Program-made: the position numbers and the translations under genes
The notes under the pieces: model-generated
What the model was told of the DNA's origin: nothing
The model's database searches: none
What the model saw: the letters and a program-made list of their open reading frames with translations, nothing else
Assembly (NCBI GenBank): GCA_022844125.1
Contig: JALHMI010000012.1
Span: 1 to 64,000 of the forward strand
Source: Pirellulales bacterium
GTDB taxonomy: Bacteria; Planctomycetota; Planctomycetia; Pirellulales; PALSA-1355
DNA length: 64,000 nt
Reading direction: 5' to 3'
In this document: piece after piece, positions 1-64,000 of the stretch
How the letters are laid out: the number at the start of each line of letters is the position of its first letter
How positions within the stretch are numbered: the first letter of the stretch is position 1

Positions 1-230
1 ATTGTGACCGCGCGAGACCTGGGAAGGGTCTCGCGGGTCACCAACCTAGTAACCCAAACCTAACACCAATGTCCCTCATTTAATTCCACAGCGCGCCCAC
101 AAAACGTGGGTAGGTTCAGGATCAGGCCGGGCGTTCACGGGGTGGGGCCGTTACTGCAGGTTGCGCGTCACCTGACCCCACTTGTGCCAGAGGCACCTGA
201 CAACAAGTTGTCACGGCTACCTGATAATTC

Positions 231-1214
231 TCACGCCCAGCTCTTCCGCTTATCGCTTTCCACAATCCGCTCCAGCACTCGCATGTTCGCCACGGCGTCC
301 TCGATCGGCGTCGGCACCGGACCATCTTCCAGCACCGCCCGGGCGAACAAATCTCCCTGGATCGTGTACTGATCGCAGACCGGTAGTGAGATCTCCGCAG
401 TCTTGCCGTGCTGCTCGTGCCGCATCATGCACGGCCGATCGGGCGGAGCGTTGAATGGAATGTCGATTTCGACGCGGCCGGTCGTGCCATAGATGTTCAC
501 CCGCTGGTATGCCACCATTTGCGTGCTGCATGTGAACGTCGAAGTTCCGGCGTCGAACTCCAGGATGCCCGAGGCCAGGCGATCCACGCCCAACTGCAAA
601 TCGTACTCGACCAGCCCGACCACGCGGCGCGGCTCGGCGTCATAGATGAATCGCGAGAGCGACACGCAGTAGCAGCCGATGTCCGGCAGTCCGCCGCCAC
701 CGATCTCGGCCTGGTTGCGAATGTTCCCGGCGTCGTCGTTGTAGTAACTGAACACGGTGTTGATCGTCTTGAGTTCACCCACTCCGCCGGCCTTGACGAT
801 TTCCTTCGCCCGCCGCCACTGCGGATGATGTCGATACATGAACGCTTCCATCAGCTTCAGCCGCGGATGCTTTCTGCCGGCGTCGACCAGCGTCTGCCCT
901 TCAGCGGCCGAAAGCCCAATCGGCTTTTCGCACAAGACGTGCTTGCCGGCTTCGAGCGCCGCGATCGACAGTGGCACGTGCAGATGGTTCGGCAGCGGGT
1001 TGTAGATCGCATCGACTTCCGGATCGGCCAGCAGCGCCTCGTACGATCCGTGCGCCGTGCGAATCCCCAGCCGATCGGCCGCGGCCCGCGCCTTGGCTGT
1101 ATCGCGCGAGGCGATCGCCACCACCTCGCACAATTCGCCACGTTGCATGGCGGGAATGACCTTCTCGGTGCCGATCTTGGCAGTGCTCAAAACGCCCCAG
1201 CGAAGCTTCTTCAT
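231..1214 (-). CDS. Gfo/Idh/MocA family oxidoreductase
   Basis: N-terminal Rossmann-like LRWGVLSTAKIGTEKVIPA; EKPIGLSAAEG motif; start chosen at MKKLRWG. Confidence 0.9.
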   Translation of the reverse strand: MKKLRWGVLSTAKIGTEKVIPAMQRGELCEVVAIASRDTAKARAAADRLGIRTAHGSYEALLADPEVDAIYNPLPNHLHVPLSIAALEAGKHVLCEKPIGLSAAEGQTLVDAGRKHPRLKLMEAFMYRHHPQWRRAKEIVKAGGVGELKTINTVFSYYNDDAGNIRNQAEIGGGGLPDIGCYCVSLSRFIYDAEPRRVVGLVEYDLQLGVDRLASGILEFDAGTSTFTCSTQMVAYQRVNIYGTTGRVEIDIPFNAPPDRPCMMRHEQHGKTAEISLPVCDQYTIQGDLFARAVLEDGPVPTPIEDAVANMRVLERIVESDKRKSWA

Positions 1215-1286
1215 GATTACCAGCGATCCAGTAAACACCTGCGAAACGGAAACCGCCAGGATACTGGCGCCCGTCCGCCCTGGCAA

Positions 1287-2291
1287 TTACGCCGCTTCCG
1301 TCGCCAGCCGGTCGCGCACTTGGCTGGCGATCTCGAACGACCGCCGCCGCGCCACATGATCGTAAAAGTGCCCCGTGAGCATTAGCTCGTCGGGCTTCAT
1401 CGTGCTGACGAACGCCTTCAGCGCCAGTTCCACAGTCCGCGCGTCGCCGACGAACGAGTACATCAGGGCGTGATCGATGCCCGCCTTCTCCAGCGGCGAA
1501 ACATACGCATTAATGTTGTCAATCGGTGGCGGCACCTGTCCCGCCATCCCGCGCCGCAGGTTGGCAAACGCCTGCTGCACGCTTGTGAACTGTCGTCGCG
1601 CTTCGGCATTGGTATCTGCCGCGAACACATTCACCCCCAGCATGACGTACGGCTGCTCAAGCTGCCGAGAGGGCTCGAACCTGCTCCGATAGATGTCCAC
1701 CGCCTGCAGCATCGCGTCGGGCGCAAAGTGCGATGCGAACGCAAACGGCAGCCCCAGCATCGCCGCAAGCTGCGCGCTGAACAGACTCGAACCCAACAGC
1801 CAGATCGGCACTCGCTGTCCTTCGCCCGGCACCGCGCGAATCCGCTGTCCCGGCTCGGCTGGCTCAAAGTACTTTCGCAGTTCCAGCACGTCGCGCGGAA
1901 ACTGCTCGGCCGTCTCCTCCGCATCGCGGCGCAGGGCGCGCGCCGTCGCCTGGTCGGTGCCCGGCGCGCGACCAAGTCCCAGATCGATCCGATCCGGGAA
2001 CAGTGCCGCCAGCGTGCCAAATTGCTCGGCAATCACCAGTGGCGAATGATTCGGCAGCATGATGCCGCCCGAGCCGACGCGGATGGTTCGCGTGCCGCCG
2101 GCGATGTGCGCGATCACCACGCTGGTGGCCGCTGAGGCGATGCCCGGCATGTTGTGATGCTCGGCCAGCCAATAGCGCTGGTAACCCCAGCGCTCGGCGT
2201 GCTGTGCCAGATCGAGCGAGTTGGCGAGCGCCACCGAGGCGGTGGAATCCTGCGCGATCGGCGCCAGATCGAGAATCGAAAACGGGATCAT
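1287..2291 (-). CDS. LLM class flavin-dependent oxidoreductase (luciferase-like)
   Basis: [36 protein letters not shown] motifs. Confidence 0.9.
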
Positions 2292-2364
2292 GTTTAATCC
2301 GTGTGGTACGTCCCTGAGCCCCAGCGAAGGGCGCGGTCTAATTGTAGGGTCTCGGGGGCAGCTC

Positions 2365-3393
2365 CTATTTCGAATGATACGTCTTCTCGTGACCATTGGC
2401 CGGAATGCTCACCGTGTACGTGTCACCGCTCGGATCGACCGACAATTTGATGAAGTTTGCCTGACACTCCTTCGTCGGGTTGGCAAGGTATTCGTCCGGT
2501 GCATTCGGCGAGCCATCCTCGCGCAGATTGCGATGCACCTGGTAGATCGCCTCGACCGAGGGCTGCGCCTTCAACGTCGCAAACGCGCCAGGATCGCAAC
2601 CCTTCGTCGCCCCGTTGTTGAAGACAGCGACACGCGGCTCGAGCTCGCGAATCACCAGCGGGTGATTGCTCGCGTCCATCCCGTGATGACTGGCCTGGTA
2701 TACGTCGACCTTACCCACCCGATTCACGGGACACACGAGCTTCGCCTCCAGGTTCCAGGTCAGGTCCCCCGCGTCGAAGAAATCGAACTCACCGAGCGAG
2801 ACCAACGTAACCACACTGTTGGCATTGTCGGTACCGTCGAAGGCCTTGGGCGGAACGTCCGCGCAGCCAGCCGTCGGCATCGTGCCTGCGGGCGCGTCAA
2901 TGAACTGTTGCCGTGTGCCGAGGCACTTCACCGTCAGCTTAACGCTGCCATCGTGCTGTTTGAGGGTAATGACATCGCCTGGCGAGATGACCGACCGCTT
3001 GCCGACTTTTGCTTCGAGATACGGCTTGTCCGGCCGATCGACGATCCCTGCGAAAAGACCGTTGTCGTGCAGATGCCCGATCGGCAGCACCTTGGCCAGT
3101 GTGGCCACGCCACCGAAATGGTCCGTGTGATAGTGGGTAATGATGACGTGGTCGAGCTGTCGCAGCCCAGCCTGCTGGGTCGCCACCTTGACGATCCGAT
3201 CCGGGTCACGGTGTCCCGGGTTGCCGGTGTCGATCAGCACGGCCTCGCCCGCCGGGGTGACAATCAGTGTCGCGGCTCCGCCTTCAACGTCGATCCAGTA
3301 GATATCGAGCCGGCCATCGGCCTGACCGGCAGTTGCGATCGAGGTGAGTCCCCAGCTGCACACCAGTGCTAGTACGTAACGTGAGCGAAGCAT
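2365..3393 (-). CDS. secreted MBL-fold metallo-hydrolase (ComEC/Rec2-like)
   Basis: signal peptide; HYHTDHFGG metal-binding motif. Confidence 0.85.
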
Positions 3394-3660
3394 GAAGTCC
3401 CTTCACTGAAATGGAGGTCCGAGGGGCCGACCCCAGGTCGCGGGCGCCCTCAAACTAGCCAGCAATCGGTGACAGGGCAATTCCCCGGGCCTCTGTTCAG
3501 AATTGACCGGGAATTATGCACGGAAATGGTGTACAAGGCCTCCCGGTTGGGCTGCGCCACGGCGAAAAACCGCCGCTCCGCTGAATCTTCGCACGCCACT
3601 GACAGGTACAGACCTGGAGAGAAATTGCGGTACTTTATCCCCTCGAAGAGATCGAACACG

Positions 3661-5496
3661 ATGAAATGGTCTGATCTTCCGGCCAGGATGGCCACGGCAC
3701 TCTCAATCGCCTTACTGCTCGCCTTGGCTTGCACGGCCGGGGACTTGGCCGCAGATAAGCCCAGTTCCTCGCCCCTCGGCCGCACGGTCGAGAATTTTGA
3801 GCTCAAGGACTTTGCTGGCAAGCCGTACAAGCTGGCCGATTTCGCCGACCGCAAGGCCGTCGTGGTGGTCTACCTCGGCACCGAGTGCCCGCTGGCAAAG
3901 CTTTACGCTCCCAAGCTCGTCGAGCTCGCCGACAAGTTCGCGAAGCAGAACGTCGCCCTCATTGCCATCAACTCCAACCAGCAGGACTCGCTCTCCGAGC
4001 TGGCCGCTTATCACAAAACGCACGGGATGAACTTCCCGCTGCTCAAGGATCTGAACAACACCGTCGCCGACCAGATGGGCGCGGTCCGCACGCCCGAGGC
4101 TTTCCTGCTCGACGCCGATCGCAAGATCGTCTACTGGGGACGCATCGACGACCAGTTTGTCGTCGGCCGCCAACGCGATGCCGCGACCCGGCAGGATCTC
4201 GTCGCTGCCGTCGATGAACTGCTCGCGGGCAAACCGATCAGCGTCGCCACGACCGAAGCTCCCGGCTGCTTCATCGGCCGCGTGCACGAGCCGGTCGCCA
4301 ATGCCGATGTCACTTACACGGGCCACATCGCCGCGATTCTCAACAAGAGCTGCGTGGAGTGCCACCGCGAAGGCGAGATCGCCCCCTTCGTCCTGACGAG
4401 TTACGAAGACGTCGTCGGCTGGGCCGAGACGATTGCCGAGGTGATCCGCGACGGACGCATGCCACCGTGGCACGCCGATCCGCAGTACGGCACCTGGGCC
4501 AACGATTGCCGGCTGAGCGACCAGGAGAAGCAGCTCGTCGAAGATTGGGTCGCCGCCGGCGCTCCAGAAGGCAATCCTGCCGATCTGCCAAAGCCACCCT
4601 CGTTTGCCGTCGGCTGGCGTTTGCCTCGCGTCGACCGCGAAATCTTCATGGCCGACACGCCCGCCGAGATTCCGGCCGAAGGCACCGTCGACTACAAGTA
4701 CTACACCGTCGATCCCGGCTTCACCGAAGACACCTGGATTCAAGGCGCCCAGTGCAAGGCCGGCAACGCCGCGGTCGTGCACCACATCATCGTCTTCATT
4801 CGTGCGCCCAAGGGGCAGCAGGGCGGACTCGGCAATGGCATCGCCAAGGGCTTTCTCGCCGCCACCGCTCCGGGCGCGGCTCCCATGCTGTTTCAGTCCG
4901 GCATGGCTAAGAAGGTTCCCGCCGGATCGCAGCTCGTCTTCCAGATGCACTACACCCCCAGTGGCTCTCCGCAGAAAGACCTCAGCAGCATCGGCCTGAT
5001 GTTCGCCGATCCAAGAACCGTGAAGCACGAAGTCAGCACCATGGCGGTCGAAACCGCGCTGCTCCTGATTCCGCCCATGATGCCTAACTATCCGGTCACG
5101 GCTTGGCAGACCTTTAAGCAGGATACCGAGTTGCTGAGCCTTTACCCGCACATGCATGTTCGCGGCAAGGCTTTCCGCTATGAAGCGACCTATCCGGACG
5201 GCACGAAGGAGATCCTGCTCGACGTCCCGCGTTACGACTTCAACTGGCAGCAGACCTACGTCTTTCCGCAGCCGAAGTTGATCCCCAAGGGAACGCGGAT
5301 GCGCTGCGTCGCCCACTACGACAACTCGCCCGACAACATCGCCAATCCCGATCCCAAGCGGATCGTGCACTTCGGCGAGCAGACTTACGACGAGATGATG
5401 ATTGGCTTCATGGAAGCGATGCCGGCCAGCAACGCTACTGCACCGGGCACCGCTCGCACAGCCCAGGCGCCGAAGTCCAGCTCCGCTGGCCAATAA
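3661..5496 (+). CDS. redoxin-domain protein fused to c-type heme motif and copper type II monooxygenase-like domain
   Basis: redoxin region VVVYLGTECPLAKLYAPKLVEL; CVECH heme motif followed by EGEIAPF; C-terminal VVHHIIVFIRAP...LYPHMHVRGKAF. Confidence 0.85.
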   Translation: MKWSDLPARMATALSIALLLALACTAGDLAADKPSSSPLGRTVENFELKDFAGKPYKLADFADRKAVVVVYLGTECPLAKLYAPKLVELADKFAKQNVALIAINSNQQDSLSELAAYHKTHGMNFPLLKDLNNTVADQMGAVRTPEAFLLDADRKIVYWGRIDDQFVVGRQRDAATRQDLVAAVDELLAGKPISVATTEAPGCFIGRVHEPVANADVTYTGHIAAILNKSCVECHREGEIAPFVLTSYEDVVGWAETIAEVIRDGRMPPWHADPQYGTWANDCRLSDQEKQLVEDWVAAGAPEGNPADLPKPPSFAVGWRLPRVDREIFMADTPAEIPAEGTVDYKYYTVDPGFTEDTWIQGAQCKAGNAAVVHHIIVFIRAPKGQQGGLGNGIAKGFLAATAPGAAPMLFQSGMAKKVPAGSQLVFQMHYTPSGSPQKDLSSIGLMFADPRTVKHEVSTMAVETALLLIPPMMPNYPVTAWQTFKQDTELLSLYPHMHVRGKAFRYEATYPDGTKEILLDVPRYDFNWQQTYVFPQPKLIPKGTRMRCVAHYDNSPDNIANPDPKRIVHFGEQTYDEMMIGFMEAMPASNATAPGTARTAQAPKSSSAGQ

Positions 5497-5556
5497 GCAC
5501 GTCCACTTCCGGCGGCGAATAGTCGAACCTGCCGTAGCGCATCGCATCACGTTATG

Positions 5557-5578
5557 CCGGGGGAATACTTTCCCCCGG
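5557..5578. repeat. 22-nt palindromic hairpin CCGGGGGAATACTTTCCCCCGG
   Basis: near-perfect inverted repeat; related hairpins at 20025 and 54014. Confidence 0.8.
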
Positions 5579-5588
5579 AACACTTTGT

Positions 5589-5730
5589 GTGCGACAGTTG
5601 GACCGAGTGCCACAGGTGGCCGCGTCGCGGCTCACCTGTGAGCGTGATGCTTCGGAGGACCTGGCGTTACAAGTGCTCTCGTTCGAGCATCCGACACGGG
5701 TAACTGCTACGCAGCACCACGTGGCACCCC
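5589..5730. repeat. composite two-hairpin repeat, inverted copy of 19557-19680
   Basis: 5611-5640 matches reverse complement of 19637-19666 at 29/30 by eye; 5693-5729 resembles reverse complement of 19557-19593. Confidence 0.7.
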
Positions 5731-5774
5731 CGAACAACAACACTCGCCTCAGCCGAGGGCGCGTTGCGAAGAAG

Positions 5775-6599
5775 CTAAACGGCTAGCGCCTCACGCCGCA
5801 ACTTAGGGTCCAGGCCAATCATCGACGGCTCCATTCCCACCAGGTCCGCGATGGAATCCACAACCACGTCCGGGCGATAGGCATATCGCTTCAGGTCCTC
5901 GCGCGTCGTGCCGCCGGAGAGCACCAGCACCGTGCGATAACCCATCTGCACGCCGCCCAGGATGTCGGTCTCCATCGTGTCGCCGATGATCGTCGTTTCG
6001 GCCGTGGTCAGGCCCAACTCCTTGCGGGCAGCCCGCATCATCACGGGGCTCGGCTTGCCGACGCTGAAGGCCTTCAGGCCCGTCGCCGCTTCGAGCATCG
6101 CCACAATCGCTCCGCAGCCCGGCCGCAGTCCGTGCTGCGTGGGGCAGTTCGGATCCATGTTCGTGGCGATCAACTTCGCCCCGCGCAGAATCATCCGCGT
6201 GGCGGCTTCCAGCATCTCGAACGTGAGCACCCGTCCCTCGCCCACCACGACGTAGTCCGGGTCGTGGTCGACGATCGAGTAACCGTTTTGATGCAAGGCT
6301 TGTAGCAGGCCACCTTCACCAATCACATAGGCCGTTCCCTCGGGTAGTTGCTCGGCCAGAAAACGCGCCGTGGCCATGGCGCAGGTGAACACGTGGTCTT
6401 CATCGACGTCGATTCCCATTCGCTCGAGTCGGGTGGCCACGTCGCGTCGCGTACGCTGACTGTTATTGGTCAGGAATGTGAAAGGTGTACCTCGATGTTG
6501 CAGTTGGGCAATGAACTCGGCAGCTCCGGGAATGAGCTGCCCGCCTCGATAGATCACGCCATCCATGTCAATCAAAAATCCGTGTCGCATAAAACGCAT
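5775..6599 (-). CDS. HAD-IIA family hydrolase (NagD-like)
   Basis: FLIDMDGVIYRG, FLTNNSQRTRRD, IIGDTMETDILGG motifs. Confidence 0.9.
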   Translation of the reverse strand: MRFMRHGFLIDMDGVIYRGGQLIPGAAEFIAQLQHRGTPFTFLTNNSQRTRRDVATRLERMGIDVDEDHVFTCAMATARFLAEQLPEGTAYVIGEGGLLQALHQNGYSIVDHDPDYVVVGEGRVLTFEMLEAATRMILRGAKLIATNMDPNCPTQHGLRPGCGAIVAMLEAATGLKAFSVGKPSPVMMRAARKELGLTTAETTIIGDTMETDILGGVQMGYRTVLVLSGGTTREDLKRYAYRPDVVVDSIADLVGMEPSMIGLDPKLRREALAV

Positions 6600-6821
6600 T
6601 TAACCTGAGTGTCGAAAAAACGAATGCTGACTGTGCCGCACGTTGCGATGAGCAAGCACGCTAGAACATCGTTGCAAGGCGTGTGCCACCCCGCAAGACG
6701 GGACACCAACTCCTAACTTCGCCTGCAAGCCGGGCTCACAAACTGAACGTAAGTCGTTGCGAGTCGTCGATTGTTCAGACAAGATGCACACACCCGCAGT
6801 ACACGATTCCAGCTAGCTGCA

Positions 6822-6858
6822 ACAAAAAAGGGCAGGCATCCCGCTGGATGCTGCCCTC
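6822..6858 (-). terminator. intrinsic terminator downstream of the PEP-CTERM gene
   Basis: minus strand GGGCAGCATCC-agcg-GGATGCCTGCCC followed by TTTTTT. Confidence 0.8.
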
Positions 6859-6898
6859 GTGTTATCACTCACGCTGAACTTAGCGCGACAAGCGAAAA

Positions 6899-7567
6899 CT
6901 AGGATTTCACCCAGGTTTTCCGGCTGCGAACGACTACCACACCCAGAGTGGCAGCCGCAAGCGCGGCGAGCGCAATGCTCGATGGCTCGGGCACTACCAC
7001 CACTGGGTTGAACGACAGATCGTCGAACGCCGTGGTCGTGCTGCCAATCAGGATCACCTTGTGAATCCCGAATCCGGTCACCGACAGGATCGAAGCCGGC
7101 GGCTCGATCTGAATGTCGAAATCGATCGGGTCGCCATTGATGTCGAGCGCAAGCATCGTGTTCGTGCCCAGGCCTATGATGAACAGGTCGCCGCGGATCG
7201 ACACGAAGTCGGTCACTGCCGGCAGAAGCGGGTTGCCGGGCGATACGAACGCGATCTCGATCGGCACCGCGTACGTCAGCAGGCCTTCGGTCGTCGAAGC
7301 CGCGATCGCGTTCGGCGAGCTCGGCGTATTGGGTCCGAAGTTCACCACCGACGCAAAGCCGCCCAGCGAACTGAACAGCACGCCCTGGCTGGCATACTGG
7401 TTCGTAAGTTGCGAAGGCCCGGGAACCGGTAGCCCAGCCACCGTCGAAGTGGCCGGCAAATCATCGAAGCTAATCGTGACCGCCTGAGCGCTCCCTGCGC
7501 TCAAGCCGATCACCAGCGCCAAACTCGCGGCAGCGAGCGAGCGCGGAGTACAGAGTTGTCGAATCAT
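6899..7567 (-). CDS. PEP-CTERM sorting domain-containing secreted protein
   Basis: signal peptide; C-terminal VVPEPSSIALAALAAATLGVVVVRSRK. Confidence 0.9.
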   Translation of the reverse strand: MIRQLCTPRSLAAASLALVIGLSAGSAQAVTISFDDLPATSTVAGLPVPGPSQLTNQYASQGVLFSSLGGFASVVNFGPNTPSSPNAIAASTTEGLLTYAVPIEIAFVSPGNPLLPAVTDFVSIRGDLFIIGLGTNTMLALDINGDPIDFDIQIEPPASILSVTGFGIHKVILIGSTTTAFDDLSFNPVVVVPEPSSIALAALAAATLGVVVVRSRKTWVKS

Positions 7568-7832
7568 GGAAGTGAATCTGCTAGTGGGGGATGAAGACTG
7601 ACTTTGGAAGCGAAACGAAAAACGTGCTTCAGGTCTTCTTCACTAGCGTTCTCTTCTCTGTCCCAGGCGATGTGCCGTTTCTGGTGGGCAGACGAAAATG
7701 TTCCGGCTTTTCCGTCTGCAAGCTACGCTACTTACGCTTCCCTCCCGATTCAACGCACCGAAATCCGTGGCAAGGAATTTTTCGGGAAAGCGCGGAGATT
7801 TGCGCGGACCCGCATGTGTCTGGCACCCGAAA

Positions 7833-7873
7833 CGAAAAAGCCCCGCCGCAGGACTCGCCCTGCGACCGGGCTC
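7833..7873 (-). terminator. intrinsic terminator downstream of xylA
   Basis: minus strand AGCCCGGTCGCAGGG...CCTGCGGCGGGGCTTTTT. Confidence 0.75.
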
Positions 7874-7905
7874 AATGGTTTCAGTCGGCGTTTACGATCC
7901 GCCAA

Positions 7906-9219
7906 CTAGATATACGTATTGATGATGTTCTCCAGCAGCTCCTGCCGGCCGCTGATATTGGCCTGCGCTTCACCCTTTTCGAGCATGTACTTCTCCAGCG
8001 AGGCGAAGCTCTCCTTGCCCGCTTCGATGCTGGCGCCGATGCCCGTGCCCCACGAGCCGTAGCGCTCGGCCAGCATCTTATCGAGGATCCCATCCTTGCG
8101 AATCGCCGCGGCAATCTTCAGGCCGCGAGCAAACGCGTCCATGCCGCCGATGTGAGCATAGAACAAATCGACCGGCTCAAAGCTCTCGCGACGGACCTTG
8201 GCGTCAAAGTTGATGCCGCCCGGAGCCAGCCCGCCATACTTCAGAATTGAGAGCATGCAGGCCGTGGTCAGATAAATGTCGGTTGGGAACTGATCCGTAT
8301 CCCAACCGAGCAAGGCATCGCCCGTGTTGGCGTCGATCGAGCCGAGGAATCCCTGGGCGCCGGCGTACTCGATCTCATGCTGCATCGAGTGACCGGCCAG
8401 CGTGGCGTGGTTCGTCTCGATGTTCATCTTCACGTGATCCGTCAGGCCATACGTCCGCAGGAAGTTGATGCAGTTCGCCACGTCGAAGTCATACTGGTGC
8501 TTGGTCGGCTCCTTAGGCTTCGGCTCGAAGTAGAACTGCCCGGTGAAGCCGATCGCCTTCGCATGATCGACGGCCATGTGCATGAACGCGGCTAGGTGAT
8601 CAAACTCGCGCTTGATGTCCGTGTTCCACAAGTTCTGATAGCCTTCGCGGCCGCCCCAGAACGTGTAGCCCACGCCCCCCAACTCCTTGGTCACTTCAAT
8701 CGCCTTCTTCACCTGAGCCGCCGCATAGGCAAACGCGTCGGCGTTGGGGCTCGTCGCGGCGCCATGCATGTAGCGGGGGTTGCTGAACAGGTTCGCGGTG
8801 CCCCACAGCAGCTTGATGCCGGTCCGCTCTTGCTCTTCCTTCAGCACCTTAACAACGTCGTCCAGGTTCTTGTGCGACTCCTTCAGCGTCTTGCCTTCCG
8901 GCGCGACGTCGCGGTCGTGGAAGCAGTAGAAATGGACGCCCAGCTTCTGCATGAACTCGAAGGCCACCTTCGCCCGATCCTGGGCGTTCTTCACCGTGTC
9001 TTCGGCGGCTTCCCAGGGGCGGATCATCGTGCCCGGGCCGAACGGATCGGCGCCCTGGCCGCGGAAGGTGTGCCAATAGGCCACGGCAAACCGGAAGTGC
9101 TCCCGCATCGGCTTCCCCTCGACGACTTCGTTCTCGTCGTAGTGGTGGAAGGCGAGCATGTTCTTGCTCTGCGGACCTTCAAAACGAATCTTCTCGATAT
9201 CGGGAAAAGCAGCGGCCAT
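7906..9219 (-). CDS. xylA: xylose isomerase
   Basis: [59 protein letters not shown] motifs; full length. Confidence 0.97.
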
Positions 9220-9335
9220 GATCTGTCACGCCTCGTGGGGAGTCGGTGTGCGGTTGTCCTGGAAAGAGACGGATTATCGTGGCAGATTGACGCCAAGCGG
9301 GCAAGGGGCGGGAGAGCCGGCCTGGAACCATCGAT

Positions 9336-9359
9336 AGCCCCCGGCTCTGCCGGCGGGGT
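9336..9359. repeat. AGCCCCCGGCTCTGCCGGCGGGGT hairpin element
   Basis: related copies at 12790, 42153 (inverted) and 63667. Confidence 0.75.
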
Positions 9360-9639
9360 CCCTGGCGCAACGTTTGGCGCGAATCTTCAAATCGCCCGCC
9401 TATTCCAGAAATAGGAAAAGCACGTATGAAAGCAGCTCCAACGCATCGAACCAATCCCACCACGCAAAGCACCGCGGTGCCGGTTTGGCCGGATCGACTT
9501 CCGTCTTCGACTGCGGGCGGCTCGATTGGCTTTCGGACATATCGCTCGGCTCGACCGGGAATCTTCCTCCCCAGTATTCGACACAGTGCCTGAATTATTT
9601 ACGCCCCGCCTTCACGGCCGAAGGTCCGGCGATGCAATA

Positions 9640-9830
9640 GCCAGGGGCAACGTCCCTGGTACTGAGTTCTTCCATTACGAATGCAGCCCCAACGGGGTGC
9701 GCTGACAGAGCGCCCCGTTGGGGCTTCGAAGTGGGAGGTTGCATGAATTCCAGGGGCGACGCCGGCTGCGCCGTCTTTGCCCCTGGCTATTGCAGGTTGG
9801 GCCGTTGGCCCACAATCGCATGCACCGTCA
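9640..9830. repeat. cluster of intergenic hairpins
   Basis: agccccaacggggt...gccccgttggggct; ccaggggcgacgccggc...tttgcccctggctattgca; ccaggggcaacgtccctgg. Confidence 0.7.
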
Positions 9831-9841
9831 ACGCCCGCCTT

Positions 9842-11362
9842 CTACTGCTTCTTCACTTCCGCCCAGTGCGTCACGGCGTTGTTCCCCCAGGCGTCCGGCA
9901 GCGTCTGCGTCGTGGCCGATCCGTTCAGCACGCCGTCGCGCAGCTTCAGCTCGACCTGCACCTGGTAGTCGCGACCGCGGGCGTCGTCGTACGGCACCTT
10001 GCCAGAAAAGCGCCCACGCAGAAATCCTTCGCGAAACGTCGCGTTGCTCAGCAGCGTCTCAAGCTGATCGCCCACGCGCACGTGCACGTCGCCATCCGGC
10101 TGCACCACCAGCCGCAGTGGCGCTTCCCCCTGATACGTGACCAGCTTGCCGCGCCAGGTGCCTTCAAGTTCTTTGATGGATGAGTCTGCCGGCTTCTGTT
10201 CGTCGCTCTTTCCTGAAGGCAGCGGCACCACATACTCGGACACGTCCTTGTGTTTCGGATTCTTCTCTGTCAGCAACACCTCGCTGATCAAATCCGGCAG
10301 CCGATACGCCAGCGGGCTGCGGCTATTGGCCAAACTCACAATCGCCAGCCGCTCGCTCGGAATGAATCGCACGGTGGTTGCCACGCCCGGCATCCCGCCT
10401 GTGTGCTGGATGTACTCGTAACCCCGGTCGTCCGCCGCGGTCCCCCATCCAATCCCATAGCCAGCGCCCTTACCCTCGATCGCCGTATCGCGCTGCATCT
10501 CGTCCAGCGATTCGTCCTTCAGGATCTGCTTCTGATCCGCCAGATGTTCTTTCATGTGGAACATTGCGAACCGCACCAGGTCGTGCGCGCTCGAGTACAC
10601 CGCCGATGCGCCGGGATGATCGAACTTATAAGACGGAATCCGCTTCCCCTCGGGCGTGTATCGAATCGCCTGCTGCGCCTCGAGCCCAGGCCCAATGTCG
10701 ATCGACGTATGCGTCATCCCCAGCGGCAGGAACACTTCCTCGCGCATGAAGTCGGCGTACGGCTTCCCGCTCACCTGCGTAATCACGTGATCGAGCAAAC
10801 CGTACCCGAAGTTCGCATACTGGTAACGCTCGCCCGGCGCGGTCATCAGCGTGCCATAGCGGCGAATCGACTCCGCAAAGCTCGGCGGCTCGTACGGTTC
10901 CCCCTCATAGAAGAACTGATAGTGCAGCGGCAGCCCCGAGGTGTGATTGGCCACGCGGCGGACCGTCGCGTCTGCGGCTTTTCCGACAAACGCCTGCAGC
11001 TTCACCTCGCCCAGGTAATCGTCGATCGGCTTGTCGAGATCCACCTTGCCCCGTTCGACCAGCACCATCAGGCCCGTCGCCGTGACGGGTTTTGACACGC
11101 TGGCCACGCTGTACAGCGTGTGCTCGGTCGCCGGCGTGCGGTTCTCGCGATCGGCCAACCCAAAGCCTTCCTCCCAGATGATCTTCCCGTCCTTCGCCAC
11201 CGCCACCGCAATTGAAGGAATGTTATCGTCTCGAATCGCGCTGGCGATCTTCTCGCGAATCGGCGCGAACTTGTCCGTCGACTCCTCCGCGCTTACGGCT
11301 GAAGAGATCGCGAGATATGCGGCAAGTCCAAGTAGCAGGGCAGGGCATTTAGGAAACAACAT
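9842..11362 (-). CDS. secreted serine hydrolase (beta-lactamase/class C family)
   Basis: SVSKPVTA (SxxK), YxN-like YQYANFGY, HTGG motifs; signal peptide. Confidence 0.88.
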   Translation of the reverse strand: MLFPKCPALLLGLAAYLAISSAVSAEESTDKFAPIREKIASAIRDDNIPSIAVAVAKDGKIIWEEGFGLADRENRTPATEHTLYSVASVSKPVTATGLMVLVERGKVDLDKPIDDYLGEVKLQAFVGKAADATVRRVANHTSGLPLHYQFFYEGEPYEPPSFAESIRRYGTLMTAPGERYQYANFGYGLLDHVITQVSGKPYADFMREEVFLPLGMTHTSIDIGPGLEAQQAIRYTPEGKRIPSYKFDHPGASAVYSSAHDLVRFAMFHMKEHLADQKQILKDESLDEMQRDTAIEGKGAGYGIGWGTAADDRGYEYIQHTGGMPGVATTVRFIPSERLAIVSLANSRSPLAYRLPDLISEVLLTEKNPKHKDVSEYVVPLPSGKSDEQKPADSSIKELEGTWRGKLVTYQGEAPLRLVVQPDGDVHVRVGDQLETLLSNATFREGFLRGRFSGKVPYDDARGRDYQVQVELKLRDGVLNGSATTQTLPDAWGNNAVTHWAEVKKQ

Positions 11363-11394
11363 GGCTGCGATCCTGGGAGGCGACAAACAACTCG

Positions 11395-12564
11395 CTACTG
11401 CACGAACTTCACGCACACCGGCGAACCCACCTCCAGCTTCTGTCCGGTCGATTTCAGCTCACCCGTCTTCGCGTCGATCTTGAACACCGTGATTGTGTCC
11501 GAGGCCTGGTTGCCGGCCAGCAGATACGCGCCGGTCGGATCGATCCCGAAGCCGCGTGGCGTGCTCCCTTCGGTCGAGACGTTTTGAATCTGCTTCAGCG
11601 TGCCGTCTTTCTCGTTCACCGCGAACACGCTGATCGTGTCGTGTCCCCGGTTTGAGCCGTAGACAAACTTCCCGCTCGGATGCACCTGCACCTCCGCCGT
11701 GCTGTAGCCTTCCTTCACTTTCTCATCGCCCGGCAGGTTGCTCACCGTTTGCTTCGGCGTGAGCACGCCCCGCTTGGCGTCGTAGTCGAAGGCCGTCACG
11801 GTGCAATCCATCTCGTTGATCACATAGGCGTACTTGCCCGACGGATGAAACGCAAAATGCCGCGGACCCGCGCCCGGCGCCGTCGAGGCCGACGGCGGAT
11901 CGTTTGCCGTGAGCGTGCCCGCTGACGGATCGAGCTTGTAGACCAGCACCTTGTCGAGTCCCAGGTCGGCCGCCACGGCGAACGCGTTGTCCGGCGAGGG
12001 GTTGATCGAGTGCGCGTGCGGAGCTTCCTGCCGCTGCCTGTTGACGCTGCTTCCTGCGTGCTGGATCGCCGAAGCGGCCGGCGCAAGCTTGCCGTCCTCG
12101 CCAATCGGCAGCGACGCCACGCTGCCACCGCCATAGTTGGCGACCAGCGCCACGCGGCCACTCTTATCGACCGTCACGTGACACGGCCCGCGTCCTTCGC
12201 TCGACTGCTCGTTGAGCGGTGCGAGCTTGCCGGTCGCCCTATCAATCGCGAACGCGCTCACGCCACCGGTCGGCTTGCCATCGCGATCTTCGATCTCGCT
12301 CACCGAGTACAGAAACTTCTGCGTCGGATGAATCGCCACGAACGACGGGTTCTTCACCTTCGCCGCCAGACCCAGCGGCGTGCACTTGCCGCTCGCCAGA
12401 TCGAGCCGATAGGCATAGATCCCTTCGCTCTTCGGTCCGCTGTACGTGCCGACGTAGACCAGCAGTTCGCCGGGCTTATTTGCTTCAGCCGCCGGGGCAG
12501 GGGAGGGCGTCGTCATCAGCATCGTTCCCACAAGAATAAGGATCAGGTTCGTGTAGCGCATCAT
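11395..12564 (-). CDS. lactonase family protein (7-bladed propeller, 6-phosphogluconolactonase-like)
   Basis: VYVGTYSGPKSEGIYAYRLD; GAGPRHFAFHPSGKYAYVINE; signal peptide. Confidence 0.88.
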   Translation of the reverse strand: MMRYTNLILILVGTMLMTTPSPAPAAEANKPGELLVYVGTYSGPKSEGIYAYRLDLASGKCTPLGLAAKVKNPSFVAIHPTQKFLYSVSEIEDRDGKPTGGVSAFAIDRATGKLAPLNEQSSEGRGPCHVTVDKSGRVALVANYGGGSVASLPIGEDGKLAPAASAIQHAGSSVNRQRQEAPHAHSINPSPDNAFAVAADLGLDKVLVYKLDPSAGTLTANDPPSASTAPGAGPRHFAFHPSGKYAYVINEMDCTVTAFDYDAKRGVLTPKQTVSNLPGDEKVKEGYSTAEVQVHPSGKFVYGSNRGHDTISVFAVNEKDGTLKQIQNVSTEGSTPRGFGIDPTGAYLLAGNQASDTITVFKIDAKTGELKSTGQKLEVGSPVCVKFVQ

Positions 12565-12582
12565 GGCTCCCAGGGTTTCGTC

Positions 12583-12658
12583 GGGGACTGTCCCAATTTT
12601 GCGATCTGCGTCCAAATTGGATGAGCAAGCGACTCCGCGAGCAAAATGGGGCTGTCCC
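12583..12658. repeat. inverted repeat GGGGACTGTCCCAATTTTGC ... GCAAAATGGGGCTGTCCCC
   Basis: arms at 12583-12602 and 12640-12658. Confidence 0.7.
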
Positions 12659-12789
12659 CCTCGGCGTCAGGTTGGCTTTGTAACGCGAAGTTGCTGCGGG
12701 CGCGATTGTAACTCGCCGTCCGGCGCCAAGCTACCAAACGGCCGGCAGCACTGCTGGCGCCGCAACACGAACCGGCCAAGTTCGGTTTC

Positions 12790-12816
12790 AGCCCCCGGCT
12801 CTGCCGACGGGGTTCT
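12790..12816. repeat. AGCCCCCGGCTCTGCCGACGGGGTTCT hairpin element
   Basis: same family as 9336, 42153 and 63667. Confidence 0.7.
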
Positions 12817-12942
12817 TCTCGCCGGGCGCGAAGTTAAGCCACCTGCAATTGACGCTTCCTCCCCGTGGCGATACTCTCCCCGCCCCGTTTTGTTCCGTGG
12901 CCGAGCCCGCTTCCCTTTGGCCGAAAGTTGGAGGATGAGTTG

Positions 12943-15900
12943 ATGCGATTTGCGTCTGCATGCCTGGTTTCGCTCGTCGTAGCTTATACCTGCTTCGGTC
13001 AAAGCGGCGAACCCGCGCCGGCCGTTCCCAAGACAGCCTGCCTACGGTCGGCCGGACCTCAATCGGCCTGTTCCAAATCCGCCTGTTCCAAGGCGGCGGC
13101 TTGTCCGACGGCATCCGCCTGTCCCACAGCGAGCGCCTGTCCGCCGGCTTCGCATTGCCCGTCGAGTTCGGTTACTGCGTGTGCCGAGGCCACGGCCTGC
13201 ACGAAAGCGGGCGCGTGTTCCACGAAGACCGTCTGTAAGCCGAGTCGTGCAGAGTCTCTCAGCATCAGTGAATGGATGGACCTCGGGTCAACGTCGCAGA
13301 CGGAGCCCGGTGCCTCGACTTGTGAGTCAAACACGGCCTGTGCGAATGACACTGGCTGCGAGAGCATCGCCGACTGTGCAGCCAGCCGAATCGCCGCCCG
13401 GGCCGCGCTCGCCCAGAAGTTGTCCGCCTGCCAAACTCGAGCCAAGACCGACGCGATCGCGCGGCATCCGGAGCTGCTTGGCAACAGCGTGAGCGTTGCC
13501 ACCCCAGCTTGTGCTGCAAGCGCCGAAGCGTGTGCCGCGAAACAGTGCACTACGAAATCATCTGCGACCGCAAGCTGCGAAACCGGGGCCTGCGCCGCGA
13601 AGACTTGTGAGACAGGAGCCTGCTCGACCAAAGCCTGCCCCACGACCACGCTCGCCACTGCCGCGTGTGCTACTGCCGCCTGTGAATCCAGCGATTGCTG
13701 CCAGTCGAAGAATCGCCCGACAGAGAACACCGCCGTCGCCTCCAACGACTCCGTCACGCCCGGCATGCGCAAATGCTTTGAACTGAACTCGCGCGAAGCG
13801 ACGATGGTCACCAGCGCCGAGCGACTCGATCACCTACAGAAGGCCGCCGAGCACCTGGCCGCCGCCGGTTGCGAAAAAGAGGACGCCTGCGTCACCGCCT
13901 GGGCCACCGAAGTCAAACAGGACCTCGCGGCCCATATGCGCGAAATGTCCGAGGTGCTTAAGGAAGCCGCCGGCGACTTAGAAGAGGAGCTCAAAGCCGC
14001 GGGCACCAACGAGACCGCTGCCACCGCATGCCAATCTGCTGCGAGCGACTGCGAGAGCACAACATCGCCTGAACCCGCCTGCGACAAGACCGCCACCTGC
14101 CCGAGTGCCCACGCGACCTCGTTAGCTGTTGCTTCGGATTTTCGTGATCTGACACCGCTGTCGATGGTCCAGGTCCAAGTCTTGGAGGTCAATCTGAGCA
14201 GCATGCGCCGGCTTGGTTTGGACTTTCCCGGGTGCGCCTCGTCTCAGTGTGAACCGGGTACGGCCAGCGTTTGTATCGCTCGGCCGGAAGTCATCCATAG
14301 GACGATGATGACTCTACTCGACAAAGCAGCTGCGCGAATTGTTGGTCTGCCTCAGGTAAGTTTTCAAAAGCTCGACTGGTCAAAGCCCCACCACTTTGAG
14401 CTTCGTCACTCGGAGACGGGCTCGCACCTGGAAGTCACAACGACGAATCTCGACGGCGGCCGAACACAAGTTGCGATCCATCCCTGCCCGGGTGACGCTC
14501 CGGCGGACGAAACTGCTGCCCGCGCTCGTGCGATCTACGAGGTCGATGCCGAATTCGAGATCGAACCAGGTAAAGTGGCCATTGTCGGCGGCCACGTTGA
14601 TACCCGCGTTCGCGTAGAAAAACGCGGAAGTGCGACCGCGGTCACGGTGCATACCCGAGAAGAGCAAGTCCAAACGCTCTTCATCGTAACTCGCATTGCG
14701 GGCCCGCCGTCGAAAGTCACCCCGGTCGGCCATACCGAACCGAGCAAGACCAGCAGCGGCGCAGTCTGCCCGACGGCCTGCGACAAGGCGGTTCTCAAAA
14801 CGACTGCCAAGAAGTCTTGCGAAACGTCCACCTGCCAGAGCGCTGCAACCTGTCCGACGGCCATCTGCCCAACGGCAAGCTGCCCGACAGCCGCAACCAA
14901 CTGTGACTCGGCTCACACGCCGGCCTGCCGTGCGGCCACCGGCGTCGCAGCCTCGACGTGTCCGCTGACAAGCGACGCTCAGTTGCTCACGGCCTGCGAA
15001 GCCGCTAAGGGCTGTGCCGCGAAGAGCGCTGCGGCTATCGCCTGCGAGAAGAAGTCGTGTGACGCTCAGGTCGCCGCCCGCTGTGCCAAGGCTGGCGGCT
15101 GCCAGAAGACCGTCGCGTGCGACGAGTCCAGCGCCTGTCAAACGGCCGTCGCCTGCGACAAAGTTTCGATCTGCCCTCCGACCGCGTTCCTCGCCGAAGC
15201 AATTGCCACCGACGCCGCCGCCGAGTGCTGCGAGCGCAGCAAGTGTGCGAAGCAAGGCGTCTGCTGCAAGCAGGGCGAGTGTTGCAATCAAGATGCGTGC
15301 CCCGCCATGGCCAGCACCGCCACCGCGACCGACGAGCCGTGCGCCACCGAAGCCTGCGCCGACGCGCCGTGTGGCGTCGCGACGAGTAACGCCGGCTGCA
15401 TCGGCGTCATCGCCTGCGATACCGGCATCCAGACTGCTGCTGTTCCGGTGAGTGTTGCGGCCCCCGTCGCCACGGGCTCGTACATCGAGATGCACCTCTC
15501 GCACCTCGCCAAAGCCGCCGAGCACCTGACGCACGCCGGCCTCGCCGAAGAAGCCGCCAGCGTGAGCGTTTTGGCCAACAAGCTGCGCCAGGAACTGATC
15601 GCCGCGAAGCAAGCACAGATCGCCAGCCTTCAAGCCGAGATCGCGGCCCTCCAAGCGGACTGCGATGCGGTGTGCCGTGCTCCCGCGATCGACTCGGCCA
15701 TGGCAGTGCCCGACTGCCCGCCGGCTGCCTGTGCAGAACCGGAGTGCAGCTCGCCGATTGCCTTGCCTCCGGTGCCCGTGGCCGCGCCCGTGCTTCCTGC
15801 ACCTCCGTTTGAAACCACTCAAGCGCACGACGCCAAAGCGCACAAGCAGATCCTGCTCAAGGTTAAAGTTGTCGAAGTCTCCATGAGCCGCCTGCACAAA

Positions 15901-16452
15901 CTGGGTTTCGGCCTGGCCGCCATTCAGCCCGGCGCATCTGTGCCTGGTGACGGCTTGGCTGGCCTGCTCGAAGCTCTGCAGCGCGAGAACGCCGTCAAGG
16001 TGCTCGCCGAGCCGAGTGTGGTGCTGTCGAACGGACGTCCCGCCTCTTATCACGTCGGCGGCAGCGTCTCGCTTCCCAAGCCGGGCGGCAAACCTGGCGA
16101 ATGCACCATGCACGAGATCGGCACGCGACTTGACGCCGTGGCAGTGATACTTGACGACCACCGTGTGCGGCTCGACATTCGTCCGCGAGTCGCCGAGCTG
16201 CAGACGTTAGCCGGCCATGGCCCCAGTATTTGCGTGCGTGAAGTCGATACCGGTTTCGATACCGAGCTCGGCACGACCGTCGTCCTGGGCGGACTGCTCC
16301 AGGACCGCTTCCTGACCGAAAAAGACCCCAAAACACTGGAAGATCGTCAGGTACACGACCAGCGCCAGCTCTTCTTCCTGGTCACGCCCTGCGCGATGGG
16401 CGACGACTCGGCGGTCCAGCCCGCCAGTCATGCCGAGCCGATCGCCCGATAA
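12943..16452 (+). CDS. secreted cysteine-rich repetitive protein with two secretin-like domains
   Basis: GGAGG upstream of ATG; signal peptide MRFASACLVSLVVAYTCFGQ; ACxxxxxCPTA-type repeats; VQVQVLEVNLSSMRRLGLDF and LKVKVVEVSMSRLHKLGFGL; C-terminal VKVLAEPSVVLSNGRPASYHVGG ... TVVLGGLLQDR. Confidence 0.85.
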   Translation: MRFASACLVSLVVAYTCFGQSGEPAPAVPKTACLRSAGPQSACSKSACSKAAACPTASACPTASACPPASHCPSSSVTACAEATACTKAGACSTKTVCKPSRAESLSISEWMDLGSTSQTEPGASTCESNTACANDTGCESIADCAASRIAARAALAQKLSACQTRAKTDAIARHPELLGNSVSVATPACAASAEACAAKQCTTKSSATASCETGACAAKTCETGACSTKACPTTTLATAACATAACESSDCCQSKNRPTENTAVASNDSVTPGMRKCFELNSREATMVTSAERLDHLQKAAEHLAAAGCEKEDACVTAWATEVKQDLAAHMREMSEVLKEAAGDLEEELKAAGTNETAATACQSAASDCESTTSPEPACDKTATCPSAHATSLAVASDFRDLTPLSMVQVQVLEVNLSSMRRLGLDFPGCASSQCEPGTASVCIARPEVIHRTMMTLLDKAAARIVGLPQVSFQKLDWSKPHHFELRHSETGSHLEVTTTNLDGGRTQVAIHPCPGDAPADETAARARAIYEVDAEFEIEPGKVAIVGGHVDTRVRVEKRGSATAVTVHTREEQVQTLFIVTRIAGPPSKVTPVGHTEPSKTSSGAVCPTACDKAVLKTTAKKSCETSTCQSAATCPTAICPTASCPTAATNCDSAHTPACRAATGVAASTCPLTSDAQLLTACEAAKGCAAKSAAAIACEKKSCDAQVAARCAKAGGCQKTVACDESSACQTAVACDKVSICPPTAFLAEAIATDAAAECCERSKCAKQGVCCKQGECCNQDACPAMASTATATDEPCATEACADAPCGVATSNAGCIGVIACDTGIQTAAVPVSVAAPVATGSYIEMHLSHLAKAAEHLTHAGLAEEAASVSVLANKLRQELIAAKQAQIASLQAEIAALQADCDAVCRAPAIDSAMAVPDCPPAACAEPECSSPIALPPVPVAAPVLPAPPFETTQAHDAKAHKQILLKVKVVEVSMSRLHKLGFGLAAIQPGASVPGDGLAGLLEALQRENAVKVLAEPSVVLSNGRPASYHVGGSVSLPKPGGKPGECTMHEIGTRLDAVAVILDDHRVRLDIRPRVAELQTLAGHGPSICVREVDTGFDTELGTTVVLGGLLQDRFLTEKDPKTLEDRQVHDQRQLFFLVTPCAMGDDSAVQPASHAEPIAR

Positions 16453-16490
16453 CTCAGGAGCGCCTCATTGACGCGTGGTAAGATCGTGGC

Positions 16491-16805
16491 ATGAGCGACC
16501 GACCTGATTGGCTTCCCGAGCCAGAAAAACCGCCGAGCCGGCCGGTTGGAGAACGACTTCGACTGGGAGCGGCGAACGTTCTTTCACTGTTTGTTTTCGC
16601 TTCGGGTCTGGTCTGCCTGATGGTCGCAATGACCCAACTCGGTCAACTGGCAAGAGGCGGAAACAAATTGGCGCCGCGAATGGTATCGGCGCTCACGCTT
16701 TTCGGTGGGCTGTGTCTGGTCGTGGCTTATCTTTGGCGCTGGTGCTTGCGCTATGCACGAATCGGTTTGGCTAAGGACCACGCCACAGACGACCGTCGGC
16801 ACTAA
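16491..16805 (+). CDS. small two-TM hypothetical protein
   Basis: 104-aa ORF with two hydrophobic segments. Confidence 0.55.
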   Translation: MSDRPDWLPEPEKPPSRPVGERLRLGAANVLSLFVFASGLVCLMVAMTQLGQLARGGNKLAPRMVSALTLFGGLCLVVAYLWRWCLRYARIGLAKDHATDDRRH

Positions 16806-16874
16806 GTGCCTCTGCCGAACATTACTACAATAAGTCAATGCGTCTCAGAGTCTTTTCTTCCCGGAGCACCCATC

Positions 16875-17195
16875 GTGTGCGTGAAGTTCATCCTGGTGTT
16901 GTCCATCGGTTGTGGTCTCGCGTCCGTCGCACTGGCCGATAACGACTTTCCGGCCTACGCCAATCCCACCAACTTCGGACAGTGGGAAAGTCCCATCCAG
17001 CAGATGCGCAGCGGCGCCGCCGATCAACTGCAGGCTACCGGCTTTCAGTCCAGTGCCCAGATACTGCGCTCGACGGTGACGCGGCCGAGTCTGCCCTGGT
17101 TTAATGACGTCGTTGGCAAGCCGGACGATCACACGCGCAACCAGCGTGTCATCTTTTTTGCACCAACTGGCTCGATGATCCTGCTCGGAAAGTAG
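16875..17195 (+). CDS. hypothetical secreted protein
   Basis: signal-peptide-like VCVKFILVLSIGCGLASVALA from GTG; start uncertain. Confidence 0.55.
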   Translation: MCVKFILVLSIGCGLASVALADNDFPAYANPTNFGQWESPIQQMRSGAADQLQATGFQSSAQILRSTVTRPSLPWFNDVVGKPDDHTRNQRVIFFAPTGSMILLGK

Positions 17196-17259
17196 AGTCC
17201 GTCGATGAGGGAACCCACTCGGCTGGGTACCCTCGCCTGCGCGTCGGGCGACTATCGTG

Positions 17260-17325
17260 CCGTGCCTGCCCTCGCTCTTTCCTCTGTGTACCTCCGTGTC
17301 CTCTGTGGTGAATTCTCTTCGTGTT
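17260..17325. repeat. dispersed-repeat-like sequence (encodes spurious HHRGHGGTQRKE on minus strand)
   Basis: ctttcctctgtgtacctccgtgtcctctgtggtgaa; low-complexity phrase I recognise from many environmental genomes. Confidence 0.55.
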
Positions 17326-19393
17326 ACTTCGCTCCCGGCGGCACATACTTCTTCAGCCAGTCGAACACCTCCTTGTGCCAGTACTCGCTGTTCGCCGGCT
17401 TGAGCACCCAGTGCCCTTCGTCCGGAAAGTTCACCATCCGGCTCGGAATGCCCAGCCGCTGCAATGTCGTGAACATCATCAACCCTTCGCCGATTGGCAC
17501 GCGAAAGTCCTGGTCGTTGTGAATCACCAGCATCGGCGTCTTGAAGTTCTTCGCGAACAGGTGCGGCGAGAACTTCTCATAGCTCTCGCGGTTCACCCAG
17601 GGTGGACCGCCATGTTCCCATTCGTCGAACCATAGCTCCTCGGTCGTCGAGTACATGCTGTCGAAGTTGAATACGCCGCAGTGCGTGATCAGCGTCTTGA
17701 ACTTGTCGGTGTGCCCTGCGAACCAGTTCATCATGTACCCGCCGAAGCTCGCCCCGGCGGCGGCCATCCGCGAACTGTCGATATACGGCAGCTTTTCCAG
17801 ATAGTCGACGCCCGCCATCAGGTCGTCGAAACACTTGCCGCCCCAGTCGCCGCTAATCTCGTCGACATACTTCTGGCCAAAGCCCGTGCTGCCGCGCGGG
17901 TTCGGCATCGCCACGACATACCCCTGCGCCGCCCAGAGCTGCGGATTCCAGCGATAGCTCCAGCTGTCGTCCCAGGCCCCCTGCGGCCCGCCGTGCACCA
18001 GGTACACCAGCGGCCACTTCTGCTTCGCATCAAAGCCCGGGGGCGTCAGGATCCACATCTGCATCGGCGTGCCGCCGGCGCCCTTCACAGTCACGCTCTC
18101 CGGCTTGTTCATCGTGATCTCGGCCAGCAGCTTCTCGTTGACGTTCGTCACGTTGCGCACCTTGCCCGAGGCTGTTTCGATTGCCACCACTTCTGCCGGC
18201 GCGTTCATCGTGGCGCGCGTCGCCGTGAGCGTCTTGCCGTCCTTGCTCACGCTCGGTGAACCGAACGCTCCGCCACTCGCCAGTTCCGTGAGCGCGCCGT
18301 CCTTGACGTTCACCTTGCAGATCGGCACGCCGCCGTTCCGCTCGCTGGTGCAGTAGATCGTCGCGTCGTCTCCCCACGCAAAGGCATCGATCGAACGATC
18401 GTGCGCCGCCGTGATGCTCCGGGGTTTCCCGCCCGCCGCCGGCATCACGATGAGTTGCCAGCGGTCCGCCTCGAAACCCGCTCTCTCCTGTGCTCGATAC
18501 GCGATCCACTTCCCGTCCGGGCTGAACCGGGGGCAGCTATCCGCCGCCGCGTTGTCCTTCGTCAGATTCACGGCCGTGCCGCCCGCGATCGGCACGCGCC
18601 ACAAATCGTGGTTCGTGCTCCAGGCTTCCTCTTTCTGCGCGGGCGCGGTGTACACAATCGCCTGGCTGCCCGGCGTGAAGGTGAAGTCGTCCCCTATCGA
18701 GAACGTCGAGCTCGTCGGATAGCCGTCGAAGTCGCCCGGCGTCACGTCGCGCGGTTCGCCGCCCGTCGCAGGCAACACAAACAAGTGCTGCCGCTTCCCT
18801 TCGACCCACGAGTCCCAATGCCGGAAGAACAACTTGTCGAACACCCGCGCCTTCACCGGGTTCTTCTCAATCTCTTCCGCCTTCTTCTTGTTGGCCTCGT
18901 TGCTCTCGGCATACGGCTTGTCCGAAAACTCGGGATACACGGCCGAGACGAACGCCACCAACTTGCCGTCTGGCGACCAGATGCCCGTCGCCGCGCCGGT
19001 TGAGATCGTCGTCAGCTGCTTTGCTTCGCCGCCGGCCACCAGGTCGAGCACCCAGAGCTGCCCTTCGTCCGAACGATCCGACTCGAACAGCAGCTTCGTG
19101 CCGTCGGGGCTGAACCGCGGATGGCTATCGTGCTTCGGTCCGCCGGTGAGTTGCCGCGCTTCTCCGCCTGCAATCGGCGCCAGCCAGATCGTCGAGGTGC
19201 TCGCATTCTTCTCCTTGTTCACCACGCTCACGACATAGGCCACGCTCTTGCCGTCGGGGCTGATCTGGGGATCGCTGATTCGCTTCAGTGCGAACATGTC
19301 GTTCATCGTGAGCGGCCGCTCGGCGGCCGAGGCAGGTTGAGTCGACAATAATAGTCCTCCCAGGACGAAGGCGGTGAGCAGGCAAGTTCGCAT
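17324..19393 (-). CDS. S9 family peptidase (prolyl oligopeptidase family)
   Basis: WD40-like propeller; GASFGGYMMNW nucleophile; VIHNDQDFRVP; DEGHWV; signal peptide. Confidence 0.93.
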   Translation of the reverse strand: MRTCLLTAFVLGGLLLSTQPASAAERPLTMNDMFALKRISDPQISPDGKSVAYVVSVVNKEKNASTSTIWLAPIAGGEARQLTGGPKHDSHPRFSPDGTKLLFESDRSDEGQLWVLDLVAGGEAKQLTTISTGAATGIWSPDGKLVAFVSAVYPEFSDKPYAESNEANKKKAEEIEKNPVKARVFDKLFFRHWDSWVEGKRQHLFVLPATGGEPRDVTPGDFDGYPTSSTFSIGDDFTFTPGSQAIVYTAPAQKEEAWSTNHDLWRVPIAGGTAVNLTKDNAAADSCPRFSPDGKWIAYRAQERAGFEADRWQLIVMPAAGGKPRSITAAHDRSIDAFAWGDDATIYCTSERNGGVPICKVNVKDGALTELASGGAFGSPSVSKDGKTLTATRATMNAPAEVVAIETASGKVRNVTNVNEKLLAEITMNKPESVTVKGAGGTPMQMWILTPPGFDAKQKWPLVYLVHGGPQGAWDDSWSYRWNPQLWAAQGYVVAMPNPRGSTGFGQKYVDEISGDWGGKCFDDLMAGVDYLEKLPYIDSSRMAAAGASFGGYMMNWFAGHTDKFKTLITHCGVFNFDSMYSTTEELWFDEWEHGGPPWVNRESYEKFSPHLFAKNFKTPMLVIHNDQDFRVPIGEGLMMFTTLQRLGIPSRMVNFPDEGHWVLKPANSEYWHKEVFDWLKKYVPPGAK

Positions 19394-19556
19394 GGATGTT
19401 CCTCGCGGCGGTGTCATAGCAGGCGATATCAAAAGCAGGCAGGCCCGGGGGCGACGTTATCGTTTCCAACAGCAACGCAATTGTAGTGCGCCACATCGCG
19501 TTGGGAACCAGTTGCCAGGGGACTTTGGTGATACGGACCTAGTTGCTCCGAGAGCT

Positions 19557-19680
19557 GGGTGCCACGGGTGCTGCGCAGCAGTCACCCGTGCCGCTCCGTT
19601 CAGTCGACCGATTGGATTCTTGTCATTTAGTGCGAGCACAGGTGAGCCGCCACGCGGCCACCTGTGGCACTCAGCGAGGG
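19557..19680. repeat. composite two-hairpin repeat, inverted copy of 5589-5730
   Basis: CACAGGTGAGCCGCCACGCGGCCACCTGTG at 19637-19666; cacgggtgctgcgcagcagtcacccgtg. Confidence 0.7.
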
Positions 19681-19750
19681 AAACCCGGAGTAGCTCGTTG
19701 CCGCAAAGTCTCGGGTTTTCTGCTGTGCCGCCATCCGCTAGTCTGTCGGC

Positions 19751-19993
19751 ATGAGCTACGACGACGAGGACGACGATCTCGATGAAGTCGGCGACGCGGA
19801 AGACGCCTCCGACGTCACGGTCGCCTGTCCCTACTGCGGCGAGGAGATGTACGACGACGCCGAGCAATGCCCGCATTGCGGCCAGTACATCTCGGCGGAA
19901 GACGCCCCGCGCGAGGGCAAACCCGCCTGGATCATCGTCGTCATCCTGCTGTGCGTGGCGATGATGCTCCTGGGGATCATCGTCGGCCTGTAA
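19751..19993 (+). CDS. zinc-ribbon membrane protein
   Basis: CPYCGEEM...CPHCGQYI plus C-terminal TM. Confidence 0.75.
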   Translation: MSYDDEDDDLDEVGDAEDASDVTVACPYCGEEMYDDAEQCPHCGQYISAEDAPREGKPAWIIVVILLCVAMMLLGIIVGL

Positions 19994-20024
19994 CGCACTG
20001 CCCGGCTCGCTCAACTTTCCAAAG

Positions 20025-20046
20025 CCCAGGGAATGCTTTCCCTGGG
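20025..20046. repeat. 22-nt palindromic hairpin CCCAGGGAATGCTTTCCCTGGG
   Basis: inverted repeat; family with 5557 and 54014. Confidence 0.8.
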
Positions 20047-20146
20047 AACTCCTCTCCGACCCACCACAAGTTATTTGACCTTCCCCTTGCGCCCCGTTGT
20101 AATGACGAGACGATCCTTCCACGAACACGCTCGCCAGGACGCTGCC

Positions 20147-21331
20147 ATGAAGTCCGACGCCCCCGAAGCTTCGCTCGCCGCCGAGCCCGGCGCCTATCTC
20201 TTCGAACCCCGCCATCACGAGTTCCGCCAGCTCGTGCGCAGCTTTGTCGACCGCGAAGTGAACCCCCACGCCGACGCCTGGGAAGCCGCCGGCCATGTGC
20301 CGCGCGACCTGTTCCATAAGGCCGGCGAGTTGGGCCTCTTCAAACACGGTGTGCCCGAAGCCGAAGGTGGCACCGGCATCGATTGCCGGATGGCGATCGT
20401 CATGAGCGAAGAAATCTCTCGCGGACACACGCGCGGCGTCGGCATGGCGCTCGGCGCGCACAACGAAATCGCCAAGCCGCACCTGGTGCGCTTCGGCACG
20501 CCCCTGCAGAAGAGTAAGTATTTGGCCGACATGATCGCCGGCCGCAAAGTTGGCGCGCTCGGGGTCACTGAACCCAAGGCCGGCACCAACGTCGCCGGGA
20601 TCAAGACGACCGCCGTCCGCGATGGCGACGGTTGGCTCCTCAGTGGCGAAAAGATGTACATCACCAATGGCGTCGACGCCGACCTGTTCTTCATCGCCGC
20701 CAAGACCGATCCCGCCCGCGGCCGCCAGGGCATCAGCATGCTGCTGGTCGAACGCGATACGCCCGGCTTCTCGCGCACCGAACTCACCGGCAAGCTTGGC
20801 CGGCTCGCCAGCGATACGGGCTACCTGAAGTTCGACAATTGCCGCTTGCCCGCCAGCGCTCTGATCGGCGCCGTCAACCAGGGCTTTTACCAGATCATGC
20901 AGTGCTTCGAGCACGAGCGAATCGTGATCGCCGCAGGCTGCGTCGGCCTGGCCGAAGTCTCGCTCGACGAAACCGTGGCCTACGTCAAACAGCGCGGCTA
21001 CGGCGACGGGCATCTGGCGGACATGCAGGTCACCAAGCAGCGGCTGGCAAAAAGCTACATGGAGCTCGAGGCCGCGCGGCAGCTCGTTTACGGCACCGCC
21101 TGGCGCGTCGTGCGCGGGATCCCCAGCCTCAAGGAAGTCGCCATGGCCAAAGCCTTCGCCGCCGAAGCCGCCTGCCGCATCATCGACGACTGCCTGCAAC
21201 TGCACGGCGGCGCAGGCTACCTGAGCGCCTACCCCATCCAGCGTGCCTATCGCGACATTCGCCTCGACCGCATCGGCGGCGGCACGACCGAAGTCATGTA
21301 CGACATCATCGCCAAGCAGAAGGGGATCTAG
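20147..21331 (+). CDS. acyl-CoA dehydrogenase
   Basis: GALGVTEPKAGTNVAGI, GEKMYITNG, LHGGAGYLSAYPIQRAYRDIRLDRIGGGTTEVM. Confidence 0.95.
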   Translation: MKSDAPEASLAAEPGAYLFEPRHHEFRQLVRSFVDREVNPHADAWEAAGHVPRDLFHKAGELGLFKHGVPEAEGGTGIDCRMAIVMSEEISRGHTRGVGMALGAHNEIAKPHLVRFGTPLQKSKYLADMIAGRKVGALGVTEPKAGTNVAGIKTTAVRDGDGWLLSGEKMYITNGVDADLFFIAAKTDPARGRQGISMLLVERDTPGFSRTELTGKLGRLASDTGYLKFDNCRLPASALIGAVNQGFYQIMQCFEHERIVIAAGCVGLAEVSLDETVAYVKQRGYGDGHLADMQVTKQRLAKSYMELEAARQLVYGTAWRVVRGIPSLKEVAMAKAFAAEAACRIIDDCLQLHGGAGYLSAYPIQRAYRDIRLDRIGGGTTEVMYDIIAKQKGI

Positions 21332-21432
21332 CTCCCGGGTCGACTTCGCCGCGGCCACTGCATTCCTTCCTCGCCAGGTGTGAAGGTTCTTCCCCGCCTC
21401 CCCAAAAGTTGCGGTGGCTGTATTGCGCGTGT

Positions 21433-21765
21433 GCATTTTTGGGGTGTGTGGATCTAGAAATGCGCGCAAAGCATGTTTCACGCGCACACACCCACCTTCG
21501 CCAAGGCTTTCCTGAGCCCCAGCGAGGGCGCGCGAGTCTCGCGGCTTCTCCAAGTTCTCAGCGGCGGTGGTGTGGTTTGCGAACATGATGCGGTCTCTAC
21601 CTGTTGTCGTGACCTTACCCTAAGCGAAATCCTGGCCACATTTCTAGAGCTGGTGGACACGTGGGCGATGTGCGCCGTAGGCAGCGCTGCGCGATGCGTG
21701 GTAACGACTTACCAAACGAGCCAGTCACACTTGTGGTCAAGCGGCGGCAGAGGGTGATTTTTTCA
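21433..21765. repeat. long dispersed repeat, copy 1
   Basis: aligns essentially without gaps to 32486-32822; 27-bp identical core at 21591-21617. Confidence 0.85.
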
Positions 21766-21965
21766 GCTGCCGCTTTCTTGAAGTTCCGTGAGCTGAGCGG
21801 AGTCGGTGAAACGCAAAGACGCGGAGACGCGACGACGCGAAATGGAGGAACAGGATTTCGACACAAACGCGCACAGGGACGGAGCGAGTAGAAACGGCGA
21901 TTGTTCGCGTTGCATGGCGTGTAGAGCGCTGGAGAGTGGTGTTGAAAGTCAGAGGAGTTTTACTG

Positions 21966-22102
21966 GAAGCCCGACGCGTGAGCGAGGGACGTTTCCAATG
22001 ACGCTGATCCGACCGAATTTCGAGTGTGCAAATGGCATCGTATGGCACTCGCACTGGTTCGTCCCGCCACTCGCGATGCCCCCTCGCTCACGCGTCGGGC
22101 TA
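21966..22102. repeat. REP-like inverted pair GAAGCCCGACGCGTGAGCGAGGGA ... CCCTCGCTCACGCGTCGGGCT
   Basis: inverted arms about 90 bp apart; same family as 36513, 40310 and 48269. Confidence 0.75.
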
Positions 22103-22215
22103 TCAGGCTGGCGTGCCATGGTCCTCGCCGAGGGTTCCACCGGCTAGGAGAATCGCTTGTCGCCGCAAGGAAGATTCGACCGGCGGGGAGCGGCGTGCGC
22201 CGACTTCACCGCCCG

Positions 22216-22980
22216 CTACCTGCCCAGCTTGGACAACGCGTCTTCGAGCGCGGCGGGCGAAATCTTGACGATGCCATGGAATGGTTGGTCGAGATCGACG
22301 ATCAAGAATACCGCGCCCGCCACCGAGGCCGCGCAGACGATCATCGCCGCGAAGGCCAGAGGGTTGCGTGGCGCGAATAGGCCGAAACTGCCGAACAACA
22401 ATGCCAGCCAGAGGGCCAGGACCACCAGGAAGGGAATGGGCAACGAGCTTTCGGTGGATTGGCTCAATCGCCACCGATCGCGCGCCAGGTCGGTGCTCAG
22501 TTGCACGGCCGACGACTTGAGCGACTTTTGCGTCTCGTCCTGCGGCGCGAGATTGCGAAGCGACTCGACCAGTGCGGTTCCCTCGGCCGTGATCGTCACA
22601 TTGTCGATCGTCGCCGACTCGGCAGACGGATCTTTCGGCCACAGACTTTCGACCGTCTGCTCGATGGTGCGTCTCAACTGCGCCCTGGCGGGCTGCGACT
22701 CCTGGCCATAGGAAGCAAGCGTTCGATCGAGCATCACGACGTTGAGGGCGAGTTCTCGAAAGCTGGCGTTCTCATCGTCAAAGGACGACTTGGCGTTGCT
22801 CACGAGCAGGCCCAGCACGAGAGCCGCCATCGCGGCAATTAACCCGGTGCCGAGGTGGACGATTTCCTTCGTCTCGGACTGCAGATATCGATCGGGCAAG
22901 AGGCGTTGCAGGAGGTAGCCCAGGAGCGAACCTGCAACGGCGGCTCCGAGCACAATCAGCGAGACAAGGATGGAGTTCAT
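22216..22980 (-). CDS. DUF4239-like membrane protein
   Basis: N-terminal and C-terminal TM segments; VLGLLVSNAKSSFDDENASFRELALNVVMLDRTLASYG. Confidence 0.7.
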   Translation of the reverse strand: MNSILVSLIVLGAAVAGSLLGYLLQRLLPDRYLQSETKEIVHLGTGLIAAMAALVLGLLVSNAKSSFDDENASFRELALNVVMLDRTLASYGQESQPARAQLRRTIEQTVESLWPKDPSAESATIDNVTITAEGTALVESLRNLAPQDETQKSLKSSAVQLSTDLARDRWRLSQSTESSLPIPFLVVLALWLALLFGSFGLFAPRNPLAFAAMIVCAASVAGAVFLIVDLDQPFHGIVKISPAALEDALSKLGR

Positions 22981-23155
22981 AGGGCGCGGCCGGAGCCGTC
23001 GGAAAGGTTTTCGGAAAGTGGGACCTTGGGGCCGACTCTAATCCCTGGTTCGCAAGTCAAGGCTGCGTGCGAAACGTACGGGATTCATCATAGCGTCCGT
23101 GGAACGGACTTGAGAATGGCAGCTCCCAGGGTGTTTAGGGGAGACTGCTCCGCTT

Positions 23156-23347
23156 TCACAACGGGCCGGGCCTCGCGCTGCCGCGTGCAATAACTGACAC
23201 AGGTAGTCGCCTGGGCCAGATCTTCTGATCTTCTGACGGCAGCCCAACAAGCTGCGCCGCTGCGCTACGCCGGCCACGCCAACCGACCACTCCGGCAAAG
23301 CCCAGCACGAGCAAACAGACGCTCGACGGTTCGGGCACGGCGACGAT
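23156..23347 (-). pseudogene. C-terminal remnant of a PEP-CTERM protein gene
   Basis: minus strand IVAVPEPSSVCLLVLGFAGVVGWRGRRS with in-frame TAG immediately upstream (23348-23350) and no N-terminal region. Confidence 0.7.
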
Positions 23348-23371
23348 CTACCGCCGCTTGCGCCGCAGGCA

Positions 23372-26300
23372 GTGGCGCAGCCGAATGCGAACCGCCAACC
23401 GGCGGCGATCCATTCGGCAGGCATCGAGCCGGCGGCGTTCGCGTGGCCATCCTGGCAGGCATGGCTACTGATCGTATGGGCCGCGGGCGCCGCAGTGTGT
23501 GGAGTTCGACTGGTATGGCAAGTTCGCCTGGTCCAGCGTGCTGCGCAAGCTTGTCCCGCGCTCGAAAGCGAAACGTGGCGCACCCTGTGCGATGAAGTCG
23601 CGCGGGAGCTGCGTGTGCGCCAGGCGATTTCGCTGCGTACCCATCGCGAGACGCTGATGCCGATGGTGGTCGGCTTTTGGCGGCCGCTCGTGCTTGTGCC
23701 GAGTGACGCCGAGAAGTGGTCGCCCGAGCAGCAGCGTCACGTGCTGTTGCATGAGCTGGCGCACGTCCAGCGCCGCGACGTGCTCGCGCAACTGCTGGCC
23801 GGCGCGGCCTGCGTGCTGTACTGGTTCAATCCGCTGGCCTGGTGGGGCGCGGCACAAATGCGGCGGCTGCGAGAGATCGCCTGCGACGACGTGGTGGTGA
23901 GGCATGCCCAGCGACCAAGCATGTACGCCCAGACGCTGCTCGACGTGGCCAAGCAGTATCGTTGCCGACAGCAGGTGTTCAGCGTGGCGATGGCCCGCCA
24001 TGCCCAGGTCGAAGGCCGGATTCGCGCGATTCTCGACGCGACGCGCGAGCGAGCTTCGCTTTCGAAACGCACGGCGCGAATCGTGGGAATCGCGGCCGTG
24101 GTGATTGTCGTCGGCATGGGTTCGCTGCAGCTGACTTCGCGAGCGAAAGAAAGCGGCGCCGCGGTTCAGAAAAGTGATCAAGCCGCCGAAGCAGCAAGCA
24201 AAGAGGCCCAAGCCAAGGAGGCATCGGACGCGAAGGCTGAGGCAAGTAAGGCCAGGATGATGAAGGTTCGCGTTGTCGACGAAGCCGGCGAACCGATCTC
24301 TGACGCGAACGTGCACGTCAGCATTTGGGAGCTTCGTCCCGAAGACAAACAGTACCCTAATCGCGATTTCAAGACCAACGCCGAGGGAATCGCGGAGTTT
24401 GAAATACCCAAGGGGTTGGAAATTCTGCGGCTGTGGGGCTCCAAGGCGAACTTCGTTCCGATGTTCGTGAATTTTGGCCAGGGATCGCACGATGAAGGAC
24501 GCTTGATTCCGGACATGTTCGAGTTCCGCTTGCCAGCGGGGCATCGGTTGAGCGGCGTGGTAGTCGATGAGGCGGGCCACCCGATCGCGGACGCCAAGGT
24601 GGAAGTTGGCGTGGACGTGAACAACCGGTTCTCGGTTCCGAATGCGAAGCAGGGGATTAGCGGCTGGCTCTCCAGCGGAGAAGAAGCGGTGAGAACAGAC
24701 TCGGAGGGACGATGGGAGGTGACGAACGCACCTGCGGCGCTGAAAGATGCTGAACATAAGTTTCGTTTGATGGTGACGCATCCCGATTTCGCCGGCGACA
24801 CCAACTGGGGTGAGTTGCAAGGTAGGCAGGGCGTGACTGTCGAGCAGCTTCGCGAGGGGGCCAAGATCACGCTAGATCGCGGCTTGGCGATCTCCGGCAC
24901 GATCACCGGGCCGGATGGCAGGCCGGTGAGCAAGGGACTGGTGGTGTGGGACAGCCGGCCGTATTGGGCAAAAGGGGTCAACGAGACGCACATCAACGGC
25001 GAGGGAAAGTACCAGACGTTGCGGCTCGCGCTGGGCGAGTATCCGGTCACGGTGCTGGCGCCAGGCTTCGCGCCGGAGCAAAGGAAGATCAAGCTCGACG
25101 ATTCGCTGGGGCCAGTGGATTTTCAGCTGACTGCGGGTAACACAATCCGCTTGAGAATCGTGGATGCGATGGGCAAGCCGATTCCCGAGGCGTATGTACA
25201 GATCAGCAGTTGGCGCGGGACGGAAGCCATCTTCAATCAGGATCATCCGAACGTGCCGAATTCGGGTATTCCAAGGCATGCGGACGAGAACGGCATCTAC
25301 ACGTGGACCTGGGCGCCCGCCGACGGGGTCGAATACTTACTAGGCGCCATCAACTACGACCAAAAGAAGCAGACACTTGTGGCGAAGGACGAACCGCACG
25401 AGGTCGTGCTCACCGCGGCCCCGACTTTCTTCGGCAAGGTGCTGAATGCGAAAACCGGCGAGCCGATTAAGAAGTTTCGCGTCGTGCCGGTGAAAGCCTT
25501 CCGGCCGGACTTCTACTCGACCGACTTTCAGGACAGTAGCGTGGTGGAGGGGCGGGACGGCGAGTATCGAATCGAGTTCGAAACCTATGGCGACACCGGC
25601 AACCGGTACTTCGCGAGGATCGAGGCCGAGGGGTATCGCACCGCTTTCAGTGATAAGTCGCTGGCAGGCGGCGATCCACCGCTGGAGTTGGATTTCCGCC
25701 TGGAGCCGGCGCCGGCCTTGCGCGGAGTCGTCGTGGATGAAGGCGGACAGCCGATCAATAAATTCATGGTCGCCGTCGGTACGCCAACGACGGCTTCGGA
25801 CTTCAGCTTCGACCGGCTCGACACGAGTTTCGGCATCGCGCTACGAGTCGAAGGCACGAACGAGTTCCGGTTGCCGGCGACGTTCGAGCCGCACCGCATT
25901 CGAGTCTTCGACGAGACAGGATACGCGGAGGTCTTCAGGCAGCCAAACGAGGACATTGGCACGCTCACGCTGCGCCCCACGGCATCGATCTCGGGACGTC
26001 TGATCCAGGCCGGCGAGCCGCTGGTGGGTGAGACGATTTATTGTTTTCCACTCGTGAATCGCGGATTGAAGGAAGCCCGATTCCAGGAAGGCTACACAGC
26101 TAAGACCGATGCGAACGGAGCGTTTCGCTTCGATCGGCTGCCGCCCGGTAGCTACTCGATCCGACCCGAGCTGGGACCTTGGGAGGACTCGGTGATGACG
26201 TCGGGCGAATCGATCCCGCTAGATCTGAAGCCGGGAGACAAGAAGGAGATTACGCTGGGCGGGGGATCCGTGCGGCTCGTCGGGAATGTGGTGACCACAG

Positions 26301-27160
26301 GCAACAACGCCGACAAGCTCAGCAAGCGCTGGTCGCTCAACTACTTGATCAGCCGCGATCGCGGGGTGGAGCATCCCGCCGATGCCACGCCGCTAAGCTC
26401 CGACTTCAGCGGTCCGGTGCAGCTAAGCTGGCTGCGGCAGGATGATTTTCAGCGGTGGGTGGCCACGCGCGAGAACCACTTCGTGAAGCTCGCCGATGAT
26501 GGCCAAATGGTGATCCAGGGCGTGCGGCCGGGAGAATACGACCTGGTGATTCAGCTCTACGAGCAACCGGCGGGGTGCCTGGTCGAGTCGATCGGCGAGA
26601 AAGTGGTGCCGGTTACGGTTGCCCAAAATGGGCAAGCCGAGGGTGTGGTGGGCGTCGATGCCATGACCGAGCAACTCAAGGACGTTGTCTACTATAAACG
26701 CGCCATCGTGGTGCCCGTGCGACGCGGCCCACGGGTGGGCTCCGACATGCGAGCCTACAAGTTCACCGACGCGGACGGTCAAGTGCGGATGGTTGGCGAC
26801 CTGGGCGGCCGATACGTGCTGCTGGACGTGTGGGCCAGTTGGTGCCAGCCGTGCCTGGCCTCGATGCCGGAGTTGAAGGCGACCGTCGAGAAGTACGCCG
26901 ACAAGCCGCTGACGGTCGTTGGATTGAATGTCGACAAGGCTGCGGATGCTGAGACCGCAAAGGCGCTCGCTAAGGAGGGCGGTTGGAACTGGACGCAGAA
27001 TTATCTAGGAGACGACTCCGACCTGATGCGTCAATTGGGCGTCAGCTCGGTACCGGCGTACTATCTGATTGGACCGGACGGGAAGCTGGTCGGTTCGGCG
27101 AGTGCCTGGGAGCAGATGGCCGAGTTGCTCGACGCAGAGCTAAGCAAGGGGAGTGACTAA
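23372..27160 (+). CDS. BlaR1-like M56 metallopeptidase fused to carboxypeptidase-regulatory-like repeats and a C-terminal TlpA thioredoxin domain; probably 5'-truncated
   Basis: HELAHVQRRDVLAQLL; repeated GxVxDExGxPIxxA modules; C-terminal DVWASWCQPCLASMPEL. Confidence 0.85.
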   Translation: MAQPNANRQPAAIHSAGIEPAAFAWPSWQAWLLIVWAAGAAVCGVRLVWQVRLVQRAAQACPALESETWRTLCDEVARELRVRQAISLRTHRETLMPMVVGFWRPLVLVPSDAEKWSPEQQRHVLLHELAHVQRRDVLAQLLAGAACVLYWFNPLAWWGAAQMRRLREIACDDVVVRHAQRPSMYAQTLLDVAKQYRCRQQVFSVAMARHAQVEGRIRAILDATRERASLSKRTARIVGIAAVVIVVGMGSLQLTSRAKESGAAVQKSDQAAEAASKEAQAKEASDAKAEASKARMMKVRVVDEAGEPISDANVHVSIWELRPEDKQYPNRDFKTNAEGIAEFEIPKGLEILRLWGSKANFVPMFVNFGQGSHDEGRLIPDMFEFRLPAGHRLSGVVVDEAGHPIADAKVEVGVDVNNRFSVPNAKQGISGWLSSGEEAVRTDSEGRWEVTNAPAALKDAEHKFRLMVTHPDFAGDTNWGELQGRQGVTVEQLREGAKITLDRGLAISGTITGPDGRPVSKGLVVWDSRPYWAKGVNETHINGEGKYQTLRLALGEYPVTVLAPGFAPEQRKIKLDDSLGPVDFQLTAGNTIRLRIVDAMGKPIPEAYVQISSWRGTEAIFNQDHPNVPNSGIPRHADENGIYTWTWAPADGVEYLLGAINYDQKKQTLVAKDEPHEVVLTAAPTFFGKVLNAKTGEPIKKFRVVPVKAFRPDFYSTDFQDSSVVEGRDGEYRIEFETYGDTGNRYFARIEAEGYRTAFSDKSLAGGDPPLELDFRLEPAPALRGVVVDEGGQPINKFMVAVGTPTTASDFSFDRLDTSFGIALRVEGTNEFRLPATFEPHRIRVFDETGYAEVFRQPNEDIGTLTLRPTASISGRLIQAGEPLVGETIYCFPLVNRGLKEARFQEGYTAKTDANGAFRFDRLPPGSYSIRPELGPWEDSVMTSGESIPLDLKPGDKKEITLGGGSVRLVGNVVTTGNNADKLSKRWSLNYLISRDRGVEHPADATPLSSDFSGPVQLSWLRQDDFQRWVATRENHFVKLADDGQMVIQGVRPGEYDLVIQLYEQPAGCLVESIGEKVVPVTVAQNGQAEGVVGVDAMTEQLKDVVYYKRAIVVPVRRGPRVGSDMRAYKFTDADGQVRMVGDLGGRYVLLDVWASWCQPCLASMPELKATVEKYADKPLTVVGLNVDKAADAETAKALAKEGGWNWTQNYLGDDSDLMRQLGVSSVPAYYLIGPDGKLVGSASAWEQMAELLDAELSKGSD

Positions 27161-27185
27161 TCTTGATTGGTTAGCGGTCGGGTAC

Positions 27186-27395
27186 TTTCGGCCGAAGGCC
27201 GGTAACATCTCAGCTCCGGGCATCGCCCGGAGTAACGGGTGTCCCATAGACGACTTCGCCCTGTAAGGGCAATACAAGTCCGTGCGCCGGGATCAGTGTC
27301 GCCCTTTCAGGGCTGGAATTGCCACCGATCAGGATTCATTCCACCGGGCGTTGCCCGGGGCTGACATGTTTCACGCCTGCGGCGTAAGTAGTGCA
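27186..27395. repeat. intergenic hairpin array
   Basis: ggccgaaggcc; ctccgggcatcgcccggag; cgccctgtaagggc; gccctttcagggc; ccgggcgttgcccgggg. Confidence 0.75.
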
Positions 27396-27454
27396 TTTTG
27401 CGATCAGCACCATTGCCAGTGCGTTTGCTTCAATGCTCGAACTCGCGCTTCGGG

Positions 27455-29053
27455 CTAATACCACTGGTAGGCGAAGTTATCGAGCCGCTGGATTGCTGCA
27501 CCGCGTTTCGAGTGGTCTTCGTACTCCTTCCACTGCTCGCGAACGGCTTCGAAGCGTTCGAGGGCAACCTGATCGGCAACCTGGAATGCGGTCCAGCCAC
27601 GGAGCTGGCGGCTCTGGTGCTCGGCCTGGAGTTGCAGGTAGCGATCGGCGATCAGAGCCGCGACACCTTCGCGAATCACGGGCGTGTCTGAATCCAACAG
27701 CGGCGGCAGTGCCAGGACGCCCTCGAGATCGAGCTTCTGCACGCCAATCTGCATCGAGGCCGAAAGGTCGCCCGCGAGTATTCGGCGGACGTTGTAAGAC
27801 GCGGCGATCCAATCGACGGGCGTGATCGCGAACAGGTAGACCGCGATGCCCAGCGCCCACATCTGGCGATGAATCAGCCAGGGGAAACTGCGCTGCTGGA
27901 TGATCTTCCAGACGACGAGCAGGAAGCCCACGACAACCAGCGAGATGCCGAACAGGCCGACAATCCGCATTCGAGTCATGCCGTTGAAGTCGATGTAGAT
28001 GAACAGGCGGTTGTAGACGGCCGCCGAGAGCAGCAGGTTTTCTAGCGACCAGATCCAGGCCAGCGCGCGGAGCTTGGGGAGCCGCGGATCGTCGAGCACG
28101 CGTCCGGAAAACACGAGCGAGAGGATTAGCGTGGCCAGGCCGAGCGCGACGGTGAGCCAGGCCGCGCCTTCGTGCGCGTAGCCGGCGTAGTAGAAGTTCT
28201 CAGGAAAGTCGCGCTTCCAGAGGGTGTAGAATTCGTACGCCAGGTAGGCGGCGAACAGACCGATCACGGTCAGCAACGTGTTGCGGAAGGCGGTGTACAG
28301 CGGCGCGATCGCAGTTGTTTGTTCGGAACTGGCCGGAAAGAACGGCTGCAAAGCGGAGAACCGCAGGATCGGCCGCAAGAGCCCTGCCATGACCAGCGAG
28401 ACGCCGATCCAGAACAGTGGCTCGGTCGGACGCAATGCCGCGCGAACGAGCCAATCGCTGATCCTGGTTACGAATAATTCGAGCTGGCGTGAGACAAAGC
28501 TCACGACGTCGGGATTTGCCAGGATGAACAGCACGCTGAAGACGAAGAACGCGATCGCGGGCAGGATGTAGTTGAGGCTGCCCATCCGATTGAGTCGGGG
28601 CCCAACGCGGCGGAGCGAGTTCGAGTACTCGCCGAGCGCCCGAAAGCCGCCCAGCACGGCCTGCGAGCCGGTTGTAAGCACGGCCAGTAAGTAGGGTGTT
28701 TGCCCGTCGAGGCCCGTGGCAAAGGCGATCACCAGGACGATGCCCGCAGCCACCTGCAGCGGCGAGCCGTACCAGACCAGGTGCGCGGCGAGCAGCGCGA
28801 GCATGCCCGTGATGACGACCAACGACACGCGCCAGTGCCGACGTCGCTTGCCGAACAGGAGCAGGGCGATGGCGCCGAGCAGGAACGCGGCAACGCCCGT
28901 GAAGCCGTGCCCGCGGTAGATCGTGACGTCGGCCAGCACGACGGCCAGCAGAATCGCGATGACTTCTTGCAGTCCTATGTCGCTCGGGCGAGGTACTGCT
29001 TCGGCGAGCAGCGGTTCATCGGCATTCGGATCGGTCGAGAAGGTGGTAGCCAC
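27455..29053 (-). CDS. DUF4173-like multi-pass membrane protein
   Basis: many TM segments; YAGYAHEGAAWLTVALGLATL and FNGMTRMRIVGLFGI motifs. Confidence 0.75.
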   Translation of the reverse strand: MATTFSTDPNADEPLLAEAVPRPSDIGLQEVIAILLAVVLADVTIYRGHGFTGVAAFLLGAIALLLFGKRRRHWRVSLVVITGMLALLAAHLVWYGSPLQVAAGIVLVIAFATGLDGQTPYLLAVLTTGSQAVLGGFRALGEYSNSLRRVGPRLNRMGSLNYILPAIAFFVFSVLFILANPDVVSFVSRQLELFVTRISDWLVRAALRPTEPLFWIGVSLVMAGLLRPILRFSALQPFFPASSEQTTAIAPLYTAFRNTLLTVIGLFAAYLAYEFYTLWKRDFPENFYYAGYAHEGAAWLTVALGLATLILSLVFSGRVLDDPRLPKLRALAWIWSLENLLLSAAVYNRLFIYIDFNGMTRMRIVGLFGISLVVVGFLLVVWKIIQQRSFPWLIHRQMWALGIAVYLFAITPVDWIAASYNVRRILAGDLSASMQIGVQKLDLEGVLALPPLLDSDTPVIREGVAALIADRYLQLQAEHQSRQLRGWTAFQVADQVALERFEAVREQWKEYEDHSKRGAAIQRLDNFAYQWY

Positions 29054-29267
29054 GATGACGCCTCCTGGAGAGTGAGGGTGGACTCGTCAGCGAACTGTTC
29101 CGATCTGTCGGGCCCGTCGCGAACGGACGGGGACTCAGAGGTGCACGTGCATTATAGCTGACGGCCACGGTTCGCTGTGGGAATGCGCTCGCGGCACTGC
29201 GATTCAATTCGGCGGGAATGGCCATGCGATGTCTCCAGGTTCGGAGACGACTTGCGAGCGGAAGTTA

Positions 29268-30170
29268 TTACGCTTGCTGGGAGACGATTGCCCGCAAGCC
29301 TTCGCGATAGGTCGGATACTGGAGCGTGATCGCCAGCTCGCGCAGCAGCCGGGCACTGGAGATCCGCTTATCGCTCGAGGCGCGGGAGGTTGCGGGGGTG
29401 TCGGCGGTCGGTGTGGCGAAGGTGGGCGGCGGGGCGCCGAGCAGCCGGGCGAGTTCGGCGTAGTACTCGCCGCGGATCGCCGGGTGGCCGTCGCTAACGT
29501 TGTAGATCCGCGGCGAATGGCCAGCAGGAACCGGAAGCCGCTCGGCAGCCAGCACCACGCGGGCGGCGTCGTCGACGTGGATCAGGTTGACGCAGCCCTC
29601 GGCCGGCACGGCGAGCGGTTCGCCGCGGCGGAGCGGCTCGGCCAGCGGAATTCGCTCGGGACCATAGATGCCGGCCAGTCGCAGGACGATGCCGCGCGCA
29701 GCGAAGCGGCTGGCGGCGAGGGCCCGCTCGGCGGCGAGGCTGGCTCGACCACCTTCGCGCGTGGGTTCGGTGGACGAGTCTTCGTTGACCACGGCGCCGC
29801 CGGTCTGGCTGTAAACGCCCGTCGTGCTGACGTAGATGAGGCGGCCAGTGTTGTCTGGCAGCGCGGCGAGGACGTTGGCCAGGCCGCCGGCATAGACGTT
29901 GTGAATCGAGGGTGTTGAGGTCGATTGCGACTTCGCGCTTCGGTCGTATCCGACGGCGAAGAGCACGGAATTCGGCGGCGGCAGCTCGGCGAGTGCGGCG
30001 CGAATGGCCTCGGCGTCAGTGACATCGGCCACGAGCGGCGTGTAGCCCAGCGCCGCCAGCTCACGCGCGCGAGACTCCGATCGCGTGACGACGTGCACTG
30101 TGCGACCTTCGGCCTGCCACAGCCGAGCGACGCGTGAGCCGAGATATCCATGACCAAACAGGAGTGGCAT
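29268..30170 (-). CDS. NAD-dependent epimerase / SDR (YeeZ-like)
   Basis: LLFGHGYLGSRVARLW; YVSTTGVYSQTGG; RLAGIYGPERIPL; start at MPLLFGHG rather than the longer ORF. Confidence 0.85.
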   Translation of the reverse strand: MPLLFGHGYLGSRVARLWQAEGRTVHVVTRSESRARELAALGYTPLVADVTDAEAIRAALAELPPPNSVLFAVGYDRSAKSQSTSTPSIHNVYAGGLANVLAALPDNTGRLIYVSTTGVYSQTGGAVVNEDSSTEPTREGGRASLAAERALAASRFAARGIVLRLAGIYGPERIPLAEPLRRGEPLAVPAEGCVNLIHVDDAARVVLAAERLPVPAGHSPRIYNVSDGHPAIRGEYYAELARLLGAPPPTFATPTADTPATSRASSDKRISSARLLRELAITLQYPTYREGLRAIVSQQA

Positions 30171-30175
30171 GCAAA

Positions 30176-31291
30176 CTACTTCTGCTCCTTGCCGTCTGAG
30201 ATGAATACGTCCTGCCTGGGGAACTTCTCGAACACGGCGACGGGTTGATTGAAGTTCGTGGCCAGCACGTCGACCGGGTTGCCGGCGATCCACTCGGTCA
30301 GGTCGATATCCTCGTAGATGCCGGCGTTGAAGCCGATCAGCACGCGGCACTTGCCCTTGCCGACGTTCTCGATCGAGTGGCCGTAGCCTTGCGGCATGTA
30401 GCCGACGTCCCCTTGGGTGAGCGTTTCGATGCGGTAGCGCCCCTTTGCGCCGAAGAGCGTGACGCTGCACGAACCTTGGAGCACATACTGCCATTCGTCG
30501 GCGTTCGGGTGCCAGTGCAATTCGCGCATCGCGCCGGGTTCCAACTCGAGCACGGCGCCGGTCACGGTTGTGGCGATTGGGAAGTTGGTGGAGTCGACCA
30601 GCCACAGTTTGCCGCCGCGGTTGTTCACCTTCGGCTCGTCTTCGAGGAGGCGGTATTTGTGCGTGAGCGGACCGGGATTGTGGCCAGCGAGCGGCGGGGC
30701 GGCTGGCTCGGGCGGAATCGCGCCCTTGCCGAAGTAGACCTCGCTCTTGGGGAAGTTCTTGAATGTCGACTCGGGCAGGCCGAAGTTCTTAGCCAGCAGC
30801 GGCGCGGGCGTGTGGCCGATCCAATCCGAGATGCTGAACGTGCCGAACTCGCTGAAGTAGCCGTTGTCGAAGATCAGGATGAAGTGGCATGGCTCGTCGC
30901 CCAGGCATTCGAGCATGTGGGCGTGGCCGCGGGGAAAGTACCAGACGTCGCCCGGCTCGAAGTCATTGGTTTCGGCGGCGCCACCCGGCGCAATGACCGT
31001 GGTGCGAACGCGGCCGCGTGTGACGTAGGCCCACTCGGCGGCGGTGGCGTGCCAGTGCAGTTCGCGCATCGCGCCGGGCTCGAGCTGCATCGAGACGCCG
31101 GCCAGCCCCTTGCTGATCGGAAGCTGCGCGACCGAGGCTTCGCGAGCCGTGTTGCCGCCGTCCACCTTGGCGGGAGACTTTTCAAGTTCGAATTTGAACG
31201 AGGGGAGTTCCTTGTCCGAAAGCAGCGGATCGGGGACGTTGTTCATGAAGCTGGGATCGCCGCCGGCGGCGGGCTGGTTATGTGCAAACAT
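30176..31291 (-). CDS. bicupin, oxalate decarboxylase-like
   Basis: two cupin modules: MRELHWHATAAEW...GDVWYFPRGHAHML and MRELHWHPNADEW...GDVGYMPQGYGHSIEN; start uncertain. Confidence 0.88.
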   Translation of the reverse strand: MFAHNQPAAGGDPSFMNNVPDPLLSDKELPSFKFELEKSPAKVDGGNTAREASVAQLPISKGLAGVSMQLEPGAMRELHWHATAAEWAYVTRGRVRTTVIAPGGAAETNDFEPGDVWYFPRGHAHMLECLGDEPCHFILIFDNGYFSEFGTFSISDWIGHTPAPLLAKNFGLPESTFKNFPKSEVYFGKGAIPPEPAAPPLAGHNPGPLTHKYRLLEDEPKVNNRGGKLWLVDSTNFPIATTVTGAVLELEPGAMRELHWHPNADEWQYVLQGSCSVTLFGAKGRYRIETLTQGDVGYMPQGYGHSIENVGKGKCRVLIGFNAGIYEDIDLTEWIAGNPVDVLATNFNQPVAVFEKFPRQDVFISDGKEQK

Positions 31292-31725
31292 TGCAGTTGC
31301 TGCCGCCGCGAGGCCGGCCCTCAGGAAAAAATTGTCGAAGTTCAGGTTCAGCCATTCGATTACGCTCCGATCGCAAGTGCCCGCTGGTGGCAAGGCTTGC
31401 GCAGCGCTCGCCGGAATTCTCTCATGAATCTTGGTTCTTGCCAGCGGGTTCGGCTGGGGAAATCGCGAAGATTCGCGGCCGATGGCGTCGCCGCCAGTGA
31501 CGGAATGTAGCGAGTGCAAGGCCGGTAACGCGCGAGTTCGCCAGTCAACGCGTCAAGCCGACACGAAACCCGCGGTTTTCGCCACGGCACGGGCGGCAAG
31601 TGCTTGTCAGCGAGGCCGCGAGCTTCGATAATCCAGCGGCCGCTTGGGCGAGCAAGTTCCAGGAGCCTGTTGCCGGCGGCGCCGCTAGCCATCCCCGCAT
31701 GTCCACCCTGATGATAGAGGACCGA

Positions 31726-32346
31726 ATGATGCGATCTGTTTCGATTGCTTGCGCCGCAGCGGCGCTGGTGTTTGCCGTGACCGGGGCTTCCGCCCAGGCC
31801 GAGGAGAACTGGACCCCGCTGTTCGACGGCAAGAGCCTCGACGGCTGGGAGAAAGTCGGCGCTGAAAAGAGCGTCTGGGAAGTGAAGGACGGCGCGATCC
31901 AGGGTTCCGGCCCTGCCTCGATGCTCGTTTCGACCAAAGGCCCCTACAAGAACTTCCGCTACCGCGCCGAAGTGAAGATCAATGACCGCGGGAACTCGGG
32001 CCTCTACTTCCGCACCACGCGCAAGCCCGGCTTCATGGACGGTTATGAAGCCCAGATCGACAGCACGCACACCGACCCGATCCGCACGGGCTCGCTGTAT
32101 GGCATGTGCCACGTGTACAGGAAGCTGGTCGAACCGGACGAGTGGTTCACCTACGACCTGACGGTGCGCGACGACGTGTGGCGCGGCCGCCCGATGACGC
32201 GAATCAAGATCACGGTGAACGGTGACGAGCTGTACGAGTACATGGACTTCGAGAAGACCTTCAAGGAAGGGCACTTCGCGTTTCAGCAGCACGACCCGGG
32301 GAGCAAGGTCTCGATCCGCAAGGTCGAGGTGATGGAGCTGAAGTAG
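31726..32346 (+). CDS. DUF1080 (3-keto-disaccharide hydrolase-like) secreted protein
   Basis: WTPLFDGKSLDGWEKV; NSGLYFRT; signal peptide. Confidence 0.9.
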   Translation: MMRSVSIACAAAALVFAVTGASAQAEENWTPLFDGKSLDGWEKVGAEKSVWEVKDGAIQGSGPASMLVSTKGPYKNFRYRAEVKINDRGNSGLYFRTTRKPGFMDGYEAQIDSTHTDPIRTGSLYGMCHVYRKLVEPDEWFTYDLTVRDDVWRGRPMTRIKITVNGDELYEYMDFEKTFKEGHFAFQQHDPGSKVSIRKVEVMELK

Positions 32347-32378
32347 TTCGCGGTCCCAACATTAGACGAACAACGAGA

Positions 32379-32422
32379 GCCCGCTACATGCGCCAAAGTG
32401 GCGCGTGCAGCGGGTTTTTTTG
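32379..32422 (+). terminator. intrinsic terminator after the DUF1080 gene
   Basis: AGCCCGCTACATGCGCC-aaa-GTGGCGCGTGCAGCGGG followed by a T-run. Confidence 0.85.
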
Positions 32423-32485
32423 TGGGGTTGAATTGTCAATGAGCGGGATGGGACGAGAAACTAGGCCTGGCTGTTTTTTACGTTC

Positions 32486-32822
32486 CCATTTTTCGGGTGT
32501 GTGGATTTAGAAACGCGCGACAATGATGTTTCAGCGCCACACACACGCCTCGGCAAAGGCTTCCCTGGGCCCCGGGCGAGGGTTCGCGCGCTTCGTGGTT
32601 CTCCAGTTTGCCAGAGGTTGTGGCGTTCATCTCAATCATGCCTCGGTCTCTACCTGTTGTCGTGACCTTACACTATCCGAATTGCTGGCCTGTTTACTAG
32701 AGTCGGTGGACACATGGGCGGTGTGGCGCATGCGCAACGATGTGCGACTCGCCGCAACGACTTGCGCAGCGAGCCAGCCACACGCGCGGTCAAGGGGCGG
32801 GGCGAGGGTGAATTTTTCTCGT
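32486..32822. repeat. long dispersed repeat, copy 2
   Basis: 27-bp core identical at 32644-32670; same offsets from ATG and GGGTGTGTGG as copy 1. Confidence 0.85.
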
Positions 32823-33008
32823 GCCGGCTCATGACCTGACGATGTGCAGGGCTGCTCGGAGATGTCGTGTCGTGCACTCTCGGCGCGAGCTCAAATGCTC
32901 AGCCGAACTGCGGGGTGCCCGAGCGTTTTGCCCGAGCACTGAATGGCACTACTTGGGGGAACGGGACGCCGCCTGACGTTTTGTTGACCACCACGCCTGT
33001 AGTGGCCA

Positions 33009-33140
33009 CTAATTGCTCTTGTGGCTTTCCTGTCTCTCGATTGCATCAATCACCGGCGCCAACTCTTCCTTTAGAGCGTTTAGCTCGTGCTTTAAGGCTC
33101 GCGACTGTCGTTCGTCCTCCTCGCTAGTGGAAAACCACAT
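33009..33140 (-). CDS. small hypothetical protein (43 aa, helical/charged)
   Basis: own translation: MWFSTSEEDERQSRALKHELNALKEELAPVIDAIERQESHKSN*; overlaps the end of the upstream ORF; not in supplied ORF list because short. Confidence 0.45.
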   Translation of the reverse strand: MWFSTSEEDERQSRALKHELNALKEELAPVIDAIERQESHKSN

Positions 33141-33366
33141 CGCAACACGATCCACTGCTGATCTTGCTCGCCGGCGCGCATTTCAATTGATATGCGCTCG
33201 CCATCCTTCTCGAAGAGGGTTACCAGTGCACAGCAGGGATCGCCACTGGGTTCGATCAACGCTGGGCAGAATTCGAGCTTGAGCGTTCGCCCATTTGGTA
33301 GGCCAAAGGCAAATACTTGTTGCCCAAAACTGTTGACTGCTTCTTCGACCGTGATTTTTTTGTCAT
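33092..33366 (-). pseudogene. small hypothetical gene directly downstream of the methyltransferase; coding frame interrupted at A7 after the start codon
   Basis: aaggagg SD and ATG at 33366-33364; after one extra A the frame reads MTKKITVEEAVNSFGQQVFAFGLPNGRTLKLEFCPALIEPSGDPCCALVTLFEKDGERISIEMRAGEQDQQWIVLRCGFPLARRTNDSREP*. Confidence 0.5.
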
Positions 33367-33379
33367 GGGTAAGTCCTCC

Positions 33380-34174
33380 TTAGAAGTTCATCCAAAGGCA
33401 CTCCCTCTCGCGCCCCTTGGTTTTTCCCCCGGCGGCATGGTTTGCAATGTCGAACTCGAGCCTCCTCCATCCTTTGTACAACTCTTCATAGAGCGGAGAC
33501 GGATACCCGCTGAGAACCACCCTGGACTTACACGAACGAAGCAGCTTCCCAAGCGCACGATGGTCGCTGTCGTCCATTTCGACACCGTACACGTCGGTTG
33601 ACCCCTTGGAGCGGGTTCCGTGGACGTAAGGCGGGTCACAATAGATCAGCCCTTCCTTGTGGTCAAATTTCGGTATCGCGTCGAACGCTGACTGACAAAT
33701 TATCTGAACTCGCCTTAGGCGGTCGATAATCTGTGGGAGCATATCAATCGCAGTCCACCAAGCATTTACGTCACCGGCCATGCCGCCACGCGCTCGACCA
33801 GTGGTGCAACTCCACGACACCCCCTTGCCGCCGAATGACTGCCTCCAGCGAACGAAATCACAAACTGCCATTTGCAGCTTTGATGCCTCTGGCGGGTACT
33901 CGGCCGCTGCGGAGAACTCAACTTGGGAATACTGGATCAGACTGACGGTACGCACAAAGCTTTCGCCATCGTCCCGTAATACTTGGAACAGTCGCGAAAT
34001 CCGCAAATCTAGATCATTGTACGTTTCCACGTCGACGGGCGGCTTGTTCAAGAGGACTGATGCGCCACCGCCAAACGGCTCCAAATAGACCCTGTGCGGC
34101 GGAAAGCTTTCAATAATTCTGCTTGCAAGGTAACGCTTGCCGCCGTACCACTTAACTGGGGGTCGAAGTGCCAT
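33380..34174 (-). CDS. DNA adenine-N6 methyltransferase (D12 class / Dam-like)
   Basis: PPVKWYGGKRYLA, VYLEPFGGGASVLL (motif I), YCDPPY (motif IV), C-terminal RERECLWMNF. Confidence 0.92.
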   Translation of the reverse strand: MALRPPVKWYGGKRYLASRIIESFPPHRVYLEPFGGGASVLLNKPPVDVETYNDLDLRISRLFQVLRDDGESFVRTVSLIQYSQVEFSAAAEYPPEASKLQMAVCDFVRWRQSFGGKGVSWSCTTGRARGGMAGDVNAWWTAIDMLPQIIDRLRRVQIICQSAFDAIPKFDHKEGLIYCDPPYVHGTRSKGSTDVYGVEMDDSDHRALGKLLRSCKSRVVLSGYPSPLYEELYKGWRRLEFDIANHAAGGKTKGRERECLWMNF

Positions 34175-34221
34175 AATAAGACTGGCTCCAGGTTAGATTC
34201 GCGGGTCCAGCACCATGGACA

Positions 34222-34250
34222 ATAGTACAGGTAGCTTGTGGGCCTGTCAA
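34222..34250 (-). promoter_or_regulatory. sigma70-like promoter for the methyltransferase
   Basis: minus strand TTGACA (34250-34245) -17 nt- TACTAT (34227-34222). Confidence 0.6.
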
Positions 34251-34261
34251 CACAACCTCTT

Positions 34262-34283
34262 TTCGCGCAAGTGGTTGCGCGAA
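34262..34283. promoter_or_regulatory. perfect palindrome TTCGCGCAA-GTGG-TTGCGCGAA (candidate operator)
   Basis: 9-bp arms, 4-nt spacer, between two divergent promoters; overlapping second inverted repeat CAAGTGG ... CCACTTG (34268-34301). Confidence 0.65.
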
Positions 34284-34301
34284 TAAATTTCAATCCACTT
34301 G

Positions 34302-34330
34302 TTGACTGATACTACTGGCGGTACTATACT
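34302..34330 (+). promoter_or_regulatory. sigma70-like promoter for the RHH/GIY-YIG operon
   Basis: TTGACT (34302-34307) -17 nt- TATACT (34325-34330). Confidence 0.7.
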
Positions 34331-34389
34331 TCACATGAGATGTCGCTGCCGACTCTTGATTCCAACTCATTACAACGACGGGCGCGTCG

Positions 34390-34719
34390 TTGAGCCGGAA
34401 AAAAATGGTGCTTATTCTTGGCCTGTTCGACAAGCGATTTGGCGGATGTCGGTTCATTGAACCCTCCGAGGGTCACTGGGGCGGACAAATCGAAGGCATG
34501 CATGAGGTTGAAGTTGCTGTGGTCGCCAAACGAGTGCCCGAGCTGCGTGAGATTGTGCTAGCGATCGGCAGGGATCTGGGACAGAAACAGATGTACTTCG
34601 ATGCCCCGAAAGAAGCGACGGTCGAACTAATTGATGTAGAGACCGGACTTGACGCCGACGAGCTAGAACAGGATTCAACGGCAGCGAAAAAGAAAGCGAA
34701 GAAGAGGAAGAGCGGGTAA
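34390..34719 (+). CDS. hypothetical protein with Lys-rich C-terminus
   Basis: 109-aa ORF (TTG start, or ATG at 34405); stop overlaps next start (TAATG). Confidence 0.65.
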   Translation: MSRKKMVLILGLFDKRFGGCRFIEPSEGHWGGQIEGMHEVEVAVVAKRVPELREIVLAIGRDLGQKQMYFDAPKEATVELIDVETGLDADELEQDSTAAKKKAKKRKSG

Positions 34720-35864
34720 TGGCAAATTCTCTCGTTGAGAAAGCAAACAAGATTCTCTCTGAAGCGCAAGAGCTTGCGGCGCGGGCTACGTCGTGGACTG
34801 AGTTTTCAAATGCGGTGCTTGGCCAGCATGATAGCCTTGTTGCGCGCGCGTTTCCTCGGATGACTGAGCGTCAGGCGTTCTATGAGATGCCGCAGTACGC
34901 AACTGTAAACGATTTGCTCCTATCACTGATCAAGCAGCATGGGGTCGAGCAAGGTGCCTCGACTCGAAAAAGCGGCAAGTTCGTAGTGCGAGTCCCGAAG
35001 ACACTCCATGCAAGCCTGGAAGTTGAGGCCAGCCAGGAGGGGGTCAGCCTCAATCAGTTAGCGCTTTCCAAGTTAGCGATCCGCCTCAATGACGCAACTG
35101 ACTTAACCAAGATGTTGATTGCGGAGGCATTTCGGCATGTATACGACGGCTATTCAACCGACCGCGTGATCGTGCATCCCGACTTAAACCGGCAGTTCTT
35201 AACTGAGTGCCGTAAGCTCGGATTGAACAAGAGCGATTACGACTTGAATCACCTCTTGCAAGATATTCGAAAGAGCAATCCGGCGCTTCTGCCGCCCGCC
35301 ACTAAGAAACCGCAAATTACCGACTATGACGAATTCCTTTTCGCTAGTGAGATCGCATTTCGTCACCTGCAACGCAGTGAGGGCGTGACGTTGGATCAGG
35401 TGCTTTGCGATCCAGCCATGCGAGAGAAATTTGACGAAATAGGCAAGCGGCTTTCAAAGACAATGGACGTATTTAAGCTGCGGATGGGCGCACTTTACTT
35501 GCGCAAGACTCACCGCCTAGCTCCGAGCGTCACTCCTTCGCAGCAGTTTGATCTGTTGAAAGCTGGAACCATAAAGCAATTGAACCTAAAGAATCTGCCG
35601 GAGTTTCCTGGCATGTATGTCTTCTACGAAGACGTTAGGCCGATCTATGCTGGAGAAACGGCGCAACTGCGCCATCGGATCCAACTGCATCTCGAAACAT
35701 CGGAGCATCTATTCCTGCCTCAGTGGCTTGACTTGGGTTTTGAGACCTCGCTGGAACTGAGATTCCACGCAGTCCCGAATGCCAAGTCCAAGGAGAGATT
35801 GCTTTGGCTCAACCAGTTTATTAATCGAGAGCGGCCACCGCTGAACTATCAAGCAGCCGCTTAA
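34719..35864 (+). CDS. ribbon-helix-helix (HicB-like) / GIY-YIG nuclease fusion
   Basis: GKFVVRVPKTLHASLEVEASQEGVSLNQLALSKLAIRL (RHH) and GMYVFYEDVRPIYAGETAQLRHRI ... SKERLLWLNQFINRERPPLNY (GIY-YIG core). Confidence 0.8.
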   Translation: MANSLVEKANKILSEAQELAARATSWTEFSNAVLGQHDSLVARAFPRMTERQAFYEMPQYATVNDLLLSLIKQHGVEQGASTRKSGKFVVRVPKTLHASLEVEASQEGVSLNQLALSKLAIRLNDATDLTKMLIAEAFRHVYDGYSTDRVIVHPDLNRQFLTECRKLGLNKSDYDLNHLLQDIRKSNPALLPPATKKPQITDYDEFLFASEIAFRHLQRSEGVTLDQVLCDPAMREKFDEIGKRLSKTMDVFKLRMGALYLRKTHRLAPSVTPSQQFDLLKAGTIKQLNLKNLPEFPGMYVFYEDVRPIYAGETAQLRHRIQLHLETSEHLFLPQWLDLGFETSLELRFHAVPNAKSKERLLWLNQFINRERPPLNYQAAA

Positions 35865-36109
35865 ATCGCACAGTAGGACACTACAGCAAACCTCCTCTGC
35901 GCGAGATGCGATCACGCATGGCTTGGTTAGCGTTCATGGCCTTCGCGGTGCGCGGTCGCGCCGCTCCCTAGCCCCTGTTCGCGAATCCAGCCCGCTGTCG
36001 AGGAATCGACGCGCGCGTCCTCCGAGGGGCATCCTCGCTGGTGCTTCCGGATAGCATTGGGTCGCCAGCAAAAGCCTGGCAGTCTTTCCACGAAGTCAAT
36101 GAACAAAAC

Positions 36110-36502
36110 ATGAACGCGGACATCAAGGCTTACAACGCGGGGCAGGAAACCAGCGACCGAAAGATTTGCGAACTGCTCTCGGCCGAGATCGACAGAAGGC
36201 TGCCCGAGGCGGAGTCGAAAATTTGGCATCGCCACCCCGTGTGGTTCCTGGAGGGGAATCCGATTGTCGGATACAGCAAACTCAAGGCGGGCATTCGCCT
36301 GATGTTCTGGAGCGGAGTGGACTTCGAAGAGGAGCGATTGCAGCCCGGCACCGGGAAGTTCAAGGACGCGTCGGTCACCTACACCGCGGCGGACGAGGTG
36401 AACACGACCGAGCTGGCACGGTGGCTGAAGAAGTCGCGCGAGATCCAGTGGGACTACAAAAACATCTACAAGACCAAAGGCAAGTTGAAGCGACTCAAGT
36501 AG
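36110..36502 (+). CDS. DUF1801 domain protein
   Basis: DRKICELLSAEIDRRLPEAESKIWHRHPVWFLEGNPIVGYSKLKAGIRLMFWSG. Confidence 0.75.
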   Translation: MNADIKAYNAGQETSDRKICELLSAEIDRRLPEAESKIWHRHPVWFLEGNPIVGYSKLKAGIRLMFWSGVDFEEERLQPGTGKFKDASVTYTAADEVNTTELARWLKKSREIQWDYKNIYKTKGKLKRLK

Positions 36503-36512
36503 CTAACGTCCT

Positions 36513-36635
36513 GGAAGCCCGACTCGTGAGCGAGGGAATCTCTCAAGACGGTGACACCACGAGACAAAGATCCACGAAGTTTGTTTTCGAAACAAATTCG
36601 GGCGATGCTTCTCCCTCGCTTACACTTCGGGCTAC
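36513..36635. repeat. REP-like inverted pair GAAGCCCGACTCGTGAGCGAGGGAA ... CTCCCTCGCTTACACTTCGGGCT
   Basis: same family as 21966, 40310 and 48269. Confidence 0.7.
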
Positions 36636-36820
36636 CAGACGAGGAGGACTGAAGATGGTGAGGACCGCTGGTTGAGGTCAACGCGATGCAGGATACCCCC
36701 TCCCCACAAGGGGGAGGGAGCCAGATACGCGTTCTCATTTGCCAGCCACTGTGCGAAACGTTCCTTCCTGCTCCCTCCCACTCCGTGGGGAGGGTTGGGG
36801 AGGGGGGAATCCACACTCCA

Positions 36821-38011
36821 CTACAACCCGCGCTTGCCGAATTGATAGAGCGCTTCGCTGGCAACGTGGAGCTGATCGAGGGCCAGCCATTCGTCAGCCG
36901 TGTGGGCCTGATCGATCGAGCCGGGACCGAAGACGACCGAAGGCACGCCGGCTGCAGCGTAAGCGGCCGCATCGGTGCCGAAGGGGACGCCGATCTTTCC
37001 GCCGGCGAGACCCACGGCTTGCACGGCGCGGTGGAGCGCGTCGGCAATGGGCGCGTTGTTGTCGTCGGGCAGACCCAGGCCGATGAGGAACGGCTTGCCG
37101 TGCTCGAGTTGGACGGAGTCGCCTAGTTCGCGAGCCAGATAGTCGATCACGTTTTGCTGCGCCGCAAGTGGCTCTTCGCGCGGCAACAGGCGGCGGTCGA
37201 TCTCGATCGTGCAATGGTCGGGCACCGTGTTCACGCTGAGGCCGCCGGTGATCGTGCCGACGCTCACGGTCGGATTGCCGCAGAGGGGATGTTCGCCGAG
37301 TGTGTGCGCCACTTCGCGCTGGTAGCGCTCGAGGGCCGCGAGGACGGGCGCCATGCGGAAGATCGCGTTCACGCCGAGGTGCGGCTGCGAGCTGTGGCCC
37401 GCGCGACCGCGGGTGTGCAAGCGCCAGCGAACGACGCCCTTGTGCGCAACGACGACTTGCAGTTGCGTAGGCTCGGCCACCACGGCGACGTCCGGCTGGC
37501 GGGGAATGATCGAGCCGGATTCGCTCCACAGACGAGTGAGTGCGGTTGCGCCGCTGTACCCGTGCTCTTCGTTGACGGTGCAGGCCATGATGATCGTGGG
37601 CATGCCGGCGGGACGTTCGGCGGCCAGTCGGGCGAGCGCGCCGAGCATAGCGGTCATGCCACCCTTGATGTCGCAGGAACCGCGGCCATAGAGCCGGCCC
37701 TCGCGCACGGTGGGCGTCCAGGGTTCGATCGTCATGCCGTCGACGGGCACCGTGTCTTGATGCGCTTCGAACAGGACGAGCGGGCCGCCTTCGCTGGCCG
37801 GCACAGCGCCGTCGAGCCGGGCGACGATGTTCTCGCGCTTTACGTCGACGTGCTGCCGCTGATAGGGGAGGCCGAGCGAGCGGAACAGGTTTTCGAGATA
37901 GTCGGTCACCCGATACTCGAAATACTCGGGGCCGCTGACGGGCTTGCCCATCGGGTTGACGCTGGGAATGGCGACCAGTTCGCTGAGCGTTCGGGTGAGG
38001 TCGAGCGTCAT
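36821..38011 (-). CDS. M20 family metallopeptidase (acetylornithine deacetylase/succinyl-diaminopimelate desuccinylase-like)
   Basis: LFEAHQDTVPVDG; GRGSCDIKGGMTAML; VNEEHGYSGA. Confidence 0.9.
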   Translation of the reverse strand: MTLDLTRTLSELVAIPSVNPMGKPVSGPEYFEYRVTDYLENLFRSLGLPYQRQHVDVKRENIVARLDGAVPASEGGPLVLFEAHQDTVPVDGMTIEPWTPTVREGRLYGRGSCDIKGGMTAMLGALARLAAERPAGMPTIIMACTVNEEHGYSGATALTRLWSESGSIIPRQPDVAVVAEPTQLQVVVAHKGVVRWRLHTRGRAGHSSQPHLGVNAIFRMAPVLAALERYQREVAHTLGEHPLCGNPTVSVGTITGGLSVNTVPDHCTIEIDRRLLPREEPLAAQQNVIDYLARELGDSVQLEHGKPFLIGLGLPDDNNAPIADALHRAVQAVGLAGGKIGVPFGTDAAAYAAAGVPSVVFGPGSIDQAHTADEWLALDQLHVASEALYQFGKRGL

Positions 38012-38103
38012 GATGGCGATCCGTGCGAGGCAGTGTCCGTTGCGAGCGGGGGCGGGCGGAGCGGTCAATCATAACGGGCGGCGCGGCGTTTGGCGCGTGT
38101 GCG

Positions 38104-38367
38104 TTAGTCGCTCGCCGCCTGTTTCCTGTCGTCATCGACCGGATAGCCAAGATCGTCGTAGGTTGTGTAGCAAAGCTTGACGACTCGATCGGCCTTGAGC
38201 ATCAGAAATACGCCGATCAGAAACGAAGCTGAAGCGCCCAAGGCATAGTTCAGGGCGGAATAGTCCTTGGTGGCAAAAAAGCAGAAGCCGAACGTAGTGA
38301 CGCCGTACGCCATCCAGAAAACGCCGATCGACCGTACCGCAACTCCGAACGCCTGCTGGACAGTCAT
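38104..38367 (-). CDS. small membrane hypothetical protein
   Basis: 88-aa ORF with two TM segments. Confidence 0.55.
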   Translation of the reverse strand: MTVQQAFGVAVRSIGVFWMAYGVTTFGFCFFATKDYSALNYALGASASFLIGVFLMLKADRVVKLCYTTYDDLGYPVDDDRKQAASD

Positions 38368-38574
38368 GCCGTGTCCTCCCGGGGTTATGTTCGGCTGTGG
38401 CCGCCCCTTACGCTCGGATGGCGGCGACAGTAATACAGTAATACTGAACCGCGATGAAAAGCGGGCGAGTGCGAACACCGAGCACTGCTGGATCGCCACG
38501 GGGAGGCAGGGACGGAGCGGCGGGCAGGGCTTCGACATTTAGCGGGAGCGAAATCGGGGAGTGACCCGGCTGGC

Positions 38575-38604
38575 TTGACCGGCTGGGCACGCATTCGCTA
38601 GGAT
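38575..38604 (+). promoter_or_regulatory. putative sigma70-like promoter upstream of a nuo leader
   Basis: TTGACC -18 nt- TAGGAT. Confidence 0.4.
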
Positions 38605-38661
38605 GCTCGCAGCGCCAGAAGGGCCAGTGGGGGCCTAGGTTTAGGGCGATTTTGAGTGGGA

Positions 38662-38686
38662 AGACCCGGCGAACGGGTCTTTTCTT
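38662..38686 (+). terminator. intrinsic terminator-like hairpin in the nuoA upstream region
   Basis: AAGACCCG-GCGAA-CGGGTCTT followed by TTTTC; no + strand gene just upstream. Confidence 0.65.
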
Positions 38687-38694
38687 AGAAGCAA

Positions 38695-38718
38695 CTTTGT
38701 GACAAGATTCACAAAGTG
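38695..38718. promoter_or_regulatory. palindrome ACTTTGTGA-CAAGAT-TCACAAAGT: CRP/FNR-family or Rex-like operator upstream of nuoA
   Basis: perfect 9-bp arms, 6-nt spacer; TGTGA-N6-TCACA. Confidence 0.65.
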
Positions 38719-38813
38719 ACGCGGACCCGGTTGCGCGCCCGCACACGTCGCAGCCGCAGGCCGCGACGTTTCGTGCCGCGCATTGGGGCAACTGCCGCCG
38801 GAAACGACCTGCC

Positions 38814-39212
38814 ATGGAATCTGCCGTCCTGCCCGTTTTTCTGTTCGTGGTCGCCGCCACCGGATTGGCCGTGGGCCTGCTGGTGCTCAGCGCGCTGGTG
38901 GGGCCGAGCAAGAACGGCAAAGTCAAGGAAATGCCGTACGAGAGCGGCATGGATCCGATTCACGATACGCACCGCCGCTTCGACGTGCGGTTTTACCTGG
39001 TGGCGATCGCCTTCCTGGTGTTCGACGTGGAACTGTTGTTCCTTTATCCCTGGGCCGTGGCCAGCCGCAATCCGCTCGGCATCGATCGTGCAGTGAGCGA
39101 GGGGCTGGTCGAGAGCCGCGGGCTGGTGTTTGCCGAGGTGCTGGTGTTTCTCGCGTTGCTCGCGGCGAGTTTTGTGTATGCCTGGCGCAAGGGGGTGTTC
39201 CGGTGGCGATAG
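38814..39212 (+). CDS. nuoA: NADH-quinone oxidoreductase subunit A
   Basis: MPYESGMDPIHDTHRRFDVRFYLVAIAFLVFDVE. Confidence 0.96.
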   Translation: MESAVLPVFLFVVAATGLAVGLLVLSALVGPSKNGKVKEMPYESGMDPIHDTHRRFDVRFYLVAIAFLVFDVELLFLYPWAVASRNPLGIDRAVSEGLVESRGLVFAEVLVFLALLAASFVYAWRKGVFRWR

Positions 39213-39784
39213 AGATTCCTGAAAACGTTGTCGTGAGCCGCTTGGATTCGCTGGCCAGTTGGTGCCGCAAGAACAGCTTGTGGCCGATGCCGTTTGCCAC
39301 GGCCTGCTGCGGCATCGAGTTGATGGCTACTGGCGCGAGCAAGCACGACCTGGCCCGGTTCGGCGCGGAGGTCATGCGGTTCAGCCCGCGGCAGTGCGAT
39401 CTGATGATCGTGGCCGGGCGCGTGGTAATGAAGATGCTGCCCGTGCTGCAGCGAATCTGGCAGCAGATGCACGAGCCGAAGTGGTGCATCTCGATGGGTG
39501 CGTGTGCTTCGACCGGCGGCGTGTTCGATACCTATAGCGTGGTGCAGGGGATCGACCGGTTCATTCCGGTCGACATGTATGTGCCCGGCTGCCCGCCGCG
39601 GCCGGAACAGTTGATCCAGGCGATCATCGACCTGCAGGACAAGATTCAAGCCGAAGGCACGATCGGCGGGCGAGAATTCGCCATGCGAAGCCGCCAGCAG
39701 CCCAAGCGGGCGCTGGTCGAGCTGAACGTGCTCTCGCTGCCGCGCGGTGTCAGCAACCTGCCGCAAGGCGTGCGGGTGGAATAA
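39203..39784 (+). CDS. nuoB: NADH-quinone oxidoreductase subunit B
   Basis: FATACCGIELMA; MGACASTGGVFDTYSVVQGIDRFIPVDMYVPGCPPRPEQL; GTG start overlapping nuoA. Confidence 0.96.
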   Translation: MAIEIPENVVVSRLDSLASWCRKNSLWPMPFATACCGIELMATGASKHDLARFGAEVMRFSPRQCDLMIVAGRVVMKMLPVLQRIWQQMHEPKWCISMGACASTGGVFDTYSVVQGIDRFIPVDMYVPGCPPRPEQLIQAIIDLQDKIQAEGTIGGREFAMRSRQQPKRALVELNVLSLPRGVSNLPQGVRVE

Positions 39785-39790
39785 CCAGAC

Positions 39791-40288
39791 ATGATCAAGC
39801 CCGAAACGATCACAGCCCTTGGCGAGCGGTTCCCGGCCGTGCGGTTCAGCGAATTTCGCGACCAGCACCGGGCGGCGGTGCCTGCTGCGGAACTGGCCGA
39901 GGTTTTTGCGTTCGTCAAGGAAACGCGGGGGTTTGACCTGCTGGTCGACGTGACCTGCGTCGACTATTTGAACTATCGCAATGCGGAAGATCGTTTCGGC
40001 CTGGTGTATTTGCTGGCCAACACGACGACGAACGAGCGGCTGACGCTGCGCGTGTATGTGAACGAGCCGAACCTCTCGGTGCCCTCGGCCACGCCCTTTT
40101 GGAAGGGCGCGAACTGGCTGGAGCGCGAGGTGTACGACATGTTCGGGATTGAATTCGCGGGGCATCCGGACCTGCGGCGGATTCTGCTGCCGGATGAGTT
40201 CACGGCGCATCCATTGCGGAAAGACTATCCGCTGCAAGGGCGCGGTGAGCGGCATAACTTCCCGGTACTGACGCGCGAAGAAGGCTGA
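39791..40288 (+). CDS. nuoC: NADH-quinone oxidoreductase subunit C
   Basis: WLEREVYDMFGIEFAGHPDLRRILLPDEF...HPLRKDYPL. Confidence 0.96.
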   Translation: MIKPETITALGERFPAVRFSEFRDQHRAAVPAAELAEVFAFVKETRGFDLLVDVTCVDYLNYRNAEDRFGLVYLLANTTTNERLTLRVYVNEPNLSVPSATPFWKGANWLEREVYDMFGIEFAGHPDLRRILLPDEFTAHPLRKDYPLQGRGERHNFPVLTREEG

Positions 40289-40309
40289 GAAAGGATCGAA
40301 CACTAGCGT

Positions 40310-40375
40310 CATAACCCGAAGCGTAAGCGAGGTGAGCCAACGCGTGCTCCTGCCTCGCTTACGCTTCGAGTTATG
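40310..40375. repeat. REP-like hairpin between nuoC and nuoD
   Basis: CATAACCCGAAGCGTAAGCGAGG ... CCTCGCTTACGCTTCGAGTTATG. Confidence 0.8.
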
Positions 40376-40399
40376 AGAAACTGTCCGCGATCGAGTGAT

Positions 40400-41632
40400 A
40401 TGTCTGTAGCTGACAACAAAAAGAAGACGCTTGCTGATCTGGCCGGAGCCGAGGCCCGCGATTATCGCTGGACCTTGAACTTCGGTCCGCAGCATCCCGC
40501 CACGCACACGACGTTGCGGCTGGTGCTGATGCTCGATGGCGAACGCGTGGTCGACGCGATTCCGGACATCGGCTATCTGCACTCGGGCTTCGAGAAGATC
40601 GGCGAGCACCTGGATTACAACCAGTATGTCACGGTCACCGACCGGATGAACTACATCTCGCCGCTGGCGAACAACGTGGCCTGGCACGGGGCGGTCGAGC
40701 GGCTGCTGGGGCTGGAGCTCACTCCGCGGTGCAAGTACCTGCGGACGATCGTGGCCGAGCTCGCCCGGATCAGCGATCACCTGCTGTGCAACGGGGCCGT
40801 GGGGCTGGACGTGGGCGCGTTCACGTTCTTTCTGTACGGCTTCTACCAGCGCGAAGTGCTGTACGACATCTTCGAGACGCTGTGCGGGGCCCGGTTTACG
40901 AACAGCTATACGCGCGTCGGCGGGTTGATGTACGATGCGACGCCGCTAGTGATCGAAAAGATTCGCACTTTCGTGCGGACGTTCCCCAAAACGCTCGACG
41001 ACATGGAACGGCTGCTCAACCGCAACCGGATCTTCGTCGATCGGACCAAGGGCGTGGGCATCCTGAGCAAGGAAGAAGCCATGAATCGCAGCGCCACGGG
41101 GCCGATTGCCCGGGCGAGCGGCGTGACGCGCGACCTGCGGAAGGACGAGCCGTACCTGGCTTACGCCGATTTCGATTTCAACGTTTGCTGTGCGACGGCC
41201 GGCGATTGCTTCGCGCGGTACCTGGTCCGCATGGCCGAGATGCGCGAGAGCCTGAAGATCGTTACGCAAGCGATCGAGAATCTGCCTTCGGGGCCGGTGA
41301 ACGTGGGCATTGACGAGCGGACCACGCTGCCGAGCAAGAAGCAGGTTTATTCGACGATCGAAGGGACGATCTCGCACTTCGAGATGGTGATGGCCAATCG
41401 CGGGTTCACCGTACCGGAAGAAGAATCGTACGCGGCGATCGAGTCGCCGAACGGCGAGCTTGGATTTTATCTGGCCGGCGATGGCACGGACGTGGCTTAT
41501 CGGGCCCGCTGCCGGCCGCCGTCGTTCATTCACTTTTCGCTGTTCCCTGGATTGATTCGCGGGCACACGTTGTCGGACATTGTGGCCGTGCTGGGGAGTT
41601 TGAACATTATTGCCGCGGAGCTGGACAGGTAG
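40400..41632 (+). CDS. nuoD: NADH-quinone oxidoreductase subunit D
   Basis: NFGPQHPATHTTLRLVL; DIGYLHSGFEKIGEHLDYNQYV; C-terminal DIVAVLGSLNIIAAELDR. Confidence 0.97.
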   Translation: MSVADNKKKTLADLAGAEARDYRWTLNFGPQHPATHTTLRLVLMLDGERVVDAIPDIGYLHSGFEKIGEHLDYNQYVTVTDRMNYISPLANNVAWHGAVERLLGLELTPRCKYLRTIVAELARISDHLLCNGAVGLDVGAFTFFLYGFYQREVLYDIFETLCGARFTNSYTRVGGLMYDATPLVIEKIRTFVRTFPKTLDDMERLLNRNRIFVDRTKGVGILSKEEAMNRSATGPIARASGVTRDLRKDEPYLAYADFDFNVCCATAGDCFARYLVRMAEMRESLKIVTQAIENLPSGPVNVGIDERTTLPSKKQVYSTIEGTISHFEMVMANRGFTVPEEESYAAIESPNGELGFYLAGDGTDVAYRARCRPPSFIHFSLFPGLIRGHTLSDIVAVLGSLNIIAAELDR

Positions 41633-42144
41633 TGGCCGTTCTCACCGAAGATATGATCGCCGCGATCAAGGACTACTTTCCGCGTTATCCGACGCGGCAG
41701 GCGGTCACCTTGCCGGCGCTGCACATTGTGAACGAGCGGCTGCGCTACGTGCCGCTCGAGGCGGTGGTCGAGATCGCGCAGCTCTTGGAGCTGGCGCCCG
41801 CACAAGTGCAGGACACGCTCTCATTCTACGGCTACTTCAAGCAGGACAAACCGCACGGCGAAACGCGGGCCTGGGTGTGCCGGTCGATTGCCTGCGCTCT
41901 GCGCGACGGCGAGCAGGTGCTGGAGCACATGTGCCACGCGGCGGGAATTCATCCTGGCGAGACGACCAGGGACAACAAGCTGACGATTGAATTTGCCGAG
42001 TGCCTGGGCGCTTGCGAGTACGCTCCCTGTATGTTGGCCGGCGACGTGCTGCACAAGAACCTGACGAACGAATCGGCCGAAGCGTTTGTGAAGCAAACAT
42101 GCAGCGGACACGGTGGAAACGGTCAAGCAGGCTCAACGCACTAA
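41632..42144 (+). CDS. nuoE: NADH-quinone oxidoreductase subunit E
   Basis: 2Fe-2S thioredoxin-like fold; CRSIACALRDG and ECLGACEYAPCM; GTG start overlapping the nuoD stop. Confidence 0.93.
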   Translation: MAVLTEDMIAAIKDYFPRYPTRQAVTLPALHIVNERLRYVPLEAVVEIAQLLELAPAQVQDTLSFYGYFKQDKPHGETRAWVCRSIACALRDGEQVLEHMCHAAGIHPGETTRDNKLTIEFAECLGACEYAPCMLAGDVLHKNLTNESAEAFVKQTCSGHGGNGQAGSTH

Positions 42145-42152
42145 TCGAACAG

Positions 42153-42177
42153 AGCCCCGCCGGCAGAGCCGGGGGCT
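42153..42177. repeat. AGCCCCGCCGGCAGAGCCGGGGGCT hairpin between nuoE and nuoF
   Basis: inverted copy of the 9336/12790 element. Confidence 0.75.
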
Positions 42178-42208
42178 ATGAAGAATTACAACGGCCGCAA
42201 AGCGAATC

Positions 42209-43561
42209 ATGCCTTTTGAACCTGTACTGCTGGCGAACATCAACAAGCCCGAGAGCTACACGCTGCGCGTGTACGAGGCTGGTGGCGGCTATCAGGGTCT
42301 GCGCAAGGTCCTGAAGGAGAAGACGCCGGCCGAGTTCATCGAGCTGGTGAAGAGCAGCAACCTGCGGGGTCGCGGCGGGGCCGGCTTTCCCACGGGGCTG
42401 AAGTGGTCCTTCCTGCCGAAGGATCATCCCGGCCCGGTGTACATGTGCATCAACGCCGACGAGAGCGAGCCCGGCACGTTCAACAATCGGATCCTGATGG
42501 AACTGGATCCGCACCAGGTGATCGAAGGGATCATCCTGAGCTGTTATGCCACGAAGGCGGTGACGGCGTACCTGTATATTCGCGTTGAGTACCCGACCTG
42601 CTACCAGCGTTTGCAGCAGGCGATTGACGAGTGTTATGCGGCGGGGCTGTTGGGCAAGAACATTGCCGGCAGCGACTTCTCGCTCGATATCTATCTGCAT
42701 CGCGGGGCGGCCGCGTACATCTGCGGAGAAGAGACCGGGCTGATCGAAAGCCTCGAAGGCAAGCGGGCCTGGCCGCGGATCAAGCCGCCGTTCCCGGCGG
42801 TGGAAGGTGTGTTCCGCAAGCCGACCGTGGTGAACAACATCGAGACCGTGTGCTGTGTGACGCAGATCGCGGCCCGCGGCGTCGAGTGGTTCAAGAGCAT
42901 TGGCGTGCCGAGCGATCCGAACAATCCGCGCGATCCGGGGAGCTATGGCCCCAAGCTGTACTGCTTGAGCGGGCATGTGAACAAGCCGGGCTGCTACGAA
43001 GCGCCGCTGGGCATCACTTGCCGGCAATTGATCGACGAGTACGGCGGCGGCATCTGGAAAGGCCGCAAGGCGAAGGCCGCGATTCCGGGCGGCATCAGCA
43101 TGGGCCTGTTCACCGCAGCCGAGTTCGACACCCCGCTCGACTTTGCCGGTCCGGGCAAGGTCGGCTGCCTGGGCCTGGGAACCGCGGCCGTTGTGGTGCT
43201 GGACGAAACCGTGTCGATGGTCGACTTCCTGCACAACAGTTGCCGGTTCTTCGCTCACGAGAGCTGCGGGCAGTGCACGCCCTGTCGCGAGGGGACGCAC
43301 TGGAGCCTCACGATGCTCGAGCGGATCAAGGCGGGCAAGGGGCGGCTCAAGGATCTCGACCTGCTGCTGGAAATCGGCGACACGATCGGAATCATTCCGG
43401 GCACCACGATCTGCGGTCTCTCGGACGGCGCTGCCTGGCCGATCAAGAACGCGATCCGCAAATTCCGCCCCGAGTTCGAAGAATACATCAAGCGGACCAA
43501 TCCCACGGGATACATGGTCACTGAAGCCGTCAATGCTCTGCCCGTCGTGGCGTTGCACTAA
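42209..43561 (+). CDS. nuoF: NADH-quinone oxidoreductase subunit F
   Basis: LRGRGGAGFPTGLKW; NADESEPGTF; SCGQCTPCREGTHW. Confidence 0.97.
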   Translation: MPFEPVLLANINKPESYTLRVYEAGGGYQGLRKVLKEKTPAEFIELVKSSNLRGRGGAGFPTGLKWSFLPKDHPGPVYMCINADESEPGTFNNRILMELDPHQVIEGIILSCYATKAVTAYLYIRVEYPTCYQRLQQAIDECYAAGLLGKNIAGSDFSLDIYLHRGAAAYICGEETGLIESLEGKRAWPRIKPPFPAVEGVFRKPTVVNNIETVCCVTQIAARGVEWFKSIGVPSDPNNPRDPGSYGPKLYCLSGHVNKPGCYEAPLGITCRQLIDEYGGGIWKGRKAKAAIPGGISMGLFTAAEFDTPLDFAGPGKVGCLGLGTAAVVVLDETVSMVDFLHNSCRFFAHESCGQCTPCREGTHWSLTMLERIKAGKGRLKDLDLLLEIGDTIGIIPGTTICGLSDGAAWPIKNAIRKFRPEFEEYIKRTNPTGYMVTEAVNALPVVALH

Positions 43562-43576
43562 GCGAAAGCAAGCGTT

Positions 43577-45202
43577 ATGCCGAAAGTCATCGTCGACGGG
43601 ATCGAAGTGGAGCTGGCCGCCGGCGAGCGGATCAACGGCATTCAGGCTGCGCAGCGCGCCGGCGTCGAGATTCCGCACTACTGTTGGCACGCCGGTCTGA
43701 CCGTCGTGGCAAGCTGCCGGATGTGCCTGGTCGAAGCCGGCACGCGCAATCCCGACACGGGCGACGTGATGATGGTGCCAAAGCTGGTCCCGGCCTGCCA
43801 GACGCCGGCCACGCCGAACACGGTCTTCATCACGAACAGCGAAAAGGTTGCTAACGCTCGGGCGATGGTCGAAGAGGATCTGCTGATCGATCATCCGATC
43901 GACTGCCCGATCTGCGACAAGGCGGGTGAGTGCAACCTGCAGGATTACCACTTCAAGTACGGCCAGGACCAGCGCCGGGCGGACATTCGCCCATTCACCA
44001 GCCGCAAGCGCGAGATGGGCGACACGGTGACGTTGTTCGTCGACCGCTGCGTGATGTGCACCCGCTGCGTGCGGTTCACGCGCGAGATCAGCGGCACGAG
44101 CGAGCTGTTCGTGATCAATCGCGGCAGCCACGAAGAGATCGACGTCTTTCCGGGCTATCCGCTCGAGAACCGGATGTCGGGGAACGTGGTCGACCTGTGC
44201 CCTGTGGGTGCATTGGGCGACAAGGACTTTCTGTATAAGCAGCGCGTGTGGTTCATGCGGAAGCATGACGGCGTGTGCACGGGCTGTTCGACGGGCTGTT
44301 CGATCTCGGTCGAAGAAAACCAGGACACGGTCTATCGCCTGAAGCCGCGCGAGAACCCGCACATCAACCAGTGGTGGATGTGCGACGAAGGTCGCTACGG
44401 CTATCACCACGTGCACAGCGACCGCCGGTTGACGGACGTCCAGCGCCGCGACGGAGTGAACTGGACGCTGATCGAATGGTCGCAGGTGGTGCGCGAAATC
44501 GACGAGCGGTTCCGCAACGTGGGCCGCGTGGCGGTCGTGCTTTCGCCGCATCTGACGGTCGAAGAAGCCTACCTGCTCGGCAAGTATGCCCGCGAAGTCG
44601 ATCCTCAGGCGCAAGTGGTGCTGGGGCCGGTGCCGGTCGAAGGCACGGACGAAACCTTCAAGAACGGCTTCACGATTCACGCCGAGAAGGCGCCAAACAG
44701 GCGCGGCGTGGAAGAAGTGGTCACCCACTTCATGGGCCAGGTCGCGACGCTGGACAACCTGCTGATCTCGCTGGCAAGCGGCGAGCCGACGGCGGTCTGG
44801 GTCAGCGGTGGCTACAAAAGCAACTGGATCGACACGGCCGCGGCGGATCAGATCGCCAGCGCGGCGGCATGCCTCGTGGTGCACGACACATTCGATTCGC
44901 CGCTGACGGAAAAAGCGACGTACCGCCTGCCGGACGGCACGTTCGCCGAGCGCGAAGGCTCGTATGTGAACTTTAGCGACCGCCTGCAAAGCGTTTCCTG
45001 GGCGATTCGTCCGCCAGCCGGCGTGCGCGTGGCGGGGAGCGTGTACTGGGAACTGCTGGGCGAAGTCGGGCTATACAAGTCTCGCCGGGTGCTCGATGAA
45101 GTCGCCGAGCGGATCGTGTTTTTCGCAGCCGCGGCCGAACCGGTTGGCCCGCTGGGCGTGGACCTGAAGACGCCGGTGCTCGAAGCGACGCCAACCGCAT
45201 AA
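43577..45202 (+). CDS. nuoG: NADH-quinone oxidoreductase subunit G (short form, 541 aa)
   Basis: HYCWHAGLTVVASCRMCLVE; CPICDKAGECNLQD; CVMCTRCVRF; CTGCSTGCSI. Confidence 0.93.
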   Translation: MPKVIVDGIEVELAAGERINGIQAAQRAGVEIPHYCWHAGLTVVASCRMCLVEAGTRNPDTGDVMMVPKLVPACQTPATPNTVFITNSEKVANARAMVEEDLLIDHPIDCPICDKAGECNLQDYHFKYGQDQRRADIRPFTSRKREMGDTVTLFVDRCVMCTRCVRFTREISGTSELFVINRGSHEEIDVFPGYPLENRMSGNVVDLCPVGALGDKDFLYKQRVWFMRKHDGVCTGCSTGCSISVEENQDTVYRLKPRENPHINQWWMCDEGRYGYHHVHSDRRLTDVQRRDGVNWTLIEWSQVVREIDERFRNVGRVAVVLSPHLTVEEAYLLGKYAREVDPQAQVVLGPVPVEGTDETFKNGFTIHAEKAPNRRGVEEVVTHFMGQVATLDNLLISLASGEPTAVWVSGGYKSNWIDTAAADQIASAAACLVVHDTFDSPLTEKATYRLPDGTFAEREGSYVNFSDRLQSVSWAIRPPAGVRVAGSVYWELLGEVGLYKSRRVLDEVAERIVFFAAAAEPVGPLGVDLKTPVLEATPTA

Positions 45203-45229
45203 AGACAGAAGCGAGTATAGGAAAGCGCG

Positions 45230-46534
45230 ATGGACTGGGAATCGTTAATGCAGCCGCTGATCTTGCCACTGGTCAAGATTGCGCTCCTCATCTTTATCAT
45301 GATGACGGCAGCGGCATACCTGGTGCTGCTCGAGCGGTGGATTGCCGCCTGGGTGCAGGACCGCAAGGGTCCCAATCGCGTCGGCATTCCGCTCACCAAG
45401 ATCCGGATGTTTGGGCTCGGCCAGCCGCTGGCCGATGGTCTGAAGTTCATCTTCAAGGAAGAGTACACGCCGGGCCACGTGGAGAAGGTGCTGTACACGC
45501 TGGCGCCGCTCTCGATCATGGCGGCCGCACTGGCAGTGTTCGCCGTGGTGCCGATCGGCGACGTCCTGCCGATCGAACTTCCCGGCACCAGCGGGCCGAT
45601 CCAGTTGATCGTCGCGCCCCACATTGACGTGGGCATGATCTACATTTTCGCCCTCAGCAGCATCGCGGTGTATGGCGTGATCCTGGGCGGCTGGAGCAGC
45701 AACAATAAGTACGGGTTCCTCGGCGCGCTGCGTTCGAGTGCCCAGCTCATCGCTTATGAAATCCCGCTGGGACTGGGCATCCTGGGCGTCGTGCTGGCCG
45801 CGGGTTCATTGCGGCTGGATGCGATCATTTACGCCCAGGCCGAGACGGGTCTGTGGAATGTGTTCGCTCAACCGCTGGGTTTTTCGGTATTCGTGATCGC
45901 GGCGTTTGCCGAAGCCGCGCGGTTGCCGTTCGACCTGCCCGAAGCCGAGCAGGAACTGATCGGTGGCTATCACACGGAATATGCCGGCATGAAGCTGCTG
46001 CTGTTCCTGATTGCCGAATTCCTGCACATGGTCGTGGCGGCGTTCCTGATCGTGATCCTGTTCCTTGGCGGCTGGCACTTCTGGGGCATGACGGTCGATG
46101 CGAGCCAACCAATCGGCTGGCCAATGGCGATCGCCCGGATTGCGATCCTGGCGATCAAGGTGTTGCTGGTAATCGTGTTCTTCATGATGGTTCGCTGGAG
46201 CTGGCCGCGGTTCCGCTTCGATCAGCTGATGAACCTGGCCTGGAAAGTGATGTTGCCTTTGGGGCTGGTGAACCTCGTAGCGCTGACGATCGCCTATGAG
46301 TACGAATACGTGAATGACCTGGACGGCACGACGCGCGGACTGTGGATCATGGTCGCGGTGGGCTGGGCCGTGGCACTCGTCTCCTGGGTGCTGGCGGCCG
46401 TATTCTCGCCACTGCACACGGACAATCGCCCACGCCGCGACGTGACCGATGCTCCGGAATACGAATACGAACCGGAAACGTTGCGACAGATCCTCGCCAC
46501 TGGAACGCAGCGGGCCAGCGCGAACGGCCCGTAG
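45230..46534 (+). CDS. nuoH: NADH-quinone oxidoreductase subunit H
   Basis: LLERWIAAWVQDRKGPNRVG; GLGQPLADGLKF; FDLPEAEQELIGGYHTEY. Confidence 0.97.
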   Translation: MDWESLMQPLILPLVKIALLIFIMMTAAAYLVLLERWIAAWVQDRKGPNRVGIPLTKIRMFGLGQPLADGLKFIFKEEYTPGHVEKVLYTLAPLSIMAAALAVFAVVPIGDVLPIELPGTSGPIQLIVAPHIDVGMIYIFALSSIAVYGVILGGWSSNNKYGFLGALRSSAQLIAYEIPLGLGILGVVLAAGSLRLDAIIYAQAETGLWNVFAQPLGFSVFVIAAFAEAARLPFDLPEAEQELIGGYHTEYAGMKLLLFLIAEFLHMVVAAFLIVILFLGGWHFWGMTVDASQPIGWPMAIARIAILAIKVLLVIVFFMMVRWSWPRFRFDQLMNLAWKVMLPLGLVNLVALTIAYEYEYVNDLDGTTRGLWIMVAVGWAVALVSWVLAAVFSPLHTDNRPRRDVTDAPEYEYEPETLRQILATGTQRASANGP

Positions 46535-46555
46535 CGCGCAAACCCCACAGAACGC

Positions 46556-47089
46556 ATGCAAGCCAACGACCCCAACATCAAGTGGATTGAAGAACCGAAG
46601 CTCGGGCTGACGGGCAAGATGTACTTGCCGCTGTTCGTGCAAGGTTTGACGACCACGACGAAGCACTTGCTGGGACCGAAAGTCACGGTGAGCTATCCGG
46701 ACGTGCGGCCCACGATCGGCAATCCGCTGATTTATCGCGGCGTGCACCGGTTGAACAAGGACGAGCAAGGCCGCGTGAAGTGCGTGGCCTGCTTCCTGTG
46801 CGCCACGGCTTGCCCCGCGCATTGCATCGACATCGTGGGCGTGGAAAGCCCCTGGCCGGATCGCGAGAAGTATCCCGAGAGCTTTACGATCGACGAGCTG
46901 CGGTGCATTTTCTGTGGGATGTGCGAAGAGGCCTGCCCGGTGGATGCGATCGAACTGACGAGCCTGTTCGACCTGACGGGCCGCAGCCGGGAAGAGATGA
47001 TCTTCGACAAAGAGAAACTGCTGAGCGTGTACGACCAGACGAAGGACACGGAACCGATGAAGTCGAACGCCCTGGGAGGCACGGTGTGA
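46556..47089 (+). CDS. nuoI: NADH-quinone oxidoreductase subunit I
   Basis: two 4Fe-4S motifs: CVACFLCATACPAHCI and CIFCGMCEEACPVDAIEL. Confidence 0.96.
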   Translation: MQANDPNIKWIEEPKLGLTGKMYLPLFVQGLTTTTKHLLGPKVTVSYPDVRPTIGNPLIYRGVHRLNKDEQGRVKCVACFLCATACPAHCIDIVGVESPWPDREKYPESFTIDELRCIFCGMCEEACPVDAIELTSLFDLTGRSREEMIFDKEKLLSVYDQTKDTEPMKSNALGGTV

Positions 47090-47814
47090 ACACGCTCCTG
47101 GTGATGATTGGCGGTGCGACGCTGCTGTTTGCGGCCGGCCTGTGGCTGTCGCTGCCGCGCGGGCGCGCGCCGGGAAGGGCGCTGGGCGCCGTGCTGGTGG
47201 CCGCCGGATTGGGGCTGTTCGCCGCGGAAACCATTTCGCTCGGCAGCGCGCTAGCCGACGTGGTCTTCTATCTGATCGCCGGACTGACCGTGCTCAGCGC
47301 CGTGGCCACGATCTCGTTTCGCAATCCAGTCTACTCGGCCATCTGGTTTGCACTGTCGCTGCTGGGCACGGCGGGCCTGTTCCTGTTCAACGGGGCGCAG
47401 TTTCTGGGCGTGGCCACGATCGTGGTTTATGCCGGGGCGATTCTGGTGACGTTCCTGTTCGTGCTGATGCTGGCTCAGCCCGAGGGGCAGGCTCCCTACG
47501 ACCGCGTGAGCTGGGCGGCGCCGCTGTCGGCCGTGAGCGGAGCGCTGCTGGTGGGCTTGTTGACGTTCGTGCTGGCGGATGTGTTTCAGAACCCGATCGT
47601 GGAAGAGCGGCCGGTGGCACAAGTAAGTGAAACGGAACTGGTCGAGGGGGTCCTGGCCGATCAGCACATGGCGACGCTCGGCCGCTGGCTGTTTGGCCGG
47701 CAACTGGTTTCGATCGAAGTGATCGGCACGCTGCTGCTGGTGGCCCTGGTGGGCGCGGTGGCCGTGGTCGGTCAGATTCATCACCGCGAACGGGGAGGAC
47801 CGATGCATGGCTGA
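47086..47814 (+). CDS. nuoJ: NADH-quinone oxidoreductase subunit J
   Basis: NPVYSAIWFALSLLGTAGLFLFNGAQFLGVATIVVYAGAILVTFLFVLML; GTG start overlapping the nuoI end. Confidence 0.94.
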   Translation: MNTLLVMIGGATLLFAAGLWLSLPRGRAPGRALGAVLVAAGLGLFAAETISLGSALADVVFYLIAGLTVLSAVATISFRNPVYSAIWFALSLLGTAGLFLFNGAQFLGVATIVVYAGAILVTFLFVLMLAQPEGQAPYDRVSWAAPLSAVSGALLVGLLTFVLADVFQNPIVEERPVAQVSETELVEGVLADQHMATLGRWLFGRQLVSIEVIGTLLLVALVGAVAVVGQIHHRERGGPMHG

Positions 47815-48250
47815 GGTCGCCCTGCTGGAAAAATATCTGCTGGTCGGCGCGCTGCTGTTCGGCATCGGCCTGGTCGGGTTTTTTACCCGGCGGAACACGA
47901 TTGTGATGTTCCTGTCGATCGAAATGATGCTGCAAGGCGTCTCGGTGAGCCTGGTAGCCTGGGGCCGATATCACAACGACTGGGGTGGGCAGATCCTGGT
48001 GATCTTCATCCTGACGATCGCCGCCTGCGAAGCCGCGATCGCCCTGGCCGTGGTGTTGTCTCTGTTCCACAAGGCCGGGTCGCTGGATATTGCGCTCTGG
48101 CAGACGCTGCGCGAAGACAATCAGCCGGCGTTCACCGATCCCAAATGGCCCGAGCCAAGAGACGACGATCCCGTGTGGCCGAAGCTGACGCCGGCAGGCA
48201 TCGAGCCCACGGCCGATCCGGACGAGATCATTCACCGCATGCACGTGTAG
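47807..48250 (+). CDS. nuoK: NADH-quinone oxidoreductase subunit K
   Basis: LFGIGLVGFFTRRNTIVMFLSIEMMLQGVSVSLVAW; ACEAAIALAVVLSLF. Confidence 0.95.
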   Translation: MAEVALLEKYLLVGALLFGIGLVGFFTRRNTIVMFLSIEMMLQGVSVSLVAWGRYHNDWGGQILVIFILTIAACEAAIALAVVLSLFHKAGSLDIALWQTLREDNQPAFTDPKWPEPRDDDPVWPKLTPAGIEPTADPDEIIHRMHV

Positions 48251-48268
48251 CGAGACGGACAACTACCT

Positions 48269-48361
48269 CATAACCCGAAGCGTAAGCGAGTGCTTCTTAA
48301 CCCGAAGCGTGAGCGAGGCTGAGCCCTCGCCGGAAACGCCCTCGCTCAAGCTTCGGGTGAC
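48269..48361. repeat. REP-like repeats between nuoK and nuoL
   Basis: cataacccgaagcgtaagcgag, ttaacccgaagcgtgagcgagg and inverted ccctcgctcaagcttcgggtgac. Confidence 0.8.
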
Positions 48362-48388
48362 AAGAGACCAAGCGAACTGTAGACCTGA

Positions 48389-50533
48389 ATGAACGACACG
48401 ATTCCCATCCTGCTGGTCCTGATACCGGGGTTGCCGCTGCTGGCGACAATCGTCACGGCGATCTTTGGCCGCTACGTGCTCAAGGAAAACAGTCATCTGC
48501 CGGTGGTGGTGGCGCTGGTCGGGTCGTTCGTATGCAGCGCGATGCTCCTGGCGGAAGTGAAGCTGGGTATCGCCGAATCGTCGAAAGAGGGTTCGCCGAC
48601 CGCAAACAGCATCGGCTGGGAAGTGACGTCGAACCTGTGGACCTGGGTGCAGGTTGAGGACGCGATCACGACCAGCGACGTCTCTCACGCCGCGGCGGCC
48701 GCGCCGGCGCCGGGCGCTGAAGCCACGCCGCTGCCGGCTTCGCTGCCGTTCACGATTGAAATCACGCAGCGGGCTGACACCCTGACGGCGATCATGCTGG
48801 CGATGGTCACGTTCGTGTCGTCGCTGGTGGCAATCTATGCCGGCGGATACATGCACGGCGACCGCGGTTACTGGCGGTTTTTCTGCTACATCGGTTTGTT
48901 TGTGTTCTCGATGACGATGCTGGTCTCGGTCAGCAACTTCGTCCTCTTGTACGTGTTCTGGGAAGCGGTCGGTCTGTGCAGCTACCTGCTGGTGGGTTTC
49001 TGGTATCAGAAGCCCGAGGCGGCCGCGGCCGGCAAGAAGGCATTCCTGGTGAACCGGATTGGCGACTTTGGGTTCGCCCTGGGGCTGTTCCTGATCTGGA
49101 CGACCTATGGCACGTTGAACTTTCACGATGCCAGTGGCGTGGCCGGCGTGCTGGGTCAGACCCGGCTCGCACAGCCTTCGCTGATCGCAGGCTTCAGCGA
49201 CAGCTATGGCACGATCGCCACGGCGATTTGCCTGCTCTTGATGCTGGGGGCCTGCGGCAAGAGCGCCCAGTTCCCGCTGCACGTCTGGCTGCCGGATGCG
49301 ATGGAAGGCCCCACGCCGGTCAGCGCCCTGATTCACGCGGCGACGATGGTCACGGCCGGAGCCTACATGGTGACGCGGTGCTCGCCGCTGTTCTTCGCCT
49401 CGCCGGACGCCCAGCAAGTGGTGGCGATCATCGGCGGCACGACGGCCGCGATCGGCGGTGTGATCGCGCTCACGCAAACCGATCTCAAACGCGTGCTCGC
49501 CTACTCAACGATCAGCCAACTCGGCTACATGTTCCTGGGCCTGGGCCTGGGCACGATCGCCGGGATCACCTCGGGCATGTTCCACTTGTTCTGCCATGCG
49601 TTTTTCAAGGCTTTGTTGTTCCTGGGCGCCGGTAGCGTGATGCACGCGATGGGCGGGGTCATCGACATGCGCAGGTTCAGCGGCCTGCGAAAGTTGATGC
49701 CGGTCACGAACTGGACGTTCCTGTTTGGCTGCCTGGCACTGGGCGGTGTGATTCCGTTCGCGGGCTTCTGGAGCAAGGACGCAATCATTGCGGCGACGTA
49801 CGAGCGCGGCGTGCTGGAAGGGATCGCCGTCTACAAGGTGTTGTATTGGGTCGCCACGATCGTGGCGTTCCTGACGGCGTTCTACACCTTCCGGGCGTAC
49901 TTCCTGACGTTCTACGGCGAGGAGCGGATTCCGCACGAGGCGGGATCTCATGCTCACGAATCGCCGCCGCAGATGACCTGGCCGCTGCGGATCCTGGCGA
50001 TCTGCTCGCTCGTGGTCGGTGCGTACTTCACCTGGACTGGCGGGTTTGTCGACTTTCTTAGCCAGACGCCGTCGCTGGCATTCGCTCCCCTGGCGGCGAC
50101 GGCCGCGCATGGCGAGCATTCGCATGAAGCGCACCAACTGGTGAGCATCGTAGGCACGGTGATCGCGCTCACGGCGATCGGCCTGGCGGCGTTTTTGTAC
50201 CTGGGCGATCACACGCTGATCGACAAGATCAAGCAACTGTCCGGCCCGCTGTATTATCTCTCGTACGGCAAGCTGTTTTTCGATCCGATTTACTACGCGG
50301 CGTTCGTCTGGCCGTCGCTGCAAGTGGCGAAGCTCAGCTACTGGTTCGATCGCAACGTGATCGACGCTCTGGTGAACTTCGTGGGACGCGTGCCGCCGTG
50401 GCTGGGAGCGCTGCTGCGGCCCCTGCAGAGCGGGCTGGTGCAGTTTTACGGCGTGGCCATGGTGTGGGGCGTGCTGGTGCTGATCGTGACCCTGCTGGTG
50501 TGGCCGGCCCTGGCGGCAACTTTTGGAAACTAA
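48389..50533 (+). CDS. nuoL: NADH-quinone oxidoreductase subunit L
   Basis: FWEAVGLCSYLLVGFWY; LHVWLPDAMEGPTPVSALIHAATMVTAGAY. Confidence 0.97.
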   Translation: MNDTIPILLVLIPGLPLLATIVTAIFGRYVLKENSHLPVVVALVGSFVCSAMLLAEVKLGIAESSKEGSPTANSIGWEVTSNLWTWVQVEDAITTSDVSHAAAAAPAPGAEATPLPASLPFTIEITQRADTLTAIMLAMVTFVSSLVAIYAGGYMHGDRGYWRFFCYIGLFVFSMTMLVSVSNFVLLYVFWEAVGLCSYLLVGFWYQKPEAAAAGKKAFLVNRIGDFGFALGLFLIWTTYGTLNFHDASGVAGVLGQTRLAQPSLIAGFSDSYGTIATAICLLLMLGACGKSAQFPLHVWLPDAMEGPTPVSALIHAATMVTAGAYMVTRCSPLFFASPDAQQVVAIIGGTTAAIGGVIALTQTDLKRVLAYSTISQLGYMFLGLGLGTIAGITSGMFHLFCHAFFKALLFLGAGSVMHAMGGVIDMRRFSGLRKLMPVTNWTFLFGCLALGGVIPFAGFWSKDAIIAATYERGVLEGIAVYKVLYWVATIVAFLTAFYTFRAYFLTFYGEERIPHEAGSHAHESPPQMTWPLRILAICSLVVGAYFTWTGGFVDFLSQTPSLAFAPLAATAAHGEHSHEAHQLVSIVGTVIALTAIGLAAFLYLGDHTLIDKIKQLSGPLYYLSYGKLFFDPIYYAAFVWPSLQVAKLSYWFDRNVIDALVNFVGRVPPWLGALLRPLQSGLVQFYGVAMVWGVLVLIVTLLVWPALAATFGN

Positions 50534-50595
50534 CGCAGGCGAAGTTCCACTCGCGATTACAACGCGGCGAATGACTTAAGCGGAGAACTGGTGCT

Positions 50596-52371
50596 TTGGA
50601 CCCGATGTCGACACTCTTGCTCGTGACGATTCTGCTGCCAACGATCGGCGCCGTGGTCGTGTGCCTGTTGGCCGACCAGGGTGCGAGCGGCGCCCGGCAG
50701 ACGGCCCTCGTTACGTCGATTCTGACGCTGGTGCTGGCGAGCGTGCTGGCGGCGAACTTTGAACCGCCCGCCGATCCGGCGGCTCCGTTTGCCGCTTCCG
50801 CGATGGAGTGGCTGGGGCCGTCGTCGCACATCAACGTGGAATTCAGCCTGGGGCTCGATGGCCTGAGCATCTGGATGTTCGCGCTCTCGGCGCTGCTATT
50901 GTTCACGTGCGTGCTCGTGAGCTGGGAAGCGATCACGGATCGGCCGGCCGTGTTCTATAGCCTGCTGCTGCTCCTGGGGAGCGGCATGCTGGGTGTGTTC
51001 GCCGCGCGCGACCTGATCCTGTTCTACATCTTCTTCGAGTTCACGCTGATCCCGCTGTTCTTCCTGATCGGCGTGTGGGGCTCGGAAGACCGGCGCTATG
51101 CGGCCGTGAAGTTCTTCCTGTTCACGCTGGCCGGCAGCTTGCTCACGTTCCTGGGCCTGCTGACGATCGTGCTCTGGAATTACAACCATTCCGACGCCGG
51201 CCAGATGACGTTTTCGATTCACGAACTGACGGCCGGGCTGAACGCGCATCCGCTGGCCCAGCCGTATCAGTTGTGGGTGTTCCTGGCGCTGTTCGCGGGC
51301 TTTGCGATCAAGGTGCCGCTGTTCCCGCTGCACACGTGGCTGCCGCTCGCGCACACGCAAGCCCCCACGGCTGGTAGCGTGCTGCTGGCGGGCGTACTCT
51401 TGAAGATTGGCACCTACGGCTTCGCCCGGTTCAGCATTCCGATGCTGCCCGAGGCCACGGCGATGTGCATTCCGTGGATCCTGGCGCTCTCGGCGGCGGG
51501 GATCATCTACGGGGCGCTCGTGGCCCTGGTGCAGACGGACATGAAGCGGCTGATCGCCTACAGCTCGGTGAGCCACCTGGGCTTTGTGATGCTGGGGCTG
51601 TTCGCCCTCACCTCGCTGGGCGTTGAAGGCGGCGTGCTGCAGATGGTCAATCACGGCCTCTCGACCGGCGGACTGTTCGCCATTGTGGGCATGATCTATG
51701 AACGGTATCACACGCGCGAGATCGCCCAGTTCGGGGGCATCGCGCGGCGGACGCCGATCCTGGCGTTCTTCTTCCTGCTGTTTACGTTTTCGAGCATCGG
51801 CCTGCCGGGCATGAACGGCTTCGTCGGCGAGTTCATGATCCTCGCCGGCATGTTTCAGCGGGCCTGGACCGAAGCGCCCGAAGGCTTCGAGCTGCTGTAC
51901 AAGGTGATTGCCGTGGCCAGCGTGTCGGGCGTCGTGCTCGGGGCGTGGTACATGCTGTACCTGGTGCAGCGGGTGTTTTTTGGTCCGCTGCGCGAGCCGC
52001 CGGTACATGGACATGATGGGCATGGACATGATGAGCACGGCCATGCAGCGCACAGCGATCTCGGACATGACGGGCACGATGATCATGGACATGGCGCGGT
52101 CGACACGATTCCGCCGAGTTCGATTCGCGACCTGTCGTTCCGCGAGATCATGGCCGTGGCGCCTTTGGTGGTGTTTATCTTCTGGATCGGTTTGCATCCC
52201 GAGTTCTTTCTGAGCCGGATGCAAGCGACGCTGGAACCGATGACCCGCAATGCCCAGTTGGCGGTCGAGCGGATGTACGGCGAGCCGGCCGCGATCGCCG
52301 GTGATGCAGATCAAGAACAGGTTGAGCGAGTAAGCCTGCTCGCAGAGGGAGTACCCGCGCGTGACGAGTGA
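50596..52371 (+). CDS. nuoM: NADH-quinone oxidoreductase subunit M with His-rich insertion
   Basis: FPLHTWLPLAHTQAPTAGSVLLAGVLLKIGTYG; GHDGHGHDEHGHAAHSDLGHDGHDDHGHG loop. Confidence 0.96.
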   Translation: MDPMSTLLLVTILLPTIGAVVVCLLADQGASGARQTALVTSILTLVLASVLAANFEPPADPAAPFAASAMEWLGPSSHINVEFSLGLDGLSIWMFALSALLLFTCVLVSWEAITDRPAVFYSLLLLLGSGMLGVFAARDLILFYIFFEFTLIPLFFLIGVWGSEDRRYAAVKFFLFTLAGSLLTFLGLLTIVLWNYNHSDAGQMTFSIHELTAGLNAHPLAQPYQLWVFLALFAGFAIKVPLFPLHTWLPLAHTQAPTAGSVLLAGVLLKIGTYGFARFSIPMLPEATAMCIPWILALSAAGIIYGALVALVQTDMKRLIAYSSVSHLGFVMLGLFALTSLGVEGGVLQMVNHGLSTGGLFAIVGMIYERYHTREIAQFGGIARRTPILAFFFLLFTFSSIGLPGMNGFVGEFMILAGMFQRAWTEAPEGFELLYKVIAVASVSGVVLGAWYMLYLVQRVFFGPLREPPVHGHDGHGHDEHGHAAHSDLGHDGHDDHGHGAVDTIPPSSIRDLSFREIMAVAPLVVFIFWIGLHPEFFLSRMQATLEPMTRNAQLAVERMYGEPAAIAGDADQEQVERVSLLAEGVPARDE

Positions 52372-53977
52372 GACGGCCTATCTGCTGTTGCCGGAAATCA
52401 TCCTGATCCTGGCCGGCACGCTGATCTATTTGGGCGGAGCGTTCGCGCCGGGCAAGTCGGCTTGGGCTGCGCTCGCCGCGCTGGTGATCCTGGCCGCGGG
52501 CGGAGCGCTCGCGCAGCAGGGGACGACCGAGACCGTGCAGAAGGCCCTGGTGACGGGCACGATCAGTGGCCCGCTGACGATTGACTGGTTTTCGGCGGCT
52601 ATTCGCTATGGTGTGCTGGCCGTGGGTTTGGTGTTCGCGCTGGTCGGCTCCCGCTGGGTCGGCGAGGGTGACCAGTCCGAGTTTCAGGGCTCGCTGCTGA
52701 TGATCCTGGCCGGGCTGATGCTCGTGGCCCTGTCGAATGACCTGGTGCTGGTGTTCGTCGGGCTGGAGCTGATTTCGATTCCGACGTACGTGATGTTGTA
52801 CCTGGGCAAGGGGACGAACCTGCTGGAGTCGGGCACGAAGTACTTTTTCCTGAGCCTGCTTTCCAGCGCGTTGATGCTGTACGGGTTCAGCTTCCTGTAC
52901 GGCGTGGCCGGCTCGACGAGCCTGATCGACATTCGCGAGACGTTCGCCAATCCGGATGCCGACGCCGCGCGACTGATGTCATTCGCCCGGCTGGCGCTGA
53001 TCTTGATTTTCGCGGGGCTGGCCTTCCGGCTGACCGCGGTGCCGTTTCACTTTTATGCCCCGGACGTTTATCAGGGCACGAGCAACGCCAACGCGGGCAT
53101 TCTGGCCGTGATCCCCAAGATTGCGGCCCTGGCTGCCATCGTGCGGATCATCTACGCGGGGATGCCGGGCCTGGAACAGATTGGCTGGCAACTGACGCTG
53201 GCCGTGGCGCTGGTCACGATGACGCTGGGCAACTTGCTCGCGCTGTGGCAGACGAACGTGCGGCGGATGATGGCTTATTCTTCGATCGCGCATGCCGGCT
53301 ACATGCTGATCGGGCTCTCGGTAGGATTCGCGGCGGCCGGCGGAGCGGTCGTGGCGGAAGGGTTGGACGGGGTCGGGGCGACGCTGTTCTACCTGCTCGT
53401 GTATGCGGCGGCGACGGCGGGCGTGTTTGCCGCGCTGACGTACTTGAGTGGCGAGCGGCGAATCGTCAGCACGCTGGATGATCTGGCGGGGCTGAGCAGC
53501 TCGCATCCGAAGACCTCCGCCGCGCTCGCGCTGTTCATGTTCTCGCTGGCCGGGCTGCCGCCGCTGGCCGGCTTTTGGGGCAAGTTCACGCTCTTCACCG
53601 GTGCGCTGAGCGTCGATGCCAGAAACCCCGAGTCGGGAAATCTCTGGCCGTGGTTCGTGGCGCTGGCCTTGGTGGGCGTGATCAACGCGGCGATCTCGGG
53701 AGCGTACTACCTGCGGCTGATCGGCGTGATGTACTTCCGTAGCGGAGATGCCGCGCCGGAGGGGCAGGGCGGCGCCGGCGCCGCGCTGGCCACGGCGCTA
53801 TGTGCGCTGGCCGTGATCGGCATCGGGGCGTATCCCGGCCCACTGGTCGAGGCAGGCAAGAAGGCCAGCCGGGCGGCACGGGATGTTTCGCCGGAGATGC
53901 TGGCAGGGGATCGAGTCCCCGCAAATCAGACGGCAGTCGTGAAGCCACTGCCGGGGCTGCAAAAAGCAGAGTTCTAA
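52361..53977 (+). CDS. nuoN: NADH-quinone oxidoreductase subunit N
   Basis: PFHFYAPDVYQGTSNANAGILAVIPKIAA; LFMFSLAGLPPLAGFWGKF. Confidence 0.96.
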   Translation: MTSETAYLLLPEIILILAGTLIYLGGAFAPGKSAWAALAALVILAAGGALAQQGTTETVQKALVTGTISGPLTIDWFSAAIRYGVLAVGLVFALVGSRWVGEGDQSEFQGSLLMILAGLMLVALSNDLVLVFVGLELISIPTYVMLYLGKGTNLLESGTKYFFLSLLSSALMLYGFSFLYGVAGSTSLIDIRETFANPDADAARLMSFARLALILIFAGLAFRLTAVPFHFYAPDVYQGTSNANAGILAVIPKIAALAAIVRIIYAGMPGLEQIGWQLTLAVALVTMTLGNLLALWQTNVRRMMAYSSIAHAGYMLIGLSVGFAAAGGAVVAEGLDGVGATLFYLLVYAAATAGVFAALTYLSGERRIVSTLDDLAGLSSSHPKTSAALALFMFSLAGLPPLAGFWGKFTLFTGALSVDARNPESGNLWPWFVALALVGVINAAISGAYYLRLIGVMYFRSGDAAPEGQGGAGAALATALCALAVIGIGAYPGPLVEAGKKASRAARDVSPEMLAGDRVPANQTAVVKPLPGLQKAEF

Positions 53978-54013
53978 AGGTCGCGGTTTTTTGCGCGGTC
54001 GCGGAGAGGTGGT

Positions 54014-54035
54014 CCAGGGGAAGGTATTCCCCTGG
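54014..54035. repeat. 22-nt palindromic hairpin CCAGGGGAAGGTATTCCCCTGG
   Basis: inverted repeat; family with 5557 and 20025. Confidence 0.75.
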
Positions 54036-54149
54036 CTTTAGGGGCGTGTTTCTACCGCGAGGAGTCGCCCCCGTGCTGGCAGTTTTGTGGTGCGCACTGG
54101 CCTGAGCAAGTATGCTTACGGTAAGGGCGGAGCTACCACGAGAGGCGGC

Positions 54150-55556
54150 ATGTCTTTTACCAACGACGCGGCAGCCGAACTGGCCAGGTTCCTGGACAGC
54201 GGCGCCACTCCCATCTACGTCCTCGACGAGGATCGCCGGATCGTCTTCTGCAACGCGGCTTGCGCTGCGTGGCTGGGCGTGCCGGCCGATGCGCTCATCG
54301 GGCAAAAGTGCAACTATCACACGCCGGCCGATGACGCCCCAGGGGGCGAACTGGCGGCAGTGGCAGCCGGGCTCTGCCCACCGCCACTGGCCTTCGCCGG
54401 GAAGTCACTTTCGGCCAATGTCACTTGCCGGCGGCCGAACGGGCGAGTCAGTCAACGGAGCGGACAGTTCGTGCCGCTCGCCCACGGCGAGGACGAAAGC
54501 TCGCCCGTGGTGGCGATTTTGGAACGAGCGGACTGCCCGGCCGAAGTCGCCAAGGCCGACGGGCCGCTCGACGGCAGTTCGCTGAGCGCGCTGCACGACG
54601 CGGTGCGCCGGTACCGCCAGCAGCAATCGCGGCAGGCGAGCGCCGACCGCTTGATTGGCAATCATCCGAAAATGCTCCGAGCGCGGGCGCAGGTGCAGCT
54701 TGCCGCGCGCGGAGAGACGCACGTCACGATCGTCGGCCCGCAGGGCACCGGCAAGGAGCACGCGGCCAAGGCGATTCACTACGGGCAAGGTGGCCCGGGC
54801 CTGCTCGTGCCGATCGATTGTGCGCTGATGGACACCAACCTGCTGCGAAGCACGCTGCGAACGCTGGTCTCGCGACGGACGCTGCGTCCCGCCCAGAGCA
54901 CGCTGCTGGTGGAACATGCCGAGCGGATGCCGGTCGAAGTGCAGGGCGATCTGCTCTCGATGCTGGGCGATGCTTCACTGGGGATGCGGGTGATCGCGCT
55001 GTGCGAGTCGCCGCTCGACGCGGCGGTGGCGGAGGGTGTTTTCTCGGCGTCGCTGGCCTGCACGTTGGGCACGCTGGTGATCGAACTGCCGCCGCTCGCG
55101 GAGCGGATCGACGATCTTCCGCTGTTGGCCCAGACGATGCTTGAGGACCTGAACGCCACGCACTCGCGGCAGATTGCCGGTTTCTCGGCCGAGGCACTGG
55201 ACCAGCTCGCGGCCTACCCCTGGCCGGGGAACCTGGACGAACTGCAGGTGCTGGTGCGTGAGATGCATGAGAAAGCGGCCGGACCGCGAATCGTGCCGCG
55301 CGACTTGCCACGCACGATCCAGTGGGGCGCCGAGGCCGCCAGTGCTCCGCGCGAGGAGACGATCGTGCTGGAGGAGTTTCTGGCCCGCGTCGAACGCGAA
55401 CTGATCGCCCGGGCGATGCGCAAGGCGAAGGGGAACAAGAGCCGCGCGGCCAAGATGCTGGGGCTGACCCGGCCGCGGCTATATCGGCGGCTGGTGCAGT
55501 TGGGGCTCGAACCGGCGGCGGAGACGAAGGAGCCGAAGGGCCGGGCGGGCGAGTAA
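54150..55556 (+). CDS. PAS-AAA-Fis regulator resembling a sigma54 enhancer-binding protein but degenerate
   Basis: PAS-like IYVLDEDRRIVFCNAACAAWLG; Walker A GPQGTGKEHAAKAIH; C-terminal Fis helix AKGNKSRAAKMLGLTRPRLYRRL; no GAFTGA. Confidence 0.82.
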   Translation: MSFTNDAAAELARFLDSGATPIYVLDEDRRIVFCNAACAAWLGVPADALIGQKCNYHTPADDAPGGELAAVAAGLCPPPLAFAGKSLSANVTCRRPNGRVSQRSGQFVPLAHGEDESSPVVAILERADCPAEVAKADGPLDGSSLSALHDAVRRYRQQQSRQASADRLIGNHPKMLRARAQVQLAARGETHVTIVGPQGTGKEHAAKAIHYGQGGPGLLVPIDCALMDTNLLRSTLRTLVSRRTLRPAQSTLLVEHAERMPVEVQGDLLSMLGDASLGMRVIALCESPLDAAVAEGVFSASLACTLGTLVIELPPLAERIDDLPLLAQTMLEDLNATHSRQIAGFSAEALDQLAAYPWPGNLDELQVLVREMHEKAAGPRIVPRDLPRTIQWGAEAASAPREETIVLEEFLARVERELIARAMRKAKGNKSRAAKMLGLTRPRLYRRLVQLGLEPAAETKEPKGRAGE

Positions 55557-55677
55557 ACTTTATTTCGGCAACGAGCGTACCCGGCGCAGGAATTTGCCGG
55601 ACTTTCAAGGATGCGGCGAGCCCGATTATCGAAATTGAGCGATTGGCCCCTGGTCACTTTTCCGATTGCGACCTACG

Positions 55678-56169
55678 ATGAAATCCGACGTTTTGCCAGC
55701 TTCGCCGTTGAACAAGTCTGCCAGACCGCGCGTGATCGTTTTTGAGCGCTCGGGGCGGTGGGCCGCGGCATTGCGAAGGGTGCTCGCCCGCGAACTTGCG
55801 CTGCGCGAGACCAGGTCGCTGGCCGAGTGTGAAGCGGAACTGCGAGAGGCCCCTGAAAGCTTTCTCGTGGTTGAGCTGACCGCAACCAACCTGGGCGGCG
55901 TGCTCGAATTGCTGACTTGCGTCGGCGCTGAGTACCGCTGGGCTCGGATTGCGGTCGTGGCCGAGCGGTCCGTGGCGGCAGGCGAGTTGACAGCGTGTGA
56001 ATGGACAATGCGAGAAGCGGGGGCGATCCATTTCGTCACCTCTCCGCGGCAGGCCGCGGAACTTGCCAGGCTGGCGGAACGGCACGCGGCGCTGGTTCCC
56101 CGGCCGAAGCGAAGCCTGGCGGTGCAGGTCTGGGACTCGCTCCCCTGGCCGGAAGCGGCGTCGAGCTGA
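55678..56169 (+). CDS. hypothetical protein, possibly a degenerate receiver-like fold
   Basis: RPRVIVFERSGRWAAALRRVLAREL...FLVVELTATNLGGVLELL. Confidence 0.5.
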   Translation: MKSDVLPASPLNKSARPRVIVFERSGRWAAALRRVLARELALRETRSLAECEAELREAPESFLVVELTATNLGGVLELLTCVGAEYRWARIAVVAERSVAAGELTACEWTMREAGAIHFVTSPRQAAELARLAERHAALVPRPKRSLAVQVWDSLPWPEAASS

Positions 56170-56257
56170 AGCTGGCCAGGTAGGTGCCCGCGCTTTCGGC
56201 GAAGTTCGCCTCCGCAGTGAATTGACGACTTTTTTTGAGGGAAGGACTGTTTTTCTG

Positions 56258-57346
56258 ATGGCAGACCACAAGCTCGATCAAGCAGCCGTGAAGTCGGCGC
56301 TGGACAGTTTTCTCGATCCGGAGTCCGGGCGCAGCGTCGCCAGTGGCGGACAGATCGCTGATGTGCAGATCTCGGGAAACCACGTTTCGGTCACGCTCGG
56401 CCTGACGTCGCATTCGGCCATCATCCGCGACGAAACGGCCGCGGCGCTGGCGAACCATTTGCGAAAGAACGTGCCGGGCGTCGAGGACGTCAGCGTTTCG
56501 CTGACCGAGCACCAGCGGCCAGCGCCGAAGATCGGGCAAGTAGGGCTTACTGCCAAGAGCGTCATCGCGGTCGGTTCGGGCAAAGGGGGCGTCGGCAAGA
56601 GCACGATTGCGGCCTCGCTCGCCATTGGACTGGCGCGGGCCGGCAGCAAAGTGGGCCTGATGGACGCGGACGTTTACGGCCCCAGCATTCCGCATCTTCT
56701 GGGCGTGAACCAGCGGCCCGCGATCGAGGACAACCGGATCCAACCGATTGAAGCCTCGGGGTTGAAGGTCATCTCGATGGGATTCCTGGTGCCGCCCGGC
56801 GAGGCCGTGGTCTGGCGCGGGCCGATGCTCCACGGAGCGATCACCCAATTTTTGCGTGACACGGCCTGGGGCGATCTGGATTATTTGATCATCGACATGC
56901 CGCCCGGCACCGGTGACATCGCGCTGACGCTCTCGCAGCTCTTGCCGCTGTCGGGCGCCGTGATCGTGTGCACGCCGCAGGACGTTGCCCTGCTCGACGC
57001 GATCAAGGCCGTGGCAATGTTTCGCAAGGTAAACATTCCGATTCTCGGGATGGTCGAGAACATGAGCGGCTTCATTGCGCCGGAGACGGGCAAGCGGTAC
57101 GACATCTTCGGCGCGGGTGGCGCGCAGAAGAAAGCCGTGGAGCTCGGCATCCCATTCCTGGGCGAAGTGCCGATTCACATCGCGATCCGCGAGCTGGGTG
57201 ACGCGGGCCGGGCGGCGGCCGTGTACGACGATCCGGCGAGCGCCGCACATCTCGAGACGTTATGCCTGAATCTGGTGCGGAACCTGGCCGCGAACAAAGC
57301 GGCGGGGAAGGGGACCGAAGGGGCCTTGCCGGTGCTCAGCCTGTAG
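56258..57346 (+). CDS. Mrp/NBP35 family P-loop ATPase
   Basis: VIAVGSGKGGVGKSTIAASLA; GLMDADVYGPSIPHLLG; DYLIIDMPPGTGD. Confidence 0.96.
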   Translation: MADHKLDQAAVKSALDSFLDPESGRSVASGGQIADVQISGNHVSVTLGLTSHSAIIRDETAAALANHLRKNVPGVEDVSVSLTEHQRPAPKIGQVGLTAKSVIAVGSGKGGVGKSTIAASLAIGLARAGSKVGLMDADVYGPSIPHLLGVNQRPAIEDNRIQPIEASGLKVISMGFLVPPGEAVVWRGPMLHGAITQFLRDTAWGDLDYLIIDMPPGTGDIALTLSQLLPLSGAVIVCTPQDVALLDAIKAVAMFRKVNIPILGMVENMSGFIAPETGKRYDIFGAGGAQKKAVELGIPFLGEVPIHIAIRELGDAGRAAAVYDDPASAAHLETLCLNLVRNLAANKAAGKGTEGALPVLSL

Positions 57347-57451
57347 GGGGCTAACGCATGTAAGGACTTGGGCTTACGGCGACTCCGCAGAGACGCGCCG
57401 TCAGCGATGCCTCCGGGCTAAACATACCGATACGCTGCCCTAGAAAAAGCT

Positions 57452-57495
57452 AGAGCCGCTCGGACCAGTGATGATCCGAGCGGCTCTTTCTCGTT
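57452..57495 (+). terminator. intrinsic terminator after the Mrp gene
   Basis: AGAGCCGCTCGGA-ccagtgatga-TCCGAGCGGCTCT followed by TTCTC. Confidence 0.85.
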
Positions 57496-57555
57496 GTATT
57501 CAGGGCCACTGATTAGAGCAGCGGCTCACGGCAACTGAGTGCCGCGGAAGAAGCG

Positions 57556-57627
57556 CTACTTCTTCTTCTTGGCTGCCTTCTTCTTGGGAGCCTTCTTAGC
57601 AGCAGCTTTCTTCTTCTTCTTGGCCAC
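57556..57627 (-). CDS. 23-aa Lys/Ala-rich peptide (histone H1-tail-like)
   Basis: AGGAGG SD, 7-nt spacer, GTG start; MAKKKKKAAAKKAPKKKAAKKKK*. Confidence 0.6.
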   Translation of the reverse strand: MAKKKKKAAAKKAPKKKAAKKKK

Positions 57628-57996
57628 AGTCCGTCCTCCTAAAAAGTTGTTGGCAAGATCCGTCTCGGTGACCTCCAAGTCACATGATTGCTCCGAGCGA
57701 GTCCTACCTGAACAAAAAACAAAAGCCCTCTCTAGTTCGAAGCAACGAGTGCTTCGCATTCGAGAAAACTTTAACACACCCGAGTTCAGGAAAGATCATT
57801 GAGTTCCATTTGTACACATCCTGCGGAAATGTGCAATACGAATCTTGACACAGAAGCAAAAATTTTTTCGGCGACGCGTCGACCCACCGCGCGGCGCTGA
57901 AAACAGATTTTGTTTCGCGCGCAAGCGCGCTGTGTTCGTTGCTTCGCGCGCGAAGCGCACGACAACTCCAGCGCTCGAACTGCGACTCGCGCGCGG

Positions 57997-58800
57997 TTAG
58001 TACAACGAGACCGAAGTACCGTCGAGATACCGCGCGGCCGGTTGCGCGCGGCGCTGCGCCAGAAACAACAATCGCCGTTCATGCGGCGTCCGCGTACGCA
58101 CGTGCAGGGTGCGAAACAGGGCGTTTCCGCCGGGAGAAAGCGATCCGCCCGCCTCGGTCCAGGCGCCAAGAATGTCGCGCCAGGCCTCGCCGCGCCGCGT
58201 GAATCGAATGTGGATCGGGTCGTAGCTGTACCAGTGCGGCTGGTGTGAAACAATCGTCAACGCGCGCTCGCCCGCGATCCGAGCCACGTGTTCGTCCAGC
58301 TCGATCGCGCGGCGTTGGGCTTCGGCCAGTGAGAGCCGGCTGTATGGAAACAACACGCTCCGCATCAGCTTGAACTTGGCCGGCGAAAGTTTTTGGACAT
58401 TCGCGATCGGCAAATTGGTGATCGTGATCTTGGCGTCCGCCGCGGCCAGCCGATCGAGACACGCTTCGAGCCAGCCGACAATCCGGTCCACGGGTTCCTC
58501 GTATAACAGATCGTTGCCGATGTCCGTGACCAGGGCGGCCGTGGGCAATTGCCGGCCGGAAGTCAAGTTCTGCCACAGCCCACAATGGGCGATTCCCGGC
58601 AGCCCCACGCCCATTATCCGGGTATTTCGGCCATAAGACCGGCCGTGCCCCAGGGCGGCGTGCACCTCCAGCGGCTCGTTCCAGACGCGGCCGGCGGTCT
58701 CCAGAACGGTGCCGATGCCCTTGGTGAGATTGCTCGCGCCAAGCAGGATGACGCGGCGCGCCGGAGCCGACGGGACGTTCGTCTCGCGCGAGGCGGCCAT
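57997..58800 (-). CDS. SGNH/GDSL-like hydrolase
   Basis: RRVILLGASNLTKGIG; VTDIGNDLLY; HQPHWYSYDPIHIRF. Confidence 0.7.
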   Translation of the reverse strand: MAASRETNVPSAPARRVILLGASNLTKGIGTVLETAGRVWNEPLEVHAALGHGRSYGRNTRIMGVGLPGIAHCGLWQNLTSGRQLPTAALVTDIGNDLLYEEPVDRIVGWLEACLDRLAAADAKITITNLPIANVQKLSPAKFKLMRSVLFPYSRLSLAEAQRRAIELDEHVARIAGERALTIVSHQPHWYSYDPIHIRFTRRGEAWRDILGAWTEAGGSLSPGGNALFRTLHVRTRTPHERRLLFLAQRRAQPAARYLDGTSVSLY

Positions 58801-59546
58801 CAGCGATAGCCTCCATAACCACCGCCGCCGCCAGTGTAGGCCTGCAGCGTCGTGTAGCTGTTGTAGGCGAGGTACGCGCAGAACAGGGCCAGGAACTGAT
58901 CGTGCAGGCGCGTCCAGGCGAGTACGCCCGCGCCGACGGCGACGAAGATCGACAGCCAGAGCGACATCTGCAAGCCGTCGCGCGGGTTGGCCATCGTAAA
59001 CAGCTCGCCCGAGATGCGTCCGCCGTCGAGCGGCCAGATGGGGAGCAGGTTGGCGAGTCCCCAGAAGATGTTGACGTACAGCAGATAGAATATCAGGGTC
59101 GTTAATCTTGGATTCGCGAAGGGCTCGAATCCGACGGGCAAGATCGTATCGGGCCAGGTCCAGATCACGTTGTGGCCGGACGCCTTGATGGCGGCCACGA
59201 GCAGCGCGGCGAAGATGAAACCCGCTCCCGGGCCAGCGAAGGAGATCCCGATCTGCGCGAGGTGGCTGTGGTAGGTGGGACGATAGGCGGCCAGACCGCC
59301 GAAACCGTAGAGCGTGATCCAGGGTTGCCAACCGTGGGCACGGGCGGCGAGCGCGTGTCCCATTTCGTGAATCAGGATCGAGACGAAAACGGTTCCAATC
59401 CACAGCATCAGTTGGATTGGATCGGGATCGCCGCCCGCGCCGAGGATTGCGGCGGCCAGCCAGAAGAACGGATGCACGCGCACCGGAATGCCAAACAAGT
59501 TGAAACGAAGATCGTAGGGAGTCCGGTTTGGTTCGGTGAACAGCAC
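58800..59546 (-). CDS. site-2 protease family (M50) membrane peptidase
   Basis: FVSILIHEMGHALAAR; LLPIWPLDGGRI; GTG start proposed. Confidence 0.88.
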   Translation of the reverse strand: MLFTEPNRTPYDLRFNLFGIPVRVHPFFWLAAAILGAGGDPDPIQLMLWIGTVFVSILIHEMGHALAARAHGWQPWITLYGFGGLAAYRPTYHSHLAQIGISFAGPGAGFIFAALLVAAIKASGHNVIWTWPDTILPVGFEPFANPRLTTLIFYLLYVNIFWGLANLLPIWPLDGGRISGELFTMANPRDGLQMSLWLSIFVAVGAGVLAWTRLHDQFLALFCAYLAYNSYTTLQAYTGGGGGYGGYR

Positions 59547-59628
59547 GCGATCGAGTCCTGGGGCCGGGTGGGGACGCGGCTCAACGGTGGCCGGGCGTGA
59601 AAATTCTACTCCGCGGAGGCGCGGCGGG

Positions 59629-60903
59629 TCAGGCCGCGGTTTTGGATCGGGGGTGGGTTTTCGGCAGCGGGGCAGGGGCCTTCGCAGGAGCATAGTGCGG
59701 GGCGGGAAGCGGCTGCGGGCGGCGGTCCAGATCGGCCAGGATGTACTGGGCTGCGCTGCGGGCGGCGCCGCCGTGGCCCACCTCGGCTTTGAGTGCAGCT
59801 AGCCGCTCAACCAGCCGCTCACGTTCCACCGGATCGGTGAGCCAGCGAATCGCGTGGGCCGCAACCTGCCGCGACTTGTCCGTGCAGGTCACGTACTCGG
59901 GATACAGCACCTCGGGCGTGTCGCCACGGTCGGGATCGTAGGTCGTGGCATCACCGTCCAGCGGATCGACCGCCGAGAGCAGGTTCACCAGCGTGATGTA
60001 CTTCACGCGGCGGTAGCGGCGCTGCAGCACGTAGGCCAGGCGCGAGATGGCGTAGTGGATCACGGTCGGCTTGCACTGATACAGGAGCTCGAGCGAGACG
60101 GAGCCGGACACCGCCAGGCAGCACGTGGCCAGGTGAATCAACTCAGGCGTGCGCTTCAGGTGCACCTCGATGTCGAGTCCGCTGGCGGCGACGGCGCGGC
60201 GAGCCATCTCGGCCTGGTGCGGCTTGAACGAAGCAATGGCAAAGCGGGCACTGGGAACCCGAGCATGGATGATTGCCGCGGCCTTGAGGAAGCAGCTTAG
60301 ATTGTGTTGGACTTCCTGCGTGCGCGAGCCGGGAAGAATCGCCACAAGCGGGCGGGCGTCGTCGCGATGCGCGGCGAGGAACTGTGGATCGAGTTGTTGC
60401 CGGCGGACTTCGTCGAAGTAGGGATGGCCGATGAACGTGGCATTCGCGCCGCGCTGGCGATACCACTTTTGCTCGAATGGCATGCTGCACAGCACGTGAT
60501 CGACCAGGCGGCGGACCTTGCGGATGCGATGCGTGGCCCAGGCCCAGACTTGCGGCGGAGCGAAGTAGTACACCGGAATGCCGTGGGCCTTCGCGCGGCG
60601 AGCGACCCACCAGTTGAAACCGGGGTAGTCGATCAGCACGACGGCGTCGGGCTTGTGATGGCGGAAGTAGCGATCGGCCCGGCCGCCGAGCGCGAGAAAC
60701 TTGTGGAGGTTGATGAGCACGCGGAAAATCCACATCACGGCCAGCAGCGTCATGTCGGTGTGCAGCGTGCAGCCGGCGGCAGCCATCTCGGGACCGCCAT
60801 AGCCGACGAACTCGATGTCGGGCCGCTGGGCGCGGAGCTGCCGGATGAGGTTGGCTCCGTGCAGATCGCCGCTGGGTTCGCCGGCCGAGAAGAAGATTTT
60901 CAT
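59629..60903 (-). CDS. lpxB: lipid-A-disaccharide synthase
   Basis: MKIFFSAGEPSGDLHGANLIRQLR; YYFAPPQVWAWATHRIRKVRRLVDHVLCSMPFE; ILPGSRTQEVQHNL. Confidence 0.93.
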   Translation of the reverse strand: MKIFFSAGEPSGDLHGANLIRQLRAQRPDIEFVGYGGPEMAAAGCTLHTDMTLLAVMWIFRVLINLHKFLALGGRADRYFRHHKPDAVVLIDYPGFNWWVARRAKAHGIPVYYFAPPQVWAWATHRIRKVRRLVDHVLCSMPFEQKWYRQRGANATFIGHPYFDEVRRQQLDPQFLAAHRDDARPLVAILPGSRTQEVQHNLSCFLKAAAIIHARVPSARFAIASFKPHQAEMARRAVAASGLDIEVHLKRTPELIHLATCCLAVSGSVSLELLYQCKPTVIHYAISRLAYVLQRRYRRVKYITLVNLLSAVDPLDGDATTYDPDRGDTPEVLYPEYVTCTDKSRQVAAHAIRWLTDPVERERLVERLAALKAEVGHGGAARSAAQYILADLDRRPQPLPAPHYAPAKAPAPLPKTHPRSKTAA

Positions 60904-61106
60904 GGTCACATCGAGCGCGTCGTGAGGCGCGAGGGCATCAAGAGAAGCGTCCAACTGCCGGTCGACGCTCGACCGGCGGGTCCCTCGAAGCGAGCTTCGG
61001 GCTAGAGGGCTCGTATGGCCGCGAAGTATCCCAGAATCTGGCAAGACGGGTAAAGTGCAGTTCGGGCTGGCGGTGCTAATATGCGAAGCGACTCGCGAGC
61101 GCAAAA

Positions 61107-61144
61107 GAAAGGGCCGGCAGCCCGCGGAGGAGCTACCGGCCCTG
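61107..61144 (-). terminator. intrinsic terminator downstream of 61176-61619
   Basis: minus strand AGGGCCGGTAGC...GGCTGCCGGCCCTTTCTTTT. Confidence 0.8.
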
Positions 61145-61175
61145 TCGATCTAGCGAACTTGAAGCGGTGCGAAGC

Positions 61176-61619
61176 TTACTTCTTGACCGGTTCGAAGGCG
61201 ACCTTCTTGGCGTCGGTGAACAGCAGCGTGATCAAGTCGTCGCCCGTGGCTTTCTTGGCCTTGGCCAGGCAGCCGGGGCAGCAGACGGCAACTTTGACGC
61301 CTTCGACCTCGACGACCTTGTCGGCAGCCATCGGGCGGCCGGCAACCGGGCACTTCACCTGCTTGATCTGTCCGGTCTGGAGCAACTGCAGGTTCGCCTT
61401 GGCGGCGAACTTTTCGGGATCGGCTTCAAACGCCTTGGGGCAGTTGGGGCAGCAGAACGCCACCTTGCCGCCATTGAAAGCGACGGTGTGTTCGGCCTTG
61501 CACGGCTGACCCGAGACCGGGCACTTGGGTTCCGCTTTCTTCTCTTCCTCGGCACGCAGCGAGCCGGAAGCGACGACGGCGAACAGGGCCAATGCAGCAA
61601 TCGCGAGACGGAATTTCAT
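61176..61619 (-). CDS. secreted protein with two YHS-like Cys domains
   Basis: signal peptide; CPVSGQPCKAEHTVAFNGGKVAFCCPNCPKAFEADPEKF and CPVAGRPMAADKVVEVEGVKVAVCCPGCLAKAKK. Confidence 0.75.
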   Translation of the reverse strand: MKFRLAIAALALFAVVASGSLRAEEEKKAEPKCPVSGQPCKAEHTVAFNGGKVAFCCPNCPKAFEADPEKFAAKANLQLLQTGQIKQVKCPVAGRPMAADKVVEVEGVKVAVCCPGCLAKAKKATGDDLITLLFTDAKKVAFEPVKK

Positions 61620-61800
61620 GATTCAGTTTCCTTCAATTGAAATGGGGCTATTTCTGTGTGGCTCGGCGAATTTTCTGGCCCGCGTTTCCTACGCGAGAAA
61701 ACCAGTCGACGAGCACGACGAGGACAATTCGAACGCAAGACGATCAGCCAAGCGCGACCGGGTGCAGTGGCGGCCGGAGCGCGCACTATCGGCGCAGCAG

Positions 61801-62256
61801 TCAGATGGTCCAGCGACAATGGACCTTGTGCAGTGACGTTCCGCCCCGGCACGCCACAGGCACGTGCGACCGGGCGACGAGCGTTTGTCGAGAGTCGTCG
61901 GCGACGGCCGGCGAAGCGGCCAGGGCGACGAATTTCTCAAGCGAGATTTCGCTGCCGCGCTTGCCGCTGGGAATGGCCGGCGGCTGAGCAGTGGCCTTGC
62001 AGTGGCAAGGAGCATCCGCGAACGCTGGCGAGGCAAGCGGTTCAGACTCTTCGTCCGCGCTGGCGCAGCAGGGGCGAGCTTCAGCCTCGCAGCAACTGCT
62101 GGTTTCCTCGACGGCTTGCGGACCGCAGCAGCACTGGCCGCTGCCCTTGAGAGCTCCGGTCTTGCAGCAACGGGGCTGGGCACCCACGACTGGCGCGGCA
62201 ATCGTGCTGATTGCCAGCAGGGCGATGCCAAGTTTTCGTGCCAGCGTCGAGACCAT
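61801..62256 (-). CDS. small secreted Cys-rich protein
   Basis: signal peptide MVSTLARKLGIALLAISTIAAPVVGA; RCCKTG, QCCCGP, SSCCEAEARPCC. Confidence 0.6.
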   Translation of the reverse strand: MVSTLARKLGIALLAISTIAAPVVGAQPRCCKTGALKGSGQCCCGPQAVEETSSCCEAEARPCCASADEESEPLASPAFADAPCHCKATAQPPAIPSGKRGSEISLEKFVALAASPAVADDSRQTLVARSHVPVACRGGTSLHKVHCRWTI

Positions 62257-62393
62257 ATGGTTCGCTTCGAAGAGCGCGATGGAGAGTACAGCGGCAGTAT
62301 TTTCGGCCAGTTCGGCCCGCAAAGTCAAGCAAGTTTGCCCAGGCGGCACGGATTGTGGGATAAACCGGGGCTGAGGGGCACGGTTCGTCGGCG

Positions 62394-62966
62394 TTAAGCC
62401 CTTAGGCCGCCTGCGCTTCGTGCCGCGATGAGCATCTCCAGATAGCTGCGCCGCTCGCTGGCAATCAGCCCGAGCTCGGCGGACAGGGCAGCGATCGTTT
62501 CCTGGGCCAATTGCAAGCTGCTGTCTTCGGCGATCAGCTCGAGCTCGACGAACTGGCCCACCTCGGCGACCCGGTCGAGCGCGATTTCGACCGGAAGGTC
62601 TTTCCAGGTGAGTGAGAGATGGCGGCGCTGCTTGCGAACTTCGAGCACCGGTTCGAAGGAAAGGGCCGTGAGCAGTTCGGCGGCCTGGGCTGCGCCGCTC
62701 TCGCCCGCGGGGAGCGAGATCTCGATCTCACGGCGGGTTTTAGTCGTCCGGTCGAGCTTGGGGCCTTTGTACGTAATATAGTTGTGGTCGCCGACGCGTC
62801 GGAGGCGCAGGGCTTCATCCGTCCGGGCGAAGTCGCGCATCGGGTGGCGGTAGTAGCGATCGACCTGCTCGTGGTCCTCGCCGACCGTGGCGCCGAGCGC
62901 GACGAGCCTCGCTTCGAGGGCAGCCAGATCGCTGACGGGGAATTTTTGTTCGACTTCCAGTGGCAT
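62394..62966 (-). CDS. CYTH domain / class IV adenylate cyclase-like
   Basis: MPLEVEQKFPV (ExExK-like); DEALRLRRVGDHNYITYKGPK. Confidence 0.88.
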   Translation of the reverse strand: MPLEVEQKFPVSDLAALEARLVALGATVGEDHEQVDRYYRHPMRDFARTDEALRLRRVGDHNYITYKGPKLDRTTKTRREIEISLPAGESGAAQAAELLTALSFEPVLEVRKQRRHLSLTWKDLPVEIALDRVAEVGQFVELELIAEDSSLQLAQETIAALSAELGLIASERRSYLEMLIAARSAGGLRA

Positions 62967-63022
62967 GGTTCGATTTCGTTGCGGTGCGGCTGCAGGTTGG
63001 ACTGCGGGTATTGTGGGGGGAG

Positions 63023-63649
63023 ATGCGGATGGAAGCAACCGACCGGACGCCGACGCGGCGGCAATCTTCGCGGACGTGGATTTCCATGTCGCTGCTCGTG
63101 GCGGTCATCCTGGTTTACCTGCTGCTGGTAACCCGTCGGTCGCATGAGCCGCTGGGAACGATCGGTCCGGCGATCGGCAAGCGGCTCGCCCATTTGGAAC
63201 TGGCTGGGCTGACAGGCGGGGCCGGGGCGGTGTTGCTGGAAGAACTGCACGGCAAAGTGGTACTGGTGAACTACTGGGGCTCCTGGTGTCCGCCGTGTGT
63301 GCGCGAGCTGCCGGAGATTGAGGACATCGGCGAGCGCTTTGCAGGCCGCGATGATTTTCGGCTGCTGGCCGTCTCATGCGGGCAAGGGGCGGATGAGAAT
63401 CTCGAGACGCTGCGCGATGAGACCGAGCGATTTCTCGCGGCGCGCGGGTCGAAGCTGACGACCTACGTCGATCCAGGCGCGAGCAGCCGGCGGGCGATGA
63501 ACATCGTGCTGGGGGTGCCGATTGCTTATCCGACCACGCTGCTACTGGATCGCGACGGAAGGATTCGCGGGCTCTGGCAGGGATACGATCCCCGCGCGGC
63601 CGGTGAGATGGAAGCGGAGATTGAGAAGTTGCTGAGGGCACCGCAGTGA
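63023..63649 (+). CDS. TlpA-family thiol-disulfide reductase
   Basis: VVLVNYWGSWCPPCVRELPEIEDI; membrane anchor. Confidence 0.9.
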   Translation: MRMEATDRTPTRRQSSRTWISMSLLVAVILVYLLLVTRRSHEPLGTIGPAIGKRLAHLELAGLTGGAGAVLLEELHGKVVLVNYWGSWCPPCVRELPEIEDIGERFAGRDDFRLLAVSCGQGADENLETLRDETERFLAARGSKLTTYVDPGASSRRAMNIVLGVPIAYPTTLLLDRDGRIRGLWQGYDPRAAGEMEAEIEKLLRAPQ

Positions 63650-63666
63650 TGTCCAGAAGCCAAGAG

Positions 63667-63691
63667 AGCCCCCCCGGCAAAGCCGGGGGCT
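63667..63691. repeat. AGCCCCCCCGGCAAAGCCGGGGGCT hairpin
   Basis: same family as 9336, 12790 and 42153; lies between convergent genes. Confidence 0.75.
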
Positions 63692-64000
63692 AGCGGCGGA
63701 GCAGTTCCGCTAGTTCCCGCGCTGCAGCGGCCGGATCTTCCTCGCTGCTGATCGCTCCGCTGACGGCGATGCGCGTCAGGCCGGCGGCGAGCACCTCGGA
63801 GAGATTCGCCGCCGTGATGCCGCCGATTGCGAAGGCGGGCAGACGGACTTCTTCAGCGACTGCGCGCAGCAGTTCCACGCCCGCGAACTCGCTGAACTGC
63901 TTGGTGCCGGAGGGGAACGTGGGGCCGACGCCAAGATAGTCCGCGCCGTCGAGTACCGCGGCATGTGCCTGCTCGAGCGAATGCGTCGAAACGCCGACCA
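63690..64000 (-). CDS. thiE: thiamine phosphate synthase, C-terminal part (5' end beyond window)
   Basis: [16 protein letters not shown]...[31 protein letters not shown]. Confidence 0.85.

Follow-up and report, generated by a model that had tools for sequence, protein, structure and literature searches.

Secretins are gated outer-membrane channels, and those of the RcpA/CpaC type, i.e. the Tad secretins, combine a secretin C-domain (PF00263) with a PF13629 N-domain. The lip of secretins has been described as a major determinant of their insertion into the membrane (PMC7545093), and it is conserved in RcpA (PMC10499894). With respect to the planctomycete envelope, the YTV-domain proteins (PF07639) are Cys-rich proteins recovered from planctomycete wall preparations (PMC8567305). 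Since planctomycetes possess peptidoglycan (PMC4432640), the older view of a purely proteinaceous wall is superseded. Additionally, crateriform outer-membrane structures of planctomycetes have been described, although they are still called enigmatic (PMC5394234).

The window (the whole stretch of 64,000 nucleotides analysed, from a Pirellulales bacterium whose genome is termed G000) encodes a 1169-aa protein that shares a secretin C-domain with the RcpA/CpaC-type Tad secretins. Unlike these, it has no N-domain, lip or Tad operon, its secretin domain is duplicated, and it carries Cys-repeat and helical regions. It resembles the YTV-domain wall proteins in being a putatively secreted, Cys-rich planctomycete protein; however, no Pfam match to the YTV repeats (PF07639) was obtained in the 1169-aa protein, which rules out that identity. 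The locus looks like a case in which part of a secretion pore has been reused as a Cys-rich envelope building block.

Architecture and internal duplication

The frame of the gene (Table 1) displays a codon-position GC content of 0.63/0.58/0.72, in agreement with a coding function, and its ATG is located 8 nt downstream of a GGAGG motif. The encoded parts are arranged in the order signal-like start, Cys region 1, helical module, degenerate secretin domain, Cys region 2, helical module, Cys/Pro linker and secretin domain. The signal peptide reported in the first-pass annotation of this DNA is visible, on reading of the sequence, as a hydrophobic, signal-peptide-like start, while the approximately 80 Cys residues counted there by hand amount to exactly 82. 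Steps of 5 or 6 residues make up 41 of the 81 Cys–Cys intervals, Ala precedes 33 of the 82 Cys residues, and some CC pairs occur, other pairs with a spacing closer than 5–6 residues being almost absent. At 38 nt past the end of the gene, a hydrophobic 104-aa ORF (window 16491-16805, + strand), which has no Pfam match, is possibly co-transcribed.

Table 1. Positions of the gene and its parts in the window
Feature	Position	Strand	Basis
GGAGG Shine-Dalgarno-like site	12930..12934	+	sequence
Whole gene, 1169 aa, 82 Cys	12943..16452	+	frame open to stop codon; codon-position GC
Signal-peptide-like N-terminus (MRFASACLVSLVVAYTCFGQ)	12943..13002	+	read from sequence
Cys-repeat region 1, aa 33-253, Cys each 5-6 residues	13039..13701	+	Cys spacing count
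Helical module 1, aa 290-355, AAEHLAAAG type	13810..14007	+	half-vs-half comparison, relatives
Secretin C-domain copy 1, degenerate, aa 400-585; without GRPASYxVGG stretch before Gate 1 and without membrane-lip segment	14140..14697	+	homology, model, loop comparison
Cys-repeat region 2, aa 609-825	14767..15417	+	Cys spacing count
Helical module 2, aa 846-906, coiled-coil-like tail	15478..15660	+	half-vs-half comparison, relatives
Secretin C-domain copy 2, aa 969-1150; membrane-lip segment absent; Pfam match 15973-16308	15847..16392	+	Pfam, model, loop comparison

A tandem duplication of a unit composed of a Cys-repeat, a helical and a secretin-like part had been proposed, and this is borne out by both blastp and shuffling scores. 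With the Cys regions left out, the two halves are 26% identical over 335 aa (blastp, E 8e-17). Compared separately, the secretin parts gave a Smith-Waterman score of 127 (1000 shuffles: 32+/-5, maximum 59) and the helical parts a score of 105 (1000 shuffles: 36+/-6, maximum 65), so that the homology of the halves clearly exceeds chance for each of these parts. Any likeness between Cys regions may be compositional, because these regions are of low complexity. A recent expansion of the Cys regions by repeats at the DNA level was rejected, as merely short arrays of 2-3 copies are present. A scan of four genomes with the Cys-spacing pattern yielded matches that were no commoner than those of a reversed-pattern control, some of them leading to real Cys-rich genes.

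Secretin identity of the two copies and the segments they lack

A secretin-derived domain had been suggested for both halves, and both assignments stand, albeit on different grounds. Searched against PF00263, a check that the first-pass annotation had recommended, copy 2 scored 57.6 bits (cut-off 27.5), the match covering profile positions 1-126 of 169 only, while copy 1, searched alone, gave no Pfam match. The structural model of copy 2 has a pLDDT of 88, all 40 of the 40 PDB matches at E<=0.001 in the fold search are secretins, and the top match of copy 2 among PDB sequences is RcpA of the Tad type (8odn); copy 2 is thus predicted with high confidence to adopt the secretin C-domain fold. For copy 1 (pLDDT 79), the nearest PDB folds are likewise secretins, at weak to borderline significance (best E 1e-3), and the alignment behind this model itself contains secretins. 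For both reasons copy 1 is identified mainly through its homology to copy 2, of which it is a decayed relative.

In all 16 Pirellulales Tad secretins compared, the loop between the last two strands is 32 residues long, and in 15 of these a PxLxDLPYxGAxF motif was found in it by regular expression, the sixteenth being a near-miss. We take this motif to be the amphipathic membrane-insertion lip (AHL) of secretins, an assignment not mapped on coordinates. In the short secretin domains of the window protein and its relatives (described below), the same loop spans 7-48 residues and the motif occurs in none of 17, both window copies counted. In four of the 17 (G002, G020, G036 and G046), a loop with 2-5 Cys residues takes its place. 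Furthermore, no Pfam match above cut-off other than Secretin was obtained for the 1169-aa protein in a search that would include the periplasmic N-domains (N0/N1/N3, STN or T2SS-T3SS_pil_N). The GRPASYxVGG stretch leading into Gate 1 is gone from copy 1, while copy 2 retains the VGG segment and a short gate-1-like loop. Judged by its sequence, the protein is a variant derived from secretins and is not filed as a secretin itself, because two defining features, the lip segment and the N-domains, are missing.

The 'pore' of the first-pass annotation is not supported by these comparisons, and the missing lip and N-domains rule it out as the best explanation. In such a pore, the short secretin domains would multimerise into a reduced barrel that the Cys regions lock in the envelope, for which the fold (that of the secretin barrel domain) and the gate-proximal elements kept in copy 2 may be cited. 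Beyond the absence of the lip and N-domains from both copies and of the stretch into Gate 1 from copy 1, this reading has against it that secretion genes are not nearby and that the host already possesses a full Tad secretin; we consider it improbable. The orphan location noted previously was confirmed, in that the named neighbours at 7.9-21.3 kb encode a xylose-isomerase-like protein, a beta-lactamase, a lactonase, an S9 peptidase and an acyl-CoA dehydrogenase, with no secretion genes among them.

The Tad cluster of the host, with its own full secretin RcpA carrying the PF13629 N-domain, is situated on another contig (C18). Its presence, together with the fact that the window domain is closest to RcpA/CpaC-type secretins, raises the possibility of an accessory or regulator whose small domains co-assemble with, cap or titrate RcpA subunits. 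However, no Tad genes lie alongside in the loci read, the domain has diverged from the RcpA of the host (44% identical in the 133 residues that match best) and the Cys regions would be left unexplained, which makes such a role quite unlikely. A plasmid origin was also rejected, as tblastn against plasmids returned distant secretins only.

Relatives in Pirellulales and the ancestry of the locus

Across 58 Pirellulales genomes, the strongest secretin matches are mostly Tad secretins, and the remainder include short proteins in which nothing but a secretin C-domain follows the signal-like start. With two larger searches added, 15 such relatives were gathered from 14 genomes (carriers include G002, G004, G006, G015, G017, G021, G026 and G056), a number that represents a collection and not a census. 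They constitute a group of short orphan 'mini-secretins' previously undescribed in the literature searched; the failure to find any description of mini-secretins or orphan secretins in planctomycetes in the open-access literature is in itself weak evidence. Like the window protein, they have a stand-alone secretin C-domain behind a signal-like start and lack the lip segment; unlike it, they are single-copy and mostly poor in Cys. Three relatives, from three genomes of another family, carry the helical module together with an N-terminus rich in Cys (18, 26 and 44 residues), while three further ones combine the module with few Cys residues. In one genome, two adjacent mini-secretin frames (L047:1313-2338 and 2283-3266, + strand; G021:C100) represent a second local duplication of the domain.

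The syntenic place in Planctomycetota bacterium LB_PLM_3 (G002), which belongs to the same family as the window host, is occupied by a 255-aa mini-secretin with 8 Cys residues, adjoining an S9 peptidase 73% identical to that of the window. It consists of a single short secretin domain without Cys repeats, duplication or helix, and it clusters with both window copies at 95/96 support in a tree whose deeper branches are weak and several of whose rows are long. In another genome (G001), no such gene is present at the same locus. A simple mini-secretin is probably ancestral at this locus, the duplication and the Cys repeats having been gained later or lost in G002, and both look lineage-specific because the positional homologue carries neither. 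The first-pass annotation had regarded homologues lacking the Cys repeats and the duplication as counting against it, and the G002 gene is such a homologue, so that this objection applies in part. With its 8 Cys residues and no repeats, it also counts against regarding crosslinking as clearly ancestral.

The simplicity of the G002 gene, the lack of such a gene at the G001 locus, the long tree branches and the decay of copy 1 would all be expected if a secretin domain had decayed after release from secretion duty while low-complexity Cys repeats expanded neutrally. Such drift is nonetheless unlikely in our view, given that the 1169-aa frame is open and biased by codon position and that parallel proteins with Cys-rich, helical and mini-secretin parts occur in a second family.

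A candidate envelope scaffold and its shared cassette

The reading we prefer, to which we assign an even chance, is that of a non-pore envelope scaffold or adapter, crosslinked by disulfides, that arose from a mini-secretin through Cys and helical segments and duplication. According to this proposal, a short stand-alone mini-secretin would have gained or kept such segments and then undergone internal duplication. The resulting protein would be exported and retained in the cell envelope, where the helical modules would oligomerise and the Cys-repeat regions, once oxidised, would form disulfides with one another and with other Cys-rich envelope proteins. The two secretin C-domains would no longer constitute a gated membrane-inserted pore and would instead act as a beta-rich module for assembly or interaction. 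Against this, mini-secretins may still be capable of ring formation. We count in favour of this scaffold the fold of copy 2, the lip motif being absent from all 17 domains, the three Cys-rich, helix-bearing mini-secretins of the other family, and three further observations from the genomes (a Poly_export protein in G002, VKOR and other ultra-Cys-rich proteins) given below.

VKOR is encoded in both G000 and G002, a co-occurrence that rests on four genomes and is only permissive for a disulfide-crosslinked wall protein. The window genome additionally encodes several YTV proteins, separate from the window protein, and two more ultra-Cys-rich secreted proteins with 61 and 41 Cys residues in CCAPEPSCC type repeats (L303:2633-3505, - strand, G000:C8; L304:2642-3196, - strand, G000:C20; G002 counterparts L311 and L312), one of which has a sub-threshold match to high-sulfur keratin and nothing else. 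These genes make the crosslinked scaffold of the first-pass annotation plausible, and its secretin-derived nature is retained, the pore being dropped. Its appeal to cystine-rich planctomycete walls holds insofar as such proteins are known (the YTV proteins), of which the window protein is not one. If the Cys regions instead served in metal binding or redox buffering, the secretin domain would be a passive carrier. The 82 Cys residues and the CC pairs could be read in this way; however, the 5-6 spacing with hardly any closer pairs, the likely export to an oxidising compartment and the presence of VKOR favour disulfides, and we regard this option as very unlikely.

The helical module is also shared by numerous other proteins, either secreted or of the M56-peptidase type. 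In G002, a 410-aa frame (L112:493-1722, + strand; G002:C12:178040-179170) combines a Poly_export domain with 40 Cys residues and the same helical module; this protein, from the same bacterial family, resembles the window protein in its similar-style Cys-rich region and homologous helical module and differs in bearing PF02563 (polysaccharide export) in place of a secretin domain. On a broader and speculative level, with a rather low probability, Pirellulales may repeatedly have recruited outer-membrane export domains that form rings (the secretin C-domain and Poly_export) as envelope parts without a pore function, through loss of the membrane-inserting segment and addition of Cys-rich and helical cassettes, and such proteins could belong to the crateriform structures or the cystine-rich wall. 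If true, part of a secretion machine would have been reused for structure, with the channel-wall fold kept and the membrane-inserting segment and N-domains lost. In three cases, the Cys-bearing loop at the lip position coincides with Cys-rich N-termini. These proteins would then be candidates, besides YTV proteins, for what underlies the cystine-rich planctomycete envelope, and for the material of the crateriform structures.

Further domain combinations were observed among M56 BlaR1-type membrane peptidases, whose C-terminal additions are a secretin-like part, Poly_export domains or an AAxHLxxAGL helical module. The additions were Pfam-checked for L004 (G000:C3, about 48-52 kb), L141 (G001:C9) and L117, and identified by eye for L119, L120, L122, L127 and L133. 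The C-terminal secretin-like part of the G000 peptidase scored 25.8 bits alone (below cut-off) and 28.6 in the genome search, while M56 peptidases in G001 bear Poly_export domains. Lastly, two 395-aa Poly_export proteins with identical scores (G000:C2:454306-454845 and G000:C20:47309-47848) reflect either a recent duplication or a repeat in the assembly.
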